64,000 bases of DNA, taken from NCBI GenBank assembly GCA_013377095.1, contig JACAAY010000006.1:1-64000 (forward strand), read 5' to 3'. The position numbers and the translations under genes were made by a program. This document shows, piece by piece, positions 1-64,000 of this stretch. The stretch is from Desulfuromonadales bacterium (lineage in GTDB: Bacteria > Desulfobacterota > Desulfuromonadia > Geobacterales > Pseudopelobacteraceae). Within the stretch, counting starts at the first letter, position 1. Every line of letters starts with the position of its first letter. The notes under the pieces are model-generated. The model was not told the DNA's origin, made no database searches, and worked only from the letters and a program-made list of their open reading frames with translations.

Positions 1-1
1 G

Positions 2-121
2 TTCGTCGTTAATCAGCGGGGTAGAGTATATGAGAAGAACCTGGGGCCGAAAACCGCAGAGATCGCGCGCAAGATGAAGAACTATAATCCTGATCTGACC
101 TGGAAGTTGGTAAATCAGTAA
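2..121 (+). CDS. DUF2950 family protein, C-terminal fragment
   Basis: Only the last 39 codons and the stop lie in the window; the gene starts before base 1. The readable C terminus contains the stretches KNLGPKTAEIARKMK and NPDLTWKLVNQ. They match the end of the complete DUF2950 protein at 39301-40275 almost residue for residue (that copy ends NPDLTWKLVEQ), while the DNA differs at many third codon positions. This is therefore a diverged paralogue rather than a recent copy. DUF2950 proteins are exported proteins of unknown function, often encoded beside DUF3300 proteins. Whether a DUF3300 gene also precedes this copy cannot be seen here. Confidence 0.85.
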   Translation, partial: FVVNQRGRVYEKNLGPKTAEIARKMKNYNPDLTWKLVNQ

Positions 122-706
122 ACGCTATCAACAAAACTTGTTATCACTGCTCTCAGTGTTAAGCCGCTTTCAGTGTCTGTTTGAGATATAACTTCAATCC
201 GACACTATAGTAAAGCCATGCAGCTGTTTATAACCAAGGGGAACACCAACATTCATGCAATAAGGGCCATCTGTGGTTGTGCCTCATTCTCTTTCTCTGC
301 CCTTCTGCAAACTCTCCTGCTTGTACTAAAATTACACGAAAAACGTTAGTATCACGCAGATTTATCGCTATATAATTGCTCTCAAAAAAACAGTTGCAAT
401 TAAAACATGTGTATAATACGTTTGTTTCAAACAATCGTTTGCTTTGACACAGAGAAGATTGCGCATAGATGCACAACGCTTAATGACATTTCGATTTTTA
501 ATTTGTTTAAAAATTTTCAATTCATAGTTTTTTCGGCGCCGCAATTTAGCAAATGCGATTTCAGATCATAAATAGCATGTTCCCAGCCCCCCATCTTTAA
601 TGCAGACTCATATCGGGTGGTAAACAGTCTGCACGTAAAAAGCAATTCGTTAACCATAGAAAGACGTTGTCGATGGCATTGCAGCAAGTAGGGAGGATTG
701 AAACTA
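122..706. other. AT-rich intergenic region
   Basis: About 585 bases lie between the DUF2950 fragment and the small leader-like gene. The stretch is AT-rich. A minus-strand open frame at 228-476 has no ribosome binding site and a composition typical of non-coding sequence, so it is not called. I see no tRNA, riboswitch or clear terminator. The promoter for the gene at 707 presumably lies here but is not obvious. Confidence 0.5.
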
Positions 707-1054
707 ATGAGCAACGAAAAATCTTTTATCCAAGATGATGTTGTGGCGGAGATTCTGCAAAGAGCAAAAAAGGATACAGATTTCAAAAAGATGTTATTTG
801 ATAATCCTCAGGAAGCCCTAAGTCAATTCGGCGTTACCATTCCGATTGCTTACGGCAAGAATTACCTGGAAACGGTGTACACGATGTATGACCGGTCAGA
901 GTTTTATAGATTGTTTCACCTTAACATCCTGAATGAAATCAGGGGTGATACCGTTATAATGGCTCCGGGTCCGTGTGTTGTCGCAACCGATCATGAAGAT
1001 ATGGATTGGGACTTTGAGGTTACAAATTATAAAAACAAATCAACTGAGCTTTGA
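707..1054 (+). CDS. small protein with nitrile-hydratase-leader-like N terminus (possible RiPP precursor)
   Basis: A 115-residue protein. ATG 707 is preferred over TTG 698 because GGGAGG at 691-696 sits 10 bases before the ATG but only 1 base before the TTG. Residues 9-43 (ILQRAKKDTDFKKMLFDNP, then ALSQFGVTIP) resemble the NHLP/Nif11-type leader region of ribosomally made, modified peptides: a helix with A-x-x-D-x-x-F-x-x-x-L-x-x-xP followed by a G-x-x-x-P step. The C-terminal part has an APGPC segment and an acidic stretch DHEDMDWDFE but no repeated core. The single cysteine and the lack of any cyclodehydratase, lanthionine synthetase or radical-SAM gene nearby leave its maturation open. It could instead be a stand-alone small protein sharing the nitrile-hydratase alpha-like helix. 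It appears monocistronic. Confidence 0.55.
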   Translation: MSNEKSFIQDDVVAEILQRAKKDTDFKKMLFDNPQEALSQFGVTIPIAYGKNYLETVYTMYDRSEFYRLFHLNILNEIRGDTVIMAPGPCVVATDHEDMDWDFEVTNYKNKSTEL

Positions 1055-1203
1055 ATTGAAAAGAGTGCAGGCCGGAATGGTGCCAGTGCAAGGTTTTCCT
1101 CCATAATTCTGTTCCGGCTGTTACCCAGCTATACAACTGTGGTTAACGTCATTCCTGCTCCTGTGCAATGGAATGGCCAGACAGAATCCCGTCGGCAAAC
1201 GAC

Positions 1204-1235
1204 AAAAAGGAGCCCCCGGAAGGAGGCTCCTTTTT
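1204..1235 (-). terminator. Rho-independent terminator of glnN (bidirectional)
   Basis: An 11-bp inverted repeat, AAAAAGGAGCC at 1204-1214 and GGCTCCTTTTT at 1225-1235, with a 10-base loop. It lies 28 bases beyond the glnN stop codon. The stem ends in A/T runs on both sides, so it can also stop plus-strand transcripts. Confidence 0.8.
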
Positions 1236-1262
1236 ATGTATGCATCTGCTTGCTATGATATT

Positions 1263-3350
1263 TTAGAGATTGAACAGCATTTCTGCATAGGTCGGCAGAG
1301 GCCAGTAATCCGCGGAAATGATTTTCTCCAGCGCATCGCCGTCTGCTCTCAGTTCGAGCATTTTGGCAAAAACTTTTTCCCTGAAAGCAGCTGCCTGTTT
1401 ATCGACTTCAGAGATGTTCATTGCGTTATCAAGAACCTTTTCAAGCGCTTTGACGTTCTTATTCATCGAGGAAAGATTAGTGGAGAGCTCTTCCAGCAGC
1501 TCTTTCTGGGCTGACACATCGATCTTGCTGGATACGGCGGCAACAGCGGAAATCGATTGGGCAACTTCAGTTGCAAAGGAAGTGGCAGCAGGCATGATGC
1601 TGTGCTTGGCCATGTCGATCATGGTCAGGGCCTCGATATTGATAGTCTTAACGTACTGCTCGACCATAATTTCGTAGCGGGAATGTATTTCCGTTTCGGT
1701 GAAGACCTTGTGGGTAAGGAACAGTTCGACAGCTTCCTTCTTGACCAACTCCTTGAGAGCCTCGGGGGTGTTGGGGATATTCAGCAGGCCGCGTTTCTTG
1801 GCCTCCTTGACCCACTCATCGGAATAGTTGTTACCGTTGAATATGATGCGCTTGTGCTTTTTGGCGGTATCCTGAAGGAGTTTTTCCAGGTCGGCGGAGA
1901 AGTTCTTCGATCCTTCCAGTTTGTCGGCAAACTGCTTGAGTGCATCGGCAATGATGGTGTTGATAATGACGTTCGGACCTGCGATGGAGAAGGAAGAGCC
2001 GACCATCCTGAATTCAAACCGGTTACCGGTAAAGGCAAAGGGAGAGGTCCTGTTCCGGTCAGTGGAGTCCTTGGGCAGATCAGGGAGAGTGGTCACACCG
2101 ATCCTCATTGCGGTACCACTCTTGGAGGACTTTGCGGCACCCTTTTCAATCTGCTCGAGAATGTCGGAAAGCTGCTCGCCAAGGAAAACGGAAATGATGG
2201 CCGGAGGTGCCTCGTTTGCGCCCAGGCGATGATCGTTACCGGCATTTGCACAGGATACACGCAGGAGGCCGGCATATTCGTCAACAGCCTTGATGGTGGC
2301 CATCAGGAAGGTCAGGAACTGTGCATTTTCGTGCGGCGTGTGGCCCGGATCAAGAAGATTCTGCCCGTCATTGGAGCTCATGGACCAGTTGTTGTGCTTA
2401 CCGGACCCGTTAACACCGGCAAAAGGTTTTTCATGCATCAGGCAGATCATATCGTGCCTAATGGCAACGCGCTTGAGCACATCCATAACCAGCTGATTAT
2501 GGTCGGTGGCGATGTTGGTTGTTTCGAATATCGGGGCAATTTCAAACTGTCCGGGGGCAACCTCGTTGTGCTGGGTTTTGGCGGTAACACCAAGCTTCCA
2601 GAGTTCGGTATTGACTTCCTTCATGTAAGAAACAACTCTTTCCTTGATGGAGCCGAAATAATGGTCTTCCAGCTCCTGCCCTTTGGGAGGCATGGCGCCG
2701 AACAGCGTCCTGCCGGTCATTATCAGGTCGAGCCTGTCGAGGAAATAGGACTTGTCAACCAGGAAGTATTCCTGCTCAGGACCGACAGTTGAGGTCACCC
2801 TGGTTGCGGTCTGGTTTCCAAAGAGCCGGAGGATTCTCACCGCCTGGGTTGAAAGTGCCTCCATGGAGCGCAGCAACGGAGTCTTTTTATCCAGCGCCTC
2901 ACCGGTGTAAGAACAGAAAGCGGTAGGGATGCAAAGTGTTATGACATCGGCTTCTTCTTTCAGGAATGCGGGAGAAGTGCAATCCCAGGCAGTGTATCCC
3001 CTGGCTTCGAACGTGACTCGCAAGCCGCCGCTCGGGAAGGAAGAAGCATCCGGCTCGCCCTTCACCAACTCTTTGCCCGAGAAATCCATGACAATACCGT
3101 TGTCGGTTGGTGTGATGAAAGAGTCATGCTTCTCCGCGGTGACGCCGGTCATGGGTTGGAACCAATGGGTGAAATGGGTCGCGCCTCTTTCAACAGCCCA
3201 TTCTTTCATGGCGGTTGCAACCACATCAGCAATGGACGGGTCCAGCGGCAAACCTTCGTCGATGGTTTTTTTCAGATTTTTGTAAACCGCTTTTGGCAGT
3301 CTTTCTCTCATCACATCTTGAGTAAATACATTCTGACCAAAAATCTCCAT
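1263..3350 (-). CDS. glnN: glutamine synthetase type III
   Basis: A 695-residue GSIII, within the usual ~690-730 range and much longer than GSI. It makes glutamine from glutamate, ammonia and ATP in the cytoplasm. The N-terminal GSIII region begins with [16 protein letters not shown]. The catalytic domain carries EQEYFLVD (metal-binding glutamates), [13 protein letters not shown] and [18 protein letters not shown]. The long C-terminal helical domain (about 480-690) is typical of type III enzymes. ATG 3350 follows AAGGAG at suitable spacing. It is transcribed alone from a sigma-54 promoter at 3456-3471 and ends at a terminator at 1204-1235. It lies directly downstream of glnB-glnA, so the cell has two glutamine synthetases of different families under apparently similar nitrogen control. 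Confidence 0.95.
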
Positions 3351-3455
3351 GTTGTTCTCACTCCTTGTCTTTGCGTTGTGCAGAAATTATGCAGCCTGGT
3401 CGGTTGCAATAAAAATTAGCAGGTTCGTTGTCCACAGGGAAAACCCCTCATTGCT

Positions 3456-3471
3456 AGCAAACTATGTGCCT
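3456..3471 (-). promoter_or_regulatory. sigma-54 promoter of glnN
   Basis: On the minus strand the sequence reads AGGCACATAGTTTGCT. GG and GC are separated by exactly 10 bases, and GGCAC and TTTGC match the -24/-12 consensus (TGGCAC-N5-TTGCW). The expected transcript start is near 3445, giving a leader of about 95 bases before glnN. Confidence 0.75.
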
Positions 3472-3578
3472 AATATTGACTTCCCAGAAGCATTAAGCCG
3501 GATTTCAAGATAACATACTGTATTATTGATTGATTTAAAACATCACACAACTACTCCAGCTGAAGCCGTGTAGAAAAT

Positions 3579-3626
3579 ATGACGCACTTTCGGGATTTGT
3601 CTGATTATTTAATAGGCATGACGCAC
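3579..3626. repeat. 9-bp direct repeats upstream of glnN promoter
   Basis: ATGACGCAC occurs at 3579-3587 and again at 3618-3626, 39 bases apart. They lie about 108 and 147 bases upstream of the -24 element of the glnN sigma-54 promoter, a usual distance for enhancer-binding-protein sites. They do not match the enteric NtrC consensus, so the binding protein is unknown. Confidence 0.4.
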
Positions 3627-3741
3627 AAATTATAATCACACAGAAGCTGGCAGTTTAAATACCGAGTCCATCTTCGCACCTCGACACGAGCAATATGCCT
3701 TTACGCGCGAAAACATCATACGTCAGCTATCACCAGACAAA

Positions 3742-3771
3742 ACAAAAGGCAGGATTTCTCCCGCCTTTTGT
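3742..3771 (-). terminator. Rho-independent terminator of glnB-glnA
   Basis: Inverted repeat ACAAAAGGC at 3742-3750 and GCCTTTTGT at 3763-3771, with an inner partial stem. On the minus strand the hairpin is followed by a T-rich run. It starts 22 bases after the glnA stop codon. Confidence 0.7.
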
Positions 3772-3793
3772 GTTCCAGATTTGAAGCTTTGGT

Positions 3794-5206
3794 TTAAATA
3801 TCGTAGTACAGCTCGAACTCCATCGGTACTGGACGCATACGAACCGGATTGACTTCGGCTTCGGTTTTGTACTCGATCCACTTCTCGATGACGTCAGGAG
3901 TGAAAACATCGCCCTTGAGCAGGAATTCGTAGTCTTCCTTGAGGCAGTTGAGAGCCTCTTCCAGGCTGCCCGGTGCGGACGGGATGCTTTTGAGTTCTTC
4001 GGGCGAAAGTCCGTAGATATCCTTATCCAGCGGCTGGCCCGGATCGATCTTGTTCTCGATACCGTCAAGACCGGCCATCAGCATGGCTGCAAAAGCCAAG
4101 TATCCGTTGCAGGATGGGTCAGGCGTACGGTATTCAATACGCTTGGACTTTGGATTGGAGGAGAACATGGGGATACGGAGAGCTGCAGAACGGTTTCTGC
4201 TGGAGTAAGCCATGTTTACGGGAGCCTCGAAACCGGGTACCAGACGCTTGTAAGAGTTGGTGGTTGGGTTTGCGAATGCGCTCAGTGCCTTGGAGTGCTT
4301 GATCAAGCCACCAATGTAATAGAGTGCCATCTGGGAGAGTCCGCCGTACTTGTCACCGGCAAACAGGTTTGTTCCATCTCTCCAGATCGACATGTGTGTA
4401 TGCATACCGGAACCGTTATCGTTATAGAGCGGTTTAGGCATGAAGGTAACGGTCTTGCCATTGCGGTTGGCAACGTTTTTGACAATGTATTTGAACCACT
4501 GCAGCTGGTCAGCCATGTCGACCAATGGAGAGAAGCGCATATCGATCTCTGCCTGGCCACCGGTGGCAACCTCGTGGTGCTGGCACTCAACACGGATTCC
4601 AACCTTCTGCAGTTCGAGCACCATCTCGTTACGGAGATCGTTCTGGGAGTCGGTGGGGGAAACCGGGAAGTAGCCTTCCTTGTGACGGGGCTTGTAACCC
4701 AGGTTGGGGAACTCTTCACGGCCGGTGTTCCAGGTACCTTCAACGGAGTCGATTGCATAGAACGACTGGTTGGCGCTGGAAGAGTAACGGATGTCGTCGA
4801 AAATGAAAAACTCTGCTTCCGGGCCGAAGTAAGCGGTATCGCCAATACCGGTCGACTTGAGGTATGCTTCTGCTTTTTTGGCGATGTTGCGCGGGTCGCG
4901 GGTGTAATCTTCTTTGGTGATCGGATCGAATATATTACAGATCAGCGACAGGGACGGTACGGCAATAAAAGGATCCATCTTGGCCGTAGTCGGGTCAGGA
5001 ATAATGATCATGTCAGAGGCATGAATCGGCTGCCAGCCACGAATGGAGGAACCGTCAAAACCAACGCCTTCCTCAAAAAGGTCCTCGTCAAACTCACTCA
5101 TAGGTACGGAAAAGTGCTGCCAGATGCCGACAAAATCCATGAATTTGAAGTCAACCATCAGTGCGCCATTTTCTTTGGCAAATTCAACTACCTGTTTCGG
5201 TGTCAT
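3794..5206 (-). CDS. glnA: glutamine synthetase type I
   Basis: A 470-residue GSI, the length of the enterobacterial dodecameric enzyme. It carries EAEFFIFDD (metal-binding), [16 protein letters not shown], the ATP-site region [12 protein letters not shown] and the glutamate loop [19 protein letters not shown]. The segment [11 protein letters not shown] aligns with the adenylylation loop (Tyr397 in Escherichia coli) and keeps the tyrosine, so the GSI-beta type of covalent control is likely. It lies 35 bases downstream of glnB, with which it should share the sigma-54 promoter at 5682-5697. The start ATG 5206 follows a GGAG-type site in AAAGGAGACAGTTT. Confidence 0.96.
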
Positions 5207-5241
5207 AAACTGTCTCCTTTCGGGGGATATGAAGCGAACTG

Positions 5242-5592
<351 letters not shown>

Positions 5593-5681
5593 TCATCTGC
5601 GTGATAAATGAACGGTGAATTATAAATGCATAGTTAAACAAATTGCAAGCAGTAAGAACCACGTTTCTGTTACCGGTACAA

Positions 5682-5697
5682 TGCAAACACTTTGCCA
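5682..5697 (-). promoter_or_regulatory. sigma-54 promoter of glnB-glnA
   Basis: On the minus strand the sequence reads TGGCAAAGTGTTTGCA: a -24 TGGCA and a -12 TTTGCA with the obligatory 10-base GG-GC spacing. The expected start is near 5671, giving a leader of about 90 bases before glnB. Confidence 0.75.
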
Positions 5698-5810
5698 AAA
5701 ATTAATGCAAAAAAAAATCGCTAATTTTCAGTAGTTTTACAGCGAAATGCAATTAATAGAGGCAATTACACTTGACTCATGTGCCGCATTATAAGGCATT
5801 ATGCTGGCTG

Positions 5811-5831
5811 AGTGCCCAAAGATAGGGCACT
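5811..5831. repeat. perfect 7-bp palindrome between glnB promoter and PilZ gene
   Basis: AGTGCCC at 5811-5817 and GGGCACT at 5825-5831 around a 7-base spacer. It lies about 115 bases upstream of the glnB sigma-54 promoter and 32 bases beyond the PilZ gene stop. No T-run follows it, so it is more likely a protein-binding site (an activator site for glnB) or a weak hairpin than a terminator. Confidence 0.35.
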
Positions 5832-5862
5832 AAAATTTGGCGCCGGACGGGAATAGTGACTG

Positions 5863-6576
5863 TCAGCTTTTCAGCTCTTTCAATTCTTTGATAATCTCAA
5901 CCTGACGTTGGTTTATATAGTAGGCTATCTGTTGCTGGGAATGTTTTTCAGTGTGAAATTCAAAAATACATGTATGGGGAGTTTCGCCTCCAAGGACATC
6001 GACAACAGTTGCCGTCATGCCAACTTCTGTTATCGTACCGGATGATACGTCGGGAAGCTTGAGGAAAAGGTTGTGCACACTGCCGGGTGTCAGCAGTTCA
6101 GTAGACATAAACGTAATAGCTGCGCCCCCCAGCGAAAGGTCAACAACCGTACCCTTAAGTACATCTACCTCGGATATGAGGTCAGCCTGTATACCACCGT
6201 CCAACCTGACACGCACAAAACGACGCTTGTTTGATTGTATTCTGGCATAACCGAAATTACAGAGAATGACTCTTTTTTTGGCACTATTGACGTAAAAGGC
6301 TTCCCCACACACATCTTCAAGCAAACCATTAGCAGACTGAGCAAACATCAACGTTTTTTTTTCAATACGAATAACCTTGGCCTGGTACTCGTGAACCTCA
6401 AATTCCGCCATCTCATTTTCCACACTCAACAACTTTGCATCGTAGGAAACAGGTATTTCCCTGTAATAATTGAGTAATGAAAACCGTTTGCCCACCTTGT
6501 CCTTTAGGTGTTGAACAATAACCAGGGTGTCCTCGCGCTCAGTGCCTCTCACTACCTTCTCATAATATTGCTGCAT
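5863..6576 (-). CDS. PilZ domain protein (c-di-GMP receptor)
   Basis: A 237-residue cytoplasmic protein. The C-terminal half (about 115-220) is a PilZ domain with the c-di-GMP-binding arginine motif KRRFVRVRL (RxxxR) and the second element VDLSLGGAAI (DxSxxG), both intact. The N-terminal 110 residues form a YcgR-like beta-rich region that I cannot name more closely. It should change a partner's activity when c-di-GMP is bound; motility, pili or polysaccharide are possible targets. It is transcribed away from the peptidase gene at 6707, so the two share an intergenic region of about 130 bases. Confidence 0.85.
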   Translation of the reverse strand: MQQYYEKVVRGTEREDTLVIVQHLKDKVGKRFSLLNYYREIPVSYDAKLLSVENEMAEFEVHEYQAKVIRIEKKTLMFAQSANGLLEDVCGEAFYVNSAKKRVILCNFGYARIQSNKRRFVRVRLDGGIQADLISEVDVLKGTVVDLSLGGAAITFMSTELLTPGSVHNLFLKLPDVSSGTITEVGMTATVVDVLGGETPHTCIFEFHTEKHSQQQIAYYINQRQVEIIKELKELKS

Positions 6577-6706
6577 TGCAGGAACCCCATGGTGATTGAG
6601 AATTGCGAAAAAAACCTGATTACACTATAGTGAACAAATGTTGATTTTCTTATCAGAAATAGTAACCATCTACAAGTCATTATTGACCAGAGCGCCTGTC
6701 AAAACG

Positions 6707-7516
6707 ATGTGTTATTCGATTCTTGGCAGGATTTTGAACTTATTTTCCCTAACAACCCTTAGCGTGTTCCTGACAATAACCCCATCTCATGCCGACATTT
6801 ACCGTTTTATCACCATCGACGGCGTTGAAACATTTACCGACGCACCGGTCACCAAAGAAGCCCGGCTCATTGTAAAAGAGACACCAAAGGAAATCAGAAA
6901 AAACAAGAAAAACACAAAACAAGAAAAAACCCATACTATCTCCCTGGACGAAATCGTCTCCAAGACGGTGCAAGCTTCAATCAATCCCCAGGAAGACCAG
7001 AGCAGCAGCTCCATTGAAACCAGGCTTCCTCCGGTGGGGGGGGTGATTACATCGCGCGTTGGCATGCGCATCGATCCGATAGACGGAAAAACGCGCTACC
7101 ACAATGGTATTGATATTGCTATCAGCGAGGGAACTCCGGTTACGCCGGTGGCAGCAGGCATCGTCGTCTACAGCGGACAACGTTCGGGGTATGGCAACAC
7201 GGTCCTGGTTGAACATGATAACGGTCTGGTCACCCTCTACGGACATAACAGCCGCTTGATGGTCTCGACCGGTCAACCGGTGGATAAGAATTCGGTTATA
7301 GCATTGTCAGGCAACACCGGCCGTTCCACTGGCCCGCATCTTCACTTCGAAGCCTGGCAGGCAGGGGTCAATGTAACTCCTGCATTTTTACCTGACAGTG
7401 GCGCACAGCTTCCCAAGCTCCAACTGGCCTCCGGCAAGGCCAGAGCGCAGTTCCATAAAGAAATCATGGCCGACGGTTCAATCCTGTTTACCAATCTTCC
7501 CTCTTCAACCCACTAA
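6707..7516 (+). CDS. secreted M23 family metallopeptidase (LytM-type)
   Basis: A 269-residue exported peptidase if it starts at ATG 6707; an upstream in-frame ATG at 6638 would add 23 residues. Neither has a strong ribosome site; 6707 is chosen because it gives a normal signal peptide ending SHA before DIYRF. The M23 domain (about 105-230) has both zinc motifs: the histidine and aspartate of RYHNGIDIA (near residue 132) and GPHLHFEAW (His211, His213). It probably cleaves peptidoglycan cross-links, or regulates an amidase, in the periplasm. A DUF4124-like segment (DIYRFITIDGVETFTDAP) follows the signal peptide, and a similar one (KEIMADGSILFTNLP) closes the protein. A lysine-rich linker (KNKKNTKQEK) lies between. 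Confidence 0.88.
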   Translation: MCYSILGRILNLFSLTTLSVFLTITPSHADIYRFITIDGVETFTDAPVTKEARLIVKETPKEIRKNKKNTKQEKTHTISLDEIVSKTVQASINPQEDQSSSSIETRLPPVGGVITSRVGMRIDPIDGKTRYHNGIDIAISEGTPVTPVAAGIVVYSGQRSGYGNTVLVEHDNGLVTLYGHNSRLMVSTGQPVDKNSVIALSGNTGRSTGPHLHFEAWQAGVNVTPAFLPDSGAQLPKLQLASGKARAQFHKEIMADGSILFTNLPSSTH

Positions 7517-7895
7517 ACCGCCCATGCTTAACCAGATTCAAAACTGGTGAGCGCACTGCGGCATCGACGACACCACCGGCTGCCGCGTCATCCCTGCACG
7601 TTCACCTCCGCTTCGCGGTGATCATGATCAAGCTCTGCGATGGGCGAGATGAGCGATTGCAGGAAGGAGTACGACAAGATCAGATTTCAGGGAGAATCAC
7701 CAGTTGTGGCGGGTGAAATCGGCGCAGGAGGGCTGGCAAAAACGGCCCGTCGGGATCACAGTCCATCGTGAATGGCAACGCTGTCTTCAGCATCGGCAGG
7801 CTGGATTTTACCGAGGCTTTCAGGGGATTGGTTACGGTGGAGAACTGCTGCAGGGTGGAGTATTTCAGGCGTTTTGATGACAAAAACAGTTTAGC
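7517..7895. other. intergenic region with no convincing gene
   Basis: About 380 bases between the M23 gene and the rlmB stop. Open frames exist on both strands (minus 7680-7883 and a plus frame ending near 7900), but none has a good start signal or recognisable product. The base composition is gene-like, so it may be a decayed gene. I see no clear terminator for rlmB here. Confidence 0.4.
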
Positions 7896-8633
7896 TTAGC
7901 CCCGCAGCTTCCTTGCCACCTCAAACAGGGCGATACCGCCAGCCACCGAGGCATTCAGGGAGCCGACTCCACCATACTGGGGAATTGATACCAGCACATC
8001 GCACTGTTTGCGCACCAATGGCCTGATCCCCTCCCCTTCACTACCAATCACCAGCGCAACGTTTCCTGAAAAAGCAACCGAATAGAGCGAGCTTTCCGCC
8101 TCTCCGGTGATTCCGTAGACCCAGTATCGGGACTTTTTCAGCGCTTCCAGAGCCTGAACCACATTGGTAACCTGCGCAACCGGAATCGTCTCAACAGCGC
8201 CGGCCGAAGCCTTCTCCGCCGCCGGAGTAATACCGCAGGCACGGTCCTTGGGTATGATAACGCCATTGGCGCCTGCGCAGGCTGCCGAGCGGATCAGCGC
8301 TCCCAGATTGTGGGGGTCCTGGATACCGTCCAAAACCAGCACAAAACCGGAGGAACCACCCTGGCTAGCCGATGTGATGATGTCATCCAGGTCAGCATAG
8401 GGGAAGGGAGCTACCTTAAGCGCCATCCCCTGGTGATGGGACGAGCCGCACATGCGGGTCAGGTCTTCACGTTCACGCCTGATGACCTTGATGCCCTTTT
8501 CCCTGGCCAGTTCCAGAATCTTTTCCAGACGATGGTCCGTGGCAGTGGACTGGACATAGAGTTCATGGACGCCACGCGCACCGCGTAATGCCTCCCTGAC
8601 CGGATTGACACCGAAAACCAGTTCGTCTTTCAT
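7896..8633 (-). CDS. rlmB: 23S rRNA (guanosine-2'-O-)-methyltransferase, TrmH/SpoU family
   Basis: A 245-residue SpoU-family methyltransferase, close to the RlmB norm. The N-terminal RNA-binding substrate domain starts FGVNPVREALRG. The three SPOUT motifs are present: NLGALIRSAACAGANGVI, VIGSEGEGIRPLV and SIPQYGGVGSLNASVAGGI (trefoil-knot S-adenosylmethionine site). RlmB methylates the ribose of G2251 in 23S rRNA; a tRNA target cannot be ruled out. The start is taken as the ATG that overlaps the pyrF stop (ATGA); a GTG two codons earlier is the alternative. It is translationally coupled to pyrF. Confidence 0.9.
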   Translation of the reverse strand: MKDELVFGVNPVREALRGARGVHELYVQSTATDHRLEKILELAREKGIKVIRREREDLTRMCGSSHHQGMALKVAPFPYADLDDIITSASQGGSSGFVLVLDGIQDPHNLGALIRSAACAGANGVIIPKDRACGITPAAEKASAGAVETIPVAQVTNVVQALEALKKSRYWVYGITGEAESSLYSVAFSGNVALVIGSEGEGIRPLVRKQCDVLVSIPQYGGVGSLNASVAGGIALFEVARKLRG

Positions 8634-9352
8634 GGGCACCCCGCCACAATTTCGTCCACAATCTTCTCCGCAGCAACAGCCGGTTCTACAGCCCTGGCAA
8701 TGGGACGCCCGATAACCAGGTAGTCGGCGCCCGAACGTACGGCTTCCGCCGGTGTCATGACCCGCTTCTGGTCGTCAAGCGCGGCAAACGACGGACGAAC
8801 ACCCGGCGTAACGATCAGAAATTCAGGACCACAGGCCTGACGGATCAGTTCAATTTCCTGGGGAGACGCAACCACGCCATCCATGCCGGCATCCTGGGCC
8901 AGTCGTGCCAGCCGAACCACCATCTGGTCAACGGGATGATCGATCCCCACCCTCTGCAGCGTTTCGGCCGTGGATGATGTCAGGATAGTCACCGCCAGCA
9001 GACGGGGACGTGCATCACCGAACTCCCTGCGCACAGCGGTGGCGGCGGTTTCCATCATCTCATAGCCACCAAGGGCGTGCAGATTGGCAAGCTGAACCCC
9101 CAGACGGGCAGCCTCCAGCATCGCCTTGGCAACCGTGTTGGGAATATCGTGGAATTTGAGATCGAGAAAGACCTGTCCGCCTTGGCGCTGGACAGCCAGG
9201 ACCGCATCCCGGCCGCAGGCGGTAAACAGCTCCTTGCCGATCTTGAACATGCCCACCCTGCCGGAAAGAAGACCGGCAAAACGGTCGATCTCGTCCAGAC
9301 CATTCACATCGAGGGCGAATATTATTTTTTTTCGTGCTTCATCGCGGGTCAT
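8630..9352 (-). CDS. pyrF: orotidine 5'-phosphate decarboxylase
   Basis: About 240 residues, the usual size. It converts OMP to UMP, the last step of de novo pyrimidine synthesis. The N terminus IIFALDVNGLDE and the catalytic DLKFHDIPNTV loop (Asp-Lys-x-x-Asp) are intact, and VTPGVRPS and DYLVIGRPI form the phosphate-binding loops. ATG 9352 is preferred to the TTG at 9361, which lies only 2 bases after GGGAG and inside livF. It lies just downstream of livF and overlaps rlmB by 4 bases, so it probably receives readthrough from the liv operon. Confidence 0.93.
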   Translation of the reverse strand: MTRDEARKKIIFALDVNGLDEIDRFAGLLSGRVGMFKIGKELFTACGRDAVLAVQRQGGQVFLDLKFHDIPNTVAKAMLEAARLGVQLANLHALGGYEMMETAATAVRREFGDARPRLLAVTILTSSTAETLQRVGIDHPVDQMVVRLARLAQDAGMDGVVASPQEIELIRQACGPEFLIVTPGVRPSFAALDDQKRVMTPAEAVRSGADYLVIGRPIARAVEPAVAAEKIVDEIVAGCP

Positions 9353-9357
9353 AGGTG

Positions 9358-10101
9358 TCAACGCTCCCAGATTTCTTTCTTATCCTTACCCAGATAGGCC
9401 CGCTTGACTTCGGCATTTTCCATCAGTTCTTCAGCCGGGCCTTCCAGAATCACCTTGCCGGTCTCCAGCACATAACCACGATCTGCCAGCCTGAGCGCTG
9501 CCTTGGCGTTCTGTTCCACAAGGAGAATTGTCGTACCATGCTCCCTGCGCAGCGTCTCGAGAACCTTGAAAATTTCCTGAACAACCAGGGGCGCCAGCCC
9601 CATGGAGGGTTCGTCCAGAAGCAGCATCCTGGGCTTTGCCATCAGTGCCCGGCCGATGGCCAGCATCTGCTGTTCACCACCCGACATGGTACCGGCCAGT
9701 TGCTTGCGACGCTCCTTGAGGCGTGGAAACAGAACATAGACCTGATCCCTGTCGTGATGGATGGCGGCCTTACTCTCCCGGGCACGATAGCGCAGATAGG
9801 CGCCCAGTTCCAGATTATCCTCCACGGACAGCGGTTTAAAAACCTGCCGTCCCTCGGGAACCTGGGAAATTCCCAGCTTAACGATCCGGTCAGGCTCAAG
9901 GGAGCTGATCGCTTCCCTGGCAAACAGCAACTCCCCGGAGGCGGCCGGAGTAACAGCTGAAATAGTGTTGAGGATGGTAGTCTTGCCGGCGCCGTTGGCG
10001 CCGATCAGGGTAACAATCTCCCCTTCCGCCAGATGCAGCGACACATTCTTGAGGGCATGAACCTTGCCGTAATAGGTGTTGATATTCTTGAGACGCAGCA
10101 T
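9358..10101 (-). CDS. livF: branched-chain amino acid ABC transporter ATP-binding protein LivF
   Basis: A 247-residue ABC ATPase of the LivF class (short form). Walker A GANGAGKTT, signature TMSGGEQQMLAIGRAL and Walker B LLLDEPSMGLAP are intact. It pairs with LivG to power the LivH-LivM permease. Its ATG overlaps the livG stop (TGATG). It is the last liv gene before pyrF. Confidence 0.93.
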   Translation of the reverse strand: MLRLKNINTYYGKVHALKNVSLHLAEGEIVTLIGANGAGKTTILNTISAVTPAASGELLFAREAISSLEPDRIVKLGISQVPEGRQVFKPLSVEDNLELGAYLRYRARESKAAIHHDRDQVYVLFPRLKERRKQLAGTMSGGEQQMLAIGRALMAKPRMLLLDEPSMGLAPLVVQEIFKVLETLRREHGTTILLVEQNAKAALRLADRGYVLETGKVILEGPAEELMENAEVKRAYLGKDKKEIWER

Positions 10102-10856
10102 CAGTCATCATCCCCCAGATATGCCGCAATAACCTCGTGGTTATCCTGTATCTCGCGTGGTGTGCCCTCTGCCAGCTTCATACCCAGATTCAAAACAATG
10201 ATCCGGTCACAGATATCCATCACCAGCTCCATGTCATGCTCCACCAGCACGATGGTAATCCCCATCTCACGGATCCGGCGGATCAATTGCGCCAGAGCGA
10301 GGGTTTCCTGGCTGTTCAGACCGGCAGCCGGCTCATCCATCAAAATGATGCTCGGTTCCACTGCCAGGGCACGGGCAATCTCCAGCAAACGCCCCTTTCC
10401 AAAGGGGAGGTTACCGGCAACGACATCGGCCAGATCGCTGATCCCGGTGAAATCCAGCCATTTTTCAGCCTCGCTCCGGATACGCCTCTCTTCTCTGAGA
10501 GCCCAGGGCATTTTGAGAGAACAGGCCAGCAGACCGCTTGAGCTGCGGGTGTGACGTCCAACCATGACGTTTTCACGCACGCTCATGGCATTGAACAGCT
10601 CAATATTTTGAAACGTGCGCACCATGCCCAGCCTGGCCAGATCTTCTGGAGGTGCGCCGGACACATTTCTGCCTTCCAGCGTGATGGTACCGGTGGTCTG
10701 GGTGTAGATACCGCTGATGATGTTGAACAGCGTGGTCTTTCCGGCGCCGTTGGGGCCGATTACACCGGTGATGTCCCCCTTGCAGACGGAAAAGGAAACA
10801 TCCTTGAGTGCGGTAACGCCACCAAAGACCTGGGTAATTCCGGATATTTCAAGCAT
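10101..10856 (-). CDS. livG: branched-chain amino acid ABC transporter ATP-binding protein LivG
   Basis: A 251-residue ABC ATPase of the LivG class (longer form with an extended Q-loop region). Walker A GPNGAGKTTLFN, signature-region NLPFGKGRLLEIARALA and Walker B IILMDEPAAGLN are visible. The signature reads FGKGR instead of SGGQ, which is usual for LivG. The start is ATG 10856, 8 bases inside livM; a longer upstream frame to 10910 lies wholly over livM and is rejected. Confidence 0.92.
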   Translation of the reverse strand: MLEISGITQVFGGVTALKDVSFSVCKGDITGVIGPNGAGKTTLFNIISGIYTQTTGTITLEGRNVSGAPPEDLARLGMVRTFQNIELFNAMSVRENVMVGRHTRSSSGLLACSLKMPWALREERRIRSEAEKWLDFTGISDLADVVAGNLPFGKGRLLEIARALAVEPSIILMDEPAAGLNSQETLALAQLIRRIREMGITIVLVEHDMELVMDICDRIIVLNLGMKLAEGTPREIQDNHEVIAAYLGDDD

Positions 10857-11808
10857 GCCCGGCCCCCTCCTTGCGTTTGAAGGCTTTTCGGAACAGCTCG
10901 GGAACACCACGCACTAGGCCGCCGGGCATGAACATGACCATCACCATCAGCAGGCCGCCGTAAATGATGATGTCGTAATCGTGGGCTGCGCGCAGAAACT
11001 CCGGCAGCAGCGTTAACAGAGCAGCCCCCAGAAAAGAGCCATAGATGCTCCCCAGGCCGCCGATGACCACCATGGTGAGCAGTTCAATGGAAAAGTTAAA
11101 ACCAAAGGATGCGGGCGACACAAAGGTAATCGTGTGCGCATACAAACTGCCCGCCAGAGAGCAGATAACGGCCGAGAGTGTGAAGACCTGGACCTTGAGC
11201 AGGCGGGCATTGACCCCCATTACCTGCGCAGCAACCTCGGAATCATGTACGGCCCGCAGAGCGCGACCGACCCGTGAATTTGCCAGATTGACGCTGAACA
11301 GGATCACCGCCAGGGTAAAACACCAGATCAGATAGTAGTTTTTGAAGTCGCTGTCAAAGGTGATACCGGGCAGGGACAGATTGGGAATACCGGACAGGCC
11401 GGAAGGACCACCGGTGAAGTCAACCGTCTCGTTAAACACGATATAGACGATGATGCCCAGACCAAGGGTAGCCATTGCCAGGTAATGCCCCTTGAGCTTC
11501 AGTACCGGCAAACCGATCAGAAAGGCCAGGATTCCCACAATGACAGCCGCCAGGGGCATGACCAGCCAGGGATTCAGGCCATAGGTGGCGGTCAGCACGC
11601 CGGACAGATAGGCACCCAAACCGAAAAACCCAGCGTGACCCAGTGAAATCTGACCGGCATACCCCAGCAACAGATTGAGGGCTACGGCCAGCATGGTATT
11701 GATGCCCACAAATACCAGTACGTTCAGGAGATAGCCCCCCTCAAACGCCAGGGGCGCCAACAGAATCAGGAGAGCAAACAGGAGGAACTTGATCAATTCA
11801 CGTTTCAC
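10849..11808 (-). CDS. livM: branched-chain amino acid ABC transporter permease LivM
   Basis: A 319-residue integral membrane permease with about eight to ten hydrophobic segments. The LivM signature LNLLLGYAGQISLGHAGFFG is present near residue 45, and the conserved cytoplasmic EAA-like loop around SRVGRALRAVHDSEVAAQVMG lies near residue 195. It forms the channel with LivH. It lies 4 bases downstream of livH. Confidence 0.92.
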   Translation of the reverse strand: MKRELIKFLLFALLILLAPLAFEGGYLLNVLVFVGINTMLAVALNLLLGYAGQISLGHAGFFGLGAYLSGVLTATYGLNPWLVMPLAAVIVGILAFLIGLPVLKLKGHYLAMATLGLGIIVYIVFNETVDFTGGPSGLSGIPNLSLPGITFDSDFKNYYLIWCFTLAVILFSVNLANSRVGRALRAVHDSEVAAQVMGVNARLLKVQVFTLSAVICSLAGSLYAHTITFVSPASFGFNFSIELLTMVVIGGLGSIYGSFLGAALLTLLPEFLRAAHDYDIIIYGGLLMVMVMFMPGGLVRGVPELFRKAFKRKEGAGHA

Positions 11809-11812
11809 GCTG

Positions 11813-12694
11813 TTATACCCTCTCCGATTGCGCTTTACCGAACAAACCCTGCGGCCGGATAAACAGGATCAGAAGCAGAATGATAAAGGCAATGGCGTCC
11901 TTATAGCCGGAAGAGATCAGTCCGGCGCCCAGGGATTCCAACACTCCCAGAATCAATCCGCCCACAACCGTGGCCATACCGCTGCTCATACCGCCGATAA
12001 TGGCGGCGCAAAACCCCTTCAGCCCCAGCATGACTCCCACGTCATAGGAGGTCATGGTCAATGGGGCGACAATGATACCGGCCACCGCGCCCATGGCGGA
12101 ACTGATCATAAAGGAGAACAGCACCATGCGACGCACGTCAATACCAACCAGACCGGCTGCGCGACTGTTGTACGAACAGGCGCGCATGGCCTTGCCGCTG
12201 ATGGTGTGGTAGAAGAAAAACTTGTTGGCGGCAATAATCACCAGGGTGATAGCCAGGATCCAGAGGTGCTGGGGCAAAATGGTGGCGCCCCCCACGGCAA
12301 TCGGCTCATCGCCGGAAAACGGGGTCAGGGAATGGGTATCCTTGCCCCACATCAGCATGGCGATGCCGCGAATCAGGATACTGCCACCGATGGTGATGAT
12401 CACCAGATTAAGCGGGGTTGGCTTGCGAAGAGGTCGAATGGCGAGACGCTCAAACACGATGCCCGCAACGGTCGCACACAGCACGGCGCAGGGTATTGCC
12501 GCCCAGAGCGGCAACTGCAGTGTATTCAAAAAGAACAGCGCCAACATCCCCCCCAGCATGACAAACTCTCCCTGGGCAAAGTTGAGGATCCCGGTGGAGT
12601 TATAGATGATGGAGAAGCCGATGCCGATCAGGGCATAGATTGCCCCGGTTGACAACCCCGACAGGGTATATTGAAGAATCTGGTCGAACTGCAT
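11813..12694 (-). CDS. livH: branched-chain amino acid ABC transporter permease LivH
   Basis: A 293-residue permease with multiple membrane segments. The N terminus QYTLSGLSTGAIYALIGIG and the LNFAQGEFVMLGG motif are characteristic of LivH. It is the first gene of the livHMGF block and lies downstream of two binding-protein genes. A pair of strong palindromes at 12714-12796 separates it from the binding proteins, which could lower permease expression relative to the binding proteins. Confidence 0.92.
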   Translation of the reverse strand: MQFDQILQYTLSGLSTGAIYALIGIGFSIIYNSTGILNFAQGEFVMLGGMLALFFLNTLQLPLWAAIPCAVLCATVAGIVFERLAIRPLRKPTPLNLVIITIGGSILIRGIAMLMWGKDTHSLTPFSGDEPIAVGGATILPQHLWILAITLVIIAANKFFFYHTISGKAMRACSYNSRAAGLVGIDVRRMVLFSFMISSAMGAVAGIIVAPLTMTSYDVGVMLGLKGFCAAIIGGMSSGMATVVGGLILGVLESLGAGLISSGYKDAIAFIILLLILFIRPQGLFGKAQSERV

Positions 12695-12713
12695 GATACC
12701 TCATAAAAAGGAG

Positions 12714-12796
12714 GGGCGAAGCAAGCGATTGATCTGCTTCGCCCAAATTCGACATTGTCAAAAAACCGGGCGAAGCAGATACATCCTGCTTCGCCC
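12714..12796. repeat. two tandem REP-like palindromes
   Basis: Two hairpins made from the same 10-base arm: GGGCGAAGCA at 12714-12723 with TGCTTCGCCC at 12735-12744, and GGGCGAAGCA at 12768-12777 with TGCTTCGCCC at 12787-12796. The flanking bases GAT are also shared, so four copies of one unit occur in alternating orientation. They fill most of the gap between the first binding protein gene and livH. Confidence 0.85.
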
Positions 12797-12821
12797 CTAC
12801 ACAACCGAAGTGCGGGTACGT

Positions 12822-13961
12822 TTACTTCACAATTACCCAATCCCGGTTCTTGACCTCAACCAGCACAAAGGCGTCCTTGCCGAGACCAGCGTGGTCCTGC
12901 GCCGTATAGGTGAAACTGCCACCTATGCCATGGAACTGGCGGGTTTTTTCCAGCTGGTCACGAACGGTGGCTGCGGTGGTTGCGCCGCGCTCAATGGCGC
13001 CCTTGAGGAGCATGACCGCATCCCAGGCGTGGCCGCCGAAATGATCCCCTTCGGCCTTGTAATGATTCTGGTAATCCTTGACAAAACCGAGCAGAGATTT
13101 TTTCTGGGGATCGGAGGCGGGCAGCAGGTCCGCCACAACAACCCGGCCGGAAGGAAGCCTGATTCCCTCGGCCGCTTCACCAGCCAGTTCGATAAATTTC
13201 TTGGAGGAGACGCCGTGACTCATGTAGAGCGGGATCCTGATCCCCAGTTGACGGGCATTTTTTGCAATCACCGCCGGACCCGGGTTGGTTCCCCAGCAGA
13301 TGATCACATCAGGTTTCAGCCCCCTGATCTTGGTCAACTGTGATGTCATGTCGGTGTCTTTCGGTCCATAGGTGTCATCGGCGATAACAGTGATTCCGAA
13401 TTTCGCGGCCTGGGCCTTGAGCTGTTCGCGGCCGGATGCACCGAAGCCGTCGGATACAGTCAAAATGGCAACCTTGGCAAGTTTCTGTTTCTTGAGTTGT
13501 TCATAAATTCTTGCCACGGCAAGCGTATCGTTCTGGGCGGTTTTAAAAACCCACTTTTTGAGCGGCTCGGTGATTTTAATGCCGGCGGCGCAGGAAATCA
13601 GCGGCACATTTTCCCGCTCAACAACAGGTATAACCGCCATGGATTCGCCCGTAGTACTGGGGCCAATAATGGCAATAACCTTGTCATCCTTGATCAGCTT
13701 GGAAGCCAGTTGAACCGCTTTTGTGGCATCGCCGGCAGTATCATAGGCTACCAGTTCCAGCTTGTGCCCTTTGACGCCACCTGCCCTGTTAATCTCATCG
13801 ACCACCATCTGGGCAGAATTACGCTCAGGGGCGCCAAGAAAAGCGGCCGGCCCGGTTACGGCAAAAAGGGCGCCGATCTTGAGGGGAGCCGCCGCAAAAA
13901 CGGAACTGCCGAAAAGCATACTAACTGCCGCGAGAACAAACGGAAAACATCGGATACGCAT
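12822..13961 (-). CDS. livK: branched-chain amino acid ABC transporter substrate-binding protein (copy 1)
   Basis: A 379-residue periplasmic binding protein of the LivK/LivJ type I fold. The signal peptide ends at about SVFA/AAP. Typical segments are KIGALFAVTGPAAFLG near the mature N terminus, IIGPSTTGESMAVIPV and GFGASGREQLKAQA. GGGAGG precedes ATG 13961. It is closely similar over its whole length to the protein encoded directly upstream at 13990-15132, so the pair is a tandem duplication. The ligand may be a branched-chain or aromatic amino acid or an aryl acid, given the neighbouring arylpyruvate and phenylacetate enzymes. Confidence 0.9.
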   Translation of the reverse strand: MRIRCFPFVLAAVSMLFGSSVFAAAPLKIGALFAVTGPAAFLGAPERNSAQMVVDEINRAGGVKGHKLELVAYDTAGDATKAVQLASKLIKDDKVIAIIGPSTTGESMAVIPVVERENVPLISCAAGIKITEPLKKWVFKTAQNDTLAVARIYEQLKKQKLAKVAILTVSDGFGASGREQLKAQAAKFGITVIADDTYGPKDTDMTSQLTKIRGLKPDVIICWGTNPGPAVIAKNARQLGIRIPLYMSHGVSSKKFIELAGEAAEGIRLPSGRVVVADLLPASDPQKKSLLGFVKDYQNHYKAEGDHFGGHAWDAVMLLKGAIERGATTAATVRDQLEKTRQFHGIGGSFTYTAQDHAGLGKDAFVLVEVKNRDWVIVK

Positions 13962-13989
13962 GGAATTCCTCCCTTATCAAAATGATTGT

Positions 13990-15132
13990 CTACTTGATAT
14001 GCGACCAGTCACCCTTGACAACCCTGACCATCTCGAAGGCCGACATGTCCAGGCCGTTGTGATCCTTGGCTGACATGCTGAACAGACCGGAGATGCTCAC
14101 CAGCTTGCGGGTCTGTTCGATACCGTTACGAATCTTGTCCGGTGTTGTACCGCCGTTCCTGATGGCGTTGGCGATCAGCAGAAAAGCGTCGTAGGCATAA
14201 CCGCCAAAGGTGGAAGCTTCAACACCATAGGCCTTTTTGTAGGAGTTGTTATAATCCGCCAGCAGTTTGACCTGGGGGTCGGATTTGGGCAGCGCGTCAA
14301 AAATTGCCAGCTTGCCGGCCGGAAGCATGACTCCTTCAGCTGCATCGGCGCCGGCCAGTTCGATGTATTTTTTGGATGCAACGCCGTGGCTCATGTATAG
14401 CGGAATCTTGATGCCGAGCTGTTTGACATTTTTGGTAATCACCGCAGGGCCGGGGTTTGTTCCCCAGCAGATGATGGCATCCGGTTTGATGCCGCGGATT
14501 TTGGTCAATTGGGAGGTCATGTCAGTGTCTTTGGGGCTGTAGACTTCGTCAGCCACGATGGAGAACCCCTTCTGTTTGGCCAGGTTCTTGATCTGCTCGC
14601 GGCCTGATGCGCCATATCCGTCGGTCACCGTCAGAAGAGCTATGGTTTTCTGTTTCTGTCGTGACATGTAAACCATAATTTTTTCCGCTGCCACATGGTC
14701 ATTAGCCGGTGTCTTGAATACCCAGTGTTTGACCGGATCGGTAATCTTGATGCCGGCCGCGCAGGAGATCAGCGGAATCTTCTCCTTTTCAGCCACCGGA
14801 ATGACCGCCATGGATTCGCCGGTGGTGCTGGGACCGATTATTACGGAGACCTTGTCGTCCTTGATCAGTTTGGTGGCCAACTGCACCGCTTTGGTGGCGT
14901 CGCCGGTTGTGTCATAGATGACCGACTCAAGTTTGATCCCGTTGATGCCGCCTTTTGCGTTCAGATCCTTGACCAGCATCTCGAGAGTTTTCTTCTCCGG
15001 CTCACCCAAAAAAGACGCCGGACCGGTTACAGCAAACAGACCGCCGATCTTGATCGTGGTGGCGGCAAAGGCTACCGAGCCCATCAGCAGCAGACCACAT
15101 GTCACACAACACATCACCATAATTTTGTTCAT
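13990..15132 (-). CDS. livK: branched-chain amino acid ABC transporter substrate-binding protein (copy 2)
   Basis: A 380-residue periplasmic binding protein. ATG 15132 is chosen because CGGAGGG lies directly before it; an upstream in-frame GTG at 15153 has no ribosome site. The signal peptide ends near SVAFA/ATT. It shares long blocks with copy 1 (for example IIGPSTTGESMAVIPV, SCAAGIKIT, GPAVI, LYMSHGV), with divergence mainly in the hinge and C-terminal lobe. It is 28 bases upstream of copy 1. Two binding proteins feeding one permease would widen the substrate range. Confidence 0.9.
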   Translation of the reverse strand: MNKIMVMCCVTCGLLLMGSVAFAATTIKIGGLFAVTGPASFLGEPEKKTLEMLVKDLNAKGGINGIKLESVIYDTTGDATKAVQLATKLIKDDKVSVIIGPSTTGESMAVIPVAEKEKIPLISCAAGIKITDPVKHWVFKTPANDHVAAEKIMVYMSRQKQKTIALLTVTDGYGASGREQIKNLAKQKGFSIVADEVYSPKDTDMTSQLTKIRGIKPDAIICWGTNPGPAVITKNVKQLGIKIPLYMSHGVASKKYIELAGADAAEGVMLPAGKLAIFDALPKSDPQVKLLADYNNSYKKAYGVEASTFGGYAYDAFLLIANAIRNGGTTPDKIRNGIEQTRKLVSISGLFSMSAKDHNGLDMSAFEMVRVVKGDWSHIK

Positions 15133-15162
15133 TATCCCTCCGAAGTTTTTCACATTTCTTAT

Positions 15163-15594
15163 TTACATACTGTACAGACGTTCGCCTTCCAGAACATTGA
15201 ACCTGTTTTCCAAAAGGGTTGCAATCGCCTTGTCTGTCTCGTCGAAACGGAAGATGATCACGGCATTGCCGGCGCAGCGTTCCACAAAGGCATACATGTA
15301 CTCAACATTAATCTGATTGCTGTCCAGAGTCTGCAGGATGGTGGACAGCCCACCCGGTTTGTCCGGGACTTCTACGGCGACAACTTCGGTTTTGTTGACC
15401 GTGAACCCCTTTTCCTTCAAAACCGTTTTGGCAGTACCCGCATCATTGACAATCAGGCGCAGGATTCCAAAATCCGATGTGTCGGCCAGGGAAAGGGCGC
15501 GGATGTTGATGTCCGCTTCCCCGAGGATACGCGTGATCTCAGCCAGGCGTCCCGATTTGTTCTCGATGAAGATGGATATCTGTTCGACTTTCAT
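15163..15594 (-). CDS. ACT domain protein (two ACT domains)
   Basis: A 143-residue protein consisting of two ACT domains: residues 1-70 ([20 protein letters not shown]) and 71-143 ([20 protein letters not shown]). Both keep the glycine turn used for amino-acid binding. Proteins of this size are commonly encoded beside phenylacetate-CoA ligase and indolepyruvate oxidoreductase genes and are thought to sense an amino acid; the ligand is not shown here. GGAGG precedes ATG 15594. It sits between paaK and the liv binding proteins on the same strand. Confidence 0.85.
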
Positions 15595-15601
15595 GTTTCC
15601 T

Positions 15602-15695
15602 CCAGGGACTGGGAATCAGGGACCGGGAACTGGTGACCGGGGACAAGCAAAAGCTTTTGACTTCCCTGATCCCCGGTTCCTGATCCCTGGTCCCT
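15602..15695. repeat. large imperfect palindrome with GGGAC/GGGAA units
   Basis: The gap between paaK and the ACT gene is almost entirely a long imperfect inverted repeat. One arm is rich in GGGACTGGGAATCAGGGACC-type units (15604-15640) and the other is its complement (15662-15695), around a short palindromic centre AAAAGCTTTTG. Units such as CAGGGAC, GGGAACTGG and GGGGA recur inside each arm. It abuts the paaK stop codon. It resembles short intergenic repeats scattered through Geobacter-type genomes. Confidence 0.7.
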
Positions 15696-16995
15696 ATAAT
15701 TTCCGGTTATCGATAACCCTTTTAGCCTTACCCTCACTGCGCTGAATTGTTTTGGGTTCCACCAGTTTGGCATTGCAGGTAACCCCCAGTATATCCTTGA
15801 TCTCCTTCTCGATACGCTTGGCCAGTTTCTGCAGCACCTTGATCTCATCTGAAAAGAGCTGTTCGTCGACCTCCACCTGGATTTCCAGTGTATCCAGATT
15901 ATCCTTGCGTTCCACGATCAGGAGATAATGCGGCTCGACCCCTTCGATACCCACCAGTACGGATTCGATCTGCGAGGGGAAGATGTTGACGCCGCGAATA
16001 ATCAGCATGTCGTCCGAACGTCCGCTCATGCGGGTGATGCGAGCATGGGTTCGTCCACAGATGCAGGGCTCATGGGTGATGCTGGTGATATCACGGGTAC
16101 GGTAGCGAATCAGAGGGATGCCCTGCTTGGTGATGGTGGTGATGACCAGTTCACCCCGTTCTCCTTCGGCCAGGCGCAGACCGGAATCGGGGTCGACAAT
16201 CTCGGGAATGAAATGGTCCTCCCAGATATGCAAGCCCTGCTTGGCTTCGGCGCACTCGATGGCCACCCCCGGACCCATGATCTCCGACAGCCCGTAGATG
16301 TCAATGGCCGACAGGTTGAGTTTCGCTTCGATCTCCGTACGCATGGCCTCGGACCATGGTTCGGCACCAAAGATGCCAACCCGCAGTTTGAGGTCGCGAA
16401 AATCAATTCCTTCCTCTCTGGCAGCCTCAGCCATGAACAGCGAGTAGGAAGGGGTACAAGTCAGCACCGTGGACCCGAAATCCTGCATGATCATGATCTG
16501 TTTTTTGGTATTGCCGCCGGACATGGGTATGACCGACGCTCCCAGTCGCTCAGCGCCATAATGGGCGCCCAGACCGCCGGTAAACAGACCATAACCGTAG
16601 GCGTTGTGTATTATGTCACCCTTGTGGGCGCCGGCAGACACAAATGAGCGCGCCATCAGCTCGGCCCACATGGCTACGTCATGGGCGGTATATCCCACCA
16701 CCGTCGGTTTACCGGTGGTGCCACTGGAAGCGTGGATACGCACGATTTCTTCCATGGGGGCGGCAAACAGGGCATAGGGATAGGAGTCACGCATGTTCTG
16801 CTTGGTGGTAAAGGGGAGCTTTTGCAGATCATCAAGGTATTTCAGGTCGCTTGGCTTGAAACCGGACTCATCAAACGATCTCTTGTAAAACGGTACGTTG
16901 GCATATACACGTTCAAGTACCGATTTCAAACGCTTAAGCTGAATCGCTTCCAATGCCTGTCGGGGGAGGGTTTCGAATTCCTCGTTAAAAAACAT
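15694..16995 (-). CDS. paaK: phenylacetate-CoA ligase
   Basis: A 433-residue ANL-superfamily AMP-forming ligase of the PaaK group. It makes phenylacetyl-CoA (or other arylacetyl-CoA) from the acid, CoA and ATP. The P-loop [16 protein letters not shown], the [15 protein letters not shown] motif and the C-terminal TGRSDDML-equivalent region ([19 protein letters not shown]) are present. ATG 16995 follows AGGTGG at good spacing; five more codons to 17010 lack one. It is downstream of iorAB and the carbonic anhydrase, so it may also work in the direction of ATP gain from arylacetyl-CoA made by the oxidoreductase. Confidence 0.92.
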
Positions 16996-17028
16996 ACCAC
17001 GCCACCTCATATCGTATGAATACTGTCA

Positions 17029-17622
17029 TTACTCAGCAATAGTACTCGCAAAACTCTCGCCGGTATACCCATTGACCACCAGCTCCAGATGGCCATCATT
17101 GGGACAGAACAGTAGTCCGTGAACCGGCACATCAGCGGGGATCAGAGGGTTGCGGCGAATAATTCCGACCACGTTTTCCACGTTGTCAAGCGGATGGGAA
17201 AAGCTTCCCAACCACTGGCTCATATCCGGGACGTAATGATCGATGAGGCTCTCGGAAATGCCACGACTGATCATTTTCTGTTTCAGGGCAGACACATCAA
17301 CCTCAGCCATGCCGCAATCCCTGTGCCCGATCACAAAGATTTCCTCCACTCCAAGCAGGAATATTCCCGCAACCAGGCTTCGAATGACGGCCCCGGCTTT
17401 CGGATCTACAATGGTGTTGCCGGCGTTCTTGATGACCTTGGCGTCTCCCCGTTTCAGCCCCATGGCCGGTTCAAGAAAATCCACCAGTCGCGTATCCATG
17501 CAGGTAAAAATAGCCAGTTGCCTGGTCGGGTTCTTTGGTAAGGGAGGAAAGGCATCCGGCTTGGTAAATGTCCGGTTGGCCTGCAGCACGGCCTCAAGCA
17601 ACGTCAGGGAACAACTGTTCAT
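17029..17622 (-). CDS. beta-class carbonic anhydrase
   Basis: A 197-residue beta-carbonic anhydrase interconverting CO2 and bicarbonate. The zinc ligands are in CMDTR (Cys41, with the Asp43-Arg45 dyad) and GHRDCG (His100, Cys103). The length matches the short type. Its ATG overlaps the iorB stop codon (ATGA), so it is translationally coupled to indolepyruvate oxidoreductase, which releases CO2. A role in hydrating that CO2 is an inference from this coupling. Confidence 0.88.
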   Translation of the reverse strand: MNSCSLTLLEAVLQANRTFTKPDAFPPLPKNPTRQLAIFTCMDTRLVDFLEPAMGLKRGDAKVIKNAGNTIVDPKAGAVIRSLVAGIFLLGVEEIFVIGHRDCGMAEVDVSALKQKMISRGISESLIDHYVPDMSQWLGSFSHPLDNVENVVGIIRRNPLIPADVPVHGLLFCPNDGHLELVVNGYTGESFASTIAE

Positions 17623-18200
17623 TCCAAACCACGTCCCAACATAAAGGCTTTGAAATTTATTTCCAGAGCCTTGGCGGGAACCATCTTCTGCAGTGCCGCC
17701 AGCCAGAATTCTTCAGCAATGGCCAGTCGTTTTGATACCGCCCCCAACAGCACCGTGTTGGCTGCGCGCGGATTACCCGCTTCGGTGGCCAGTTTCTGTC
17801 CATCAACCAGCAAAAAATCAGAAAAACGATTATTGATACTATTCGCCAGACCTTCGGGATAGGATTCCTGTCCCATCAGAACCGATGGGGGGGGAATACG
17901 CAGGTCATTGGCGATCACACTGCCACCAGGCTTCAGCAGCGACAGGGAGCGACAGGTTTCCATCAGCTCGAACCCGAAGAGGATATCTCCCTCCCCTTCG
18001 GGCACTATTGGTGAAAACACCTTTGTGCCGTAACGCACATGGGACACCACGCTGCCGCCCCGTTGGGACATGCCGTGAATTTCGCTCTTTTTCACATCAT
18101 AACCGGCCAGCATACAGGTTTCGGAAAGAATTTCCGAGGCAAGCAGGATGCCCTGGCCGCCAACGCCAACCAGCAGGATGTTCGTTATCTCGGTACTCAT
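17619..18200 (-). CDS. iorB: indolepyruvate ferredoxin oxidoreductase, beta subunit
   Basis: A 193-residue gamma/beta-type domain of 2-oxoacid:ferredoxin oxidoreductases. The N-terminal GVGGQGILLASEILSE binds CoA/pyrophosphate, and SEIHGMSQRGGSVVSHVRYG is the classical IorB motif. With IorA it oxidises aryl pyruvates to arylacetyl-CoA, CO2 and reduced ferredoxin. It overlaps iorA upstream and the carbonic anhydrase gene downstream by 4 bases each. Confidence 0.93.
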   Translation of the reverse strand: MSTEITNILLVGVGGQGILLASEILSETCMLAGYDVKKSEIHGMSQRGGSVVSHVRYGTKVFSPIVPEGEGDILFGFELMETCRSLSLLKPGGSVIANDLRIPPPSVLMGQESYPEGLANSINNRFSDFLLVDGQKLATEAGNPRAANTVLLGAVSKRLAIAEEFWLAALQKMVPAKALEINFKAFMLGRGLE

Positions 18201-19981
18201 TTGGCCCTCCCGATGGCATCGAATTTACACAGCTGTCGACAGACATCGCACCCGGTGCAGAGCTGGGGATTGATATACGCCTTGCCTTTTTTACCCTCTC
18301 CGGGACACCATTCGATTGCCGGGCATCCGATCTTGAGACAGGCCCGACAACCGGTGCAGTTTTCATCGTTAACCGCCAGCAGCGGCCCCTTCTGGAAAAC
18401 ACCCTCGCGTTTGACCAGGATGCAGGGTTTGTCGGTAATGATAACCGATGGTTCGGGCCGGTTCATCTCCTCCTGGATCACCGTGCGGGTCTGCTCCAGA
18501 TCAAAGGGATTGATCGTGCGGACATGCTTGACCCCCAGTGCCGTACACAGCAACGGCAGATCGACACAGTGGGTGGGGTCGTTCATCAGGGTGAAACCGG
18601 AAGCGGGGTTATCCTGGCGACCGGTCATGGCGGTGATGCGGTTGTCCAGAATGATCACCGTGGCAGGAGACTGATTGTACACCAGATCCATCAGGCCGTT
18701 GACACCGGTGTGCAGGAAGGTGGAGTCGCCAATGACAGCCACGACCTTTTTCTGTTCCTCAACGGAAACAACTTTTGTCACACCGGTGGCCATGCCGATG
18801 GAGGCCCCCATGCAGACACAGGTATCCATGGCCGAAAGCGGAGGCATGAAACCAAGGGTATAACAGCCGATATCACCGGACACATAGGCCTTCAATTGAT
18901 TCAGCGTATGGAACACACCACGATGCGGGCAACCTGGACACATGTTGGGGGGGCGTTGCGGAAGAGAAGGCATCCCTGCATTGCCCTGTTTAAGAGTCTG
19001 CGTTTCCACTGTGGCAATTCCGATTCCGCTGAATGCGGCGCTCAATCTTTCCGGTGTCAGCTCACCGCACAGGGAGATGATTTCCTTGCCGACAACCGCA
19101 ATTCCCATGGCCTTGACCTGTTCTTCGATAAACGGATCAAGTTCTTCGACAACAAAGAGCCTGTCCACCGAAGCGGCAAACTCTCGAATCAGCGCGTGGG
19201 GTAAGGGATAGACCATGCCGAGTTTGAGCGTGGAAGCGGTGGGCAGCACTTCACGCACATACTGGTAACAGACACCTGAGGTTATAATGCCGATGGTGGT
19301 TTCACGCAGTTCCAGACAGTTGATTGCCATGGAGGCCCCCTGCTCGGCAAGGGCGCTGCAGCGTTTTTCAACCAGCGGATGGCGCACCCGGGCATTTCCC
19401 GGAAGCATGACCTGCTTGGCGGCATTTTTGACCAACTTGGGTGTGGGCAGATCGGCAACCCGCTCACCCAGCTCAACGATTGATTTGCTGTGGGAAATTC
19501 GGGTGGTGGTCCTCAGCATGACCGGAGTGTCAAACTGTTCTGAAAGCTCAAACGCCAGGCGGGTAAACTCCTTGCACTCCTGGGAGTCGGAAGGCTCCAG
19601 CATGGGTATTTTGGCAAATTTGGCGTAGTTACGATTGTCCTGTTCATTCTGCGAGGAATGCATCTCGGGATCATCGGCTGAAACCAGCACCAGACCACCA
19701 TTGACACCGGTGTAGGAGAGCGTGAAGAGCGGATCGGCCGCCACGTTGACGCCGACATGTTTCATGGCCACCAACGCTCGCCCCCCCCCAAACGAAGCGC
19801 CGATTCCAACCTCAAGGGCAACCTTCTCATTTGGCGCCCAGGAAGAGTTGATCTCCTTGTAATCAAGTGTGTTTTCAAGGATTTCGGTAGATGGTGTCCC
19901 CGGATAGGCGCAGGCGACGATACAACCGGCCTCATACGCGCCACGGGCTATGGCCTCATTGCCTGAAAGAATTTCTTTCAT
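18197..19981 (-). CDS. iorA: indolepyruvate ferredoxin oxidoreductase, alpha subunit
   Basis: A 594-residue subunit. The N-terminal pyrimidine-binding domain begins GNEAIARGAYEAGC with AYPGTPSTEI. The TPP-binding domain holds GDIGCYTLG and GDSTFLHTGVNGLMDLVYN. The C terminus carries a two-cluster ferredoxin domain with CTGCRACLKIGCPAIEW and CTGCDVCRQLCKFDAI. It is the first gene of the operon that runs iorA-iorB-carbonic anhydrase-paaK and perhaps further. The enzyme is typical of anaerobic fermentation or oxidation of aromatic amino acids. Confidence 0.95.
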   Translation of the reverse strand: MKEILSGNEAIARGAYEAGCIVACAYPGTPSTEILENTLDYKEINSSWAPNEKVALEVGIGASFGGGRALVAMKHVGVNVAADPLFTLSYTGVNGGLVLVSADDPEMHSSQNEQDNRNYAKFAKIPMLEPSDSQECKEFTRLAFELSEQFDTPVMLRTTTRISHSKSIVELGERVADLPTPKLVKNAAKQVMLPGNARVRHPLVEKRCSALAEQGASMAINCLELRETTIGIITSGVCYQYVREVLPTASTLKLGMVYPLPHALIREFAASVDRLFVVEELDPFIEEQVKAMGIAVVGKEIISLCGELTPERLSAAFSGIGIATVETQTLKQGNAGMPSLPQRPPNMCPGCPHRGVFHTLNQLKAYVSGDIGCYTLGFMPPLSAMDTCVCMGASIGMATGVTKVVSVEEQKKVVAVIGDSTFLHTGVNGLMDLVYNQSPATVIILDNRITAMTGRQDNPASGFTLMNDPTHCVDLPLLCTALGVKHVRTINPFDLEQTRTVIQEEMNRPEPSVIITDKPCILVKREGVFQKGPLLAVNDENCTGCRACLKIGCPAIEWCPGEGKKGKAYINPQLCTGCDVCRQLCKFDAIGRAK

Positions 19982-20162
19982 TGTATACTCTCTTTACCTG
20001 GATTTTTGTTTGGTTGCCAGCAAAGCCTTGGCACTATACTAAAACAAGGTAAAGATTGCAATTCGTTTGAAATCATTACTTACAAAGATATCCCTGAAAT
20101 CAGTTGCCAATTCACGTCGGCTTACCTATAATTCAGCATTTCAGAAAACATGGAGTCATTTT

Positions 20163-20822
20163 GTGGGATATTTCATAACATTCGAAGGCATTGAAGGATG
20201 CGGCAAGACAACACAGATCAAGCTGCTTGGTGAGCAACTTGAATCCCTCGGTTATTCCGTTTTGATTACACGGGAGCCGGGCGGCTGTCCCATTGCCGAC
20301 AAAATTCGTTCTATCCTGCTTGATGCGGACAACCGCGGCATGTCCTCCCTGACGGAACTGCTCATGTACGCTGCTGCCCGTGCGCAACATGTGTCGGAAG
20401 TGATTCTGCCGGCCCTTAAGCAGGGTAACGTTGTTCTCTGTGATCGTTTTACCGATGCAACCATTGCCTATCAAAGCTACGGTCGTGGTATTGATCAGGA
20501 GACTGTGAACAAACTCAACCTGATGGCCTGCCAATCGGTGTTCCCCGACCTGACAGTGCTGATTGATTGCGAAGTAACCACCGGGCTGGAACGGGCGCGG
20601 CGCAGGATCGAAACGAACTCCGGTCCCCGTGAAGAACGTTTCGAACTTGAAGCGCTCGATTTTCATCAGCGGGTCCGCAACGGCTATCTGACCATTGCCC
20701 AGAATGAGCCACAGCGCTTCATAACGGTAGACGGCAGCGGCAGCAGGGAAGCTATCTCTGAAATCATTGCGGCACAGGTTCTGCAGAATCGGTTGAACAA
20801 CAACATTTATGCCACTCTCTGA
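20163..20822 (+). CDS. tmk: thymidylate kinase
   Basis: A 219-residue dTMP kinase (dTMP to dTDP). The GTG start at 20163 follows GGAG at 7 bases and gives the expected N terminus VGYFITFEGIEGCGKTTQ with the P-loop; an upstream in-frame ATG at 20067 would add 32 residues unlike the family. The DRFTDATIAYQSYGRG motif (DR(Y/F) catalytic region) and an arginine-rich lid around RARRRIETN are visible. It overlaps holB by 14 bases. Confidence 0.94.
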   Translation: MGYFITFEGIEGCGKTTQIKLLGEQLESLGYSVLITREPGGCPIADKIRSILLDADNRGMSSLTELLMYAAARAQHVSEVILPALKQGNVVLCDRFTDATIAYQSYGRGIDQETVNKLNLMACQSVFPDLTVLIDCEVTTGLERARRRIETNSGPREERFELEALDFHQRVRNGYLTIAQNEPQRFITVDGSGSREAISEIIAAQVLQNRLNNNIYATL

Positions 20823-21792
20823 GATCATGGGTCATGACCGGGTTGTTGAGGTATTACAGCGCTCACTCCGCTCGGGCAAGACGGCCCATGCCTACATTTT
20901 TGAGGGTCCCTGCGGTTGCGGCAGACGAAAAACCGCCCTGGCGTTGATTCAGGCGCTCTTTTGTCATGCCGTAAGCGATGATGCCTGCGGGGTCTGTGCG
21001 TCCTGTCGCAAGGTTGCCGGCGGTAATCATGGCGATATCCACATAGTTGAACCGCTGCCGGACAAACGCGATATAAACATAGCCCAGTTGCGTGATGTGC
21101 AGCGCGCCCTGGCCATGCGACCCTATGAGGCGCCGCGCTCCGCCTGTATTGTTGAACCGGCTGACAGGATGAACAACAATTCGGCCAACTCGTTTCTCAA
21201 AACCCTGGAAGAACCTCCGGGAAACGCCATTATCATCCTGATCACCGAAAATGCCGACATGCTGCTGCCCACCATCCGTTCACGCTGCCAGCTGGTTCGA
21301 TTTGCTCCCCTCTCACCGGAGCATATCGGGCTGCTGCTTGAACGCAACGGCATGGATGCTGAAAACGCCGCCCTGCTGGCTCCCCTGGCTGACGGCAGCA
21401 TGCAGCGCGCACTGGAGCTTGACAATGATGCACTGGCTCTGCGCAGGGAGCAGCTTGTAAAGCACCTTTCCACCCTTTCGCTGGATCGCATCGTGACCGT
21501 TTTTGATGCTGCGGAGGAGTTGAGCGGCAACCGGGACGAAACACTGGATACCATTGACATGCTGCTCTCCTTCAGCCGCGACATGCTCCATCTGGCAGCC
21601 GGGTGCGGTGATGTCATCAACACAACCATTCAGCCCCTGTTGGAGGGGCTGGTGATCCGCTTGAAGCTTCAAGGAGTGCTGCAACTCGCTGACGATATTC
21701 TGGAGACACGACGATCGGTGCAACGCAACGCCAATGCGAAGCTGGCTCTCGATCACCTTTTCATCAGAATAGCCGGGGCCCTCGCATCCTGA
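20809..21792 (+). CDS. holB: DNA polymerase III delta' subunit
   Basis: A 327-residue clamp-loader AAA+ subunit. It contains the zinc-finger cysteines of DACGVCASCRKV, the region RSACIVEPADRMNNNSANS and the sensor-region LKTLEEPPGNAIIILIT with the SRC-type motif in RSRCQLVRF. The P-loop reads GPCGCGRRKTA, with two arginines before the lysine, so nucleotide binding may be lost, as in some delta' subunits. The tmk-holB-ricT-metG order is a common bacterial arrangement and supports the call. Confidence 0.9.
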   Translation: MPLSEIMGHDRVVEVLQRSLRSGKTAHAYIFEGPCGCGRRKTALALIQALFCHAVSDDACGVCASCRKVAGGNHGDIHIVEPLPDKRDINIAQLRDVQRALAMRPYEAPRSACIVEPADRMNNNSANSFLKTLEEPPGNAIIILITENADMLLPTIRSRCQLVRFAPLSPEHIGLLLERNGMDAENAALLAPLADGSMQRALELDNDALALRREQLVKHLSTLSLDRIVTVFDAAEELSGNRDETLDTIDMLLSFSRDMLHLAAGCGDVINTTIQPLLEGLVIRLKLQGVLQLADDILETRRSVQRNANAKLALDHLFIRIAGALAS

Positions 21793-21854
21793 ACCGCCAC
21801 GGCTTGCCTGCCACACAAGAATCCATTCAGCACCAGCAGCCAAGGAGAAATTCG

Positions 21855-22943
21855 TTGCCACGTATAGTTACCCTTCAGTTCAGTACAGCCGGAAAATTGT
21901 ATGATTTTAATGCCGGTGATCTCGAATTAGCACCGCGCGACCGAGTTCTTGTGGAAACGGAACGGGGCGTTGCCATTGCAACGGTTGTTACCGCGCCGGT
22001 TGTGCGTAGCGATGAGGAGACCCCAGGCGACCTGACACCGGTCATGCGTATTGCCACCCAGGAAGACCTGGAATCGCTGAAACGCAATGCGCGCAAGGAA
22101 AAGGACGCCTACGATTTTTGTAATAAACGCATCATGGAACGCGGCATGCAGATGAAGCTGGTCCGTGTCGAATACCTCTTCGACGGCAGCAAGGCGGTTT
22201 TTTACTTTACCGCTGACGGGCGAGTTGATTTTCGCGTCCTGGTCAAGGACCTGGCGCACACCTTTCACACCCGCATTGAAATGCGCCAGATCGGTGTCCG
22301 CGATGAATCAAAGATGGTTGGCGGCATCGGCATCTGTGGCAGAGAGCTCTGCTGCTGTTCCTGGCTGCGTGATTTCCAGCCGGTTTCGGTCAAGATGGCA
22401 AAAGAACAAAATCTAGCGCTCAATCCCAGCAAGATCTCCGGTCAATGCGGACGTCTGCTCTGTTGCCTCGACTACGAATACGATACCTACTGCAGTCTGC
22501 GCAAAACACTCCCCAAATGCGGAAAGCGTGTCTGCACCGACTCCGTAACCGGCGTCGTTGACAAGTTGAACATTCTGACCGGCAACATCACCCTCAAACT
22601 AGATGACGGGAAACTGGTCGTGGTCAAAAAAGTGGATATTACGGGCGAAGCACCACCAGCTGATACGCCACCTCCACGGATTGAATCACCCGTGTCGGCC
22701 GGCCGGTCAAGCCAGAGAAGCCGTGAGCGCCAGGGGGATCGACTCCTCGCGGAAGTGGTTCCGCTGGTGGAACTTGTAAAAGCTGACACCACAAAACCAG
22801 TTGCTACGGGAGAAGCATCTCCTCAGCGTGACAGCCAACCGAAACCGGCCCGCAAAAAACATCGCACCCGCAAGCCTGGCCCGCGCAAACCGTCTGGCGG
22901 CACACCTCCGGCAGGTGAGCCAGGCGGCGGCGCCAAAGAGTGA
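21855..22943 (+). CDS. ricT: PSP1 domain protein, RicT/YaaT-like
   Basis: A 362-residue PSP1-family protein. TTG 21855 is chosen: AAGGAG lies 7 bases upstream and the protein then starts PRIVTLQFSTAGKLYDF, as the family does; an upstream ATG at 21804 is less likely. The core has the cysteine-rich block GICGRELCCCSW and SGQCGRLLCCLDYEYDTYC, which can bind iron-sulfur clusters in the Bacillus Ric complex. The last ~100 residues are a low-complexity basic tail (RKKHRTRKPGPRKPSG) not found in the Bacillus protein, suggesting RNA or ribosome contact. The position between holB and metG is conserved in many bacteria. Confidence 0.85.
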   Translation: MPRIVTLQFSTAGKLYDFNAGDLELAPRDRVLVETERGVAIATVVTAPVVRSDEETPGDLTPVMRIATQEDLESLKRNARKEKDAYDFCNKRIMERGMQMKLVRVEYLFDGSKAVFYFTADGRVDFRVLVKDLAHTFHTRIEMRQIGVRDESKMVGGIGICGRELCCCSWLRDFQPVSVKMAKEQNLALNPSKISGQCGRLLCCLDYEYDTYCSLRKTLPKCGKRVCTDSVTGVVDKLNILTGNITLKLDDGKLVVVKKVDITGEAPPADTPPPRIESPVSAGRSSQRSRERQGDRLLAEVVPLVELVKADTTKPVATGEASPQRDSQPKPARKKHRTRKPGPRKPSGGTPPAGEPGGGAKE

Positions 22944-23004
22944 CAAGATGTAAACCTGACGGTCGTTACCCTACCATTTTCACTACTCAATCAGGAGCAT
23001 GTAC

Positions 23005-24531
23005 ATGAAACCTGCATTTTACGTAACCACACCCATATATTATGTCAACGACGTACCGCACATCGGCCACGCCTACACAACCGTGGCAGCCGATGTTCTG
23101 GCTCGTTACAAGCGGCTGATGGGCTTCGATGTCTATTTCCTGACCGGCAGCGACGAACATGGCCAGAAAGTGGAAAAAGCCGCCATCACCGCCGGAGAGA
23201 CGCCGCTGGAGCTGGCTGATCGGGTCGTCAAGCGTTATCAGGCGCTCTGGGAACGGCTGGGGATATCCAACAACGACTTCATCAGAACCACCCAGGAGCG
23301 CCACAAGCAGGGTGTAGCCCACATCTTTACAGAAATCCTGAACCGCGGCGATATCTACCTGGGTGAATACGAGGACTGGTACTGCACCCCCTGCGAGACC
23401 TTCTGGACCGAAACCCAGCTGATCGAAGACCGCTGCCCGGACTGCAACCGTCCGGTGGAAAAGCTCAAGGAGGAGTCGTATTTCTTCCGCATGAGCAAAT
23501 ACCAGGAGCAACTGCTGGCCCATATCGAGGCCAACCCGGATTTTATCCAGCCCAAAAGCAAACGCAACGAGATCATATCCTTTATAAAGGAAGGACTTCG
23601 CGACCTGTCGGTCTCACGCACCACCTTTACCTGGGGCATCCCGGTGCCGGGTAACGAAAAGCATGTCATCTATGTCTGGTTCGATGCCCTGACCAACTAC
23701 ATGACCGCCCTGGGCTATCCGGAGAATACCGCCGAATTCATTCAGTTCTGGCCGGCAAGCGTTCATCTGATCGGCAAGGATATCTTGCGCTTTCACGCCG
23801 TCTACTGGCCCACCTTCCTGATGGCAGCCGGCTTGCCGCTGCCGGAAAAGGTCTTTGCCCACGGCTGGTGGACGGTGGAAGGGCAGAAGATGAGCAAAAG
23901 CCTGCAGAACGTGGTTGAACCGAACATGCTGATCGACAAGTATGGTGTTGACGTGGTCAGATATTTCCTGATGCGCGAGGTACCCTTCGGCCTGGACGGC
24001 GACTTTTCCCACACGGCACTGATCCAGCGGCTCAACTCCGATCTGGCCAACGACATCGGCAACCTGCTCTCCCGCTCGACCGCCATGGCGGTCAAATACT
24101 TTGACGGCATCCTTCCGGCCGCGTCACAAATGCTGGAAATAGATAGTGTACTCAAGAGCAAAACTGAAGAAATGATTGTTGCGGTCAGCAGATTCATGGA
24201 TGAGCTGGCCTTCAGCAAGGCGCTTCAGGCCATCTGGGAGGTCATCTCGGCCGGAAACAAATACATCGACGACACCGCACCCTGGACCCTGGCCAAGGAT
24301 CCGGACCAGAAGAGCCGATTGGCCACAGTCATGTACTGCCTGCTGGAGTCGCAGCGCATCATCCACTGCATCCTGTCGGCATTTCTGCCGTCAACCACTG
24401 AAAAGGCATTGTGTTCCCTGGGGTGGAATGATGCAGCTTCCAAAGAGGGACTGGTGTGGGGAGGTTTAAAGGCAGGTACGACGATTATAAAGGCGGAGGC
24501 GTTGTTTCCGAGGTATGAGGAAAAAATATGA
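23005..24531 (+). CDS. metG: methionyl-tRNA synthetase
   Basis: A 508-residue class I synthetase charging tRNA-Met. The HIGH motif (PHIGHAYTTVAADVLARY), the zinc-type cysteines CTPCETFW and CPDCNRPV, and KMSKS (EGQKMSKSLQN) are all present. The C-terminal tRNA-binding (EMAP-like) domain of longer MetG proteins is absent, which is a recognised short form. ATG 23005 lies 7 bases after AGGAG; the ATG at 22999 is only 1 base away from it. It ends 21 bases before the convergent pilin gene. Confidence 0.95.
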   Translation: MKPAFYVTTPIYYVNDVPHIGHAYTTVAADVLARYKRLMGFDVYFLTGSDEHGQKVEKAAITAGETPLELADRVVKRYQALWERLGISNNDFIRTTQERHKQGVAHIFTEILNRGDIYLGEYEDWYCTPCETFWTETQLIEDRCPDCNRPVEKLKEESYFFRMSKYQEQLLAHIEANPDFIQPKSKRNEIISFIKEGLRDLSVSRTTFTWGIPVPGNEKHVIYVWFDALTNYMTALGYPENTAEFIQFWPASVHLIGKDILRFHAVYWPTFLMAAGLPLPEKVFAHGWWTVEGQKMSKSLQNVVEPNMLIDKYGVDVVRYFLMREVPFGLDGDFSHTALIQRLNSDLANDIGNLLSRSTAMAVKYFDGILPAASQMLEIDSVLKSKTEEMIVAVSRFMDELAFSKALQAIWEVISAGNKYIDDTAPWTLAKDPDQKSRLATVMYCLLESQRIIHCILSAFLPSTTEKALCSLGWNDAASKEGLVWGGLKAGTTIIKAEALFPRYEEKI

Positions 24532-24551
24532 TGGCCCGCTCCCTCCTTATC

Positions 24552-25202
24552 CTACAGGGCAGACCAGTTTGGATTTGGTGAACCATTACCAGGTGTCAAA
24601 ATGGTGATCGATGGGATTGCGGAAGCGGCAGCCGGCACACCTGTTGCCGGGAAGCCTCCTACTGCAAGCGGCACACCGACAAAGATACCTCCAACATCAT
24701 TCTGAACGAACTTGGTAGTTGATGATGTCGATTCGGATACAAATATACGACTCCCTTGAGTATGCTTGGTCACCATAACATATGCATATGATCCGGAAAC
24801 AGGAACTGTCGTGGAATAGAAACAAACTCCGTTGGAAATTGCGACACCAATGCCAACTTTTACGTTAACAGGGTTTCGTCCAGCAAGTGCGGAACCTGCA
24901 ACAGTGTCAGTTGCGGGTGACACACCTCCTATTATCAGTGCTCCTGGGCCCCCAGCGCCACTTACAAGAGCCAGACTAACATTGGCTTCCGAGGCCCCAT
25001 AAGTTTGGTGAGCAGCGAATAATGCCTCTTGGGCGGTCTTTGCATTAATAAGATCTGAAACAGCGGTAGAGTTAAAACTCTTTATCCGGTAGGATGAATA
25101 CTGAGGAATGGCTATGGCGGCCAGAATACCGATAATCGCGACCACAATCAACAGTTCGATCAGGGTAAAACCATTATTATAGTACTTCTGTTTGAATTTC
25201 AT
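24552..25202 (-). CDS. type IV pilin-like protein (long form)
   Basis: A 216-residue prepilin. The leader MKFKQKYYNNG is followed by the class-III signal FTLIELLIVVAIIGILAA with the conserved Glu5 after cleavage at Gly11. The rest is a long globular, glycine- and serine-rich domain. ATG 25202 has AAAGG 9 bases upstream, whereas the GTG at 25211 has no spacing. It is the last gene of the block pilA-ABC transporter-TPR-pilin and ends convergent with metG. It may be a minor pilin or an alternative major pilin. Confidence 0.88.
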   Translation of the reverse strand: MKFKQKYYNNGFTLIELLIVVAIIGILAAIAIPQYSSYRIKSFNSTAVSDLINAKTAQEALFAAHQTYGASEANVSLALVSGAGGPGALIIGGVSPATDTVAGSALAGRNPVNVKVGIGVAISNGVCFYSTTVPVSGSYAYVMVTKHTQGSRIFVSESTSSTTKFVQNDVGGIFVGVPLAVGGFPATGVPAAASAIPSITILTPGNGSPNPNWSAL

Positions 25203-25221
25203 GGCAGTCACCCTTTCAAGC

Positions 25222-26109
25222 TTATTGATGAACTTTATTTGTTGAATCCTGTTTTGTCACATATCTTAAATCGCTTGTGGTTTTCACTTTACCGTCTCTA
25301 TCAAAATAAAACACTCCTCCATATGGTTCCACAGGCATACGATCAATTATTCGCTGTTCAATTAGATCGCTAACCTTTACGGGATAAATTCCCATTCTCT
25401 CTTTATAGATAGCTGCAGCCTTTTCCAAGTCGAGCATTTCTTTTAGCGTCACCAACCTGGTCTCATAATCCTTGCGCATTGTTTCATCTTTAGTTGTATT
25501 CAACATACCCTCAAGGAAAACAATGGCGTTCTCAGTTCGATTGCTTTTATAGGCCAAACGGGCTGCAAAAAAACCAAAAAAAGGGTCTGCACCTGGTTTA
25601 TATGAAGCCTGCATCAAATACTCAGCCGCTTTAGCATCATCCTTAAGAAAGTAGTAATAATTAAAACCCACCAAAAAAGGGAGCCAATAGTCCCAATCCC
25701 GATAACGGCATCCCTTTTCGAGCACCACAATGGTTTCATACACCCTGTTTGCCTCCCAGGTCAGCACACTGTTGGCCAGAAAATACGGGTCGAGAAAATA
25801 TGGATCGAGATCGGTAGAGGCCTTTAACGTACTGCTCATCCAGTTAATTTCCCATTCTTCCATTTTTCGACGTTTTTTGTTTTCATACGTGCTTCCGTAA
25901 AAAACAAGCGCCTTGAGGTACAACGTATCGGAAGCCAGTCCGTCAAAATCAAGACTGGTAATTTTCAGGATCGGTGACGGCAGGATAACATTAACCTCGT
26001 CTGCATGTGGAAGCCTCTTGTTCATCGAGGAAAGCGAGGTGAGTGTGCTGAAATACGCCGGGATCAAAACAATCAATATAATTGCCGGTAAAAACGATCC
26101 TATCTTCAT
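25222..26109 (-). CDS. membrane-anchored TPR-like protein of the pilin locus (PilG-like position)
   Basis: A 295-residue protein with one N-terminal hydrophobic segment (about residues 5-25), which would hold it in the inner membrane or act as a signal. The rest is helical with TPR-like spacing (for example DAKAAEYLMQASYKPGADPF and NRTENAIVFLEGML). I do not recognise a catalytic motif. It overlaps the ABC permease gene by 4 bases and precedes a pilin. In Myxococcus xanthus, pilG, pilH and pilI lie next to pilA and are needed for pilus assembly; this gene, the permease and the ATPase occupy equivalent positions. Equivalence to PilG is inferred from position only. Confidence 0.65.
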   Translation of the reverse strand: MKIGSFLPAIILIVLIPAYFSTLTSLSSMNKRLPHADEVNVILPSPILKITSLDFDGLASDTLYLKALVFYGSTYENKKRRKMEEWEINWMSSTLKASTDLDPYFLDPYFLANSVLTWEANRVYETIVVLEKGCRYRDWDYWLPFLVGFNYYYFLKDDAKAAEYLMQASYKPGADPFFGFFAARLAYKSNRTENAIVFLEGMLNTTKDETMRKDYETRLVTLKEMLDLEKAAAIYKERMGIYPVKVSDLIEQRIIDRMPVEPYGGVFYFDRDGKVKTTSDLRYVTKQDSTNKVHQ

Positions 26110-26918
26110 GGAAATTCTCTTTTTCTGAAGATAAAACAGGCCAGCGTAAGCACAATAGCTGAATATACAACAGAATATGCAACAACCCCGATAACGTAGG
26201 AAACAGGAATCAGTATGCCATGGGCCACCTGTGTCTTGATATCAAAGAACGACAGATTGGGAAAAAGATAATAGGCTGCCTGTACGACCTTTACGGTCAC
26301 CGGAGAAACGGTAATCCCTACCGACTGCGGAGCCTCTACCAGGGCCTTGACATCGTTTAGCGACATACCGATGATATAAGAGATGATGGTAAGAATAAAT
26401 GTCAGGAATGACGTGCTGGTAAACGAAGCAAATAGAAAACTTAAGGCCGATACGATCATTAGCATCAGAACCGTAAATATGGATGACATCCCGATCAAGT
26501 ACCAAGAAAATCGTTCAAATTGTTTTGGATGCCCTGATTTTATTACCAAAAGGGAAAGCGCAGCAAACAGACTGAGGATGCAGAGACAAGCTATAATGAG
26601 TAGAAAGATACCAAAAAACTTGCCGATTAAATATTGTGACCGCGATACCGGCTTTGCCAGAACCATATAGATTGTCTTGCGGTCAAGATCCTTAGCCATG
26701 AGATTGATTCCGACAAACAGCACCAACAACAGCCCAGAAAATGAAACGGCCGAAAGGGCAATATCCACAGCAACCTTGCCGACTTCCTGACCGACCATAT
26801 CGGAAATGATGAAATTTGCCAGCAGCATCAGAAGCGCCAGCAACGAAATGCCATAGATCGATCTATTTCTAATGCCCTCTTTAAAGGTTATTAGCGCTAT
26901 CGGCCAGAGCAGTTGCAT
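26106..26918 (-). CDS. ABC-2 type transporter permease (pilus-locus ABC transporter)
   Basis: A 270-residue membrane protein with six hydrophobic segments, typical of ABC-2 permeases. The N terminus ALITFKEGIRNRSIYG and the loop MAKDLDRKTIYMVLAKPVSR (a conserved cytoplasmic loop with RK and KPVSR) are diagnostic of this family. It works with the ATPase encoded immediately upstream (2-base gap). Position beside pilA suggests a role like Myxococcus PilI. Confidence 0.85.
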   Translation of the reverse strand: MQLLWPIALITFKEGIRNRSIYGISLLALLMLLANFIISDMVGQEVGKVAVDIALSAVSFSGLLLVLFVGINLMAKDLDRKTIYMVLAKPVSRSQYLIGKFFGIFLLIIACLCILSLFAALSLLVIKSGHPKQFERFSWYLIGMSSIFTVLMLMIVSALSFLFASFTSTSFLTFILTIISYIIGMSLNDVKALVEAPQSVGITVSPVTVKVVQAAYYLFPNLSFFDIKTQVAHGILIPVSYVIGVVAYSVVYSAIVLTLACFIFRKREFP

Positions 26919-26920
26919 TA

Positions 26921-27664
26921 TCAGCGTACCTCCTTGAGTCCAGCTGCGTATACCTCACGGAGAAACACATCTTCCAGCGTATCACCCTGTTGTAGCACGT
27001 CAGCCACACGGCTGGTACGTCGCAACTGTCCCCCGACAATAATGCCGATCTGGTCGCAAAAACGCTCAACATCAGAAAGGATATGGGAAGAAAAGAAAAC
27101 GGTCTTGCCCTCTCCCTTTAACTCCAGAATAATATCACCAACCATCTTTCTACCGATCGGATCAAGCCCGCTCATCGGCTCGTCAAGGATTACAACTGCT
27201 GGATTGTGAATCAATGCCAGCGCCAGCCCAGCGCGCTGCACCATCCCCTTGGAATAGGTGCGCAATGGCCGTTTACGGGCTTCCTGTAGCTGCACCTTGT
27301 CCAGCAGCAGGTTAGAACGTTGCAAAATTGCATCTCTTGTCATACCGGAGGATCTGCCTCCGAACCAGAGAAGTTCCTCCGCAGACAAGTAGTCGTAAAA
27401 ATAGGGACTTTCAGGTAAATAACCGACAAAACTGCGTACATTCTTATCCCCCACATCCCTGTCCATAATTGTTGCCTGGCCGCTATCAGAGAAAATAAAG
27501 TTCAACAAGATTTTGATTGCAGTCGATTTACCAGCTCCATTTGGACCGAGAAAACCGAATATCTGCCCCTGTTCTATTTCCAGGGAGAGATTTTGCAATG
27601 CCTTAACCTTTCTCGCGGTAACCCCCTCCTTGAACTCCTTCGATATATCGACAAATTTTATCAT
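26921..27664 (-). CDS. ABC transporter ATP-binding protein (PilH-like)
   Basis: A 247-residue ABC ATPase. Walker A GPNGAGKSTAIK, signature YSKGMVQRAGLALALIHNP and Walker B VVILDEPMSGLDP with the HILSDVERFCD switch region are present. It is the first of three overlapping or nearly overlapping genes that follow pilA after a terminator. The combination with an ABC-2 permease and pilins parallels the pilH-pilI transporter of Myxococcus. Confidence 0.88.
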   Translation of the reverse strand: MIKFVDISKEFKEGVTARKVKALQNLSLEIEQGQIFGFLGPNGAGKSTAIKILLNFIFSDSGQATIMDRDVGDKNVRSFVGYLPESPYFYDYLSAEELLWFGGRSSGMTRDAILQRSNLLLDKVQLQEARKRPLRTYSKGMVQRAGLALALIHNPAVVILDEPMSGLDPIGRKMVGDIILELKGEGKTVFFSSHILSDVERFCDQIGIIVGGQLRRTSRVADVLQQGDTLEDVFLREVYAAGLKEVR

Positions 27665-27765
27665 GTCACTTGCTCCGGTACGTTTATATGCTGCTATATT
27701 AAATCATGCCAGCAACAACATAATATCATTTACGTCTATTGCAAAGTTTTTTACCCGATGGAACA

Positions 27766-27794
27766 AAAAAAGCCGGGCATAACCCGGCTTTTTT
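27766..27794 (-). terminator. Rho-independent terminator after pilA
   Basis: Perfect 12-bp stem AAAAAAGCCGGG / CCCGGCTTTTTT around CATAA, followed on the minus strand by a run of T. It ends the pilA transcript and separates it from the ABC transporter genes, so pilA can be expressed far above them. Confidence 0.9.
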
Positions 27795-27812
27795 ATTATA
27801 CTTCATGAATCT

Positions 27813-28412
27813 TTACATTTTTACCCAGTTTGCAGTGCCGTCATACTGATCCAATGGGGTGGTTGGAGCAATGACATAAGCTGCTGTCAACTGAGCACCA
27901 GGTGCCAAACCGATTGGGCCGGTTGCGTTATAAGTCATTTTGTAGTTCGAGGTTGAATCACTGTCAGCAGCATAAACCGTATCACCCTGGAGATGCTTTG
28001 TTGCCAGTGTGTAGGAAGATCCAGTGGCATCGGACGAAGCCATTGCAGTAATGTTGTTGCCTACGGGAATCTGCAGACCGCGTGGGGTGGCAACATTATC
28101 AAGCGTAGAAATGATGCAAATATTACCGGCAACCAACGGTGTGGCAGGCACCAATGCACCAGCACCATACGCACCAGCACCCGGAAGGGCTGCAACGTAT
28201 TCAGTTTTGCCGTAATGCTGCCATTCGGCATAGAGACTTTCTTCAGAAGTTCGAACATTTCGCATGTCGGAGTTAGCGCTGGCATTGAAGCCCTGCATAC
28301 GATACTTGCTGAACTGCGGGATGGCGATGGCGGCCAGGATGCCGATGATCGCGACGACGATCAAGAGCTCGATCAGGGTGAAACCTTTGTTACTTCTCAG
28401 CTTGTTTAACAT
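27813..28412 (-). CDS. pilA: type IV pilin, major subunit candidate (long PilA)
   Basis: A 199-residue prepilin with leader MLNKLRSNKG, then FTLIELLIVVAIIGILAA and Glu5 conserved. The mature protein is about 189 residues, unlike the ~61-residue PilA of Geobacter sulfurreducens, so it resembles the long pilins of other species such as G. uraniireducens. The C-terminal domain has alanine-, threonine- and glycine-rich beta segments. AAGGAG precedes ATG 28412. A sigma-54 promoter lies 69-84 bases upstream, and pilR is the next gene upstream on the same strand. The own promoter plus terminator indicate a single-gene, high-level transcript. Confidence 0.9.
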   Translation of the reverse strand: MLNKLRSNKGFTLIELLIVVAIIGILAAIAIPQFSKYRMQGFNASANSDMRNVRTSEESLYAEWQHYGKTEYVAALPGAGAYGAGALVPATPLVAGNICIISTLDNVATPRGLQIPVGNNITAMASSDATGSSYTLATKHLQGDTVYAADSDSTSNYKMTYNATGPIGLAPGAQLTAAYVIAPTTPLDQYDGTANWVKM

Positions 28413-28480
28413 GATTATCTCCTTTTTGGGGTTTGTGCTCTGCAGAGAGAGCTGACGTAAATAACTGTTGCCTAAATCGT

Positions 28481-28496
28481 AGCAAAGAGCAAGCCA
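28481..28496 (-). promoter_or_regulatory. sigma-54 promoter of pilA
   Basis: On the minus strand the sequence is TGGCTTGCTCTTTGCT, with GG-N10-GC spacing, TGGC at -24 and TTTGCT at -12. PilR, encoded just upstream, is a sigma-54 activator, so this is the expected PilR-dependent promoter. The predicted start near 28470 gives a leader of about 58 bases. Confidence 0.78.
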
Positions 28497-28609
28497 ACAG
28501 CTGGTCCAATCGTAACGAGTTGTTTTTACGGAATCTAACTATGGTTACGCGTCCAATGTGTGATCTTTGTACAAACCAACGTCACCCAAGGTGACAATTT
28601 ACGTCACAT

Positions 28610-29986
28610 TTACTCATTTTCGGAATCCAGCCCAAATTTTGCCAGGCGATAGCGGAATGAACGGAACGACATACCCAACAGATCCGCAGCCTTCTTTTTT
28701 GCGCCAGAGGTCATCTCCAGTGCCTTCAGCAGATATTTCTTTTCCAGATCGTCCAGAAGCCTTTCCAGTTCGATTCCTTCGGCAGGAATCGTTGCATCGC
28801 CACCGAGACAGGGCACCACATCAGAACACGCCAAAAGGGGAAGATTCTCTTCATGAATCAGTGAGCTGTCAAGAATCAGGCTCCGTTCAACGATGTTTTC
28901 CAGTTCCCGGATATTTCCCGGAAAGGGGTAGTTCATCAGCTTCTTGAGCGCAGCAGGCGTGATGATATCCCCCGCTTGCTGTGGATCGCCGTATTTGCGA
29001 AAAAAATGATCCACCAGAACCGGAATATCTTCGATGCGCTCCCTGAGCGGCGGCACCACGATCTGCATCACATTGATGCGATAGAAGAGGTCTTCACGAA
29101 AACCACCATCCTTGACCTGACTTTGCAGATCACGGTTGGAGGCGGTCAGGATGCGCACATCAGATTTCTGCACCTGGGCGCCCCCTACCCGTCTGAATTC
29201 CCGTTCCTGGAGAACGCGCAAGAGCTTGGTCTGCATCAACAGCGGCAGTTCACCAATTTCATCCAGAAACAGCGTCCCGCCATCGGCCTGCTCGAACAGA
29301 CCGGCACGATCAGCCACCGCACCGGTAAAGGCCCCCTTCTTGTGGCCGAACAGCTCACTCTCCATCAACTGCTCGGGAATTGCGCCACAGTTGACCGCCA
29401 CAAAGGCCTTTTTAGCCCTGGGGCTGCTATCGTGAATGGCACGGGCCACCAGCTCTTTCCCGGTGCCGCTCTCTCCCTGGATCATCACCGAGCTGTTGCT
29501 GAGCGCGACCTTTCTGATCAGCGAGAAGATTTCCTTCATCTTTGGGCTGGCGCCGATAATCCCGCAGAAGCTGTCACGCTGCTGGGCGGTTTGCCTGAGG
29601 ACGGTGTTCTCCCGTTTCAAATCGGATTTTTCCAGGGCATTGCGGATCAGAACCTTGATTTCCTCGACCTTGAACGGTTTTGAAATATAATCGTAGGCAC
29701 CCAGTTTCATGGCTTCCACCGCCTGTTCGGCAGCGGAAAAGGCGGTCATCATCAGTACGGCCGTGTCCGGAGCCATGGCCTTGATACGCGCAAGGAGTTC
29801 AATGCCATTCAGTCCCGGCATCTGCACGTCGGATATGACCAGATCGAAGACACTGCTATCCAGCTGCCCAAGAGCCTCTTCGGCATGGGCGGCCACAACC
29901 GCTTCGTACCCTTCTCGTTCCACCAGGATGGCGAGAAACTCACGCATGCTCAATTCATCATCCACAATCAGTATTCTTGCTTTCAT
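28610..29986 (-). CDS. pilR: sigma-54-dependent response regulator PilR
   Basis: A 458-residue NtrC-family regulator. Receiver domain 1-115 (ILIVDDELSMREF; phospho-acceptor Asp53 in LVISDVQMPG; switch lysine in YISKPF). AAA+ domain about 140-370 with Walker A GESGTGKE, GAFTGA loop (KKGAFTGAVADRAG) and Walker B GGTLFLDEIGELP. C-terminal Fis-type helix-turn-helix (KKKAADLLGMSFRSFRYRL). It is followed by pilA, whose promoter is of the sigma-54 type. No pilS sensor gene is adjacent: the gene upstream belongs to an ABC efflux set. AGGAG precedes ATG 29986. Confidence 0.92.
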   Translation of the reverse strand: MKARILIVDDELSMREFLAILVEREGYEAVVAAHAEEALGQLDSSVFDLVISDVQMPGLNGIELLARIKAMAPDTAVLMMTAFSAAEQAVEAMKLGAYDYISKPFKVEEIKVLIRNALEKSDLKRENTVLRQTAQQRDSFCGIIGASPKMKEIFSLIRKVALSNSSVMIQGESGTGKELVARAIHDSSPRAKKAFVAVNCGAIPEQLMESELFGHKKGAFTGAVADRAGLFEQADGGTLFLDEIGELPLLMQTKLLRVLQEREFRRVGGAQVQKSDVRILTASNRDLQSQVKDGGFREDLFYRINVMQIVVPPLRERIEDIPVLVDHFFRKYGDPQQAGDIITPAALKKLMNYPFPGNIRELENIVERSLILDSSLIHEENLPLLACSDVVPCLGGDATIPAEGIELERLLDDLEKKYLLKALEMTSGAKKKAADLLGMSFRSFRYRLAKFGLDSENE

Positions 29987-30002
29987 ATATACTCCTGCAT
30001 GT

Positions 30003-31160
30003 TCAACCTATCCGTCTCAAACCATCGGCTATTTTGATCCTTACGGCGCGCCAGGTGGGAAAGAGGGCCGCTATTACACCTATCAGCACAGAAAACAACA
30101 GATCAAGATACAAGGCAGAGGATTCGACCCGAAAAACCGGGAAAAAAGCTCCCATTGCCTCTCCAAAGGCATGGGCAACCGGAAATGTCAGGGCAATGCC
30201 GATCAGACAGCCACTCATGGTGATAAACAGCGATTCGCCGAACACCATTCCGGCGATGTGGTGGGAGCGGAAACCCATGGCTTTGAAGATGGCATATTCA
30301 CCGATACGTTCACGGGCGGTCATGGCCATGGTGTTGGCAACCACGGCAAGAATGATGACAATCACCACATAGGAAACGATCTGAATTGCCACCACAATTG
30401 CTTCCGTCATGGATACAAAACTGAGCTGGAAGGCCTTTTCCGTTTCCGTGAGTGTCTCAGCCAGTGAGTTGCTGAAGAGCGCATCCACCGCGCGCGAGAT
30501 CTCGGCCGCACGCTGCGGGTTTTTAAGCGCTATGACGTATACTCCGGTCTGATCGGCCCGGCGGGGCACACTTTTTTTCACTGTTTCGTTCAGATAATCC
30601 CAGTGAAAGAAAAACTGGTTCTCGTCGGTAGTCTTATCAACCCCCCGATAAATTCCCGAAACCACAAACTCCCAACTTCCCGGATAAATTGTCCCTTTCA
30701 GGGTAAGGTTGTCACCTATTTTCCACCCGAAGCGTTCGGCCAGTCTGCGTCCGACCAGACAGCCCCTGCGGTCAGTAAAAAAAGACCTCTGCTGCTCGGG
30801 AGAAATCACAAACTCCGGATAGAGTTCCAGGTAGCTGCGGGGTTGTATGGCGAAATTGGGAAAGAAATTTTTCTCGGTGATGTAGATTCCGCCAAACCAG
30901 TTGGCGTATGAAACCCCCTTGACCCCCTCAACCTGCCTGATCCGCTCAGCATACGAAATCGGCATGGAAAAAACCAGAGATACGGCATTGCGGGTAATCA
31001 GGCGGCCGGCTGACGAGGCGTTCACGCCGGCATACCAGGCGCTGACTACGGTTCTGAGCAGGCCGAATGACAGAAGAGCAATGGTGATTCCCAGTATGGT
31101 CAGCAGTGTGCGCAACCTGTGGCGGAACGCATTCCTGAAAAGGATTCTAAGCAGAAACAT
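30003..31160 (-). CDS. MacB/FtsX-type ABC transporter permease
   Basis: A 385-residue permease with an N-terminal membrane segment (RTLLTILGITIALLSFGLL), a periplasmic MacB_PCD-like domain (about 45-240) and a C-terminal FtsX domain of three membrane segments (EYAIFKAMGFRSHHIAGMV). The ATPase gene overlaps its 5' end by 14 bases, and a membrane-fusion protein gene precedes that. The three form a MacAB/LolCDE-like export system. The substrate is unknown, and no TolC-like gene is nearby. Confidence 0.87.
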   Translation of the reverse strand: MFLLRILFRNAFRHRLRTLLTILGITIALLSFGLLRTVVSAWYAGVNASSAGRLITRNAVSLVFSMPISYAERIRQVEGVKGVSYANWFGGIYITEKNFFPNFAIQPRSYLELYPEFVISPEQQRSFFTDRRGCLVGRRLAERFGWKIGDNLTLKGTIYPGSWEFVVSGIYRGVDKTTDENQFFFHWDYLNETVKKSVPRRADQTGVYVIALKNPQRAAEISRAVDALFSNSLAETLTETEKAFQLSFVSMTEAIVVAIQIVSYVVIVIILAVVANTMAMTARERIGEYAIFKAMGFRSHHIAGMVFGESLFITMSGCLIGIALTFPVAHAFGEAMGAFFPVFRVESSALYLDLLFSVLIGVIAALFPTWRAVRIKIADGLRRIG

Positions 31161-31848
31161 TGCTCAGTTCACCCTTGTCCAGATGCCTGATACAGTGCGC
31201 CCTTTCGGCAGCCCGCGGATCATGGGTCACCATGATGATCGTCTTGCCGAACCCGGCGTTCAGCTGGCCCACCAGATCCAGGATCTCCTTGGCCGAAACC
31301 CGATCCAGATCCCCGGTTGGTTCATCTGCCACCAGAATGGTTGGGTCGGTTACAATGGCCCGGGCAATGGCAACCCGCTGCTGCTGTCCACCGGAAAGCT
31401 GGGAAGGATAGTGCTCCATGCGGTCAGCTAGTCCCACAACCGAAAGCGCCGTTTGCACATGCTCTTTGCGGGATTTGCGCGACAGAGATGTCAACAAGAG
31501 TGGCAACTCCACATTCTCAAATGCCGTCAACACCGGAATCAGGTTGTAGAATTGGAAGATGAAACCGACGTTGGCAGAACGCCAGCGGGCCAGATCACTC
31601 TCACTGAGCGTGGCGATATCGACACCTTCAACGGTGATGGAGCCGCTATCAACCGTATCAATACCGGCAATCAGGTTGAGCAGGGTGCTTTTGCCAGAAC
31701 CGGACGGCCCCATCAGTGCCAAAAATTCTCCCCGCTCAATGTCAAATGATATACCCTCCAGAACCGCCACGGACTGAGATCCACGGCGATATGACTTGTA
31801 CACATCGCGGATGCTGACGGCAATTTCGCGTGGTTTACCGTTAAGCAT
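31147..31848 (-). CDS. MacB/LolD-type ABC transporter ATP-binding protein
   Basis: A 233-residue ATPase of the MacB/LolD group. Walker A GPSGSGKSTLLN, signature LSGGQQQRVAIARAI, Walker B ILVADEPTGDLD and the H-loop in VTHDP are complete. It overlaps the permease by 14 bases and follows the membrane-fusion protein by 2 bases. Confidence 0.92.
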   Translation of the reverse strand: MLNGKPREIAVSIRDVYKSYRRGSQSVAVLEGISFDIERGEFLALMGPSGSGKSTLLNLIAGIDTVDSGSITVEGVDIATLSESDLARWRSANVGFIFQFYNLIPVLTAFENVELPLLLTSLSRKSRKEHVQTALSVVGLADRMEHYPSQLSGGQQQRVAIARAIVTDPTILVADEPTGDLDRVSAKEILDLVGQLNAGFGKTIIMVTHDPRAAERAHCIRHLDKGELSNVSA

Positions 31849-31850
31849 AT

Positions 31851-33065
31851 CTATTTTTTCTCCGTCAACACAACCCGGCAGCCATCCTTGAGTTTTTCCA
31901 GCGGTCGCAACGCCACCCTGTCTCCCGACTTGACACCGCTGACCTCAAGCTGATCTCCAAATCGTGCGCCCCGCTTTACCTGCACAAACTCAACCCGATC
32001 TCCCCTTACGAGGAAAAGGCCATCGCGGCCGCCAGACCTGACAATGGCAGCGGGGTTGACGGCGATTCTCGGCCGTTGATCTTCCTTTCCGGCCTCGCGC
32101 TCCAGAAAAGCGACTTTGGCACTCATTTCCGGAAGAATGCGGCTGTCGAGGTCCACAAATGATACTTTGACCATCACGGAAGCCTTGCTCCTGTCGGCGG
32201 TCGGAACAATGGTATGAACAACTCCGCGAAAACGGACATTCGGCAACGCATCCAGGGATATCTCACAGGGTTGCCCCTTTTTCACCAGCCCCAGGTTTGA
32301 TTCGGAGACATCAGCCTCAACCTGCAACGATCCCATATCGGCAATGGTGAATACGGCGGCTTTTGCATTGGCTGCCGCCCCCAGTGGCGTAATGATATCC
32401 CCCACATCGGCGTTCTTAGTAAGCACTACCGCATCGAATGGCGCCCGGATCAAACTGTAATCAAAGGAAACACGGGCTCCAGAGAGCGTTGCATCGGCAA
32501 CACGCACATTGGCTTCCGCTCCGGATGTGCCGGCAACAGCCTTCCTGAAACGGGCCTCAGCCAGATCATAATCTGCCTGGGCAACGATGCCCTGTTTCAA
32601 CAGTTCCTTCTGCCGTCTGAAGGACTGACCGGCGTCGCTCAACTCGGCCCTGGCCTGTTCCAGCACGGACCTGGCATTGCTCAGCCCGGCCTCGCTCTGT
32701 CTCACGTCGGCCGCCAAGTCGCGGTTTTCGAGCCGGGCAATGATCTGACCTCCCGAAACCCTGCTCCCCTCCTCGACACCCAGCCATTCCAGTCTCCCGG
32801 TAATCTTGGAGGCGACAGCTGCCCTGCGCTGGGCAACCACATACCCACTGGCATTCAGACGGGTAAAGGACTGGGTTGGATACACCAGGGTCGCCGTTGT
32901 GGTTTCAATGGTAACGGCGCGCCCCCTGATCACAAACACCAGTGCGAACAGCAGAATAAGGATGCCGCAGGAAATCATGGCCGGTCGCATACCGCGCCTT
33001 GAACCGGAAACCGGCTTCTGCTGCGTTTTATCGATGGTCAGTTTATTGAGAGCATCGGATGGCAT
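31851..33065 (-). CDS. membrane-fusion (periplasmic adaptor) protein of ABC efflux system
   Basis: A 404-residue adaptor of the HlyD/MacA type. One N-terminal membrane anchor (about 28-48, ISCGILILLFALVFVIRG), a long helical hairpin region (about 115-185, rich in Ala, Gln, Arg, Glu), lipoyl-like half-motifs (RLEWLGVEEGSRVSGGQIIA and SLIRAPFDAVVLTKNADVGD) and a C-terminal beta-barrel. ATG 33065 is used because GGAG sits 6 bases before it; the ATG at 33071 is immediately adjacent to that site. It is the first gene of the three-gene efflux operon. Confidence 0.88.
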   Translation of the reverse strand: MPSDALNKLTIDKTQQKPVSGSRRGMRPAMISCGILILLFALVFVIRGRAVTIETTTATLVYPTQSFTRLNASGYVVAQRRAAVASKITGRLEWLGVEEGSRVSGGQIIARLENRDLAADVRQSEAGLSNARSVLEQARAELSDAGQSFRRQKELLKQGIVAQADYDLAEARFRKAVAGTSGAEANVRVADATLSGARVSFDYSLIRAPFDAVVLTKNADVGDIITPLGAAANAKAAVFTIADMGSLQVEADVSESNLGLVKKGQPCEISLDALPNVRFRGVVHTIVPTADRSKASVMVKVSFVDLDSRILPEMSAKVAFLEREAGKEDQRPRIAVNPAAIVRSGGRDGLFLVRGDRVEFVQVKRGARFGDQLEVSGVKSGDRVALRPLEKLKDGCRVVLTEKK

Positions 33066-33230
33066 GAACATCTCCGGTTATCAACGAAAGTTCCCGTGAA
33101 TCTGTTACATACCACTATACTGACGGTTTGTGAAGGTATGCAGACAGTGAAGACCACTCGAATTACTGACAGGTTTTTATCTGCAAGCGCTGTATTCTTT
33201 TTTTATTGTGTGATATAAAACTAACGATAA

Positions 33231-34574
<1,344 letters not shown>

Positions 34575-34591
34575 TCCGGATGACTTGAACA

Positions 34592-34620
34592 AAAAGAGGC
34601 GAGCATGGCTCGCCTCTTTT
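34592..34620 (+). terminator. Rho-independent terminator of eno
   Basis: A perfect 13-bp stem AAAAGAGGCGAGC / GCTCGCCTCTTTT around ATG, 18 bases after the eno stop codon. Confidence 0.92.
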
Positions 34621-34673
34621 GTGTCAAAAACACCTACGTAATGTAAAACTTTCAGGCGGCAGGGAGTATGAAC

Positions 34674-35033
34674 ATGAAATTTTTTATCAATAATCTGGTA
34701 CTGATAGGGCTGATTGTATTCTGCGTTTCCCCACTGCAGGTAACGGCAGCGCAACCCGGCGTAACGACCACTGTCTTTAACAAGAGATTTATTCATGCCT
34801 TACAGCCAATGATGATGTACAACCAGCTCGTCAAACAGATTGGAACCGCCGGCGTCATCGTCAAGGAGCGCAAGGGTGCGACATCTCAGCTTGTTCACTA
34901 TCATTGGGATGGTGGCAAACGCTCTGCTCTGGATGCAACTGTCGTAGCGGGAAAAGTGACTGAAGCACGCATGCTTGCGCCAAATGGCAACACGTATCTG
35001 TTTGATAAAGCTGGCGCAATTACGGAGAAATAG
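34674..35033 (+). CDS. small exported protein of unknown function
   Basis: A 119-residue protein. ATG 34674 lies 7 bases after GGGAG; the ATG at 34668 is 1 base from it. The signal peptide (KFFINNLVLIGLIVFCVSPL) ends near VTAA/QPG. The mature ~95 residues contain no cysteine and no motif I recognise; two beta-hairpin-like stretches (GVIVKERKGATSQLVHYHWD and VVAGKVTEARML) suggest a small beta-fold. It stands alone between eno and ribBA. Confidence 0.7.
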   Translation: MKFFINNLVLIGLIVFCVSPLQVTAAQPGVTTTVFNKRFIHALQPMMMYNQLVKQIGTAGVIVKERKGATSQLVHYHWDGGKRSALDATVVAGKVTEARMLAPNGNTYLFDKAGAITEK

Positions 35034-35394
35034 CGCGTTATCGACATCTCGAACAAGAAATGTTTCCTTGGATATTATTCATGGCCAAGATACAGACATC
35101 ATAACAGTAACTGTCCGGTATGCCCGCCCCCCTCTCTCCATCGATGTTATTCACTCTGTTTCGCCCGGTTCAAAACATATACCGGATACAGCAGGAACCA
35201 CAGTTATCCGCCTTGTGGCCATAACATGCACAAAACATTGTATCTCCAACGGAAGAATGATATTTTACAGGAAGTATTCAGGCCCTGGGTCTTGATCCCT
35301 TAACGTGAATAAATCGGTGTGACCGGTTATCTGCCCACGTCCGAATACCTGAAAACAAACCGCAAGCTCATGAACCGAAAGGACACTTTTAAAC
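35034..35394. other. intergenic region upstream of ribBA
   Basis: About 360 bases without a supported gene. I looked for an FMN riboswitch in front of ribBA and found none of its conserved elements. A minus-strand open frame that reaches from 35265 into ribBA is a shadow of ribBA. The ribBA promoter must lie here but is not obvious. Confidence 0.45.
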
Positions 35395-36600
35395 ATGTCT
35401 GTATCAAGCATTGAAGAAGCAATCGAAGACATTCGCCAGGGTAAAATGGTTATCCTGGTGGATGATGAGGATCGTGAAAATGAAGGCGACCTGACCATGG
35501 CCGCCGAAGCCGCTACTCCTGAAAACATCAATTTCATGGCAAAAAACGGACGCGGCCTGATCTGTCTGACCCTGACCCCTGAGAAGTGCGACGCTCTTGG
35601 TCTTCGTCCGATGGTGCGCGATAACACCTCCCCCTTTGAAACCGCCTTTACCGTTTCCATCGAAGCCAAACATGGCGTGACCACCGGCATTTCCGCCGCT
35701 GACCGATCACACACCATCCTCACCGCCGTTGCGGATGGTGCCAGCGCCAAAGATCTTGTCAGCCCCGGGCACATCTTCCCCTTACGCGCACGCAAGGGTG
35801 GTGTACTGGTCCGCTCCGGACAGACCGAGGGATCGGTGGATCTGGCGCGCCTGGCTGGACTGCGCCCGGCCGGCATCATCTGCGAGATCATGAACGACGA
35901 CGGCAGCATGGCCCGTATGCCGGAGTTGAAAAAGTTCGCCAAACACCACGGAATTAAGATCTGCACCGTAGCCGACCTGGTGGCCTACCGGCTCAAAAAC
36001 GAGCGCCTGGTACGAACGGTTGCTGAGGCGCAGATACCCTCCCGTTACGGCGGCGACTGGCGGGCGATTGCCTTTGAAAATGACGTTGACAAGATGGAGC
36101 ATATCGCCCTGGTAAAGGGTGAATTCAAAAAGGGTGAACCGGTACTCGTACGTGTCCATTCCGAATGCCTGACCGGGGATGTGCTTGGCAGCCAGCGCTG
36201 TGACTGCGGCGATCAGCTGCACAGCGCCATGAGAAAAATTGCCGCAGAAGGCAAAGGCGTAATTCTCTACATGCGCCAGGAAGGACGCGGCATCGGACTG
36301 GTCAACAAGCTCAAGGCCTATGAGTTACAGGACAAGGGACTTGATACGGTTGAGGCCAATCTGGAACTTGGTTTCAAGGCCGATCTCAGGGATTATGGCA
36401 TCGGCGCCCAGATTCTGCTGGCGCTGGGCATTACAAAGATCCGACTGCTGACCAACAACCCCAAAAAACTGATCGGCCTGCAAGGCTACGGAATCGATAT
36501 CATTGACAGGGTAGCCATTGAAATGGTGGCCACGGAATCCAACATAGATTATCTCACCACCAAACGCGACAAGATGGGGCACCTGCTGGAGAATCTCTGA
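35395..36600 (+). CDS. ribBA: bifunctional 3,4-dihydroxy-2-butanone-4-phosphate synthase / GTP cyclohydrolase II
   Basis: A 401-residue fusion catalysing both entry reactions of riboflavin synthesis. The RibB domain (1-200) has [17 protein letters not shown], the acidic catalytic loop, and RAGHT-like [19 protein letters not shown]. The RibA domain (205-400) has the zinc site [19 protein letters not shown] and [21 protein letters not shown]. Both appear complete. No other rib gene is adjacent. The queH gene starts 3 bases after its stop, so ribBA-queH-DUF2905 is probably one transcript. Confidence 0.96.
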
Positions 36601-36603
36601 ACA

Positions 36604-37146
36604 ATGAACATTCTGCTGCACATATGCTGCGGTCCCTGCGGTCTCTATCCCCTGCACATTTTACGCGAAGCCGGTCACGCTGTGACCGGCTTTTTCTACA
36701 ACCACAATATTCACCCCTATCAGGAATATACCCACCGGCTTGCCGCGGCAAGGGACATGGCCGTTCAGGAAGTAATGCCGCTGCTTGTTCGGGATGACTA
36801 TGACCTGGAAGGGTTTCTGTCCCATGTGGCCAACAAACCACACCTGCGCTGCAGTTACTGTTATGCATCGCGCCTGAGGGCTACCGCTGCCATGGCCGTG
36901 GAAAACGGTTTTGACGCATTCAGCGCTTCCCTGCTGTACAGTCGCTACCAACGACACGACGAAATAAGAATAGTGGGTGAACAGGCCGGAGAAGAGTTTG
37001 GCGTCAGATTTCACTATGAGGATTTCCGCCCCGGCTGGCAGGAGGGAATCAGGAAATCAAAGGCAATGGGGCTCTATCGCCAGCAGTACTGCGGCTGCAT
37101 CTACAGCGAGAAAGAACGTTATCTGCCGCGGAAGAAAGAGTCATGA
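36604..37146 (+). CDS. queH: epoxyqueuosine reductase QueH
   Basis: A 180-residue QueH (DUF208) protein, the non-cobalamin enzyme for the last step of queuosine formation in tRNA. Characteristic cysteines are in HICCGPC (Cys8, Cys9, Cys12), CSYC (Cys83, Cys86) and YCGCIYS near residue 167; they hold an iron-sulfur cluster and a second metal in this family. The motif SASLLYSRYQRHDEI is also typical. It lies 3 bases after ribBA and overlaps the next gene by 4 bases. Confidence 0.93.
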   Translation: MNILLHICCGPCGLYPLHILREAGHAVTGFFYNHNIHPYQEYTHRLAAARDMAVQEVMPLLVRDDYDLEGFLSHVANKPHLRCSYCYASRLRATAAMAVENGFDAFSASLLYSRYQRHDEIRIVGEQAGEEFGVRFHYEDFRPGWQEGIRKSKAMGLYRQQYCGCIYSEKERYLPRKKES

Positions 37147-37355
37147 ACGGCATCGGCCGTCCCCTGATCATCATGGGGCTGATCCTGGTTGCCGCCGGTG
37201 TCATCATTTCCTTCTCTCCGCGCATCCCCTGGCTGGGCAGGCTGCCGGGTGACATCTACATTAGGAAGGCGCACTACAGTTTTTCCTTTCCCCTGACCAC
37301 CTGCATCCTGCTCTCCGCGATACTGTCGTTTATCTTCTGGCTCTTGCGCCGGTAA
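37143..37355 (+). CDS. DUF2905 small membrane protein
   Basis: A 70-residue protein with two hydrophobic segments (about 6-24 and 48-67) around a short loop PWLGRLPGDIYIRK, the signature of DUF2905. The function is unknown. Its ATG overlaps the queH stop (ATGA). Confidence 0.85.
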   Translation: MNGIGRPLIIMGLILVAAGVIISFSPRIPWLGRLPGDIYIRKAHYSFSFPLTTCILLSAILSFIFWLLRR

Positions 37356-37426
37356 CTCGAACGTGCGAGTTTTTGAAAATTGGGCAAAATGCCGACCATG
37401 ACACACAAAACACCATGGAGAAACCG

Positions 37427-39202
37427 ATGAAAAAAATTCTTCTCATGATTCACACGGTACTTTTTGTGCTCTGCCTCATCGTGGGACAGGCTGCGTGGGC
37501 CGACAGCGGTCCGGATTCTTACCCTGGAACGGATGAGCAGCAGAGCGATTCTCTCTTCAGCATGGAAGAACTGGAAGATCTGGTTGCTCCTATTGCACTT
37601 TACCCGGACCCGCTGATTGCCCAGATACTCCCGGCTGCAACCTTTGTCGACCAGATCGATGAGGCTGCGCGCTATATCACTGAATATGGGAGATATGCCA
37701 GAATCGACCGCCAGTACTGGGATGTCAGCGTCAAGGCCGTGGCGCATTACCCCGATGTGCTCACCATGATGGACCAGAAGTATGACTGGACCGTGGCACT
37801 GGGACAGGCCTTTATCAATCAGAACGATGATCTCATGTATGCGATCCAGCTCCTGCGTCAGGATGCGCGCGCAGCCGGCAACCTGGTTTCCAACCGGCAA
37901 CAACAGGTGGTTGTGGAGGATGGATATATCAGCATTTTCCCTGCTGAGCCGGAGATGATCTATGTCCCCACCTATGATCCCCAGGTCGTGTATGTGGAGC
38001 GCCCTTCGCCCGGTTTCGGGTTGATTACCTTTGGCATCGGCTTTACCATCGGCGCCTGGCTGAACCGCGACTTCGACTGGCGCGAACACAAGGTTTTCTA
38101 CCACGGCTGGCGGGGCCGCCCATGGATTGAGCGCGCGCGGCCCCATGTCCAGGTGAGAAACAACATCTACATCAACCAAACCAACAGGGTCATCAACATC
38201 AACAAAAATGTGATGCGGCACGACAGCGTGCGCTTCCGGGAACAGATCCGTCATGATGTGCAGATCCGCAATGTGCGCCAGCAACAACCGGGCAATGTGC
38301 GTCGTGATCAACGGCCAGGCGAAAGAAACCAAAAACGGGGAGGAGGACCGTTGCCAAGTCCGGCCGTGCCGAGTCGTCCGGACGCATCACCCCGAAATCA
38401 ACGACCACAGGAGAAGAATGTGCCGCTTGGTGGAAAACCAACTCCGGTTATCACCTCAATACCAGCTACGCAACCTCCTGCCCATGATCAGCAGCACCCA
38501 GGAAAGAACGATGATCGCCGTGACCAGAAGTTGCCTGGAAAAAGCATGCCCCTTGGTGGAAAACCGGCAGCGGTTATCACCACACAACCCACGCCGCCCG
38601 CCCCTGTCCGTGATCAGCAGAACCACGGAAAGGGTGATGACCGTAGCGGAAAACAGTGGCAATCACCTGGCGTTGCCCCCCGGCCAGGCACCCCAACCGT
38701 TCCACAGCAACCCGCCCCAAGGATTGAGACGCAACATCAAACTCAAGGGACCGGTGCAGTAGTTCCCCGACCCACGACACAGCCATCCACCAGAGATATC
38801 TACCGGGGACGCGACATGCAGGGCACGCAACCAGCTTCCCGGTCGGGGTATGGCGGTTACGGCTCAACCAGGGATGCCACCATTTATCGCGAACGCGGCA
38901 AAACCAGCCAGGAGAACATGCGCCAGACAGGAAGCCCTGCTCCCTTGCAACAGAAAGCTCCAGCCACACAACAGCCGCAACCCCAAAAAATGGTACCGGT
39001 TCAACAACCGATGCAGCGAACAGCTCCGGTACAACAGCCGATACAACGGCCCGCCCCGGCACAGCGTCCGTCCGTTGAGCAGCGAAAGGCTCCTGCCAGT
39101 GTCAACGTAGCGCCTCCTCAACAGACTCCACAACCCACTGTTCGCCAGGCTCCCGAGTCTGACCCCAATGACAAGGAAAACCGCAGACAGCGCGGACACT
39201 GA
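37427..39202 (+). CDS. DUF3300 family exported protein
   Basis: A 591-residue exported protein. ATG 37427 follows GGAG at 6 bases and gives a standard signal peptide (KKILLMIHTVLFVLCLIVGQ) ending QAAWA/DSG; an upstream start at 37373 would precede it with 18 unlikely residues. The DUF3300 domain (about 40-260) carries APIALYPDPLIAQILPA and MIYVPTYDPQVVYV. The C-terminal ~330 residues are low-complexity, rich in Pro, Gln and Arg, with repeated blocks such as the duplicated KNVPLGGKP/KSMPLGGKP-type segment. It precedes the DUF2950 gene by 98 bases, a pairing seen in other Gram-negatives. Function unknown; envelope location is likely. Confidence 0.85.
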   Translation: MKKILLMIHTVLFVLCLIVGQAAWADSGPDSYPGTDEQQSDSLFSMEELEDLVAPIALYPDPLIAQILPAATFVDQIDEAARYITEYGRYARIDRQYWDVSVKAVAHYPDVLTMMDQKYDWTVALGQAFINQNDDLMYAIQLLRQDARAAGNLVSNRQQQVVVEDGYISIFPAEPEMIYVPTYDPQVVYVERPSPGFGLITFGIGFTIGAWLNRDFDWREHKVFYHGWRGRPWIERARPHVQVRNNIYINQTNRVININKNVMRHDSVRFREQIRHDVQIRNVRQQQPGNVRRDQRPGERNQKRGGGPLPSPAVPSRPDASPRNQRPQEKNVPLGGKPTPVITSIPATQPPAHDQQHPGKNDDRRDQKLPGKSMPLGGKPAAVITTQPTPPAPVRDQQNHGKGDDRSGKQWQSPGVAPRPGTPTVPQQPAPRIETQHQTQGTGAVVPRPTTQPSTRDIYRGRDMQGTQPASRSGYGGYGSTRDATIYRERGKTSQENMRQTGSPAPLQQKAPATQQPQPQKMVPVQQPMQRTAPVQQPIQRPAPAQRPSVEQRKAPASVNVAPPQQTPQPTVRQAPESDPNDKENRRQRGH

Positions 39203-39300
39203 TACATTCCGCGCCAGGGCATCCCACGCCCATTGCTTCAGTACTGTGTCCGTATGCCCGGCCAAGTCATACCGGCCCTGATCAAGAAAGGATCGCTAGA

Positions 39301-40275
39301 ATGACAAGAGCACTCACAACAAAACGGTTCCCGACCCTGTTACGGTACTGCACAGGTCTAGTGGTGGTCGCAACCATGTTTGCGACCAGCAGTTTCTCCG
39401 CACAGGTGGATATGCCCGGGAAACAACAGGTGTATTCCTCTCCGGAAGAAGCCCTGCAATCTCTGCTTTCCGCTGTCACAGCCAAAGATCACCAGAAGCT
39501 CAGATACATATTCGGACCGGTGTCCCAGGATCTGGAACCGGGTGACCCGGTGGAGCAGGCCGCTGAATTCAGCCATTTTTCAAGTGAACTTCAGGAACGC
39601 ACTGAACTGGTCAAAGATGGGGATTCAAAGGCAATTCTGTTAATCGGCGATGAGAAGTGGCCGTTCCCGGTTCCCGTTGTCAAGAGGGATGCCAGCTGGC
39701 TGTTCGATACCGAAGCGGGGCGAGAAGAAATACTGACACGCCGCATCGGTCATAACGAACTGCTGGCCATCAAGGTCTGCAAGTCATATCTGGATGCGCA
39801 GCGCGAATACTACACCATGCCCGACCAGGAGGGTGAGCAGATCCCCAAATACGCCCAACGCCTGATCAGTTCTCCGGGAAAGCGAGATGGACTCTACTGG
39901 CCGACCGCCAGCGGTGACAAGCAGAGCCCCCTTGGCCTTATGGTTGCCAAGGCGCGGGAAGAGGGATACATGCAGAAACGTGCGGAAGGTGAAAAGGGTC
40001 GCCGCCCGTTCCACGGTTACTACTTCCGGATTCTCAAACGTCAGGGTTCCCATGCACCGGGAGGGAAATTCGACTACGTTATCAACAACAACATGATAGC
40101 CGGTCATGCGCTGGTTGCGTTCCCCGCCCGCTGGGGTGTCTCCGGAGTAATGACCTTTATGGTGAATCAGCGTGGAAGGGTGTATCAGAAAAACCTTGGC
40201 CCCAAAACAGCCGAGATTGCCCGCAAGATGAAGGAGTACAACCCGGATCTGACCTGGAAGTTGGTGGAGCAGTAA
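39301..40275 (+). CDS. DUF2950 family exported protein
   Basis: A 324-residue protein with a signal peptide (cleavage near SSFSA/QVDM) and the DUF2950 domain over the rest (for example YSSPEEALQSLLSAV, KEYNPDLTWKLVEQ at the end). AAAGGA precedes ATG 39301. It follows a DUF3300 gene. Its last 40 residues are nearly identical to those encoded at the very start of this window. The function is unknown. Confidence 0.88.
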   Translation: MTRALTTKRFPTLLRYCTGLVVVATMFATSSFSAQVDMPGKQQVYSSPEEALQSLLSAVTAKDHQKLRYIFGPVSQDLEPGDPVEQAAEFSHFSSELQERTELVKDGDSKAILLIGDEKWPFPVPVVKRDASWLFDTEAGREEILTRRIGHNELLAIKVCKSYLDAQREYYTMPDQEGEQIPKYAQRLISSPGKRDGLYWPTASGDKQSPLGLMVAKAREEGYMQKRAEGEKGRRPFHGYYFRILKRQGSHAPGGKFDYVINNNMIAGHALVAFPARWGVSGVMTFMVNQRGRVYQKNLGPKTAEIARKMKEYNPDLTWKLVEQ

Positions 40276-40905
40276 TCCCGATAGCTATCCGATTTTCCGT
40301 TAGCGTTCTTAGCGAGCATTGCGCGAAATAGCTTTTTTTGCATAAATCTCCGTGCTGTTTGCACTCCTTCAGTAGACGAGCCGATTCCTGCGCTATCGGA
40401 CCCGGGGTGACTTTCACGTACGCGAGCGGCTTGAAAACGCCGCAAGGCAGGTATGGGAGAACGTCTGGAAGGCTTCGAAGGAATCGACGCACTCATCAAA
40501 ATTGACCATCTCCGCCCGGTCCCGGGATAGTGTGAAAACTCCCGATCTCCGTGATAATCCGCTCGCTGGCGACAGCGCGGTCACGGAGTTTTTTTGCCTC
40601 GGCAACCGCCACGGCATGATCGTCATCAAGCAACTCAAAAATCAGCAGATTCAGTGTCAGAACATCCATTCCCGTATCCTTTTCCTGTTGGCAGACAATC
40701 TTCATATCATCACAGATGCGAAATCAGGTCCAGACGACTGTTCTATTTCAATCTCATCCTGACATCCATATCCTTTTTTTCATTAATTGTAAGCGGCCAT
40801 CCGCTCTGTCCCGCCCCCGCCCTTTTTTTCCTTCCGCAACAATCTATACACCCCTCACCGGATCCCACAAAACACGCGCATTCCCTTCACGTTTCAGCAT
40901 GGCCC
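40276..40905. other. intergenic region with decayed coding remnants
   Basis: About 630 bases with three overlapping minus-strand frames: 40496-40705 (69 residues, helical, containing MDVLTLNLLIFELLDDDHAV), a second frame across 40414-40638, and further frames from about 40157-40499. They continue one another across frame changes but none has a convincing complete product. This looks like a broken gene, although I cannot name the family. Confidence 0.4.
40547..40595 (+). terminator. terminator-like hairpin with T-run
   Basis: CTCCGTGA at 40547-40554 pairs with TCACGGAG at 40581-40588, with an inner stem of CCGC/GCGG type, followed by seven T (40589-40595). It could end transcripts from the DUF3300-DUF2950 genes about 270 bases upstream. 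Confidence 0.55.
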
Positions 40906-40922
40906 TGTAAACATTCTTTACA
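40906..40922. promoter_or_regulatory. candidate activator site upstream of the catabolic operon
   Basis: A perfect inverted repeat TGTAAA-CATTC-TTTACA. It lies about 80-96 bases upstream of the sigma-54 promoter at 41002, the distance expected for an enhancer-binding response regulator. Related AACACA-containing palindromes lie upstream of the other two sigma-54 promoters of this island (TTGTGAACACAA at 53020-53031; GTGTGTTACAC at 54311-54321), but the resemblance is partial. Confidence 0.4.
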
Positions 40923-41001
40923 TGAATCCACATACCACTACAGCAACGCAATATTGACTTAACAATCTTATATTATTGGGTAATCGTCGAATGTAATTAT
41001 T

Positions 41002-41017
41002 TGGCACTAATCATGCC
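41002..41017 (+). promoter_or_regulatory. sigma-54 promoter of the alcohol/acyl-CoA operon
   Basis: TGGCACTAATCATGCC: a perfect TGGCAC -24 element and GC at -12 with 10-base spacing; the bases before GC are AT rather than TT. The predicted start near 41028 gives a leader of about 255 bases before the gene at 41284. Confidence 0.65.
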
Positions 41018-41283
41018 TATACCAATATCAGTTGTACCTCTCCTTGTTATGGGGGCGGGTTTACCGCCCTCATATTTTCAGGAGAACATTTCACAGCCGT
41101 AACAATCCACAATCGAATCGACCCGAGAGGATGCGAGCGGTTTTTGTTCCCATAATAGAGTGTCGTTAATAAACCGGAAAGGAGGCTGCCAACCACACAA
41201 ACACTGAAAATAAAACCATAAAAATAAACCTGTAATTCGAATGAGGTCGCTCAGCGCGACCTACAAATCTAAGGGAGGAATGG
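41018..41283 (+). promoter_or_regulatory. long structured leader of the catabolic operon
   Basis: The 5' leader contains two hairpins. The first is ATGGGGGCGG / CCGCCCTCAT (41049-41073, 5-base loop, one G-T pair), followed by ATTTTC, so it could act as an attenuator just after the predicted start. The second is AGGTCGC / GCGACCT (41244-41262), 9 bases before the ribosome site AAGGGAGG. No known riboswitch consensus is visible, and no leader peptide with a regulatory codon run was found. Confidence 0.45.
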
Positions 41284-42627
41284 ATGTCAGGAATACTTCA
41301 AGAAGTTGATACGATGGTTCAAAGGGCACGACAGGCATTAGACGTTATGAAGAATTTCACCCAGAAACAGGTGGATGCGATTACCGAAGCGATGAGCGCT
41401 GCCGGTGCAGCCGCCGCGGGAAAGCTGGCCGAAATGGCTGTTGCAGAAACCGGCATGGGCAAGGTGGAAGACAAGGCTGTGAAAAACTACGTCGCGAGCC
41501 AAGTCGTTTACGAACAGATGAAAAATGAAAAATCGGTAGGCATCATAGAAGAGAAAAACGGTGTCATCCATATAGCCGAGCCTTTCGGTATTGTTGCTGC
41601 CGTTACCCCAACCACCAACCCGACTTCCACCATTTTATCCAAAGCCCTCATGAGTCTTAAGGGGCGCAATGTCATTATCTTCGCTTTTCACCCACGCGGC
41701 CAAAATTGCGGCGCTGCTTCCGCACGGATAATGCTTGACGCAGCCATTGCCGCCGGGGCACCAACCGATTGTATTCAATGGATCAAGACCCCCTCCATTG
41801 AGGCCACTAATATCCTGATGAGGCACCCCGGCATAGCGATTATCATCGCCACCGGTGGTGGCGCAATGGTCAAAGCAGCCTATAGCTCCGGCCATCCGGC
41901 ACTCGGCGTCGGACCAGGCAATGTTCCGGTCTACGTTGAAAAGAGCGCCGATCTGAGCATGGCTGTCAATAATATCATCGCATCAAAAACCTTTGACTAC
42001 GGCACACTCTGCCTGACGGAGCAGTCGGTGATTTTCGATAACCCGGGCACTGCTGACCAAATGCTGAAACTGTTCAAGGAAAGAGGCGCATTCATCTGTG
42101 ATCACGAACAAAAAACCAAACTGGAAGCTATCATGTTTGATAAGGAAAAAGGAGTGCCATCAGGACAGATCGTCGGGCAGTCCCCGCAGAAAATTGCCGA
42201 ATTGGCCGGTTTCAGGATCCCGGGTAATATAAAACTTCTGATGATTCCCCTCAAAGCCATCGGCCATGACGATTGGATGAGCCATGAAAAACTATCACCG
42301 GTTCTGGGTTGGTATATCGCCAACGGAAAGGATGAGGCAATCAATGCATCCGTCGCGGTGCTGGAATTCGGAGGAGCGGGACATACGGCGGTTGCCTTCT
42401 CCAAGGATGAGAAAATTCTGGAAGAATATGCGCTTCGAGTCCCCGCAGGCAGGGTCATCTGGAACCAGCCTTCACTGCATGGCGTCTGCGGGCTCACAAG
42501 CGGATTATCGGCGTCCTTAACCCTGGGGTGCGGAGCGCGCGGCGGCAACATCACCACGGAAAACGTTTCCTACAAAAATCTGCTGAATATCAAGAGGGTC
42601 GCAAGAAGGATCAGGGAAGACGCGTAA
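41284..42627 (+). CDS. CoA-acylating aldehyde dehydrogenase
   Basis: A 447-residue stand-alone aldehyde dehydrogenase of the AdhE N-domain/EutE type, converting an aldehyde, CoA and NAD+ to acyl-CoA (reversible). Conserved blocks are EPFGIVAAVTPTTNPTST, ATGGGAMVKAAYSSGHPALG, GVGPGNVPVYVEKSA and the catalytic cysteine in FDYGTLCLTEQSVI (Cys243). No alcohol dehydrogenase domain is fused; an iron alcohol dehydrogenase is encoded at 51623-52786. AAGGGAGG precedes ATG 41284. It is the first gene of the sigma-54 operon. The chain length of the substrate cannot be read from the sequence; C2-C4 is likely for this family. Confidence 0.92.
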   Translation: MSGILQEVDTMVQRARQALDVMKNFTQKQVDAITEAMSAAGAAAAGKLAEMAVAETGMGKVEDKAVKNYVASQVVYEQMKNEKSVGIIEEKNGVIHIAEPFGIVAAVTPTTNPTSTILSKALMSLKGRNVIIFAFHPRGQNCGAASARIMLDAAIAAGAPTDCIQWIKTPSIEATNILMRHPGIAIIIATGGGAMVKAAYSSGHPALGVGPGNVPVYVEKSADLSMAVNNIIASKTFDYGTLCLTEQSVIFDNPGTADQMLKLFKERGAFICDHEQKTKLEAIMFDKEKGVPSGQIVGQSPQKIAELAGFRIPGNIKLLMIPLKAIGHDDWMSHEKLSPVLGWYIANGKDEAINASVAVLEFGGAGHTAVAFSKDEKILEEYALRVPAGRVIWNQPSLHGVCGLTSGLSASLTLGCGARGGNITTENVSYKNLLNIKRVARRIREDA

Positions 42628-42665
42628 CTCACGGAATGTGAACTGAATTCAGGAGAGAGCGCCAT

Positions 42666-44003
42666 ATGACACACACGAACATGTATCAGCAAAAACTTGT
42701 ATCAGCGGCAGAAGCGGTCAAGGCGGTAAAGCCGGGCGACTGGGTGGATTACGGGATCTGTGTTGGACACCCCGTTGCCACCGACAAGGCATTGGCCGCC
42801 CGCGCCGGTGAATTGAATGACATAAAAGTTCGCGGCGGTATAACAATGTGGATGCCCGAAATCTGCACAACTCCCGAGCCTGCAAAGCACTTCACCTGGA
42901 ACTCCTGGCACTGCACGGCTGTCGATCGCAAGATTATCGAAATGGGACTGGGATACTTCAGCCCCATGCGCTATTCGGAGCTGCCCAAGCTCTATCGGGA
43001 AAACATCGAAAAGGTTGACGTGGCCATGTTCCAAGTTGCGCCCATGGATGAGCATGGCTACTTCAACTTCGGGCCCCAGGCATCCCATCTGATGGCGGTC
43101 TGTGAACGGGCGGCGGTAATCATCGTGGAAGTCAACCAGAATATGCCCCGGTGTCTTGGCGGTTTTGAGGAAGCCATTCACATTTCCAAGGTTGACCACA
43201 TTGTGGAGGGAGATAATCCGCCTCTGGCGCAACTGAAGGCAAATGCCATTACCGATGTGGATCGCAAAGTAGCGGAACTGATCGTGGCAGAGATCCCCAA
43301 CGGAGCCTGTCTGCAATTGGGGATCGGCGGCATGCCCAACGCGGTGGGCGCGCTGATCGGCGAATCCGACCTGAAGGATCTCGGAGTGCACACTGAAATG
43401 TACGTTGACGCCTTTGTTGACCTGACCCTCCAGGGCAAGATCAATGGTTCCCGTAAAAGCATTGACAGATACCGTCAGGCATTTGCTTTCGGCTCGGGAA
43501 CACGGAAGCTGTACGATTTCGTCCACAACAATCCACACGTCATGAGTTGTTCCGTTGATTATGTCAACGATGTGCACAGAGTCGCATCGATTGACAACTT
43601 TGTGTCTATCAACAATGCCGTGGAGATTGATCTTTTTGGACAGATTTCTTCTGAATCATCTGGGATAAAGCAAATTAGCGGTACTGGCGGACAACTGGAC
43701 TTCGTCCTGGGCGCCTATCTGTCCAAAGGCGGTAAAAGCTTTATCTGCCTCTCTTCCACCCATGGGAAAAGCGGAGAAGTCAAATCGCGGATTGTGCCCA
43801 CTCTGGCCCCTGGCAGCATCGTCACCGCCAGCCGCACCTGTACCCAGTTTGTCGTAACGGAGCACGGCAAGGTCAATTTGAAAGGCATGAACACCTGGCA
43901 GCGGGCGGAGGCCCTTATTTCAATCGCTCACCCCGATTGTCACGACAATTTGATAAAGTCTGCCGAAAACATGAATATCTGGAGAAATAGTAATAGAGTA
44001 TAA
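42666..44003 (+). CDS. acyl-CoA:acetate CoA-transferase (acetyl-CoA hydrolase/transferase family)
   Basis: A 445-residue CoA-transferase of the Cat1/4-hydroxybutyrate/butyryl-CoA:acetate transferase family. The N-terminal half has the domain around [19 protein letters not shown]; the C-terminal half has [16 protein letters not shown], the probable catalytic glutamate in [10 protein letters not shown] (Glu244) and [20 protein letters not shown]. It would move CoA between acetyl-CoA and a short acid, letting the cell activate a fatty acid without ATP or recover acetate. It lies 38 bases after the aldehyde dehydrogenase. Confidence 0.9.
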
Positions 44004-44041
44004 AAGCATGACAAGCCTGCATCTCCTCCTTAATCCGAGAT

Positions 44042-44076
44042 AGTTATTCACAACGTAATAACTCAGTATCTGAGTT
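44042..44076. repeat. two overlapping inverted repeats upstream of the outer-membrane protein gene
   Basis: AGTTATT (44042-44048) can pair with AATAACT (44057-44063), and AACTCAG (44060-44066) can pair with CTGAGTT (44070-44076). The two structures share bases 44060-44063, so in RNA they exclude each other. A third AATAACT copy follows at about 44086. They occupy the intergenic gap between the CoA-transferase and the channel gene. Confidence 0.45.
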
Positions 44077-44111
44077 GCAATTCAAATAACTAGAGAAAGG
44101 TGGAAAATCAC

Positions 44112-45041
44112 ATGTACAAAAGAATAGAAAACAACAAAACACGGCAATTACTGTATTCAACAGGTATTATGCTATTTACTTTTATATTTTTGAGAGCTGA
44201 TGTTTCGATGGCAATTGATGGAAACCCACGAGACTATATTGCTGCTCCACCAGGAACAAATCTAAGCATTGTCTATTTCCAGCATCTGGATTCCAGTAAT
44301 TTCTATTCCAAAGGCAAGGAAGTTCCTGGGAAGGACAAACTCGAAGTAAACGTGCCAATATACCGTTTTGTCCATTATGGAAAATTATTCGGTATGACAG
44401 TTGACCCGCAATTTGTAATACCTGTCTTCGGCACCGTACGCACTAAAATCGGCGCGCTTGGCTTGGATCAAACAACCACATCAATGGGAGATCTGACAAT
44501 TGGCTGCACATTCTGGTTTATCAATAAACCGGAAAAAAACTTCTGGGCCGGATTTACGCCGTGGGTGACTTTTCCTACCGGCAACTTTGATCATGACAAA
44601 TTTGTATCAAGTAGTGCGCTTGCTTCAAACCGCTATACGTTTACCACCCAATTTGGTGTGGAAAAAGGACTGGGCTATGGCTTCCATTTCAGTGGGATTG
44701 TAGAAGGAGCCTTTTACACGGACAACAAGGATTGGATGTCTTCCACGGGTGGAACAGCTTCACAAAGCAAAGATCCAACGTTTTTATCACAGATCAGTCT
44801 GTCCTATGACTTTACACCAGCTACTTTTGCCTCTGTTAAGTGGCGCTATCTAGCGCTTGGTGAAACAAAAGTTGGCAATGAAAAGCAAAATGATGCGGCA
44901 AATGATCATCGGGTTGATTTGGGTCTCTTTCACTGGCTAACCAAAACCGACCAACTGATGATTGAGTATCAAAAAGTTGTTCAGGTACGAAACGGATATG
45001 ACTCTGATGGGGTCATGGCAAGATGGGTACATGTTTTTTAG
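44112..45041 (+). CDS. outer-membrane protein of the phenol MetA/SphA type (channel 1)
   Basis: A 309-residue outer-membrane beta-barrel candidate. ATG 44112 follows AAAGGTGG at 8 bases; a GTG at 44100 is possible. The signal peptide ends near VSMA/IDGN. The body has alternating beta strands with many aromatic residues (WAGFTPWVTFPTGNF, LSYDFTPATFASVKWRYL) and an aromatic C-terminal strand ending in phenylalanine, as in outer-membrane proteins. The family (SphA / MetA-pathway of phenol degradation, PF13557) is linked to uptake of hydrophobic substrates. A paralogue lies at 53257-54159. The gene and its flanks are clearly more AT-rich than the rest of the operon. Confidence 0.8.
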   Translation: MYKRIENNKTRQLLYSTGIMLFTFIFLRADVSMAIDGNPRDYIAAPPGTNLSIVYFQHLDSSNFYSKGKEVPGKDKLEVNVPIYRFVHYGKLFGMTVDPQFVIPVFGTVRTKIGALGLDQTTTSMGDLTIGCTFWFINKPEKNFWAGFTPWVTFPTGNFDHDKFVSSSALASNRYTFTTQFGVEKGLGYGFHFSGIVEGAFYTDNKDWMSSTGGTASQSKDPTFLSQISLSYDFTPATFASVKWRYLALGETKVGNEKQNDAANDHRVDLGLFHWLTKTDQLMIEYQKVVQVRNGYDSDGVMARWVHVF

Positions 45042-45135
45042 AAACTAATAAAGGTGTCTTAACGGCAAACTATCTTGGAAGGCAATAAACATTTATGACA
45101 ATACAATCAAAATCATTATGTAGCAGGAGAAAACC

Positions 45136-46833
45136 ATGATTCTTTTCAATCCAAAAAAACATACAAGGAAATACAGGGACGAGAAATCGCGCCAGGTTAT
45201 GCTCAAGACTATCGATTTTTTCGAGAACAAGGGGCTTAAAAAACTGAGAGCGGATTGGCGCCGGAAAGTCTGGAACTACGATTTCGTGGACTTCATGAAG
45301 GACAATCAGATCTTCGCGACCCTGATGACGCCGGAAGGCTATGGCGCTCCCGATTCACGCTGGGATACCTACCGCAACTGTGAATTCTCGGAAATCACCG
45401 CATTTTACGGCCTGACCTACTGGTACACCTGGCAGGTCTCCATGCTGGGGTTGGGACCGGTCTGGATGGGCAACAACGAAGAACTGAAGAGAAAGACGGC
45501 CAAGCTACTTCAGGATGGCGAAGTTTTCGCCTTCGGCCTTTCCGAGAAGGAACACGGAGCGGATATCTATTCATCCGACATGATGCTTATCCCCCAGGCC
45601 GACGGCGCCTATAAGGCCAACGGCGACAAATACTACATCGGTAACGGCAATGAGGCCGCCCTGGTTTCCACGTTCGCCAAGATGTCCGATACGGATGACT
45701 ACGTTTTCTTTGCCGTAAATTCAAAGCATCCCAATTACGACTGTGTCCGCAGCGTTGTTGATCAGCAGAACTACGTAGCCGAATTCGCCCTGCACAACTA
45801 TCCGATCACCGACGCGGATATCATGCAGAAAGGTCCCAAAGCCTGGGACGACATGCTGAACACCATCAACGTCTGCAAGTTCAACCTGGGTTTCTGCGCC
45901 ATCGGCCTCTGCACCCACGCCTTCTATGAGGCCATCGACCACGCAGCCAATCGCAACGTATACGGTATGTTCGTCACAGACTTCCCCCATGTGAAGAAGA
46001 TGATGACCGACGCCTACTGCCGGCTCATCGCCATGAAGCTGTTCGCCGAGCGGGCCAGCGATTATATGCGGCAAGCCAATGCCGATGATCGGCGTTATCT
46101 GATGTATAATCCCATGGTGAAAATGAAGGTGACCCGCGAGGGCGAGGATGTGATGAACCTTCTTCACGAAGTCATCGCCGCCAAGGGATTCGAGAACGAG
46201 CCTTTCTTTGAAATCGCGAAAACCGAACTGCCCATGCTGCCCAAACTGGAAGGGACGGTCCACGTGAACATGGCGCTGGTCCTGAAGTTCCTGAAGAACT
46301 TCCTGTTCAATCCCAAGGAATACCCGGAAGTGCCGCGCCGCGATGATCCGGTGAATGACACATTCCTCTTCGACCAGGGGCCGACGCGGGGACTGGGTAA
46401 AATCCAGTTCCATGACTACAACATCGCCTATGACGCCTGCAGCCTGCCAAATGTCGAGATTTTCAAGGAACAGATCAAGCTCTTCAAGACCATGCTCACC
46501 AAGGCGCCGCCCAGCGATGAGCAGACCAAGGATGTGGATTATCTGCTCGCCCTGGGTGAAATCCTCACCATGGTCGCCTATGGCCAGCTTATTCTGGAAA
46601 ACCGCAAGCATTATGAGGTAGAAGATGATCTCGCGGATGAAATCTTCGATTTCATGGTGCGTGATTTCTCCAAATACGCCCTCAATATCTACTCAAAGCC
46701 GAGCAACACGGATAAGCAGCGTGAGCTCTCCCTTGCCATGATCAAGCACCCCCTGACCGACCAGGAGCGCTTTGACCGGGTATGGAAAAAACATGTCTAT
46801 GCCATGAAGGATCAATATACCATGCAGGACTAG
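45136..46833 (+). CDS. acyl-CoA dehydrogenase
   Basis: A 565-residue flavoprotein, longer than the ~380 residues of typical acyl-CoA dehydrogenases; the extra length is at the N terminus and in a C-terminal helical extension after residue 430. Core elements are FAFGLSEKEHGADIYSSDM (flavin/substrate region), ANRNVYGMFVTDFP, and the catalytic glutamate in KLEGTVHVN (Glu372). It would desaturate an acyl-CoA to trans-2-enoyl-CoA, passing electrons to an electron-transfer flavoprotein that is not encoded in the window. The gene is codirectional with its neighbours. AGGAG lies 7 bases before ATG 45136. Confidence 0.88.
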   Translation: MILFNPKKHTRKYRDEKSRQVMLKTIDFFENKGLKKLRADWRRKVWNYDFVDFMKDNQIFATLMTPEGYGAPDSRWDTYRNCEFSEITAFYGLTYWYTWQVSMLGLGPVWMGNNEELKRKTAKLLQDGEVFAFGLSEKEHGADIYSSDMMLIPQADGAYKANGDKYYIGNGNEAALVSTFAKMSDTDDYVFFAVNSKHPNYDCVRSVVDQQNYVAEFALHNYPITDADIMQKGPKAWDDMLNTINVCKFNLGFCAIGLCTHAFYEAIDHAANRNVYGMFVTDFPHVKKMMTDAYCRLIAMKLFAERASDYMRQANADDRRYLMYNPMVKMKVTREGEDVMNLLHEVIAAKGFENEPFFEIAKTELPMLPKLEGTVHVNMALVLKFLKNFLFNPKEYPEVPRRDDPVNDTFLFDQGPTRGLGKIQFHDYNIAYDACSLPNVEIFKEQIKLFKTMLTKAPPSDEQTKDVDYLLALGEILTMVAYGQLILENRKHYEVEDDLADEIFDFMVRDFSKYALNIYSKPSNTDKQRELSLAMIKHPLTDQERFDRVWKKHVYAMKDQYTMQD

Positions 46834-46864
46834 CGCATTCCGGAGGACAGAGGAACGGGTGAAG

Positions 46865-46893
46865 AGAGAGCAGGCTTGGCCCTGCTCTCTTTG
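46865..46893 (+). terminator. intercistronic hairpin in the catabolic operon
   Basis: AGAGAGCAGG / CCTGCTCTCT (46865-46874 and 46881-46890) with a 6-base loop, followed by only TTTG. The stem is strong but the T-run is short, so partial termination or RNA processing between the acyl-CoA dehydrogenase and the downstream fusion enzyme is likely. Confidence 0.55.
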
Positions 46894-46963
46894 TATTGAG
46901 CTCACTGTATTAAGCTTGACAGATACAACTCGACAAAAACATACATCATATGCGGAGGAAACA

Positions 46964-49351
46964 ATGAGACAGATCAACAAAGTGGCCGTACTGGGCGCCG
47001 GGGTGATGGGAGCGACAATCGCCGCCCATCTCGCCAACGCGGGAATTCCGGTCGTGCTGCTGGATATGGCGCCGAAAGAACTCAACGCCGCTGAAAAATC
47101 GGCCGGTCTGACCATAGATGATCCGAAGGTGCGCAACCGTATCGCCGCCGCAGGACTTGAGGGGCTCAAGAAAATGAAGCCGGCCCCTTTTTTCCTGCCG
47201 GACTACGCCGGTTACATTGAGACCGGAAACTTCGAAGACAATATGGAGGAGCTGCGCCAGTGCGACTGGGTGGTGGAGGTCGTCACTGAAAACATGGCGA
47301 TCAAAAAGCAGCTTTTTACCGATAAGGTCGCTCCCAATCTGAAGGAGGGCGCAATCCTCAGCACCAATACCAGCGGCCTTTCAATCAATGAAATGGCGGA
47401 ATGTCTGCCCGAGAACATCCGCAGGAATATGCTGGTGACTCATTTTTTCAATCCGCCGCGCTATATGCAGCTGCTGGAAATAGTTCCCTGCGCCCATACC
47501 GATCCAGCGGTGATAGCCTTTATGGCCAGCTTTATCGAAAAGCGGCTCGGTAAGGGCGTTGTCTATGGCAAGGATACCCCCAACTTCATCGCCAACCGGA
47601 TCGGTGTCTACTCCATCTGCAGCTGTATCCACACCATGCTGGCGATGGAAATGACCGTCGAAGAGGTGGACGCCGTTACCGGACCGGCCACGGCCCGCCC
47701 CAAGAGCGCGACCTTCCGCACCTCCGATCTGGTGGGTATCGATACGCTCCTGCATGTGGCCAACAACTCCCATGAGCTCCTGGTTCGTGACGAGGAGCGG
47801 GAAATCTTCAAGCTCCCCGGTTTTGTGGGTGACATGGTGGCAAAGGGGCTGCTGGGCAACAAAAGCAAACAGGGCTTTTACAAGAAGGTCAAAGGAGAGA
47901 GCGGCCAGGATTCTTTCTACTACGATTATGTAACCGGCGAGTATGTCCCGTCGCAACGCCCGCGATTCCCATCGACGGACGCGGTCAAAACCATTGATGA
48001 CCCGGTCTGGAGAATTAAATCGCTCCTCGACTCCAGCGACAAGGCGGCGCAATTCGCCTGGATCAACCTCCGTGACACGCTGATCTACGCTTTTAACCGG
48101 ATACCGGAAATCGCCGGTGACATCGTTAATATCGATAACGCCATGAAATGGGGCTTCAACTGGGAACTGGGTCCCTTCGAGATGCTGGACGCAATCGGTG
48201 TGGCCAGTTTCGTCGCGAAGGCCGAGAACGATGGCGTCACCGTACCGGCAGGACTCAAGGCAATCGAGCGTTTCTATCGGTTTGAGGAAGGCAAAGAGTT
48301 TTACTATGACATCCAGGGCGCCAGCTATTGTGAAACGCCAGCAATACCGGGCTTTGTAAGCCTCCCTATCCTCAAGAAAAACAACAAGATCGTGGAAACA
48401 AATGGCGGCGCTTCGGTTATTGATCTGGATGACGGCGTCTTCTGCCTGGAATTCCACACCAAGATGAACGCCATAGACCATGACATTCTCCAGATGATTC
48501 ACACGGCCATCAGACGCTCCGAGGAAGAGGGTATTGGTCTGGTGATTGCCAATGAGGGAGCGGCTTTCTCCGCCGGAGCCAATCTGGCGCAATTTGTGGC
48601 GGCGATCTCCGAGAAAAAATTTGATGACATCTCCCGGACCGTAGACAGCTTCCAGAAGGCCATGATGGCGATCAAATATTGCGGCGTTCCGGTGGTTGCG
48701 GCGCCCCACGCCCTGGTACTGGGCGGAGGCTGTGAGATCTGTCTGCACGCCGACGCCATGACACCCCACGCCGAGACCTACATGGGGCTGGTGGAAATCG
48801 GCGTCGGTCTGTTGCCCGCCGGTGGCGGCACCAAGGAGATGGCGCTGCGCGCCATGATTCTGGCCGAGGAAAACAGCGCGGAAATCACCCCTTTCATCTT
48901 CAAGAACTTCATGAATATCGGCATGGCGAAAGTCAGCTCATCGGCCTCGGAGCTGGTCCAGATGGGCTTCACGAAAAGCGGCAACGCCATAACCATGAAC
49001 ATCCGTAAGCGCATCCATGACGCCAAGCTGAAGGTTATTGCAATGGCGGCCAATTACCGGCCAGGCCGCCCCATGACCGGCCTGAAGGCACCGGGCCGCA
49101 GCGTGGCGGCAAGCATAAAATCCCAGCTCTGGAATATGCAGAAAGGCGGCTTCATATCCGAGTACGACCAATTCCTGGGGGGAACCATCGCCGACGTCAT
49201 CACCGGCGGAGATCTGCCGGGTGGCGCCCTGATTACCGAGGAATACCTTCTGGAGCTTGAGCGTGAAGCATTTATCAACCTCTGCGGCAAGCAGAAAACC
49301 CTGGAGCGTATCCAGCACATGCTGAAGAAGGGCAAGCCACTCCGGAACTAG
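46964..49351 (+). CDS. 3-hydroxyacyl-CoA dehydrogenase / enoyl-CoA hydratase fusion (FadN-like)
   Basis: A 795-residue two-enzyme protein with the dehydrogenase first. ATG 46964 has GGAGG 5 bases upstream; an open frame reaching to 46859 runs through the intercistronic hairpin and is rejected. Residues 1-300 are the NAD-binding domain (VAVLGAGVMGATIAAHLANAG; TNTSGLSINEMAE; VTHFFNPPRYMQLLEIVP), followed by the C-terminal dehydrogenase domains. From about 480 there is a crotonase domain (GAAFSAGANLAQFV; GGGCEICLHADAMTPHAETYMG). Order and length fit FadN/YusL rather than FadB. It hydrates enoyl-CoA and oxidises 3-hydroxyacyl-CoA to 3-ketoacyl-CoA. Confidence 0.92.
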   Translation: MRQINKVAVLGAGVMGATIAAHLANAGIPVVLLDMAPKELNAAEKSAGLTIDDPKVRNRIAAAGLEGLKKMKPAPFFLPDYAGYIETGNFEDNMEELRQCDWVVEVVTENMAIKKQLFTDKVAPNLKEGAILSTNTSGLSINEMAECLPENIRRNMLVTHFFNPPRYMQLLEIVPCAHTDPAVIAFMASFIEKRLGKGVVYGKDTPNFIANRIGVYSICSCIHTMLAMEMTVEEVDAVTGPATARPKSATFRTSDLVGIDTLLHVANNSHELLVRDEEREIFKLPGFVGDMVAKGLLGNKSKQGFYKKVKGESGQDSFYYDYVTGEYVPSQRPRFPSTDAVKTIDDPVWRIKSLLDSSDKAAQFAWINLRDTLIYAFNRIPEIAGDIVNIDNAMKWGFNWELGPFEMLDAIGVASFVAKAENDGVTVPAGLKAIERFYRFEEGKEFYYDIQGASYCETPAIPGFVSLPILKKNNKIVETNGGASVIDLDDGVFCLEFHTKMNAIDHDILQMIHTAIRRSEEEGIGLVIANEGAAFSAGANLAQFVAAISEKKFDDISRTVDSFQKAMMAIKYCGVPVVAAPHALVLGGGCEICLHADAMTPHAETYMGLVEIGVGLLPAGGGTKEMALRAMILAEENSAEITPFIFKNFMNIGMAKVSSSASELVQMGFTKSGNAITMNIRKRIHDAKLKVIAMAANYRPGRPMTGLKAPGRSVAASIKSQLWNMQKGGFISEYDQFLGGTIADVITGGDLPGGALITEEYLLELEREAFINLCGKQKTLERIQHMLKKGKPLRN

Positions 49352-49433
49352 AACGCCCGGGAAGAGAGAACAACATGAGCTGGGCAAGAAAGCTCAGGCC
49401 TGACCTAACAAGTAATAACTACGGAGAATACCA

Positions 49434-50606
49434 ATGAGAAACGCATACATTCTGTCAGCCTGCCGTACTCCCGGTTGTAAGGCTAAAAGAGGGAAATTCA
49501 AGGATATCCGCCCCGATGACCTGGCCGCCGCCGCCATCAAGGGGTTGATGGAGAAGACCGGAGTAAATCCCCTTGATGTTGAAGATATCATTATCGGCTG
49601 CGCTTTTCCCGAGGGCGAACAGGGAATGAACTTTGCCCGGGTTGCGGCGATGAAAGCCGGTATGCCGGTTGAAGTACCGGCCCAGACGGTCAACCGCTTC
49701 TGCTCGTCCGGTCTGCAGACCATCGCATCAGCGGCGGAGCGGATCATGGCCGGTTTTGCCGACTGCATCATTGCCGGCGGCGCCGAGAGTATGAGCATGA
49801 TTCCGATCGGTGGCGGAAAATACAGCGCCAACCCTTCCCTCATGGCCAGCTGGCCCGAAACCTTCGCGGCCATGGGCGTCACCGCTGAGCTTGTGGCCCA
49901 AAAGTACGACATCAGCCGCGCCGAGCAGGATCTGTTTGCGGCGGAAAGCCACGCCAAGGCGGCAGCCGCCATGGCGGCGGACAAATTCCGCGATGAGATC
50001 ATTCCGGTCGAGGTTGAGCACTGCGCTCTGGTAAACGGGAAAATCCGGAAGAGTACGGAGCTGGTTGACGCCGATGATGGCGTCAGGAGCGACACCACGG
50101 CCGATGGTTTGAGCAAACTCAAAACGCCATTCATGGCTTCGGGCACGGTGACCGCCGGTAACTCCTCACAAATGACCGATGGCGCCGCGGCGGTAATGGT
50201 GGTTTCCGAGGATTACCTGAAAAAGACCGGTAAAAAAGCTTTGGCGCGTTTTGTCGCCTTCGCCGTCAAAGGGGTGCTGCCGGAAATCATGGGCATCGGT
50301 CCGGTGGAGGCAATCCCCCGGGCGCTCAAGATGGCGGGGCTCTCCCTGGATGATATCGGCCTGATCGAACTGAACGAGGCCTTCGCAGCCCAGTCGCTGG
50401 CTTGTGTCAAAGAGCTGGGAATCGATGCAGCCAGGGTTAACGTAAACGGCGGGGCAATAGCCCTGGGCCACCCCCTTGGCTGCACCGGCGCCAAGCTGAC
50501 GGCGAGCCTGCTCCACGAGATGCAACGGAGTAATACCCGTTACGGCATGGTGTCCATGTGCATCGGCGGCGGTATGGGAGCGGCGGGAATCTTTGAGAAA
50601 GTGTAG
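49434..50606 (+). CDS. acetyl-CoA C-acyltransferase (thiolase)
   Basis: A 390-residue thiolase cleaving 3-ketoacyl-CoA to acetyl-CoA (or condensing in reverse). The nucleophile is Cys90 in [11 protein letters not shown]. The catalytic [11 protein letters not shown] histidine and [12 protein letters not shown] cysteine are at the end. It lies 82 bases after the fusion enzyme with GGAG before ATG 49434. The sequence fits FadA/FadI- or AtoB-like enzymes; chain-length preference is not evident. Confidence 0.94.
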
Positions 50607-50649
50607 AGCGGTTCGGTAACCAAACGCCTGCCGAAAGGAGTGTTGTGAC

Positions 50650-51438
50650 ATGAATTTTGAGACCATCGCCTTTGAAATCAGGGGACAGACCGCGTACATC
50701 GCCCTGAATCGCCCCGCATCGTTCAACGCGTTAAATCTGACCTCCGGCAAGGAACTGATGAGCGCCGCCATCAGTTGTGACGAAAACTGGGAAATCCGGG
50801 CCGTTGTTCTCACTGGTACCGGTAAAGCCTTCTGCGCTGGCGGTGACTTGCCGTATTTTGCCGAGCAAGGCGCCCAGCTACCGGTCATCCTGAAGGAAAT
50901 GGCCACCTATTGCCACGCGGCCACTTCGCGCTTCATGCGGATGGACAAGCCGCTGATCACGGCGGTAAACGGCGCGGCGGCGGGAATAGGCATGAGCCTG
51001 GCCCTTGCCGGAGATATCATCCTTGCCGGTGAATCGGCGTCATTCATGGCGGCCTATACCGCGGCGGGGCTCTCCCCCGACGGCGCCATGACCTACCTTT
51101 TGCCACGGATGATCGGGCTCTCCAGAGCGCGGGAGCTGATACTGACCAACCGCCGGTTGAAGGCCGGGGAGGCCCTTGACTGGGGCCTAATCAACAAAGT
51201 GGTTTCCGATGAAGTTCTTCTCAGTGAAGCCGAATTACTGGCCACGTCATTGGAAAATGGACCAACGCGCTCCTATGGCATGGTCAAAAAACTCTTGAAT
51301 GACTGTTTTTCCGCGACTCCGGAAACGCAGATGGAGCAGGAAGCGCGGGGGATTACCGAAATGGCGCGAACCAGGGATGGCCTCGAAGGGATCAACGCCT
51401 TTGTCGGCAAACAGCCTCCGAAATTCAAAGGTTGCTAA
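50650..51438 (+). CDS. enoyl-CoA hydratase/isomerase family protein
   Basis: A 262-residue crotonase-fold protein. The oxyanion-hole motifs are GTGKAFCAGGDLPYF and VNGAAAGIGMSLALAGDI. It lacks an obvious glutamate pair at the standard hydratase positions in the sequence as I read it, so isomerase activity is also possible. AAGGAG lies 9 bases before ATG 50650. It is the last gene before the bidirectional terminator. Confidence 0.88.
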   Translation: MNFETIAFEIRGQTAYIALNRPASFNALNLTSGKELMSAAISCDENWEIRAVVLTGTGKAFCAGGDLPYFAEQGAQLPVILKEMATYCHAATSRFMRMDKPLITAVNGAAAGIGMSLALAGDIILAGESASFMAAYTAAGLSPDGAMTYLLPRMIGLSRARELILTNRRLKAGEALDWGLINKVVSDEVLLSEAELLATSLENGPTRSYGMVKKLLNDCFSATPETQMEQEARGITEMARTRDGLEGINAFVGKQPPKFKGC

Positions 51439-51525
51439 TTCCGGAACTGGAATAACGCGGACATTGCTGGCCGTGCACGGACGGTGAATTTCTTCCCGCC
51501 AAAATGACGGTGGTTTTCTTATCCC

Positions 51526-51561
51526 AAAGGGGGAGTTGGCTTTATGGCCAACTCCCCCTTT
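51526..51561. terminator. strong bidirectional terminator between convergent genes
   Basis: A 15-bp perfect stem AAAGGGGGAGTTGGC / GCCAACTCCCCCTTT (51526-51540, 51547-51561) with a 6-base loop and short T-rich tail. It separates the end of the forward operon from the converging alcohol dehydrogenase gene. Confidence 0.9.
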
Positions 51562-51622
51562 GTGTTTGTTCTTCTCAGTTTAAGCGTATCTTCAGCGCCT
51601 CACTGAAATCAACTCAGAACAC

Positions 51623-52786
51623 CTACATCGCTTCCGCGTAAAGATATTTCAAATCGTCCAGAGTGATCTGGCGCGGGTTGAAGAAACAGCAGAGGTCTTT
51701 GATGGCGTTGTCGGCCAGCAGAGGAATATCGGATTCCTTAACGCCGATAGCGCCAAGGCCCGCGGGAATACCAACATCCCTGGACAATTTCCTGATGGCT
51801 TCAATACCTTTTTCAGCGGCTTCCATGGCTGTCAAACCGGCGATATTAACGCCCATGGCCGCGGCAATGTCCGCGTATTTCTGCGGACAGGCGATAAGGT
51901 TGAACGTGCAGCCGTGGGGCAGAATAATGGCGTTGCAGACCCCATGGGGCTTATTAAACAGCGCACCGGGCTGATGGGCCATGGCGTGGACAATTCCTAC
52001 GCCCGCGTTGTTAAAGGCAGCTCCGGCCAGGTATTCGGCATAGGCCATTTTGTCGCGCGCCTCAAGGTTGGCGCCATTGCCAACGGCTTGGGGCAGCCAT
52101 TCGGCGATCAGCTTGATGGCGCCTATCGCCAGGGAATCGGTAACCGGGTTGGCCAGGACGGCGACATACGCTTCTATGGCATGGGTCAGGGCGTCCATAC
52201 CGGTTGCCGCGGTCAGATGGGCCGGCAGTCCGACCATCATCACCGGATCATTAATGGCAACGGTTGCCGTGATTCTGGCGGAGGCGATGATCATCTTCAC
52301 GTGGGTTTCGGTGTTGGTAATAACAGCAAAACTGGTTACTTCGCTACCCGTGCCGGCGGTGGTGTTGACGGCAATAAACGGAGGAAGGGGATTTGAGAAG
52401 GTGTCAATCCCCGCGTAGTCACGGATATCGCCACCATTGTTCACGACAATGCCAATCCCTTTGGTGCAATCATGGGAACTGCCTCCGCCAAGGCTAACCA
52501 GAATGTCGCAACCATTTTCCTTGTACGCCTGCGCACCCGCCCGAATATTGAGGTCCGTCGGGTTCGGCTCGGCGCCACTGAATACAACCGCCTGGACACC
52601 GTCGGCATTAAGCAGTTCGACTATCTGATTCGCGACGCCAAGATCAAACAGCCCCTTGTCGGTAACAATCAAAGCCTTCTTGCCGCCAATAAATTTCGCC
52701 GTTGCTCCCAGCTGTTTGACTGCGCCCACTCCCAATTTGCTCACTGATGGAATAAGAAAATTAAATACCTGTTCTGCGAGTGCCAT
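51623..52786 (-). CDS. iron-containing alcohol dehydrogenase
   Basis: A 387-residue group III alcohol dehydrogenase. ATG 52786 follows GAGGAGG at 9 bases; a longer frame reaching 52891 is rejected. The NAD-binding GGGSSHDCTKG, NTTAGTGSEVTSFAVI and the iron-ligand blocks MDALTHAIEAY and VHAMAHQPGALFNKPHG are present. It interconverts a primary alcohol and aldehyde and would supply or use the aldehyde for the acylating dehydrogenase at 41284. It is on the opposite strand from that operon, with its own sigma-54-like promoter at 52967-52982. Confidence 0.93.
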   Translation of the reverse strand: MALAEQVFNFLIPSVSKLGVGAVKQLGATAKFIGGKKALIVTDKGLFDLGVANQIVELLNADGVQAVVFSGAEPNPTDLNIRAGAQAYKENGCDILVSLGGGSSHDCTKGIGIVVNNGGDIRDYAGIDTFSNPLPPFIAVNTTAGTGSEVTSFAVITNTETHVKMIIASARITATVAINDPVMMVGLPAHLTAATGMDALTHAIEAYVAVLANPVTDSLAIGAIKLIAEWLPQAVGNGANLEARDKMAYAEYLAGAAFNNAGVGIVHAMAHQPGALFNKPHGVCNAIILPHGCTFNLIACPQKYADIAAAMGVNIAGLTAMEAAEKGIEAIRKLSRDVGIPAGLGAIGVKESDIPLLADNAIKDLCCFFNPRQITLDDLKYLYAEAM

Positions 52787-53197
52787 GAGATAAATCCTCC
52801 TCTTTCGTATAAATGCGTAATGAACATCGATGCGCCACGATTTCCGCCCCTTTTGGGTCATAATCCGCTGATTGTATTGGTCTTTATTCACCTCCTTTTA
52901 TTCGGCGTCTAACACTGTTCGCCTGGTGCTTGCGGGGTTGCGCGGCGCTGTCGGTTGCTCATAGTTTGCAGAGTCCATGCCGTCAGTGAACATATAATTT
53001 TTTTAGCAATTTCGATATGTTGTGAACACAAAACTGCTTGTGGTCGTTTGATGGGTGAGAAAAAATATACAGGGGAGCGTTTGCGCTAACGTCTTGAAGG
53101 GGAAGGGACTAAAAGCTTAAAGGTGCGCTTATGCTCTAGGCGGGAGGGGGCCTTGTGGATTGTGCCGGATACTCCGGCGTGGCTGCTTGCGTCACGC
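52787..53197. other. intergenic region upstream of the alcohol dehydrogenase
   Basis: About 410 bases without a supported gene. It holds the sigma-54-like promoter at 52967-52982, a palindrome TTGTGAACACAA at 53020-53031 (about 38 bases upstream of the -24 element), and a second inverted pair AACATAT / ATATGTT across 52989-53021. A plus-strand frame starting at 53155 is not supported. Confidence 0.5.
52967..52982 (-). promoter_or_regulatory. sigma-54-like promoter of the alcohol dehydrogenase
   Basis: On the minus strand the sequence is CGGCATGGACTCTGCA: GGCA at -24, TGCA at -12 and exact GG-N10-GC spacing. The first base and the base before TGC differ from consensus. The leader to the ADH gene would be about 170 bases. 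Confidence 0.5.
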
Positions 53198-53224
53198 AAA
53201 AAAATGGGCGCTTTGCAGCGCCCA
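53198..53224 (-). terminator. Rho-independent terminator of channel 2 gene
   Basis: Stem TGGGCGCT / AGCGCCCA (53205-53212, 53217-53224) with loop TTGC, followed on the minus strand by seven T (53204-53198). It lies 32 bases past the stop codon of the outer-membrane protein gene. Confidence 0.88.
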
Positions 53225-53256
53225 ATGACAAAAGAAATGCTCTACGAATCAATGCG

Positions 53257-54159
53257 TCAGAAGAGATAGGTCCAACGCAGGCCCAGCGTTTTGTCGTCGG
53301 TTCCGGTTTTGACCGCAAAATCATAACGGTAGGAAACCAGTAACTGGTTGCTGGAGCCGAGCATCACAAACATGCAGAGCGCTAAGCCGTTATTGCTCAA
53401 CTGATTGTTCTGCCTGACGCCATTGATCTTGGTTTCGCCGCCATTGGAATAATAATAGTCCAGAGCGGTACCCCATTTCTTGGTAATGTCATAACTGAAG
53501 TGGACTTCCGCCTGTATGGTAGGATCCTGCGCCAGTCGTTTATTGCCCTGATACTCGCTATTATCCGAGTAGAATTCGCCGCCCAGGGTCAGCTCCAGAT
53601 AGCCTTTGTCGCCAATTCCCTTTACCAGTCCTACCTCCGGCTTGATAGCCCAGCGATTACCACCGGGATTCGCCAGTCTATCCTTTTTATACTGTCCCAG
53701 GGGGATGGTCAGCCATGGCGTAAAACCGACCCACAACCTGTTCTTGGGGTCATTGACGAGCCAGAATGTGGATAGCACAACCGGGTCGCCAAACCCGGTG
53801 GCGGAAATGTCTTTACCGCCCGAAAGAGCTTCGTAATTCCCGTTCAGACTGATATCGGCGAACGGCACGATAACCTGCGGATTGATGGTAAGTCCGCCAT
53901 CACCATAGAGCGCCTCACCTATTTTCATGTAATGAATATATCTGAGCATTCCCACATTCACGCTTTTATCATAATCATCCGAAGGCCCTTTTTTCGTCCC
54001 GTTTTTGTAGAGTTTGCTCGCGCTAATATAATTGTAATACGTACATAAAAGAGATGTGCCGGCAGGGAGAGGCAGATACCCTCTGGAATAGGATGCCCAG
54101 GATGTTGTGGTGATAGCCAAGCAGATGAACAAAAACGCCGCGGTACATACTTTTTTCAT
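53257..54159 (-). CDS. outer-membrane protein of the phenol MetA/SphA type (channel 2)
   Basis: A 300-residue exported beta-barrel candidate. The signal peptide ends near SWA/SYSRG. Typical blocks are WVGFTPWLTIPLGQY and TLGLRWTYLF with a C-terminal phenylalanine. It is clearly related to the protein at 44112-45041 (both have a GFTPW-x-T-x-P-x-G core and a WLVND/WFINK segment), but diverged. It is a single-gene transcript from the best sigma-54 promoter of the window (54263-54278) to the terminator at 53198-53224. It probably helps the pathway's hydrophobic substrate cross the outer membrane. Confidence 0.82.
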   Translation of the reverse strand: MKKVCTAAFLFICLAITTTSWASYSRGYLPLPAGTSLLCTYYNYISASKLYKNGTKKGPSDDYDKSVNVGMLRYIHYMKIGEALYGDGGLTINPQVIVPFADISLNGNYEALSGGKDISATGFGDPVVLSTFWLVNDPKNRLWVGFTPWLTIPLGQYKKDRLANPGGNRWAIKPEVGLVKGIGDKGYLELTLGGEFYSDNSEYQGNKRLAQDPTIQAEVHFSYDITKKWGTALDYYYSNGGETKINGVRQNNQLSNNGLALCMFVMLGSSNQLLVSYRYDFAVKTGTDDKTLGLRWTYLF

Positions 54160-54262
54160 TCCAACCTCACTGTTATTTTTTTTGGTGCAGTTTCTTTATT
54201 GATGGATCCGGAATTTCGTCACAGGCCGCCCTTGTTGGCGGCAAAAGCAACGGATAAAAAAA

Positions 54263-54278
54263 GGCAAAGACCGTGCCA
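54263..54278 (-). promoter_or_regulatory. sigma-54 promoter of channel 2 gene
   Basis: On the minus strand the sequence is TGGCACGGTCTTTGCC, a near-perfect -24/-12 element (TGGCACG-N4-TTGC). The start near 54253 gives a leader of about 94 bases. Confidence 0.82.
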
Positions 54279-54597
54279 GCGAGGACATTTCATTTAGTCT
54301 TAATAAATCGGTGTGTTACACGGCTGATATGTTTGATGGTGGTTGTAATGGGTAAGAAATTGTGAGCGGAAAGGGAGCCGGGAATTGGGGCGGGAGACGG
54401 GGATAATGGAGCATAACAATCAATACAACTGACGCGCCAGGCAACGTCAGAACATACAACCATTCAATATCATTTAATATTAACGGATTTAGCAACAACA
54501 AGCCATGGGCTCAGCAAAAATGATTACAGGAGAAAATTTTTTCTCACCCCTCCGCGCCCCATGCATGAACCATGGGACAAGGTCAAATCGGAGTCGT
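54279..54597. other. intergenic region between channel 2 and the response regulator
   Basis: About 320 bases. It holds a palindrome GTGTGTTACAC (54311-54321) about 33 bases upstream of the channel 2 promoter. No gene is supported. I see no strong terminator for the regulator gene that ends at 54598. Confidence 0.45.
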
Positions 54598-56019
54598 TCA
54601 AGAAACAATATCCTTTCCTTTGCGCAGGCGTTTGTTCAGAGTCTGGCGAGTGAAGCCGAGTATTGAGGCCGCAATGCCCTGGTTGCCGTTTGCAAGCTTC
54701 ATCGCCTCATCCACAAGGTAGTTTTCAACCTCGCGTACCGTGGGAAGCCGCTCAAGGGTTACCCGCAGCCCTTCCACAACTGATTTCGCCAGCGATGATT
54801 CGGCGCCCGATTGGGGGACGCGGGTTCCGATAAGTTCCTTGAAACAATCCATGGAGAGAATACCCGAGCTGTGACGGGCCACGGTGTCGAAGATAAGCGC
54901 TTTCATCTCACGCACATTACCGGGAAAGTCATACAGGGAAAGGAGGGTGATCAATTCGGAGGGGTACGATGGTTTTTTCTTTTTCAGCTCCTGGGCCGCT
55001 TCGGCCAGGAAATGCTCAAGCAGAACTTGAATGTCTTCAGTTCTTTCCCGGAGGGGAGGGATCTGGACCTGGTGCGTGCAGAGCCTGAAGTAAAGGTCAT
55101 TGCGGAATTTTCCCGTTGCGGTCAACCCCCTGAGATTCCGGTTCGTGGCCACAAGGATCCGCGCGTCACTTACCATCGGCATGTCCGAACCGACCTGATA
55201 GTACTCCTGTTCCTGAAGCAGACGCAACAGCTTTACCTGGGACACCTCATTCAAATCCCCGATCTCATCGAGAAACAGGGTGCCGCCCGACGCCTGGGCG
55301 ATGAGCCCCGCTCTGGCCTGATCGGCGCCGGTATAGGCGCCTTTTTTGTGGCCAAAGAGGGTGTCAGAGAACATATTGTCATCCAGGCCGGCGGCATTGA
55401 CCGGCACGAACTTACCCTTTACACCGCTCACCGTGTGGATTGCCTTGGCGATCAATTCCTTGCCGGTGCCGGTCTCACCCATAATGATAACCGGCTGCCG
55501 TGATTCGGCGATAACCTCGCAGTACTGGAAAATTGCGGACATTTTCGGACTAGCCGAAACCATGGAGGAAAAGGCGGCCGGATGCTTGACACGGTTGGTC
55601 AGCAAATGTTCCCGCAACTGCGATATCTGGTTTTTCAAACTGCAGATCTCCAGCGCCTTTTTCACGCTGGAGACCAGGCGGGCGTTTTCCACCGGCTTTA
55701 CAAGGTAGTCAAAAGCCCCCGCCTTCATGCAGTCAACAGCCATGTCGACCTCATCAGCAGCGGTCATAACTATCACCGGAATGTGCGGGTAATCCCGGCT
55801 CAAGGCAGTGAGGAGTTCCCGGCCGGAAACATACGGCATAAACAGGTCCAAAACGATGATATGAATTTTTCCCTTTTCCAGTAACGGCAGAACCTTGCGA
55901 CTGTCGTCAAGGGTTTGAATATCCCTGATCCCTGCAAAACGAAGTAGTGATTCCGATGAAAAAAGAATGTGCTGCTCATCATCAACAATCAATATCGTAA
56001 ACACAGCATTTCCTGTCAT
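54598..56019 (-). CDS. sigma-54-dependent response regulator (AtoC/NtrC family)
   Basis: A 473-residue regulator. Receiver 1-125 (TILIVDDEQHILF; Asp58 in IIVLDLFMPY; lysine in YLVKPVE). AAA+ domain about 150-385: Walker A GETGTGKE, the sigma-54-contact loop reads KKGAYTGADQARAG (GAYTGA instead of GAFTGA), Walker B GGTLFLDEIGDLN. C-terminal Fis-type helix-turn-helix (GIAASILGFTRQTLNKRLRK). It overlaps the histidine kinase gene by 4 bases. Its place in the island and the three sigma-54 promoters nearby make it the likely activator of the island. Confidence 0.92.
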   Translation of the reverse strand: MTGNAVFTILIVDDEQHILFSSESLLRFAGIRDIQTLDDSRKVLPLLEKGKIHIIVLDLFMPYVSGRELLTALSRDYPHIPVIVMTAADEVDMAVDCMKAGAFDYLVKPVENARLVSSVKKALEICSLKNQISQLREHLLTNRVKHPAAFSSMVSASPKMSAIFQYCEVIAESRQPVIIMGETGTGKELIAKAIHTVSGVKGKFVPVNAAGLDDNMFSDTLFGHKKGAYTGADQARAGLIAQASGGTLFLDEIGDLNEVSQVKLLRLLQEQEYYQVGSDMPMVSDARILVATNRNLRGLTATGKFRNDLYFRLCTHQVQIPPLRERTEDIQVLLEHFLAEAAQELKKKKPSYPSELITLLSLYDFPGNVREMKALIFDTVARHSSGILSMDCFKELIGTRVPQSGAESSLAKSVVEGLRVTLERLPTVREVENYLVDEAMKLANGNQGIAASILGFTRQTLNKRLRKGKDIVS

Positions 56020-57995
56020 AAGCTATTATTCTCCTCAGTTTCAAACCGTACTGCCGGGATTCTCACATAAAAGGCTGTTCCCCTTCCCGGTTTGGAATCA
56101 CACTCGATATTGCCATTGTGCTCTTTAACAATGCTGAAATTGATCGATAGCCCCAGGCCGGTTCCCCCACTATCAAGTTTAGTGGTAAAAAACGGGTCAA
56201 AGATGGCCTTCTGGACATCTTCCGTCATCCCGACACCCTCATCGTTAACCTTTATGGTAATCTGCCCCAGGTATTCCGAGTATGAAGTGGTGATGGAAAC
56301 AGCGCAATTCCTGTCAGGCAGCGCCTCAAGGGCATTCATGGTCAGGTTTACGATCACCTGCTCCAGTTGACGAAAACTGCCCTTGACAGGTGGGAGAGCC
56401 TTACCCAAGGTACAGGAAAAGTTGTCGGTATGCTGCTTGATTTTATTGTGTAGCATGGCGAGCGCCGCTTCAACAACCTTATTTATATCAACAAGTTGAT
56501 CAAGGCGGGTCTTTTCCTGACGAGCAAAATCCTTCAAGCCGGTGACGATCCCCTTGATACGGTAGGCGCCCTCTGTAAGACCGTCGATCATTTTGGGAAT
56601 AACCGTAGCAGCCTCGTGATAACTGAATTTGCCAAGAAAATACTCGCCATTGTCTTCCCCATAGCGGGTTAGAATTCTGTTGATATCGGGCCAGATATCC
56701 GCGAAAAACTGAGCATTGGATAGAATGAAATTGTTGGGGTTGTTAATCTCGTGGGCAATTCCCGAAGCAAGGGTACCGATTGCCGCCATTTTGTTCGCCT
56801 GGAGCAGCCGTTCCTGCATGATCCTGTTATTTTCTTCGGCTATTTTCCGCTCCGTAATATCCCTGGCAACCCCTAAAACCTTATACGTTCCACCAATCAC
56901 TGCGCCTTTCATATTCACTTCGACCCAGAAAAGCCGGCTAGATCTATCCTTGGCAAGCCACTCGATCATATGTGAGTTGTTATCCCTCGTGTTCCAAATA
57001 TGTTTCAGCGCATCCCTCTGGGTATAGGGAGGAAAACCAGCGCTCAATTCTTCCACGGTAAGCAGCAAGACCTCTTCACGCAGATAACCATACATTTGGC
57101 ACATTTTCTGATTAACATCAAGAATGGCTCCGTTTTCAACGTCAAATACGAAAATCGCATCATTGGATGCATCGAAGATTGCCCGGTAATTTGCTTCCGA
57201 TTCCCTGAGCGCCCGTTGCTCCAGCTTGAGCTCACTGATGTCAGCCATGATCCCCACATACCCGATGGAAACACCTTCACTGCTCAGCATCGGGGCTGTC
57301 GATACGCTGACATCGATGAAATGTCCGTCTTTATGCAAACGGCGAGTTTCCATGGAACGCCTGTTCTCACCCATAATACACAATCGAATACTTTCATTAA
57401 GTTCATCTATCTGTTCTATGGTTATGAGCGGATAAGGTTTACCAAGAACCTCTTCTTTTTTCCAGCCAAACATACGTTCCGCAGCCGGATTCCAGAGGGT
57501 CATGTTGATATCAAGATCCATGGCGAATATGGTAAGTGGTGATGCGTTAATAAGCGCTTCGAGCATTTGGTTTGCCTCCCGAAGTGCATGCTCCGCACGT
57601 TTACGGTCGGAAATATTGCGCAGATATTCGCCAGCCATGACAACATTTCCGGATTCATCACATATGGGAAAAGCATGTATCTCCAAATGTCCAACCGTGG
57701 GGTTAAACTTTTCCGTAACAATGGTTTCTCCCGTTTCAAAGACCTGAACAAGATGGCACGGATCACACCGAGAATTCAGATCGGGATAATACACCTCATA
57801 ACACTGCTTATTATTCTTACGTTTTTTGGGTGCAGCATACTCATGCCCTCCGCGCCAGTTGCTGTAAACGATTTTAAAATTCCTGTCTATCACGGAAATA
57901 AGATCGGGAATCGCCTGCAGAATGTTGTGCATCAGCATTTTTGATGAGGAGTTGGAGTTGATATTTTGATCCTGCCTAGACCCAGCGACGTTCAT
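56016..57995 (-). CDS. PAS-containing sensor histidine kinase
   Basis: A 659-residue kinase with three PAS domains (about 25-130, 140-260, 265-385) and a His-kinase core (phospho-acceptor His415 in SGIAHEINNP; N-box VNLTMNALEALP; G-boxes DEGVGMTEDV and GGTGLGLSIN). No membrane segment is visible, so it is soluble. The first PAS carries QCYEVYY and SRCDPCHLVQV (cysteines near 65, 77 and 80), a metal- or redox-like pattern. ATG 57995 lies 7 bases after GAGGAGG; the GTG at 58001 is too close to it. Translationally coupled to the response regulator, its probable partner. The signal sensed is unknown. Confidence 0.9.
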   Translation of the reverse strand: MNVAGSRQDQNINSNSSSKMLMHNILQAIPDLISVIDRNFKIVYSNWRGGHEYAAPKKRKNNKQCYEVYYPDLNSRCDPCHLVQVFETGETIVTEKFNPTVGHLEIHAFPICDESGNVVMAGEYLRNISDRKRAEHALREANQMLEALINASPLTIFAMDLDINMTLWNPAAERMFGWKKEEVLGKPYPLITIEQIDELNESIRLCIMGENRRSMETRRLHKDGHFIDVSVSTAPMLSSEGVSIGYVGIMADISELKLEQRALRESEANYRAIFDASNDAIFVFDVENGAILDVNQKMCQMYGYLREEVLLLTVEELSAGFPPYTQRDALKHIWNTRDNNSHMIEWLAKDRSSRLFWVEVNMKGAVIGGTYKVLGVARDITERKIAEENNRIMQERLLQANKMAAIGTLASGIAHEINNPNNFILSNAQFFADIWPDINRILTRYGEDNGEYFLGKFSYHEAATVIPKMIDGLTEGAYRIKGIVTGLKDFARQEKTRLDQLVDINKVVEAALAMLHNKIKQHTDNFSCTLGKALPPVKGSFRQLEQVIVNLTMNALEALPDRNCAVSITTSYSEYLGQITIKVNDEGVGMTEDVQKAIFDPFFTTKLDSGGTGLGLSINFSIVKEHNGNIECDSKPGRGTAFYVRIPAVRFETEENNSL

Positions 57996-58170
57996 TTCCA
58001 CACCTCCTCATGGAGAATCAATTTGTACTCAAGCTGTGTGTAATGGAACTTGGAATAGCGAAGTTGACGGGAATTTTCAAAGAAAGGCGACGACTCATCG
58101 GGAAGCGTTGTGAGAATGGAGATTCACTGAAGAAGATTGCCTGAACTACCAAACGGTTGATTAAAAATGA

Positions 58171-58602
58171 CTATGATCCAGCTGAGGAATTCGAGCCGGA
58201 AGGTTCATCAAGCACAACCAGATACCCATCCGGATCAAAGCACCAAAGTTCCTTGACACCGTAGGGCTTCAGCTGAAGAGGATAGAGTATCTCCAATCCC
58301 TCTTCCAGAATAGCATCATTGATCCCTTCGATATCCTTGACATCAAAATGTAGGGTCACTCCGATACCGCGGGGAAACATCACCAGGCGCTGCTCCAGAA
58401 CAGGGTGAGCCCTGATGACATCTCCCTCTTCGACAAAAACAATGGCAATGCCATCCATGTCCAACAGAAGATGTTCAGGAGCTCCGGGAATTGTTATGGA
58501 ACGCTGCATCGGCAATTCGAGAATACCGCCATAAAACGCTTCGGTAACAGCCAGGTCAGCCACGGAGAGTTGGACTGAGTGGCGGGAGCGATGGACATTC
58601 AT
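58171..58602 (-). CDS. VOC (glyoxalase/bleomycin-resistance fold) protein
   Basis: A 143-residue vicinal-oxygen-chelate protein with two beta-alpha-beta modules. It begins SVQLSVADLAVTEAFYGGIL, and the second half has LHFDVKDIEGINDAI and WCFDPDGYLVVLDEP. The metal ligands His8-equivalent, Glu and the C-terminal Glu appear present, but substrate is unknown. It starts directly after the ccdA stop codon (TAGATG), so the two are coupled. Confidence 0.85.
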   Translation of the reverse strand: MNVHRSRHSVQLSVADLAVTEAFYGGILELPMQRSITIPGAPEHLLLDMDGIAIVFVEEGDVIRAHPVLEQRLVMFPRGIGVTLHFDVKDIEGINDAILEEGLEILYPLQLKPYGVKELWCFDPDGYLVVLDEPSGSNSSAGS

Positions 58603-59331
58603 CTACACGCCACCAAACAGGTATGAGGCGTAACCTGACAGGCGTGAGAGCCAGTTTGAGAAGATGAGAATACCGACCAACATCAGAAAAACACCGGTAA
58701 TGATCTCAAAAATGCGGATAAAACGTTTAAAGCGATTGAAGAGAATCAGAAAGTGATGCAGTGCAAGTGAAGAGAGCATAAACGGGAGAGCAAGGCCGAG
58801 GGAATAGGCCAGAAGTAGAATGATTCCGTAGATAACATTTTCTTCATTGGCAGCCACCATGAGTATGGAGGCGAGAATGGGGCCGATGCAGGGGGTCCAG
58901 CCGGCCGCAAAAACCAATCCAACCAGAAAACTTCCCACGTAGCCGGTGGGCTTATGGTGAACGGTAACTCTCTTTTCCCCCAGCAGCCATCCAAACGGAA
59001 CCAGTCCGGTCACATGAAATCCAAACAGAAAAATCAGCACTCCGCCGATTTTTCTGATCAGGCTGGTATGCTGCTGCAGGAATGTGCCTATGAGAGTCGC
59101 GGATGCACCTAAAAGCACGAAAACGACGGTAAAGCCAGTGACAAAACAGAGGGAGTGAAAAAAAGTTTTCCGGCGGACAAGGTGTGTGGGATGCTCTGCC
59201 TGCAGATCATTAAAAGAAAGACCGGTAATATAGGTAATATACGACGGTATCAACGGCAGAACGCATGGAGATAAGAATGAAAGCAGACCGGCAATAAATG
59301 CCCCTGCATAGGTCACTTCCTGGTTATGCAT
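58603..59331 (-). CDS. ccdA: cytochrome c biogenesis protein CcdA
   Basis: A 242-residue membrane protein with six hydrophobic segments. The thiol-transfer cysteines lie in SPCVLPLIPSY and GWTPCIGPIL. CcdA carries reducing power from cytoplasmic thioredoxin to periplasmic thiol proteins such as the TlpA-like lipoprotein encoded 13 bases upstream. Cytochrome c maturation is the usual role and suits a cytochrome-rich organism. Confidence 0.93.
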   Translation of the reverse strand: MHNQEVTYAGAFIAGLLSFLSPCVLPLIPSYITYITGLSFNDLQAEHPTHLVRRKTFFHSLCFVTGFTVVFVLLGASATLIGTFLQQHTSLIRKIGGVLIFLFGFHVTGLVPFGWLLGEKRVTVHHKPTGYVGSFLVGLVFAAGWTPCIGPILASILMVAANEENVIYGIILLLAYSLGLALPFMLSSLALHHFLILFNRFKRFIRIFEIITGVFLMLVGILIFSNWLSRLSGYASYLFGGV

Positions 59332-59344
59332 GGCAAGAGCACCT

Positions 59345-59869
59345 CTATTTCATTAAATCCTCTAAGGACGAAATCGTATCAGGCGCAGACCAGTCAAGGG
59401 GACCAACTATTTTTTTGATGATAACGCCACCTTTATCAATGACAAAGGTTTCCGGAAAGCCGGTCACTCCATAGGCAGCAGCAGCCTTGCCGTCTGGGTC
59501 GGTGTAGGCCGGGAGCAGATAACCACTCGTCCGAAAGAATTCTTCGATAGCCGGTTTGCCTCCCTCATCCATGGATACGGCAACCATCCGGTACGGCTTG
59601 CCGTTCATGACTGAGTTCAGCTTCATCATGGATGGTATTTCCTCGCGACAGGGAGGGCACCAGGTGGCCCAGAAATTGAGAACAACCACATTCCCTTTCA
59701 AATCGAAAAGTCTCAGCTTGTCGCCATTCAGGGCGGTTACGGTGATGTCGGGCGCTGGCATCTTTTCCACGGCAGTGATGGGCTTTCCGGATAACCCCGG
59801 AGTTTTGCGGTCACAAGCAGTGAGAGTCGCAAAAACTATCACCAGACACAAAAAGAGTATTTTTCCCAT
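59345..59869 (-). CDS. TlpA/ResA-like lipoprotein thioredoxin
   Basis: A 174-residue periplasmic thioredoxin-fold protein. ATG 59869 has GGAGG 4 bases upstream; the frame upstream to 59935 would overlap ispB and is rejected. The lipobox LTAC (Cys19) predicts a membrane-anchored lipoprotein. The active site is WCPPC (Cys71, Cys74) with the cis-proline region GVTGFPETFVID. It is the likely partner of CcdA in reducing apocytochrome c. Confidence 0.92.
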   Translation of the reverse strand: MGKILFLCLVIVFATLTACDRKTPGLSGKPITAVEKMPAPDITVTALNGDKLRLFDLKGNVVVLNFWATWCPPCREEIPSMMKLNSVMNGKPYRMVAVSMDEGGKPAIEEFFRTSGYLLPAYTDPDGKAAAAYGVTGFPETFVIDKGGVIIKKIVGPLDWSAPDTISSLEDLMK

Positions 59870-59912
59870 GTTTCCTCCGGGAATATCCAAGGCTCGACGC
59901 CGGTACAATTTC

Positions 59913-60881
59913 TTATCTGCTGCGGGTGACGACATATTCTGCCAGACCCAGCATGGCTTCTCTTACGGGACTTGCGCCAAATTCGTGCAGATGGTCGGCG
60001 CACCCCCCAATGTACTTCCGTGCCGCGGCAAGTGTATAATCGATACCACCGTAACGCTGTACCAACCCGGAAACATCCCGGAAATCGTCCAGAGTCATCT
60101 CATCCTTTTCAATAACTCCGGCAATAATATCACGCTCTTCGGCCGAACAGTTACGTAGTGCATGAATCAGCGGCAAGGTTATCTTACCCTCTTCCAAGTC
60201 ATGGCCGATACTTTTTCCGAACTCTTCTTCGGTGGCAATATAGTCAAGCGTATCATCCATAAGTTGAAATGCTATTCCCAGATTCATTCCAAAATCAGAC
60301 AGAGCTTTTTGCTTGTCAGGAGACGCATTCCCCAGAATGGCGCCAGCTTCACAAGCAGCAGACATGAGAATCGCGGTCTTGGAGCGCACTACATTGATGT
60401 AGCGTTCTTCCGTCAAGTCAAGTTCGCCGGTACAGAGCAGTTGCATAACCTCGCCCTCGGCGATAACGGTTGTCGCATCGGAAAGAATTCGAAGAATATC
60501 CATACTTCCCACGGTAACCATCAGTGAGAACGATTTCGAGAAGAGAAAATCGCCCACCAGTACGGAAGCTTCATTTCCCCACAGCGTGTTGGCCGAAGCA
60601 AGGCCGCGTCGCAGAGTTGCGCTATCCACGACATCATCGTGGAGTAATGTGGCGGTATGAATGAACTCTATGACACTTGCCAGGGGAACAGCCTTGCAAC
60701 CCTCATAGCCGCTAAGTCGGGCTGCAAGTAAAAGCAACGCCGGACGAACACGTTTACCGCCACTGGAGAGAACATATTCCCCTACCTTCCTGATAAGGGG
60801 AACGTCCGACTCCAGATCTTTGCGAAATTGCAGTTCTACACGCTTCAGGTCATCGCCAATGAGATTTAATGCAGCTTGCAT
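59913..60881 (-). CDS. ispB: polyprenyl diphosphate synthase
   Basis: A 322-residue trans-prenyltransferase making the long isoprenoid side chain of quinones. Aspartate-rich motifs are HDDVVD (Asp82, Asp83, Asp86) and QLMDDTLDY. The GKRVRPAL and ATLLHDD context fits octa- or nonaprenyl synthases. The product length cannot be fixed by eye. AAGGAA precedes ATG 60881. It is followed by the TlpA-like gene 44 bases later. Confidence 0.9.
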   Translation of the reverse strand: MQAALNLIGDDLKRVELQFRKDLESDVPLIRKVGEYVLSSGGKRVRPALLLLAARLSGYEGCKAVPLASVIEFIHTATLLHDDVVDSATLRRGLASANTLWGNEASVLVGDFLFSKSFSLMVTVGSMDILRILSDATTVIAEGEVMQLLCTGELDLTEERYINVVRSKTAILMSAACEAGAILGNASPDKQKALSDFGMNLGIAFQLMDDTLDYIATEEEFGKSIGHDLEEGKITLPLIHALRNCSAEERDIIAGVIEKDEMTLDDFRDVSGLVQRYGGIDYTLAAARKYIGGCADHLHEFGASPVREAMLGLAEYVVTRSR

Positions 60882-60980
60882 CCATGGTTCCTTGAGGAGA
60901 AAAGATTCGTCATACTACTGGATATAATTCTGTTTTGTCAAAGTATTTCTGGGAGTTAGGTGATACAGGCATCTTGCTCG

Positions 60981-61712
60981 TCAGACAGTTTCCTGAGGTA
61001 AGCGATCAGTATCATGCTGATTTTGAGATTGTGCCATGGAATACTGAAACTGGCTATCGTGTTTAACATGCGCGATGAGCATTCCCACATCCATGCAAAT
61101 CGCAGCAGGGATGAGTGTATCAAGTTCATTAAAAACCCTGCCCAACACCCTTTCAGTCATTTCCCGGAACAGCATCAACTCCTGGGAAAACAGCTCCTTG
61201 AAGGGATAACGCAGGTCCATAATCCCGCGGGGATCCTGATCAACGAAATTCAGTGTGCACCATTCGTCAAAGAGTTCCTCGCCATCGCTGTCAATCAAGG
61301 GAATACCATTGAGACGACAGGTCATGGGACGATGGTCATATACAAGACAGGCACCATCATTGGAAAGCAGAATACAGGGGGTTTCATCATCTTCCGGCAT
61401 GATGTCGTCCCACTCCGATTCGGGGATTGTGTTAAGCAACCAATGCTCGCCAATCGCAGGCCAGAGTGTATTCAGGACAGCTAGACGGGACGCTGCCTTC
61501 AGCCTGACTGCACTCCTCACGGATTCGGGCAACTGTTCAAAACCGCTTCGAAGGTACAGAGCATCCAGCAGGGTAATATCAAACAGGCCACGGCAACAAG
61601 CAGAGCAGCCGTGACGACAGGCAATCAGATCGGCATGTTTGTGCAGACAGGTCGTAAACCAGGAATCAACCTCTTGCAACAGAATGCCGTAATGATACAA
61701 AATTCCATCCAA
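60981..61712 (-). CDS. YkgJ family cysteine-cluster protein
   Basis: A 243-residue protein with the CxxxCxxCC cluster (CRHGCSACCRG, near residues 32-42) and further cysteines in ETPCILLSNDGACLVYDHRP and MTCRLNGIPL, the YkgJ/UPF0153 pattern. The family is thought to bind a metal or iron-sulfur cluster; the role is unknown. It is 9 bases downstream of cheX on the same strand. Confidence 0.88.
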   Translation of the reverse strand: MDGILYHYGILLQEVDSWFTTCLHKHADLIACRHGCSACCRGLFDITLLDALYLRSGFEQLPESVRSAVRLKAASRLAVLNTLWPAIGEHWLLNTIPESEWDDIMPEDDETPCILLSNDGACLVYDHRPMTCRLNGIPLIDSDGEELFDEWCTLNFVDQDPRGIMDLRYPFKELFSQELMLFREMTERVLGRVFNELDTLIPAAICMDVGMLIAHVKHDSQFQYSMAQSQNQHDTDRLPQETV

Positions 61713-61721
61713 ACCAACTCC

Positions 61722-62225
61722 CTACATATACACCATAACCTTGAGGGCTATGGAGCCATCGGCATTCCTGAACGGAATGGTGACACCTTTACACTGAACA
61801 TTGATGCTGGAAGATTCATTCTCATCCGGAGGCTCGGAAATGGCACGTAATTGGCCGGAAATGACAAGCGGCAGTCCAAGCGCGACACTGCCGTACTGTT
61901 CATGATACTTTGTTTTAAATACTCCGGCGATATTGTTGGTTAACTCGCCAACGGCATCCCGAATACATTCATCATCTGCTTCATCAACCATCAGCAGTTC
62001 TTTGGCTACGAACTGGGCCGATTTTTTGTCGGTGGCAATGATGATATAACCAACACGATCACCTGCCACGCCCACGATTCCCGTCACATCGGAATCAACC
62101 GGATCGACCCGTTTTTCAACCTTGCCGGCCAACAGGTCAATGTTCATGTAGCTTTTGAAGGTGTCTTGCGTAGCCGACATGATGGTAAACATGATTTCTT
62201 CAAATGAAATGGCTGCCAAACTCAT
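61722..62225 (-). CDS. cheX: CheX-type chemotaxis phosphatase
   Basis: A 167-residue CheX/CheC-fold protein. The CheY-P phosphatase signature GELTNNIAG has Glu94 and Asn97 in the E-x2-N arrangement of CheX. It begins with a long helix region and has the expected beta core (GIVGVAGDRVGYIII). It should dephosphorylate a CheY-like receiver. No che gene is nearby: it lies alone between guaA and the YkgJ gene. Confidence 0.85.
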   Translation of the reverse strand: MSLAAISFEEIMFTIMSATQDTFKSYMNIDLLAGKVEKRVDPVDSDVTGIVGVAGDRVGYIIIATDKKSAQFVAKELLMVDEADDECIRDAVGELTNNIAGVFKTKYHEQYGSVALGLPLVISGQLRAISEPPDENESSSINVQCKGVTIPFRNADGSIALKVMVYM

Positions 62226-62282
62226 ACCCCCCTCGTGTAGAATGAACTGCGTGCCGATTCCAGTGATACATTTTGTAAAAAC

Positions 62283-63845
62283 TCACTCCCACTCGATCGT
62301 AGCAGGCGGTTTGCTGGAAATGTCGTACACCACCCGGTTGACCCCTTTGACCTCGTTGATAATTCTGCTGCTGATACGCGCCAGATCCTCATAGGGGAGC
62401 GGATACCATCCCGCTGTCATAAAATCCTTTGTTTCAACGGCGCGCAGGGCTATGACATACTCGTAGGTGCGTCCATCACCCATGACACCGACACTTTTAA
62501 CGGGAAGGAATACGGCAAAAGCCTGGCTGATTTTATGATATTGACCAGATGAGTAGAGCTCTTCCATGTAGATTGCGTCAGCCTTGCGAAGAATATCGGC
62601 ATACTCTTTCTTTACTTCACCGAGAATGCGAACACCTAGCCCAGGTCCGGGAAATGGGTGACGCCAGACCATCTGATGCGGAAGTCCCAGCTCTTCGCCA
62701 ATGGCGCGCACCTCATCCTTGAACAGCTCGCGTAACGGTTCAAGAAGCTTGAGTTTCATATACTCCGGGAGCCCGCCCACATTATGATGACTCTTTATAT
62801 TATGCGCCTTTCCGGTCTTGGATCCGGCAGACTCGATCACATCGGGATAGATGGTGCCCTGGGCCAGCCAGCGAGCGTCCTTGATCCAGTTGGATTCTTC
62901 ATCGAAGATGGTTACAAACAGATTGCCGATGATTTTACGTTTCTTCTCCGGATCGCTCTCACCAGCCAGCGCAGTCAGGAAACGCTCCTCGGCGTTCACC
63001 CGGATCACTTTGACACCGAGGCTTTCGGCAAAGGTGGACATGACCTGGTCGCCCTCTTCCAGACGCAGCAGTCCATTGTCCACAAAGACACAGGTCAATT
63101 GATCACCGATCGCCCGATGGATCAGGGCTGCAGCCACCGATGAATCAACACCCCCTGAAAGTCCCAGAATCACCCGTTCACTGCCGACCTGCTGACGAAT
63201 TCGGGTTATCGCATCTTCAATGATCTGACCCGGAGTCCAGTGACCGGTGCAGCCACAGACTGAGCGCACAAAAGCATCAATCAGCAGCTCTCCCCGGGGT
63301 GTGTGGTTCACCTCCGGATGAAACTGCACACCGTAGAGGCGGCGCTTAACATCCTGAATGGCGCAGACCGGTGCATTTTCGGTTTGGGCAACGACTTCGA
63401 AACCGACAGGAACGCGGGACACATGGTCACCATGGCTCATCCAGACCGGGCTGACACCCTCCAGAAAGAAGCCGTCAAACAACTGACCAGGGCGTCCGCA
63501 GCTTTTCAATTCCGCGTGACCGAATTCACGTTTTCCTGCAGGTACGACCTCTCCTCCAAAATGCCGACTCAGCAGCTGCATGCCATAGCAAATTCCAAGA
63601 ACCGGCACACCCAGCTCAAAAAGCTCCTCTGCCACTGCGGGAGCACCAGGCTCATACACCGATTTTGGTCCCCCGGAAAGAATAATCCCTGTGGGAGCAA
63701 AGGAGCGAATCGCTTTCATGGACAAATCAAAGGGATGTAATTCGCAGTAGACATGGGCTTCACGTACACGACGGGCAATCAACTGGGTGTACTGGGAACC
63801 GAAATCAAGGATCAGGATCTTCTGGCTGTGGATATCAGTAGTCAT
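62283..63845 (-). CDS. guaA: GMP synthase (glutamine-hydrolysing)
   Basis: A 520-residue GMP synthase (XMP to GMP). The class I glutamine amidotransferase domain (about 8-200) has the nucleophile elbow GICYGMQLL and catalytic His-Glu in [12 protein letters not shown]. The ATP pyrophosphatase domain has [15 protein letters not shown]. The C-terminal dimerisation domain ends KPPATIEWE, as in the family. It follows guaB by 3 bases on the same strand. Confidence 0.96.
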
Positions 63846-63848
63846 CTT

Positions 63849-64000
<152 letters not shown>

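Follow-up and report, generated by a model that had tools for sequence, protein, structure and literature searches.

Precursors of the NHLP family carry a Gly-Gly type cleavage motif at the leader end, and Haft et al. point out that such precursors may be encoded at a distance from the enzymes that act on them, and that certain NHLP members are present in species for which no modifying enzymes are known (PMC2887384, in excerpt). In anaerobes, the leaders of NHLP/Nif11 precursors span 66–85 residues and the cores 14–59 residues, often after GG (PMC4289311, in excerpt), and the 81-residue NHLP leaders of the MprE type fold stably and are bound by their enzymes as folded proteins (PMC12455567, in excerpt). 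The clan also includes Os1348, a small protein of 85 residues encoded in a cluster of four genes that adjoins efflux genes, which forms a dimer and whose unmodified recombinant form is reported without detected antibiotic activity (PMC7726476, in excerpt). On the enzyme side, a CX7CX2C motif has been noted for the C-beta methyltransferases (PoyC-type) of bottromycin and polytheonamide, the latter being a proteusin (PMC5682303, in excerpt).

Herein we compare these systems with a small gene in a 64,000-nucleotide stretch of DNA (the window), drawn from a genome of 5.26 Mb that comprises 241 contigs, with a listed completeness of 100% and contamination of 5.56%. Position 1 of the window is base 1 of contig C198, so that neighbours more than 706 bp upstream of the gene are out of view. 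The features are as follows:

2–121, plus strand: C-terminal fragment of a DUF2950 protein truncated by the contig start (PF11453, E 1.3e-12, profile positions 238–274 of 274), context only
691–696, plus strand: ribosome-binding site GGGAGG, from sequence inspection, 10 nt 5' of the ATG
707–1054, plus strand: gene P0001, an open frame (stop included) for a 115-aa NHLP-clan-like protein
716–952, plus strand: predicted folded part, residues 4–82 (AlphaFold2; helices 10–22, 24–32, 34–39 and most of 53–85)
734–847, plus strand: NHLP-type helical leader segment, residues 10–47 (TIGR03793 profile positions 3–40 of 77)
953–1051, plus strand: predicted disordered C-terminal tail, residues 83–115, candidate core (pLDDT < 50)
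998–1033, plus strand: best-conserved stretch of the tail, residues 98–109, with 9 of 12 positions identical in all five proteins of alignment A2

The frame at 707–1054 is open over 115 codons plus stop, just as the original prediction described it. A paralog lies on contig C91 of the same genome (62–63% identical along its length), and intact relatives were found in three further genomes of the class, one copy each in G137, G252 and G253; these five intact proteins make up alignment A2. Because the relatives keep the frame at 53–63% identity (tblastn), and because dN is below dS across the whole gene length in 10 of 10 pairs of the five intact copies, the stretch is coding, and 707–1054 is a real small gene. 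The TTG start at 698 given by a mechanical list of open frames directly abuts GGGAGG, and an MS(N/D) start is common to all five relatives.

Between the DUF2950 fragment and the gene lie 585 bp without a recognised gene, and on its 3' side the opposite strand encodes glutamine synthetases and a P-II protein, all assigned by eye. A P-II type gene is found within a few kb of both copies in this genome, at window positions 5242–5580 (minus strand) and at L004:2914–3228 (minus strand); the latter matches PF00543 (E 1.3e-9), and the former is among the genes assigned by eye. A link to nitrogen was set aside, as nothing similar was seen in G137, G252 or G253, and the proximity is probably a coincidence. 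Promoter-like sites were at chance level.

An NHLP/Nif11-like leader with its helix pattern at residues 9–43 had been read from the sequence, and the two halves of that reading fared differently. TIGR03793 matches residues 10–47 of the protein (E 2.3e-8, 33.8 bits), yet below its curated cut-off of 50.9 bits, as do all three places that it matches in this genome. No Nif11 model of Pfam or NCBIfam matched the protein at E <= 10, and the Nif11 label therefore falls. The Os1348 family model NF038399 also scored below its cut-off (21.5 against 40 bits), and it and TIGR03793 each match all five family members at E <= 1 (best E for NF038399 1.9e-4). When six shuffles of the protein were searched, none matched the NHLP models, and three gave other chance matches (E 0.02–0.12). 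The Pfam model NHase_alpha matched weakly (E 0.024), and the CxxCSC metal site of nitrile hydratase is absent, the protein having a single Cys and two of the five members none. A Gly-Gly cleavage motif is likewise absent, with no GG anywhere in the 115 residues. By its leader, the protein is thus NHLP-clan-like at the level of sequence and stands outside formal TIGR03793 membership.

An AlphaFold2 model built from five rows (mean pLDDT 72.7, pTM 0.57) has three short helices and one long helix (53–85), with pLDDT of 84–93 in ten-residue blocks over residues 11–80. As the predicted fold is confident over residues ~4–80 and disorder sets in at 83, the layout is best read as a folded leader of ~82 residues followed by a tail of ~33. 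The boundary drawn originally, which left a 70-residue remainder after the leader, was therefore misplaced if the model is right. Foldseek against the PDB returned no match at E <= 0.001; its first four rows comprised three Os1348 chains and one entry for MprE7, a proteusin precursor, all weak (E 0.85–3.5). With VIA-align, Os1348 reached Z 4.4 (rmsd 3.8, 59 aligned), MprE7 Z 3.7 (rmsd 3.1, 56 aligned) and DprE2 Z 3.1 (rmsd 3.2, 58 aligned), values that for a helical model prove nothing by themselves; unrelated rows were interspersed at Z 3.4–3.7. Nitrile hydratase rows in the structure comparisons were weak as well. Against solved chains, the best match of the family profile was the NHLP precursor 9cjx, again weak (E 0.026). 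The structure rows and the sequence match thus agree weakly on an NHLP-type N-terminal bundle.

Set beside the described systems, the protein resembles NHLP/proteusin precursors (TIGR03793; MprE7, 8tb1; DprE2, 9cjx) in its N-terminal helical segment, by profile at 10–47, and its predicted long leader. It differs from them in scoring below the cut-off, in lacking Gly-Gly, in its conserved tail and in having no adjoining maturase or exporter. The predicted lengths of ~82 and ~33 residues fit the published NHLP/Nif11 precursors, whereas their GG site is missing (PMC4289311, in excerpt). Beta strands are reported for MprE7 (PMC10858898, in excerpt), unlike the second half of the leader here, which is modelled as one long helix. 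The likeness to the Os1348 family (NF038399; PDB 6lk7) lies in the sub-threshold profile match and in the top, though weak, row of both structure comparisons, but the protein is longer (115 residues against 85), has a longer tail and is solitary, in contrast to the four-gene cluster of Os1348 (PMC7726476, in excerpt). The original interpretation, that of an unusual precursor matured from elsewhere or a leader-like domain put to another use, is thus partly supported, its NHLP resemblance being right in sequence and weakly so in the predicted fold.

The family is sparsely distributed. Single-protein searches found it in one of two genomes of the genus and one of 76 of the family, each time the window's own genome, which was also the only match among 395 genomes of an even phylum sample. 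A two-row profile matched 2 of 141 genomes of the order, and the class-level search matched 5 of 277, G251 among them with a C-terminal remnant only. Viral contigs and phages gave no match, and plasmids one weak partial match (residues 13–46, E 0.3). Contig scans with narrow peptide patterns returned nothing, which is weak evidence because these patterns would apparently also overlook G137, G252 and G253. No published description of this precursor-like family was found in the literature searched. DNA similarity between the window locus and that of G137 ends about 100 bp upstream of the gene, and that between the paralog and G253 and G252 about 40 bp outside it. Around the five copies only short, chance-like repeat pairs were found. 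Upstream of the gene, G253 (L029) and G252 (L030) have blocks of 243 bp and 57 bp in common. The two blocks adjoin in G252 but are spaced apart in G253, and there a MATE-like transporter gene (assigned by eye) intervenes between block and gene.

The window had been described as free of modifying enzymes and exporters, and this was borne out: no TIGR03975-type radical SAM protein was matched on its contig, and the three TIGR03796 matches there cover the ATPase part only. The maturase types sought in the rest of the genome did not turn up either. YcaO was found in none of the five carrier genomes (a control search was positive in E. coli and four archaea), and YcaO azoles are rejected on that ground. 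TIGR03975 gave 14 matches in the window's genome, none over the cut-off (best 113 bits); one of the six best is an HpnJ over its cut-off, one a BchE below its cut-off, and the other four fit no family at E <= 1e-60. For the TIGR03796 exporter, 57 ABC matches were obtained and none exceeded the cut-off; the best aligns from profile position 141 onward and does not cover the N-terminal part. An exporter of the TIGR03796 type in this genome was rejected, as two of the three best matches fit MsbA best and one the SmdA type, all with scores below the cut-offs of those models. Among the open frames near the G252 and G253 copies no maturase was recognised, with one possible exception. G252 has a generic radical SAM gene (L030:12090–13220) on the same strand as the precursor, separated from it by an aldehyde-dehydrogenase-like gene (by eye); it was rejected as a partner, being matched by generic models only and far below cut-off (33.1 against 600 bits). 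The orphan status originally assigned therefore holds for the window locus and the contig of the paralog, and it seems to hold for G252 and G253 as well.

The G137 locus differs. Its homolog of the gene (L019:663–995, minus strand) lies 217 bp from a divergent gene for a 606-aa protein (L019:1213–3033, plus strand), which matches TIGR03975 along its full length (499.7 bits, cut-off 281.85), exceeds the Pfam cut-off for Radical_SAM, falls just under that for B12-binding, and carries the CX7CX2C motif. These likenesses to the PoyC kind suggest a B12-radical SAM RiPP C-methyltransferase (RCMT), a candidate maturase. By a rough hand estimate (2 neighbours in ~3,700 genes), such adjacency would be unlikely for a random gene. 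Among the 277 class genomes, five have close homologs of the enzyme at E <= 1e-40 (G137, G138, G139, G013 and G112), and G137 is the only one of the five carriers of the precursor family to have both. The G138 enzyme, 81% identical, has other surroundings and no precursor nearby, which implies that the RCMT does not need this partner, and since the G+C of the RCMT (0.517) fits the G137 contig (0.519) while that of the precursor is low (0.447), the adjacency could be chance. It is the only direct lead to the chemistry, and one weakened by both observations. The G137 enzyme finds six distant matches in the window's genome (best E 6.9e-12, 26% identity); given these, and no TIGR03975 match over the cut-off, an RCMT in that genome is rejected.

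Other genes were observed around these loci. A Fic/DOC family gene (L019:3–428, plus strand; PF02661, E 7.4e-13) lies just beyond the G137 precursor. G112 encodes an 89-aa peptide, a YydG-like radical SAM protein and its RCMT in a row (L046:6167–9397, plus strand); the peptide has weak NHLP-clan matches and a repetitive hydrophobic tail, the YydG-like protein scores 119.9 bits, below the cut-off, and the locus is likely, as far as sequence tells, an ordinary radical SAM RiPP cluster. In G013, within L045:5749–10393 (minus strand), an RCMT homolog 33% identical to the G137 enzyme is flanked by a radical-SAM-like gene (by eye) and by a 537-aa protein of unassigned kind.

Taken together, our best reading, which we hold tentatively, is of a divergent member of the NHLP clan, a solitary and mobile precursor with a tail that would be modified in trans. 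The layout and the relatives point to a precursor-like protein; the absence of Gly-Gly, the conservation of the tail and neighbourhoods with no gene in common lead away from a standard NHLP bacteriocin. Alignment A2 has 45 invariant columns (23 in residues 1–46, 11 in 47–82 and 11 in 83–115), and the tail, conserved rather than hypervariable, retains the motif WDFEVTxYK; those of G252 and G253 are five residues shorter, having lost a PGPC stretch. Lanthionine chemistry is rejected as a family-wide fate because the tail's only Cys is missing in two of the five members. We infer a course in which the helical leader would dock on a maturase encoded elsewhere, and the maturase would modify the tail, most plausibly at the conserved W, F, V, T and Y residues of the motif. 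The product might then be freed by a protease with no requirement for Gly-Gly, with or without export, or it might remain attached and serve as a small modified protein. In G137, the candidate maturase would be the divergently transcribed, B12-dependent RCMT of PoyC type.

The strongest competitor, possible if doubtful, is that a leader-like helical domain has taken on another role as a small protein by itself, such as binding or regulation, and is never modified. It would account for five intact loci that have no partner gene in common, for a tail in which dN is below dS in 10 of 10 pairs (residues 85 to the end), for the missing Gly-Gly site, and for a genome in which the tested maturases and exporter (TIGR03975, YcaO, TIGR03796) are absent or below cut-off, and the unmodified Os1348 dimer, with no antibiotic activity detected (PMC7726476, in excerpt), offers a parallel. 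Such a role sits less well with the predicted folded-plus-disordered layout, which is that of a precursor, and with the RiPP C-methyltransferase that adjoins the G137 copy.

Less probable is a remnant or stray precursor that has lost its maturation cluster and persists or moves as a decaying passenger, which we regard as unlikely. The occurrence in 5 of 277 class genomes is patchy, and the copies have a G+C of 0.40–0.45 in surroundings of 0.52–0.58, the window gene falling at the 2.8th percentile of the window's 348-nt stretches. In residues 47–84, dN is higher than dS for three of the ten pairs and roughly equal to it for two, although these short stretches are noisy. G251 retains only about the last 30 codons (L031 694–771, minus strand), the adjoining DNA lying several kb off in G252, and this remnant is an example of gene loss. 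Decay as a general fate is opposed by the five intact frames, with pairwise identities of 53–94% and, along the whole gene, dN lower than dS in all ten pairs, and by the purine-rich, ribosome-binding-site-like stretch that precedes the start of each.

More improbable still is a narrower form of the preferred reading, in which the solitary family, with its conserved tail modified in trans and perhaps C-methylated by a B12-radical SAM enzyme, would yield one fixed, cofactor- or signal-like molecule, as opposed to a diversifying antibiotic, from a spreading single-gene cassette served by resident host enzymes. A precursor of the split-borosin kind, its helical domain being a borosin binding domain and its tail backbone methylated in trans by a SAM-dependent N-methyltransferase, is very improbable, as inspection of the neighbourhoods recognised no such methyltransferase beside the copies; the structure comparisons listed no borosin-described chains, which excludes nothing.

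Should the tail be modified in trans, as in our preferred reading, the family would represent a precursor that moves alone, as one gene unaccompanied by its enzymes, and that methods anchored on clustered maturases would miss. Should the tail be unmodified, the family would represent an NHLP-type leader fold acting as an independent protein.
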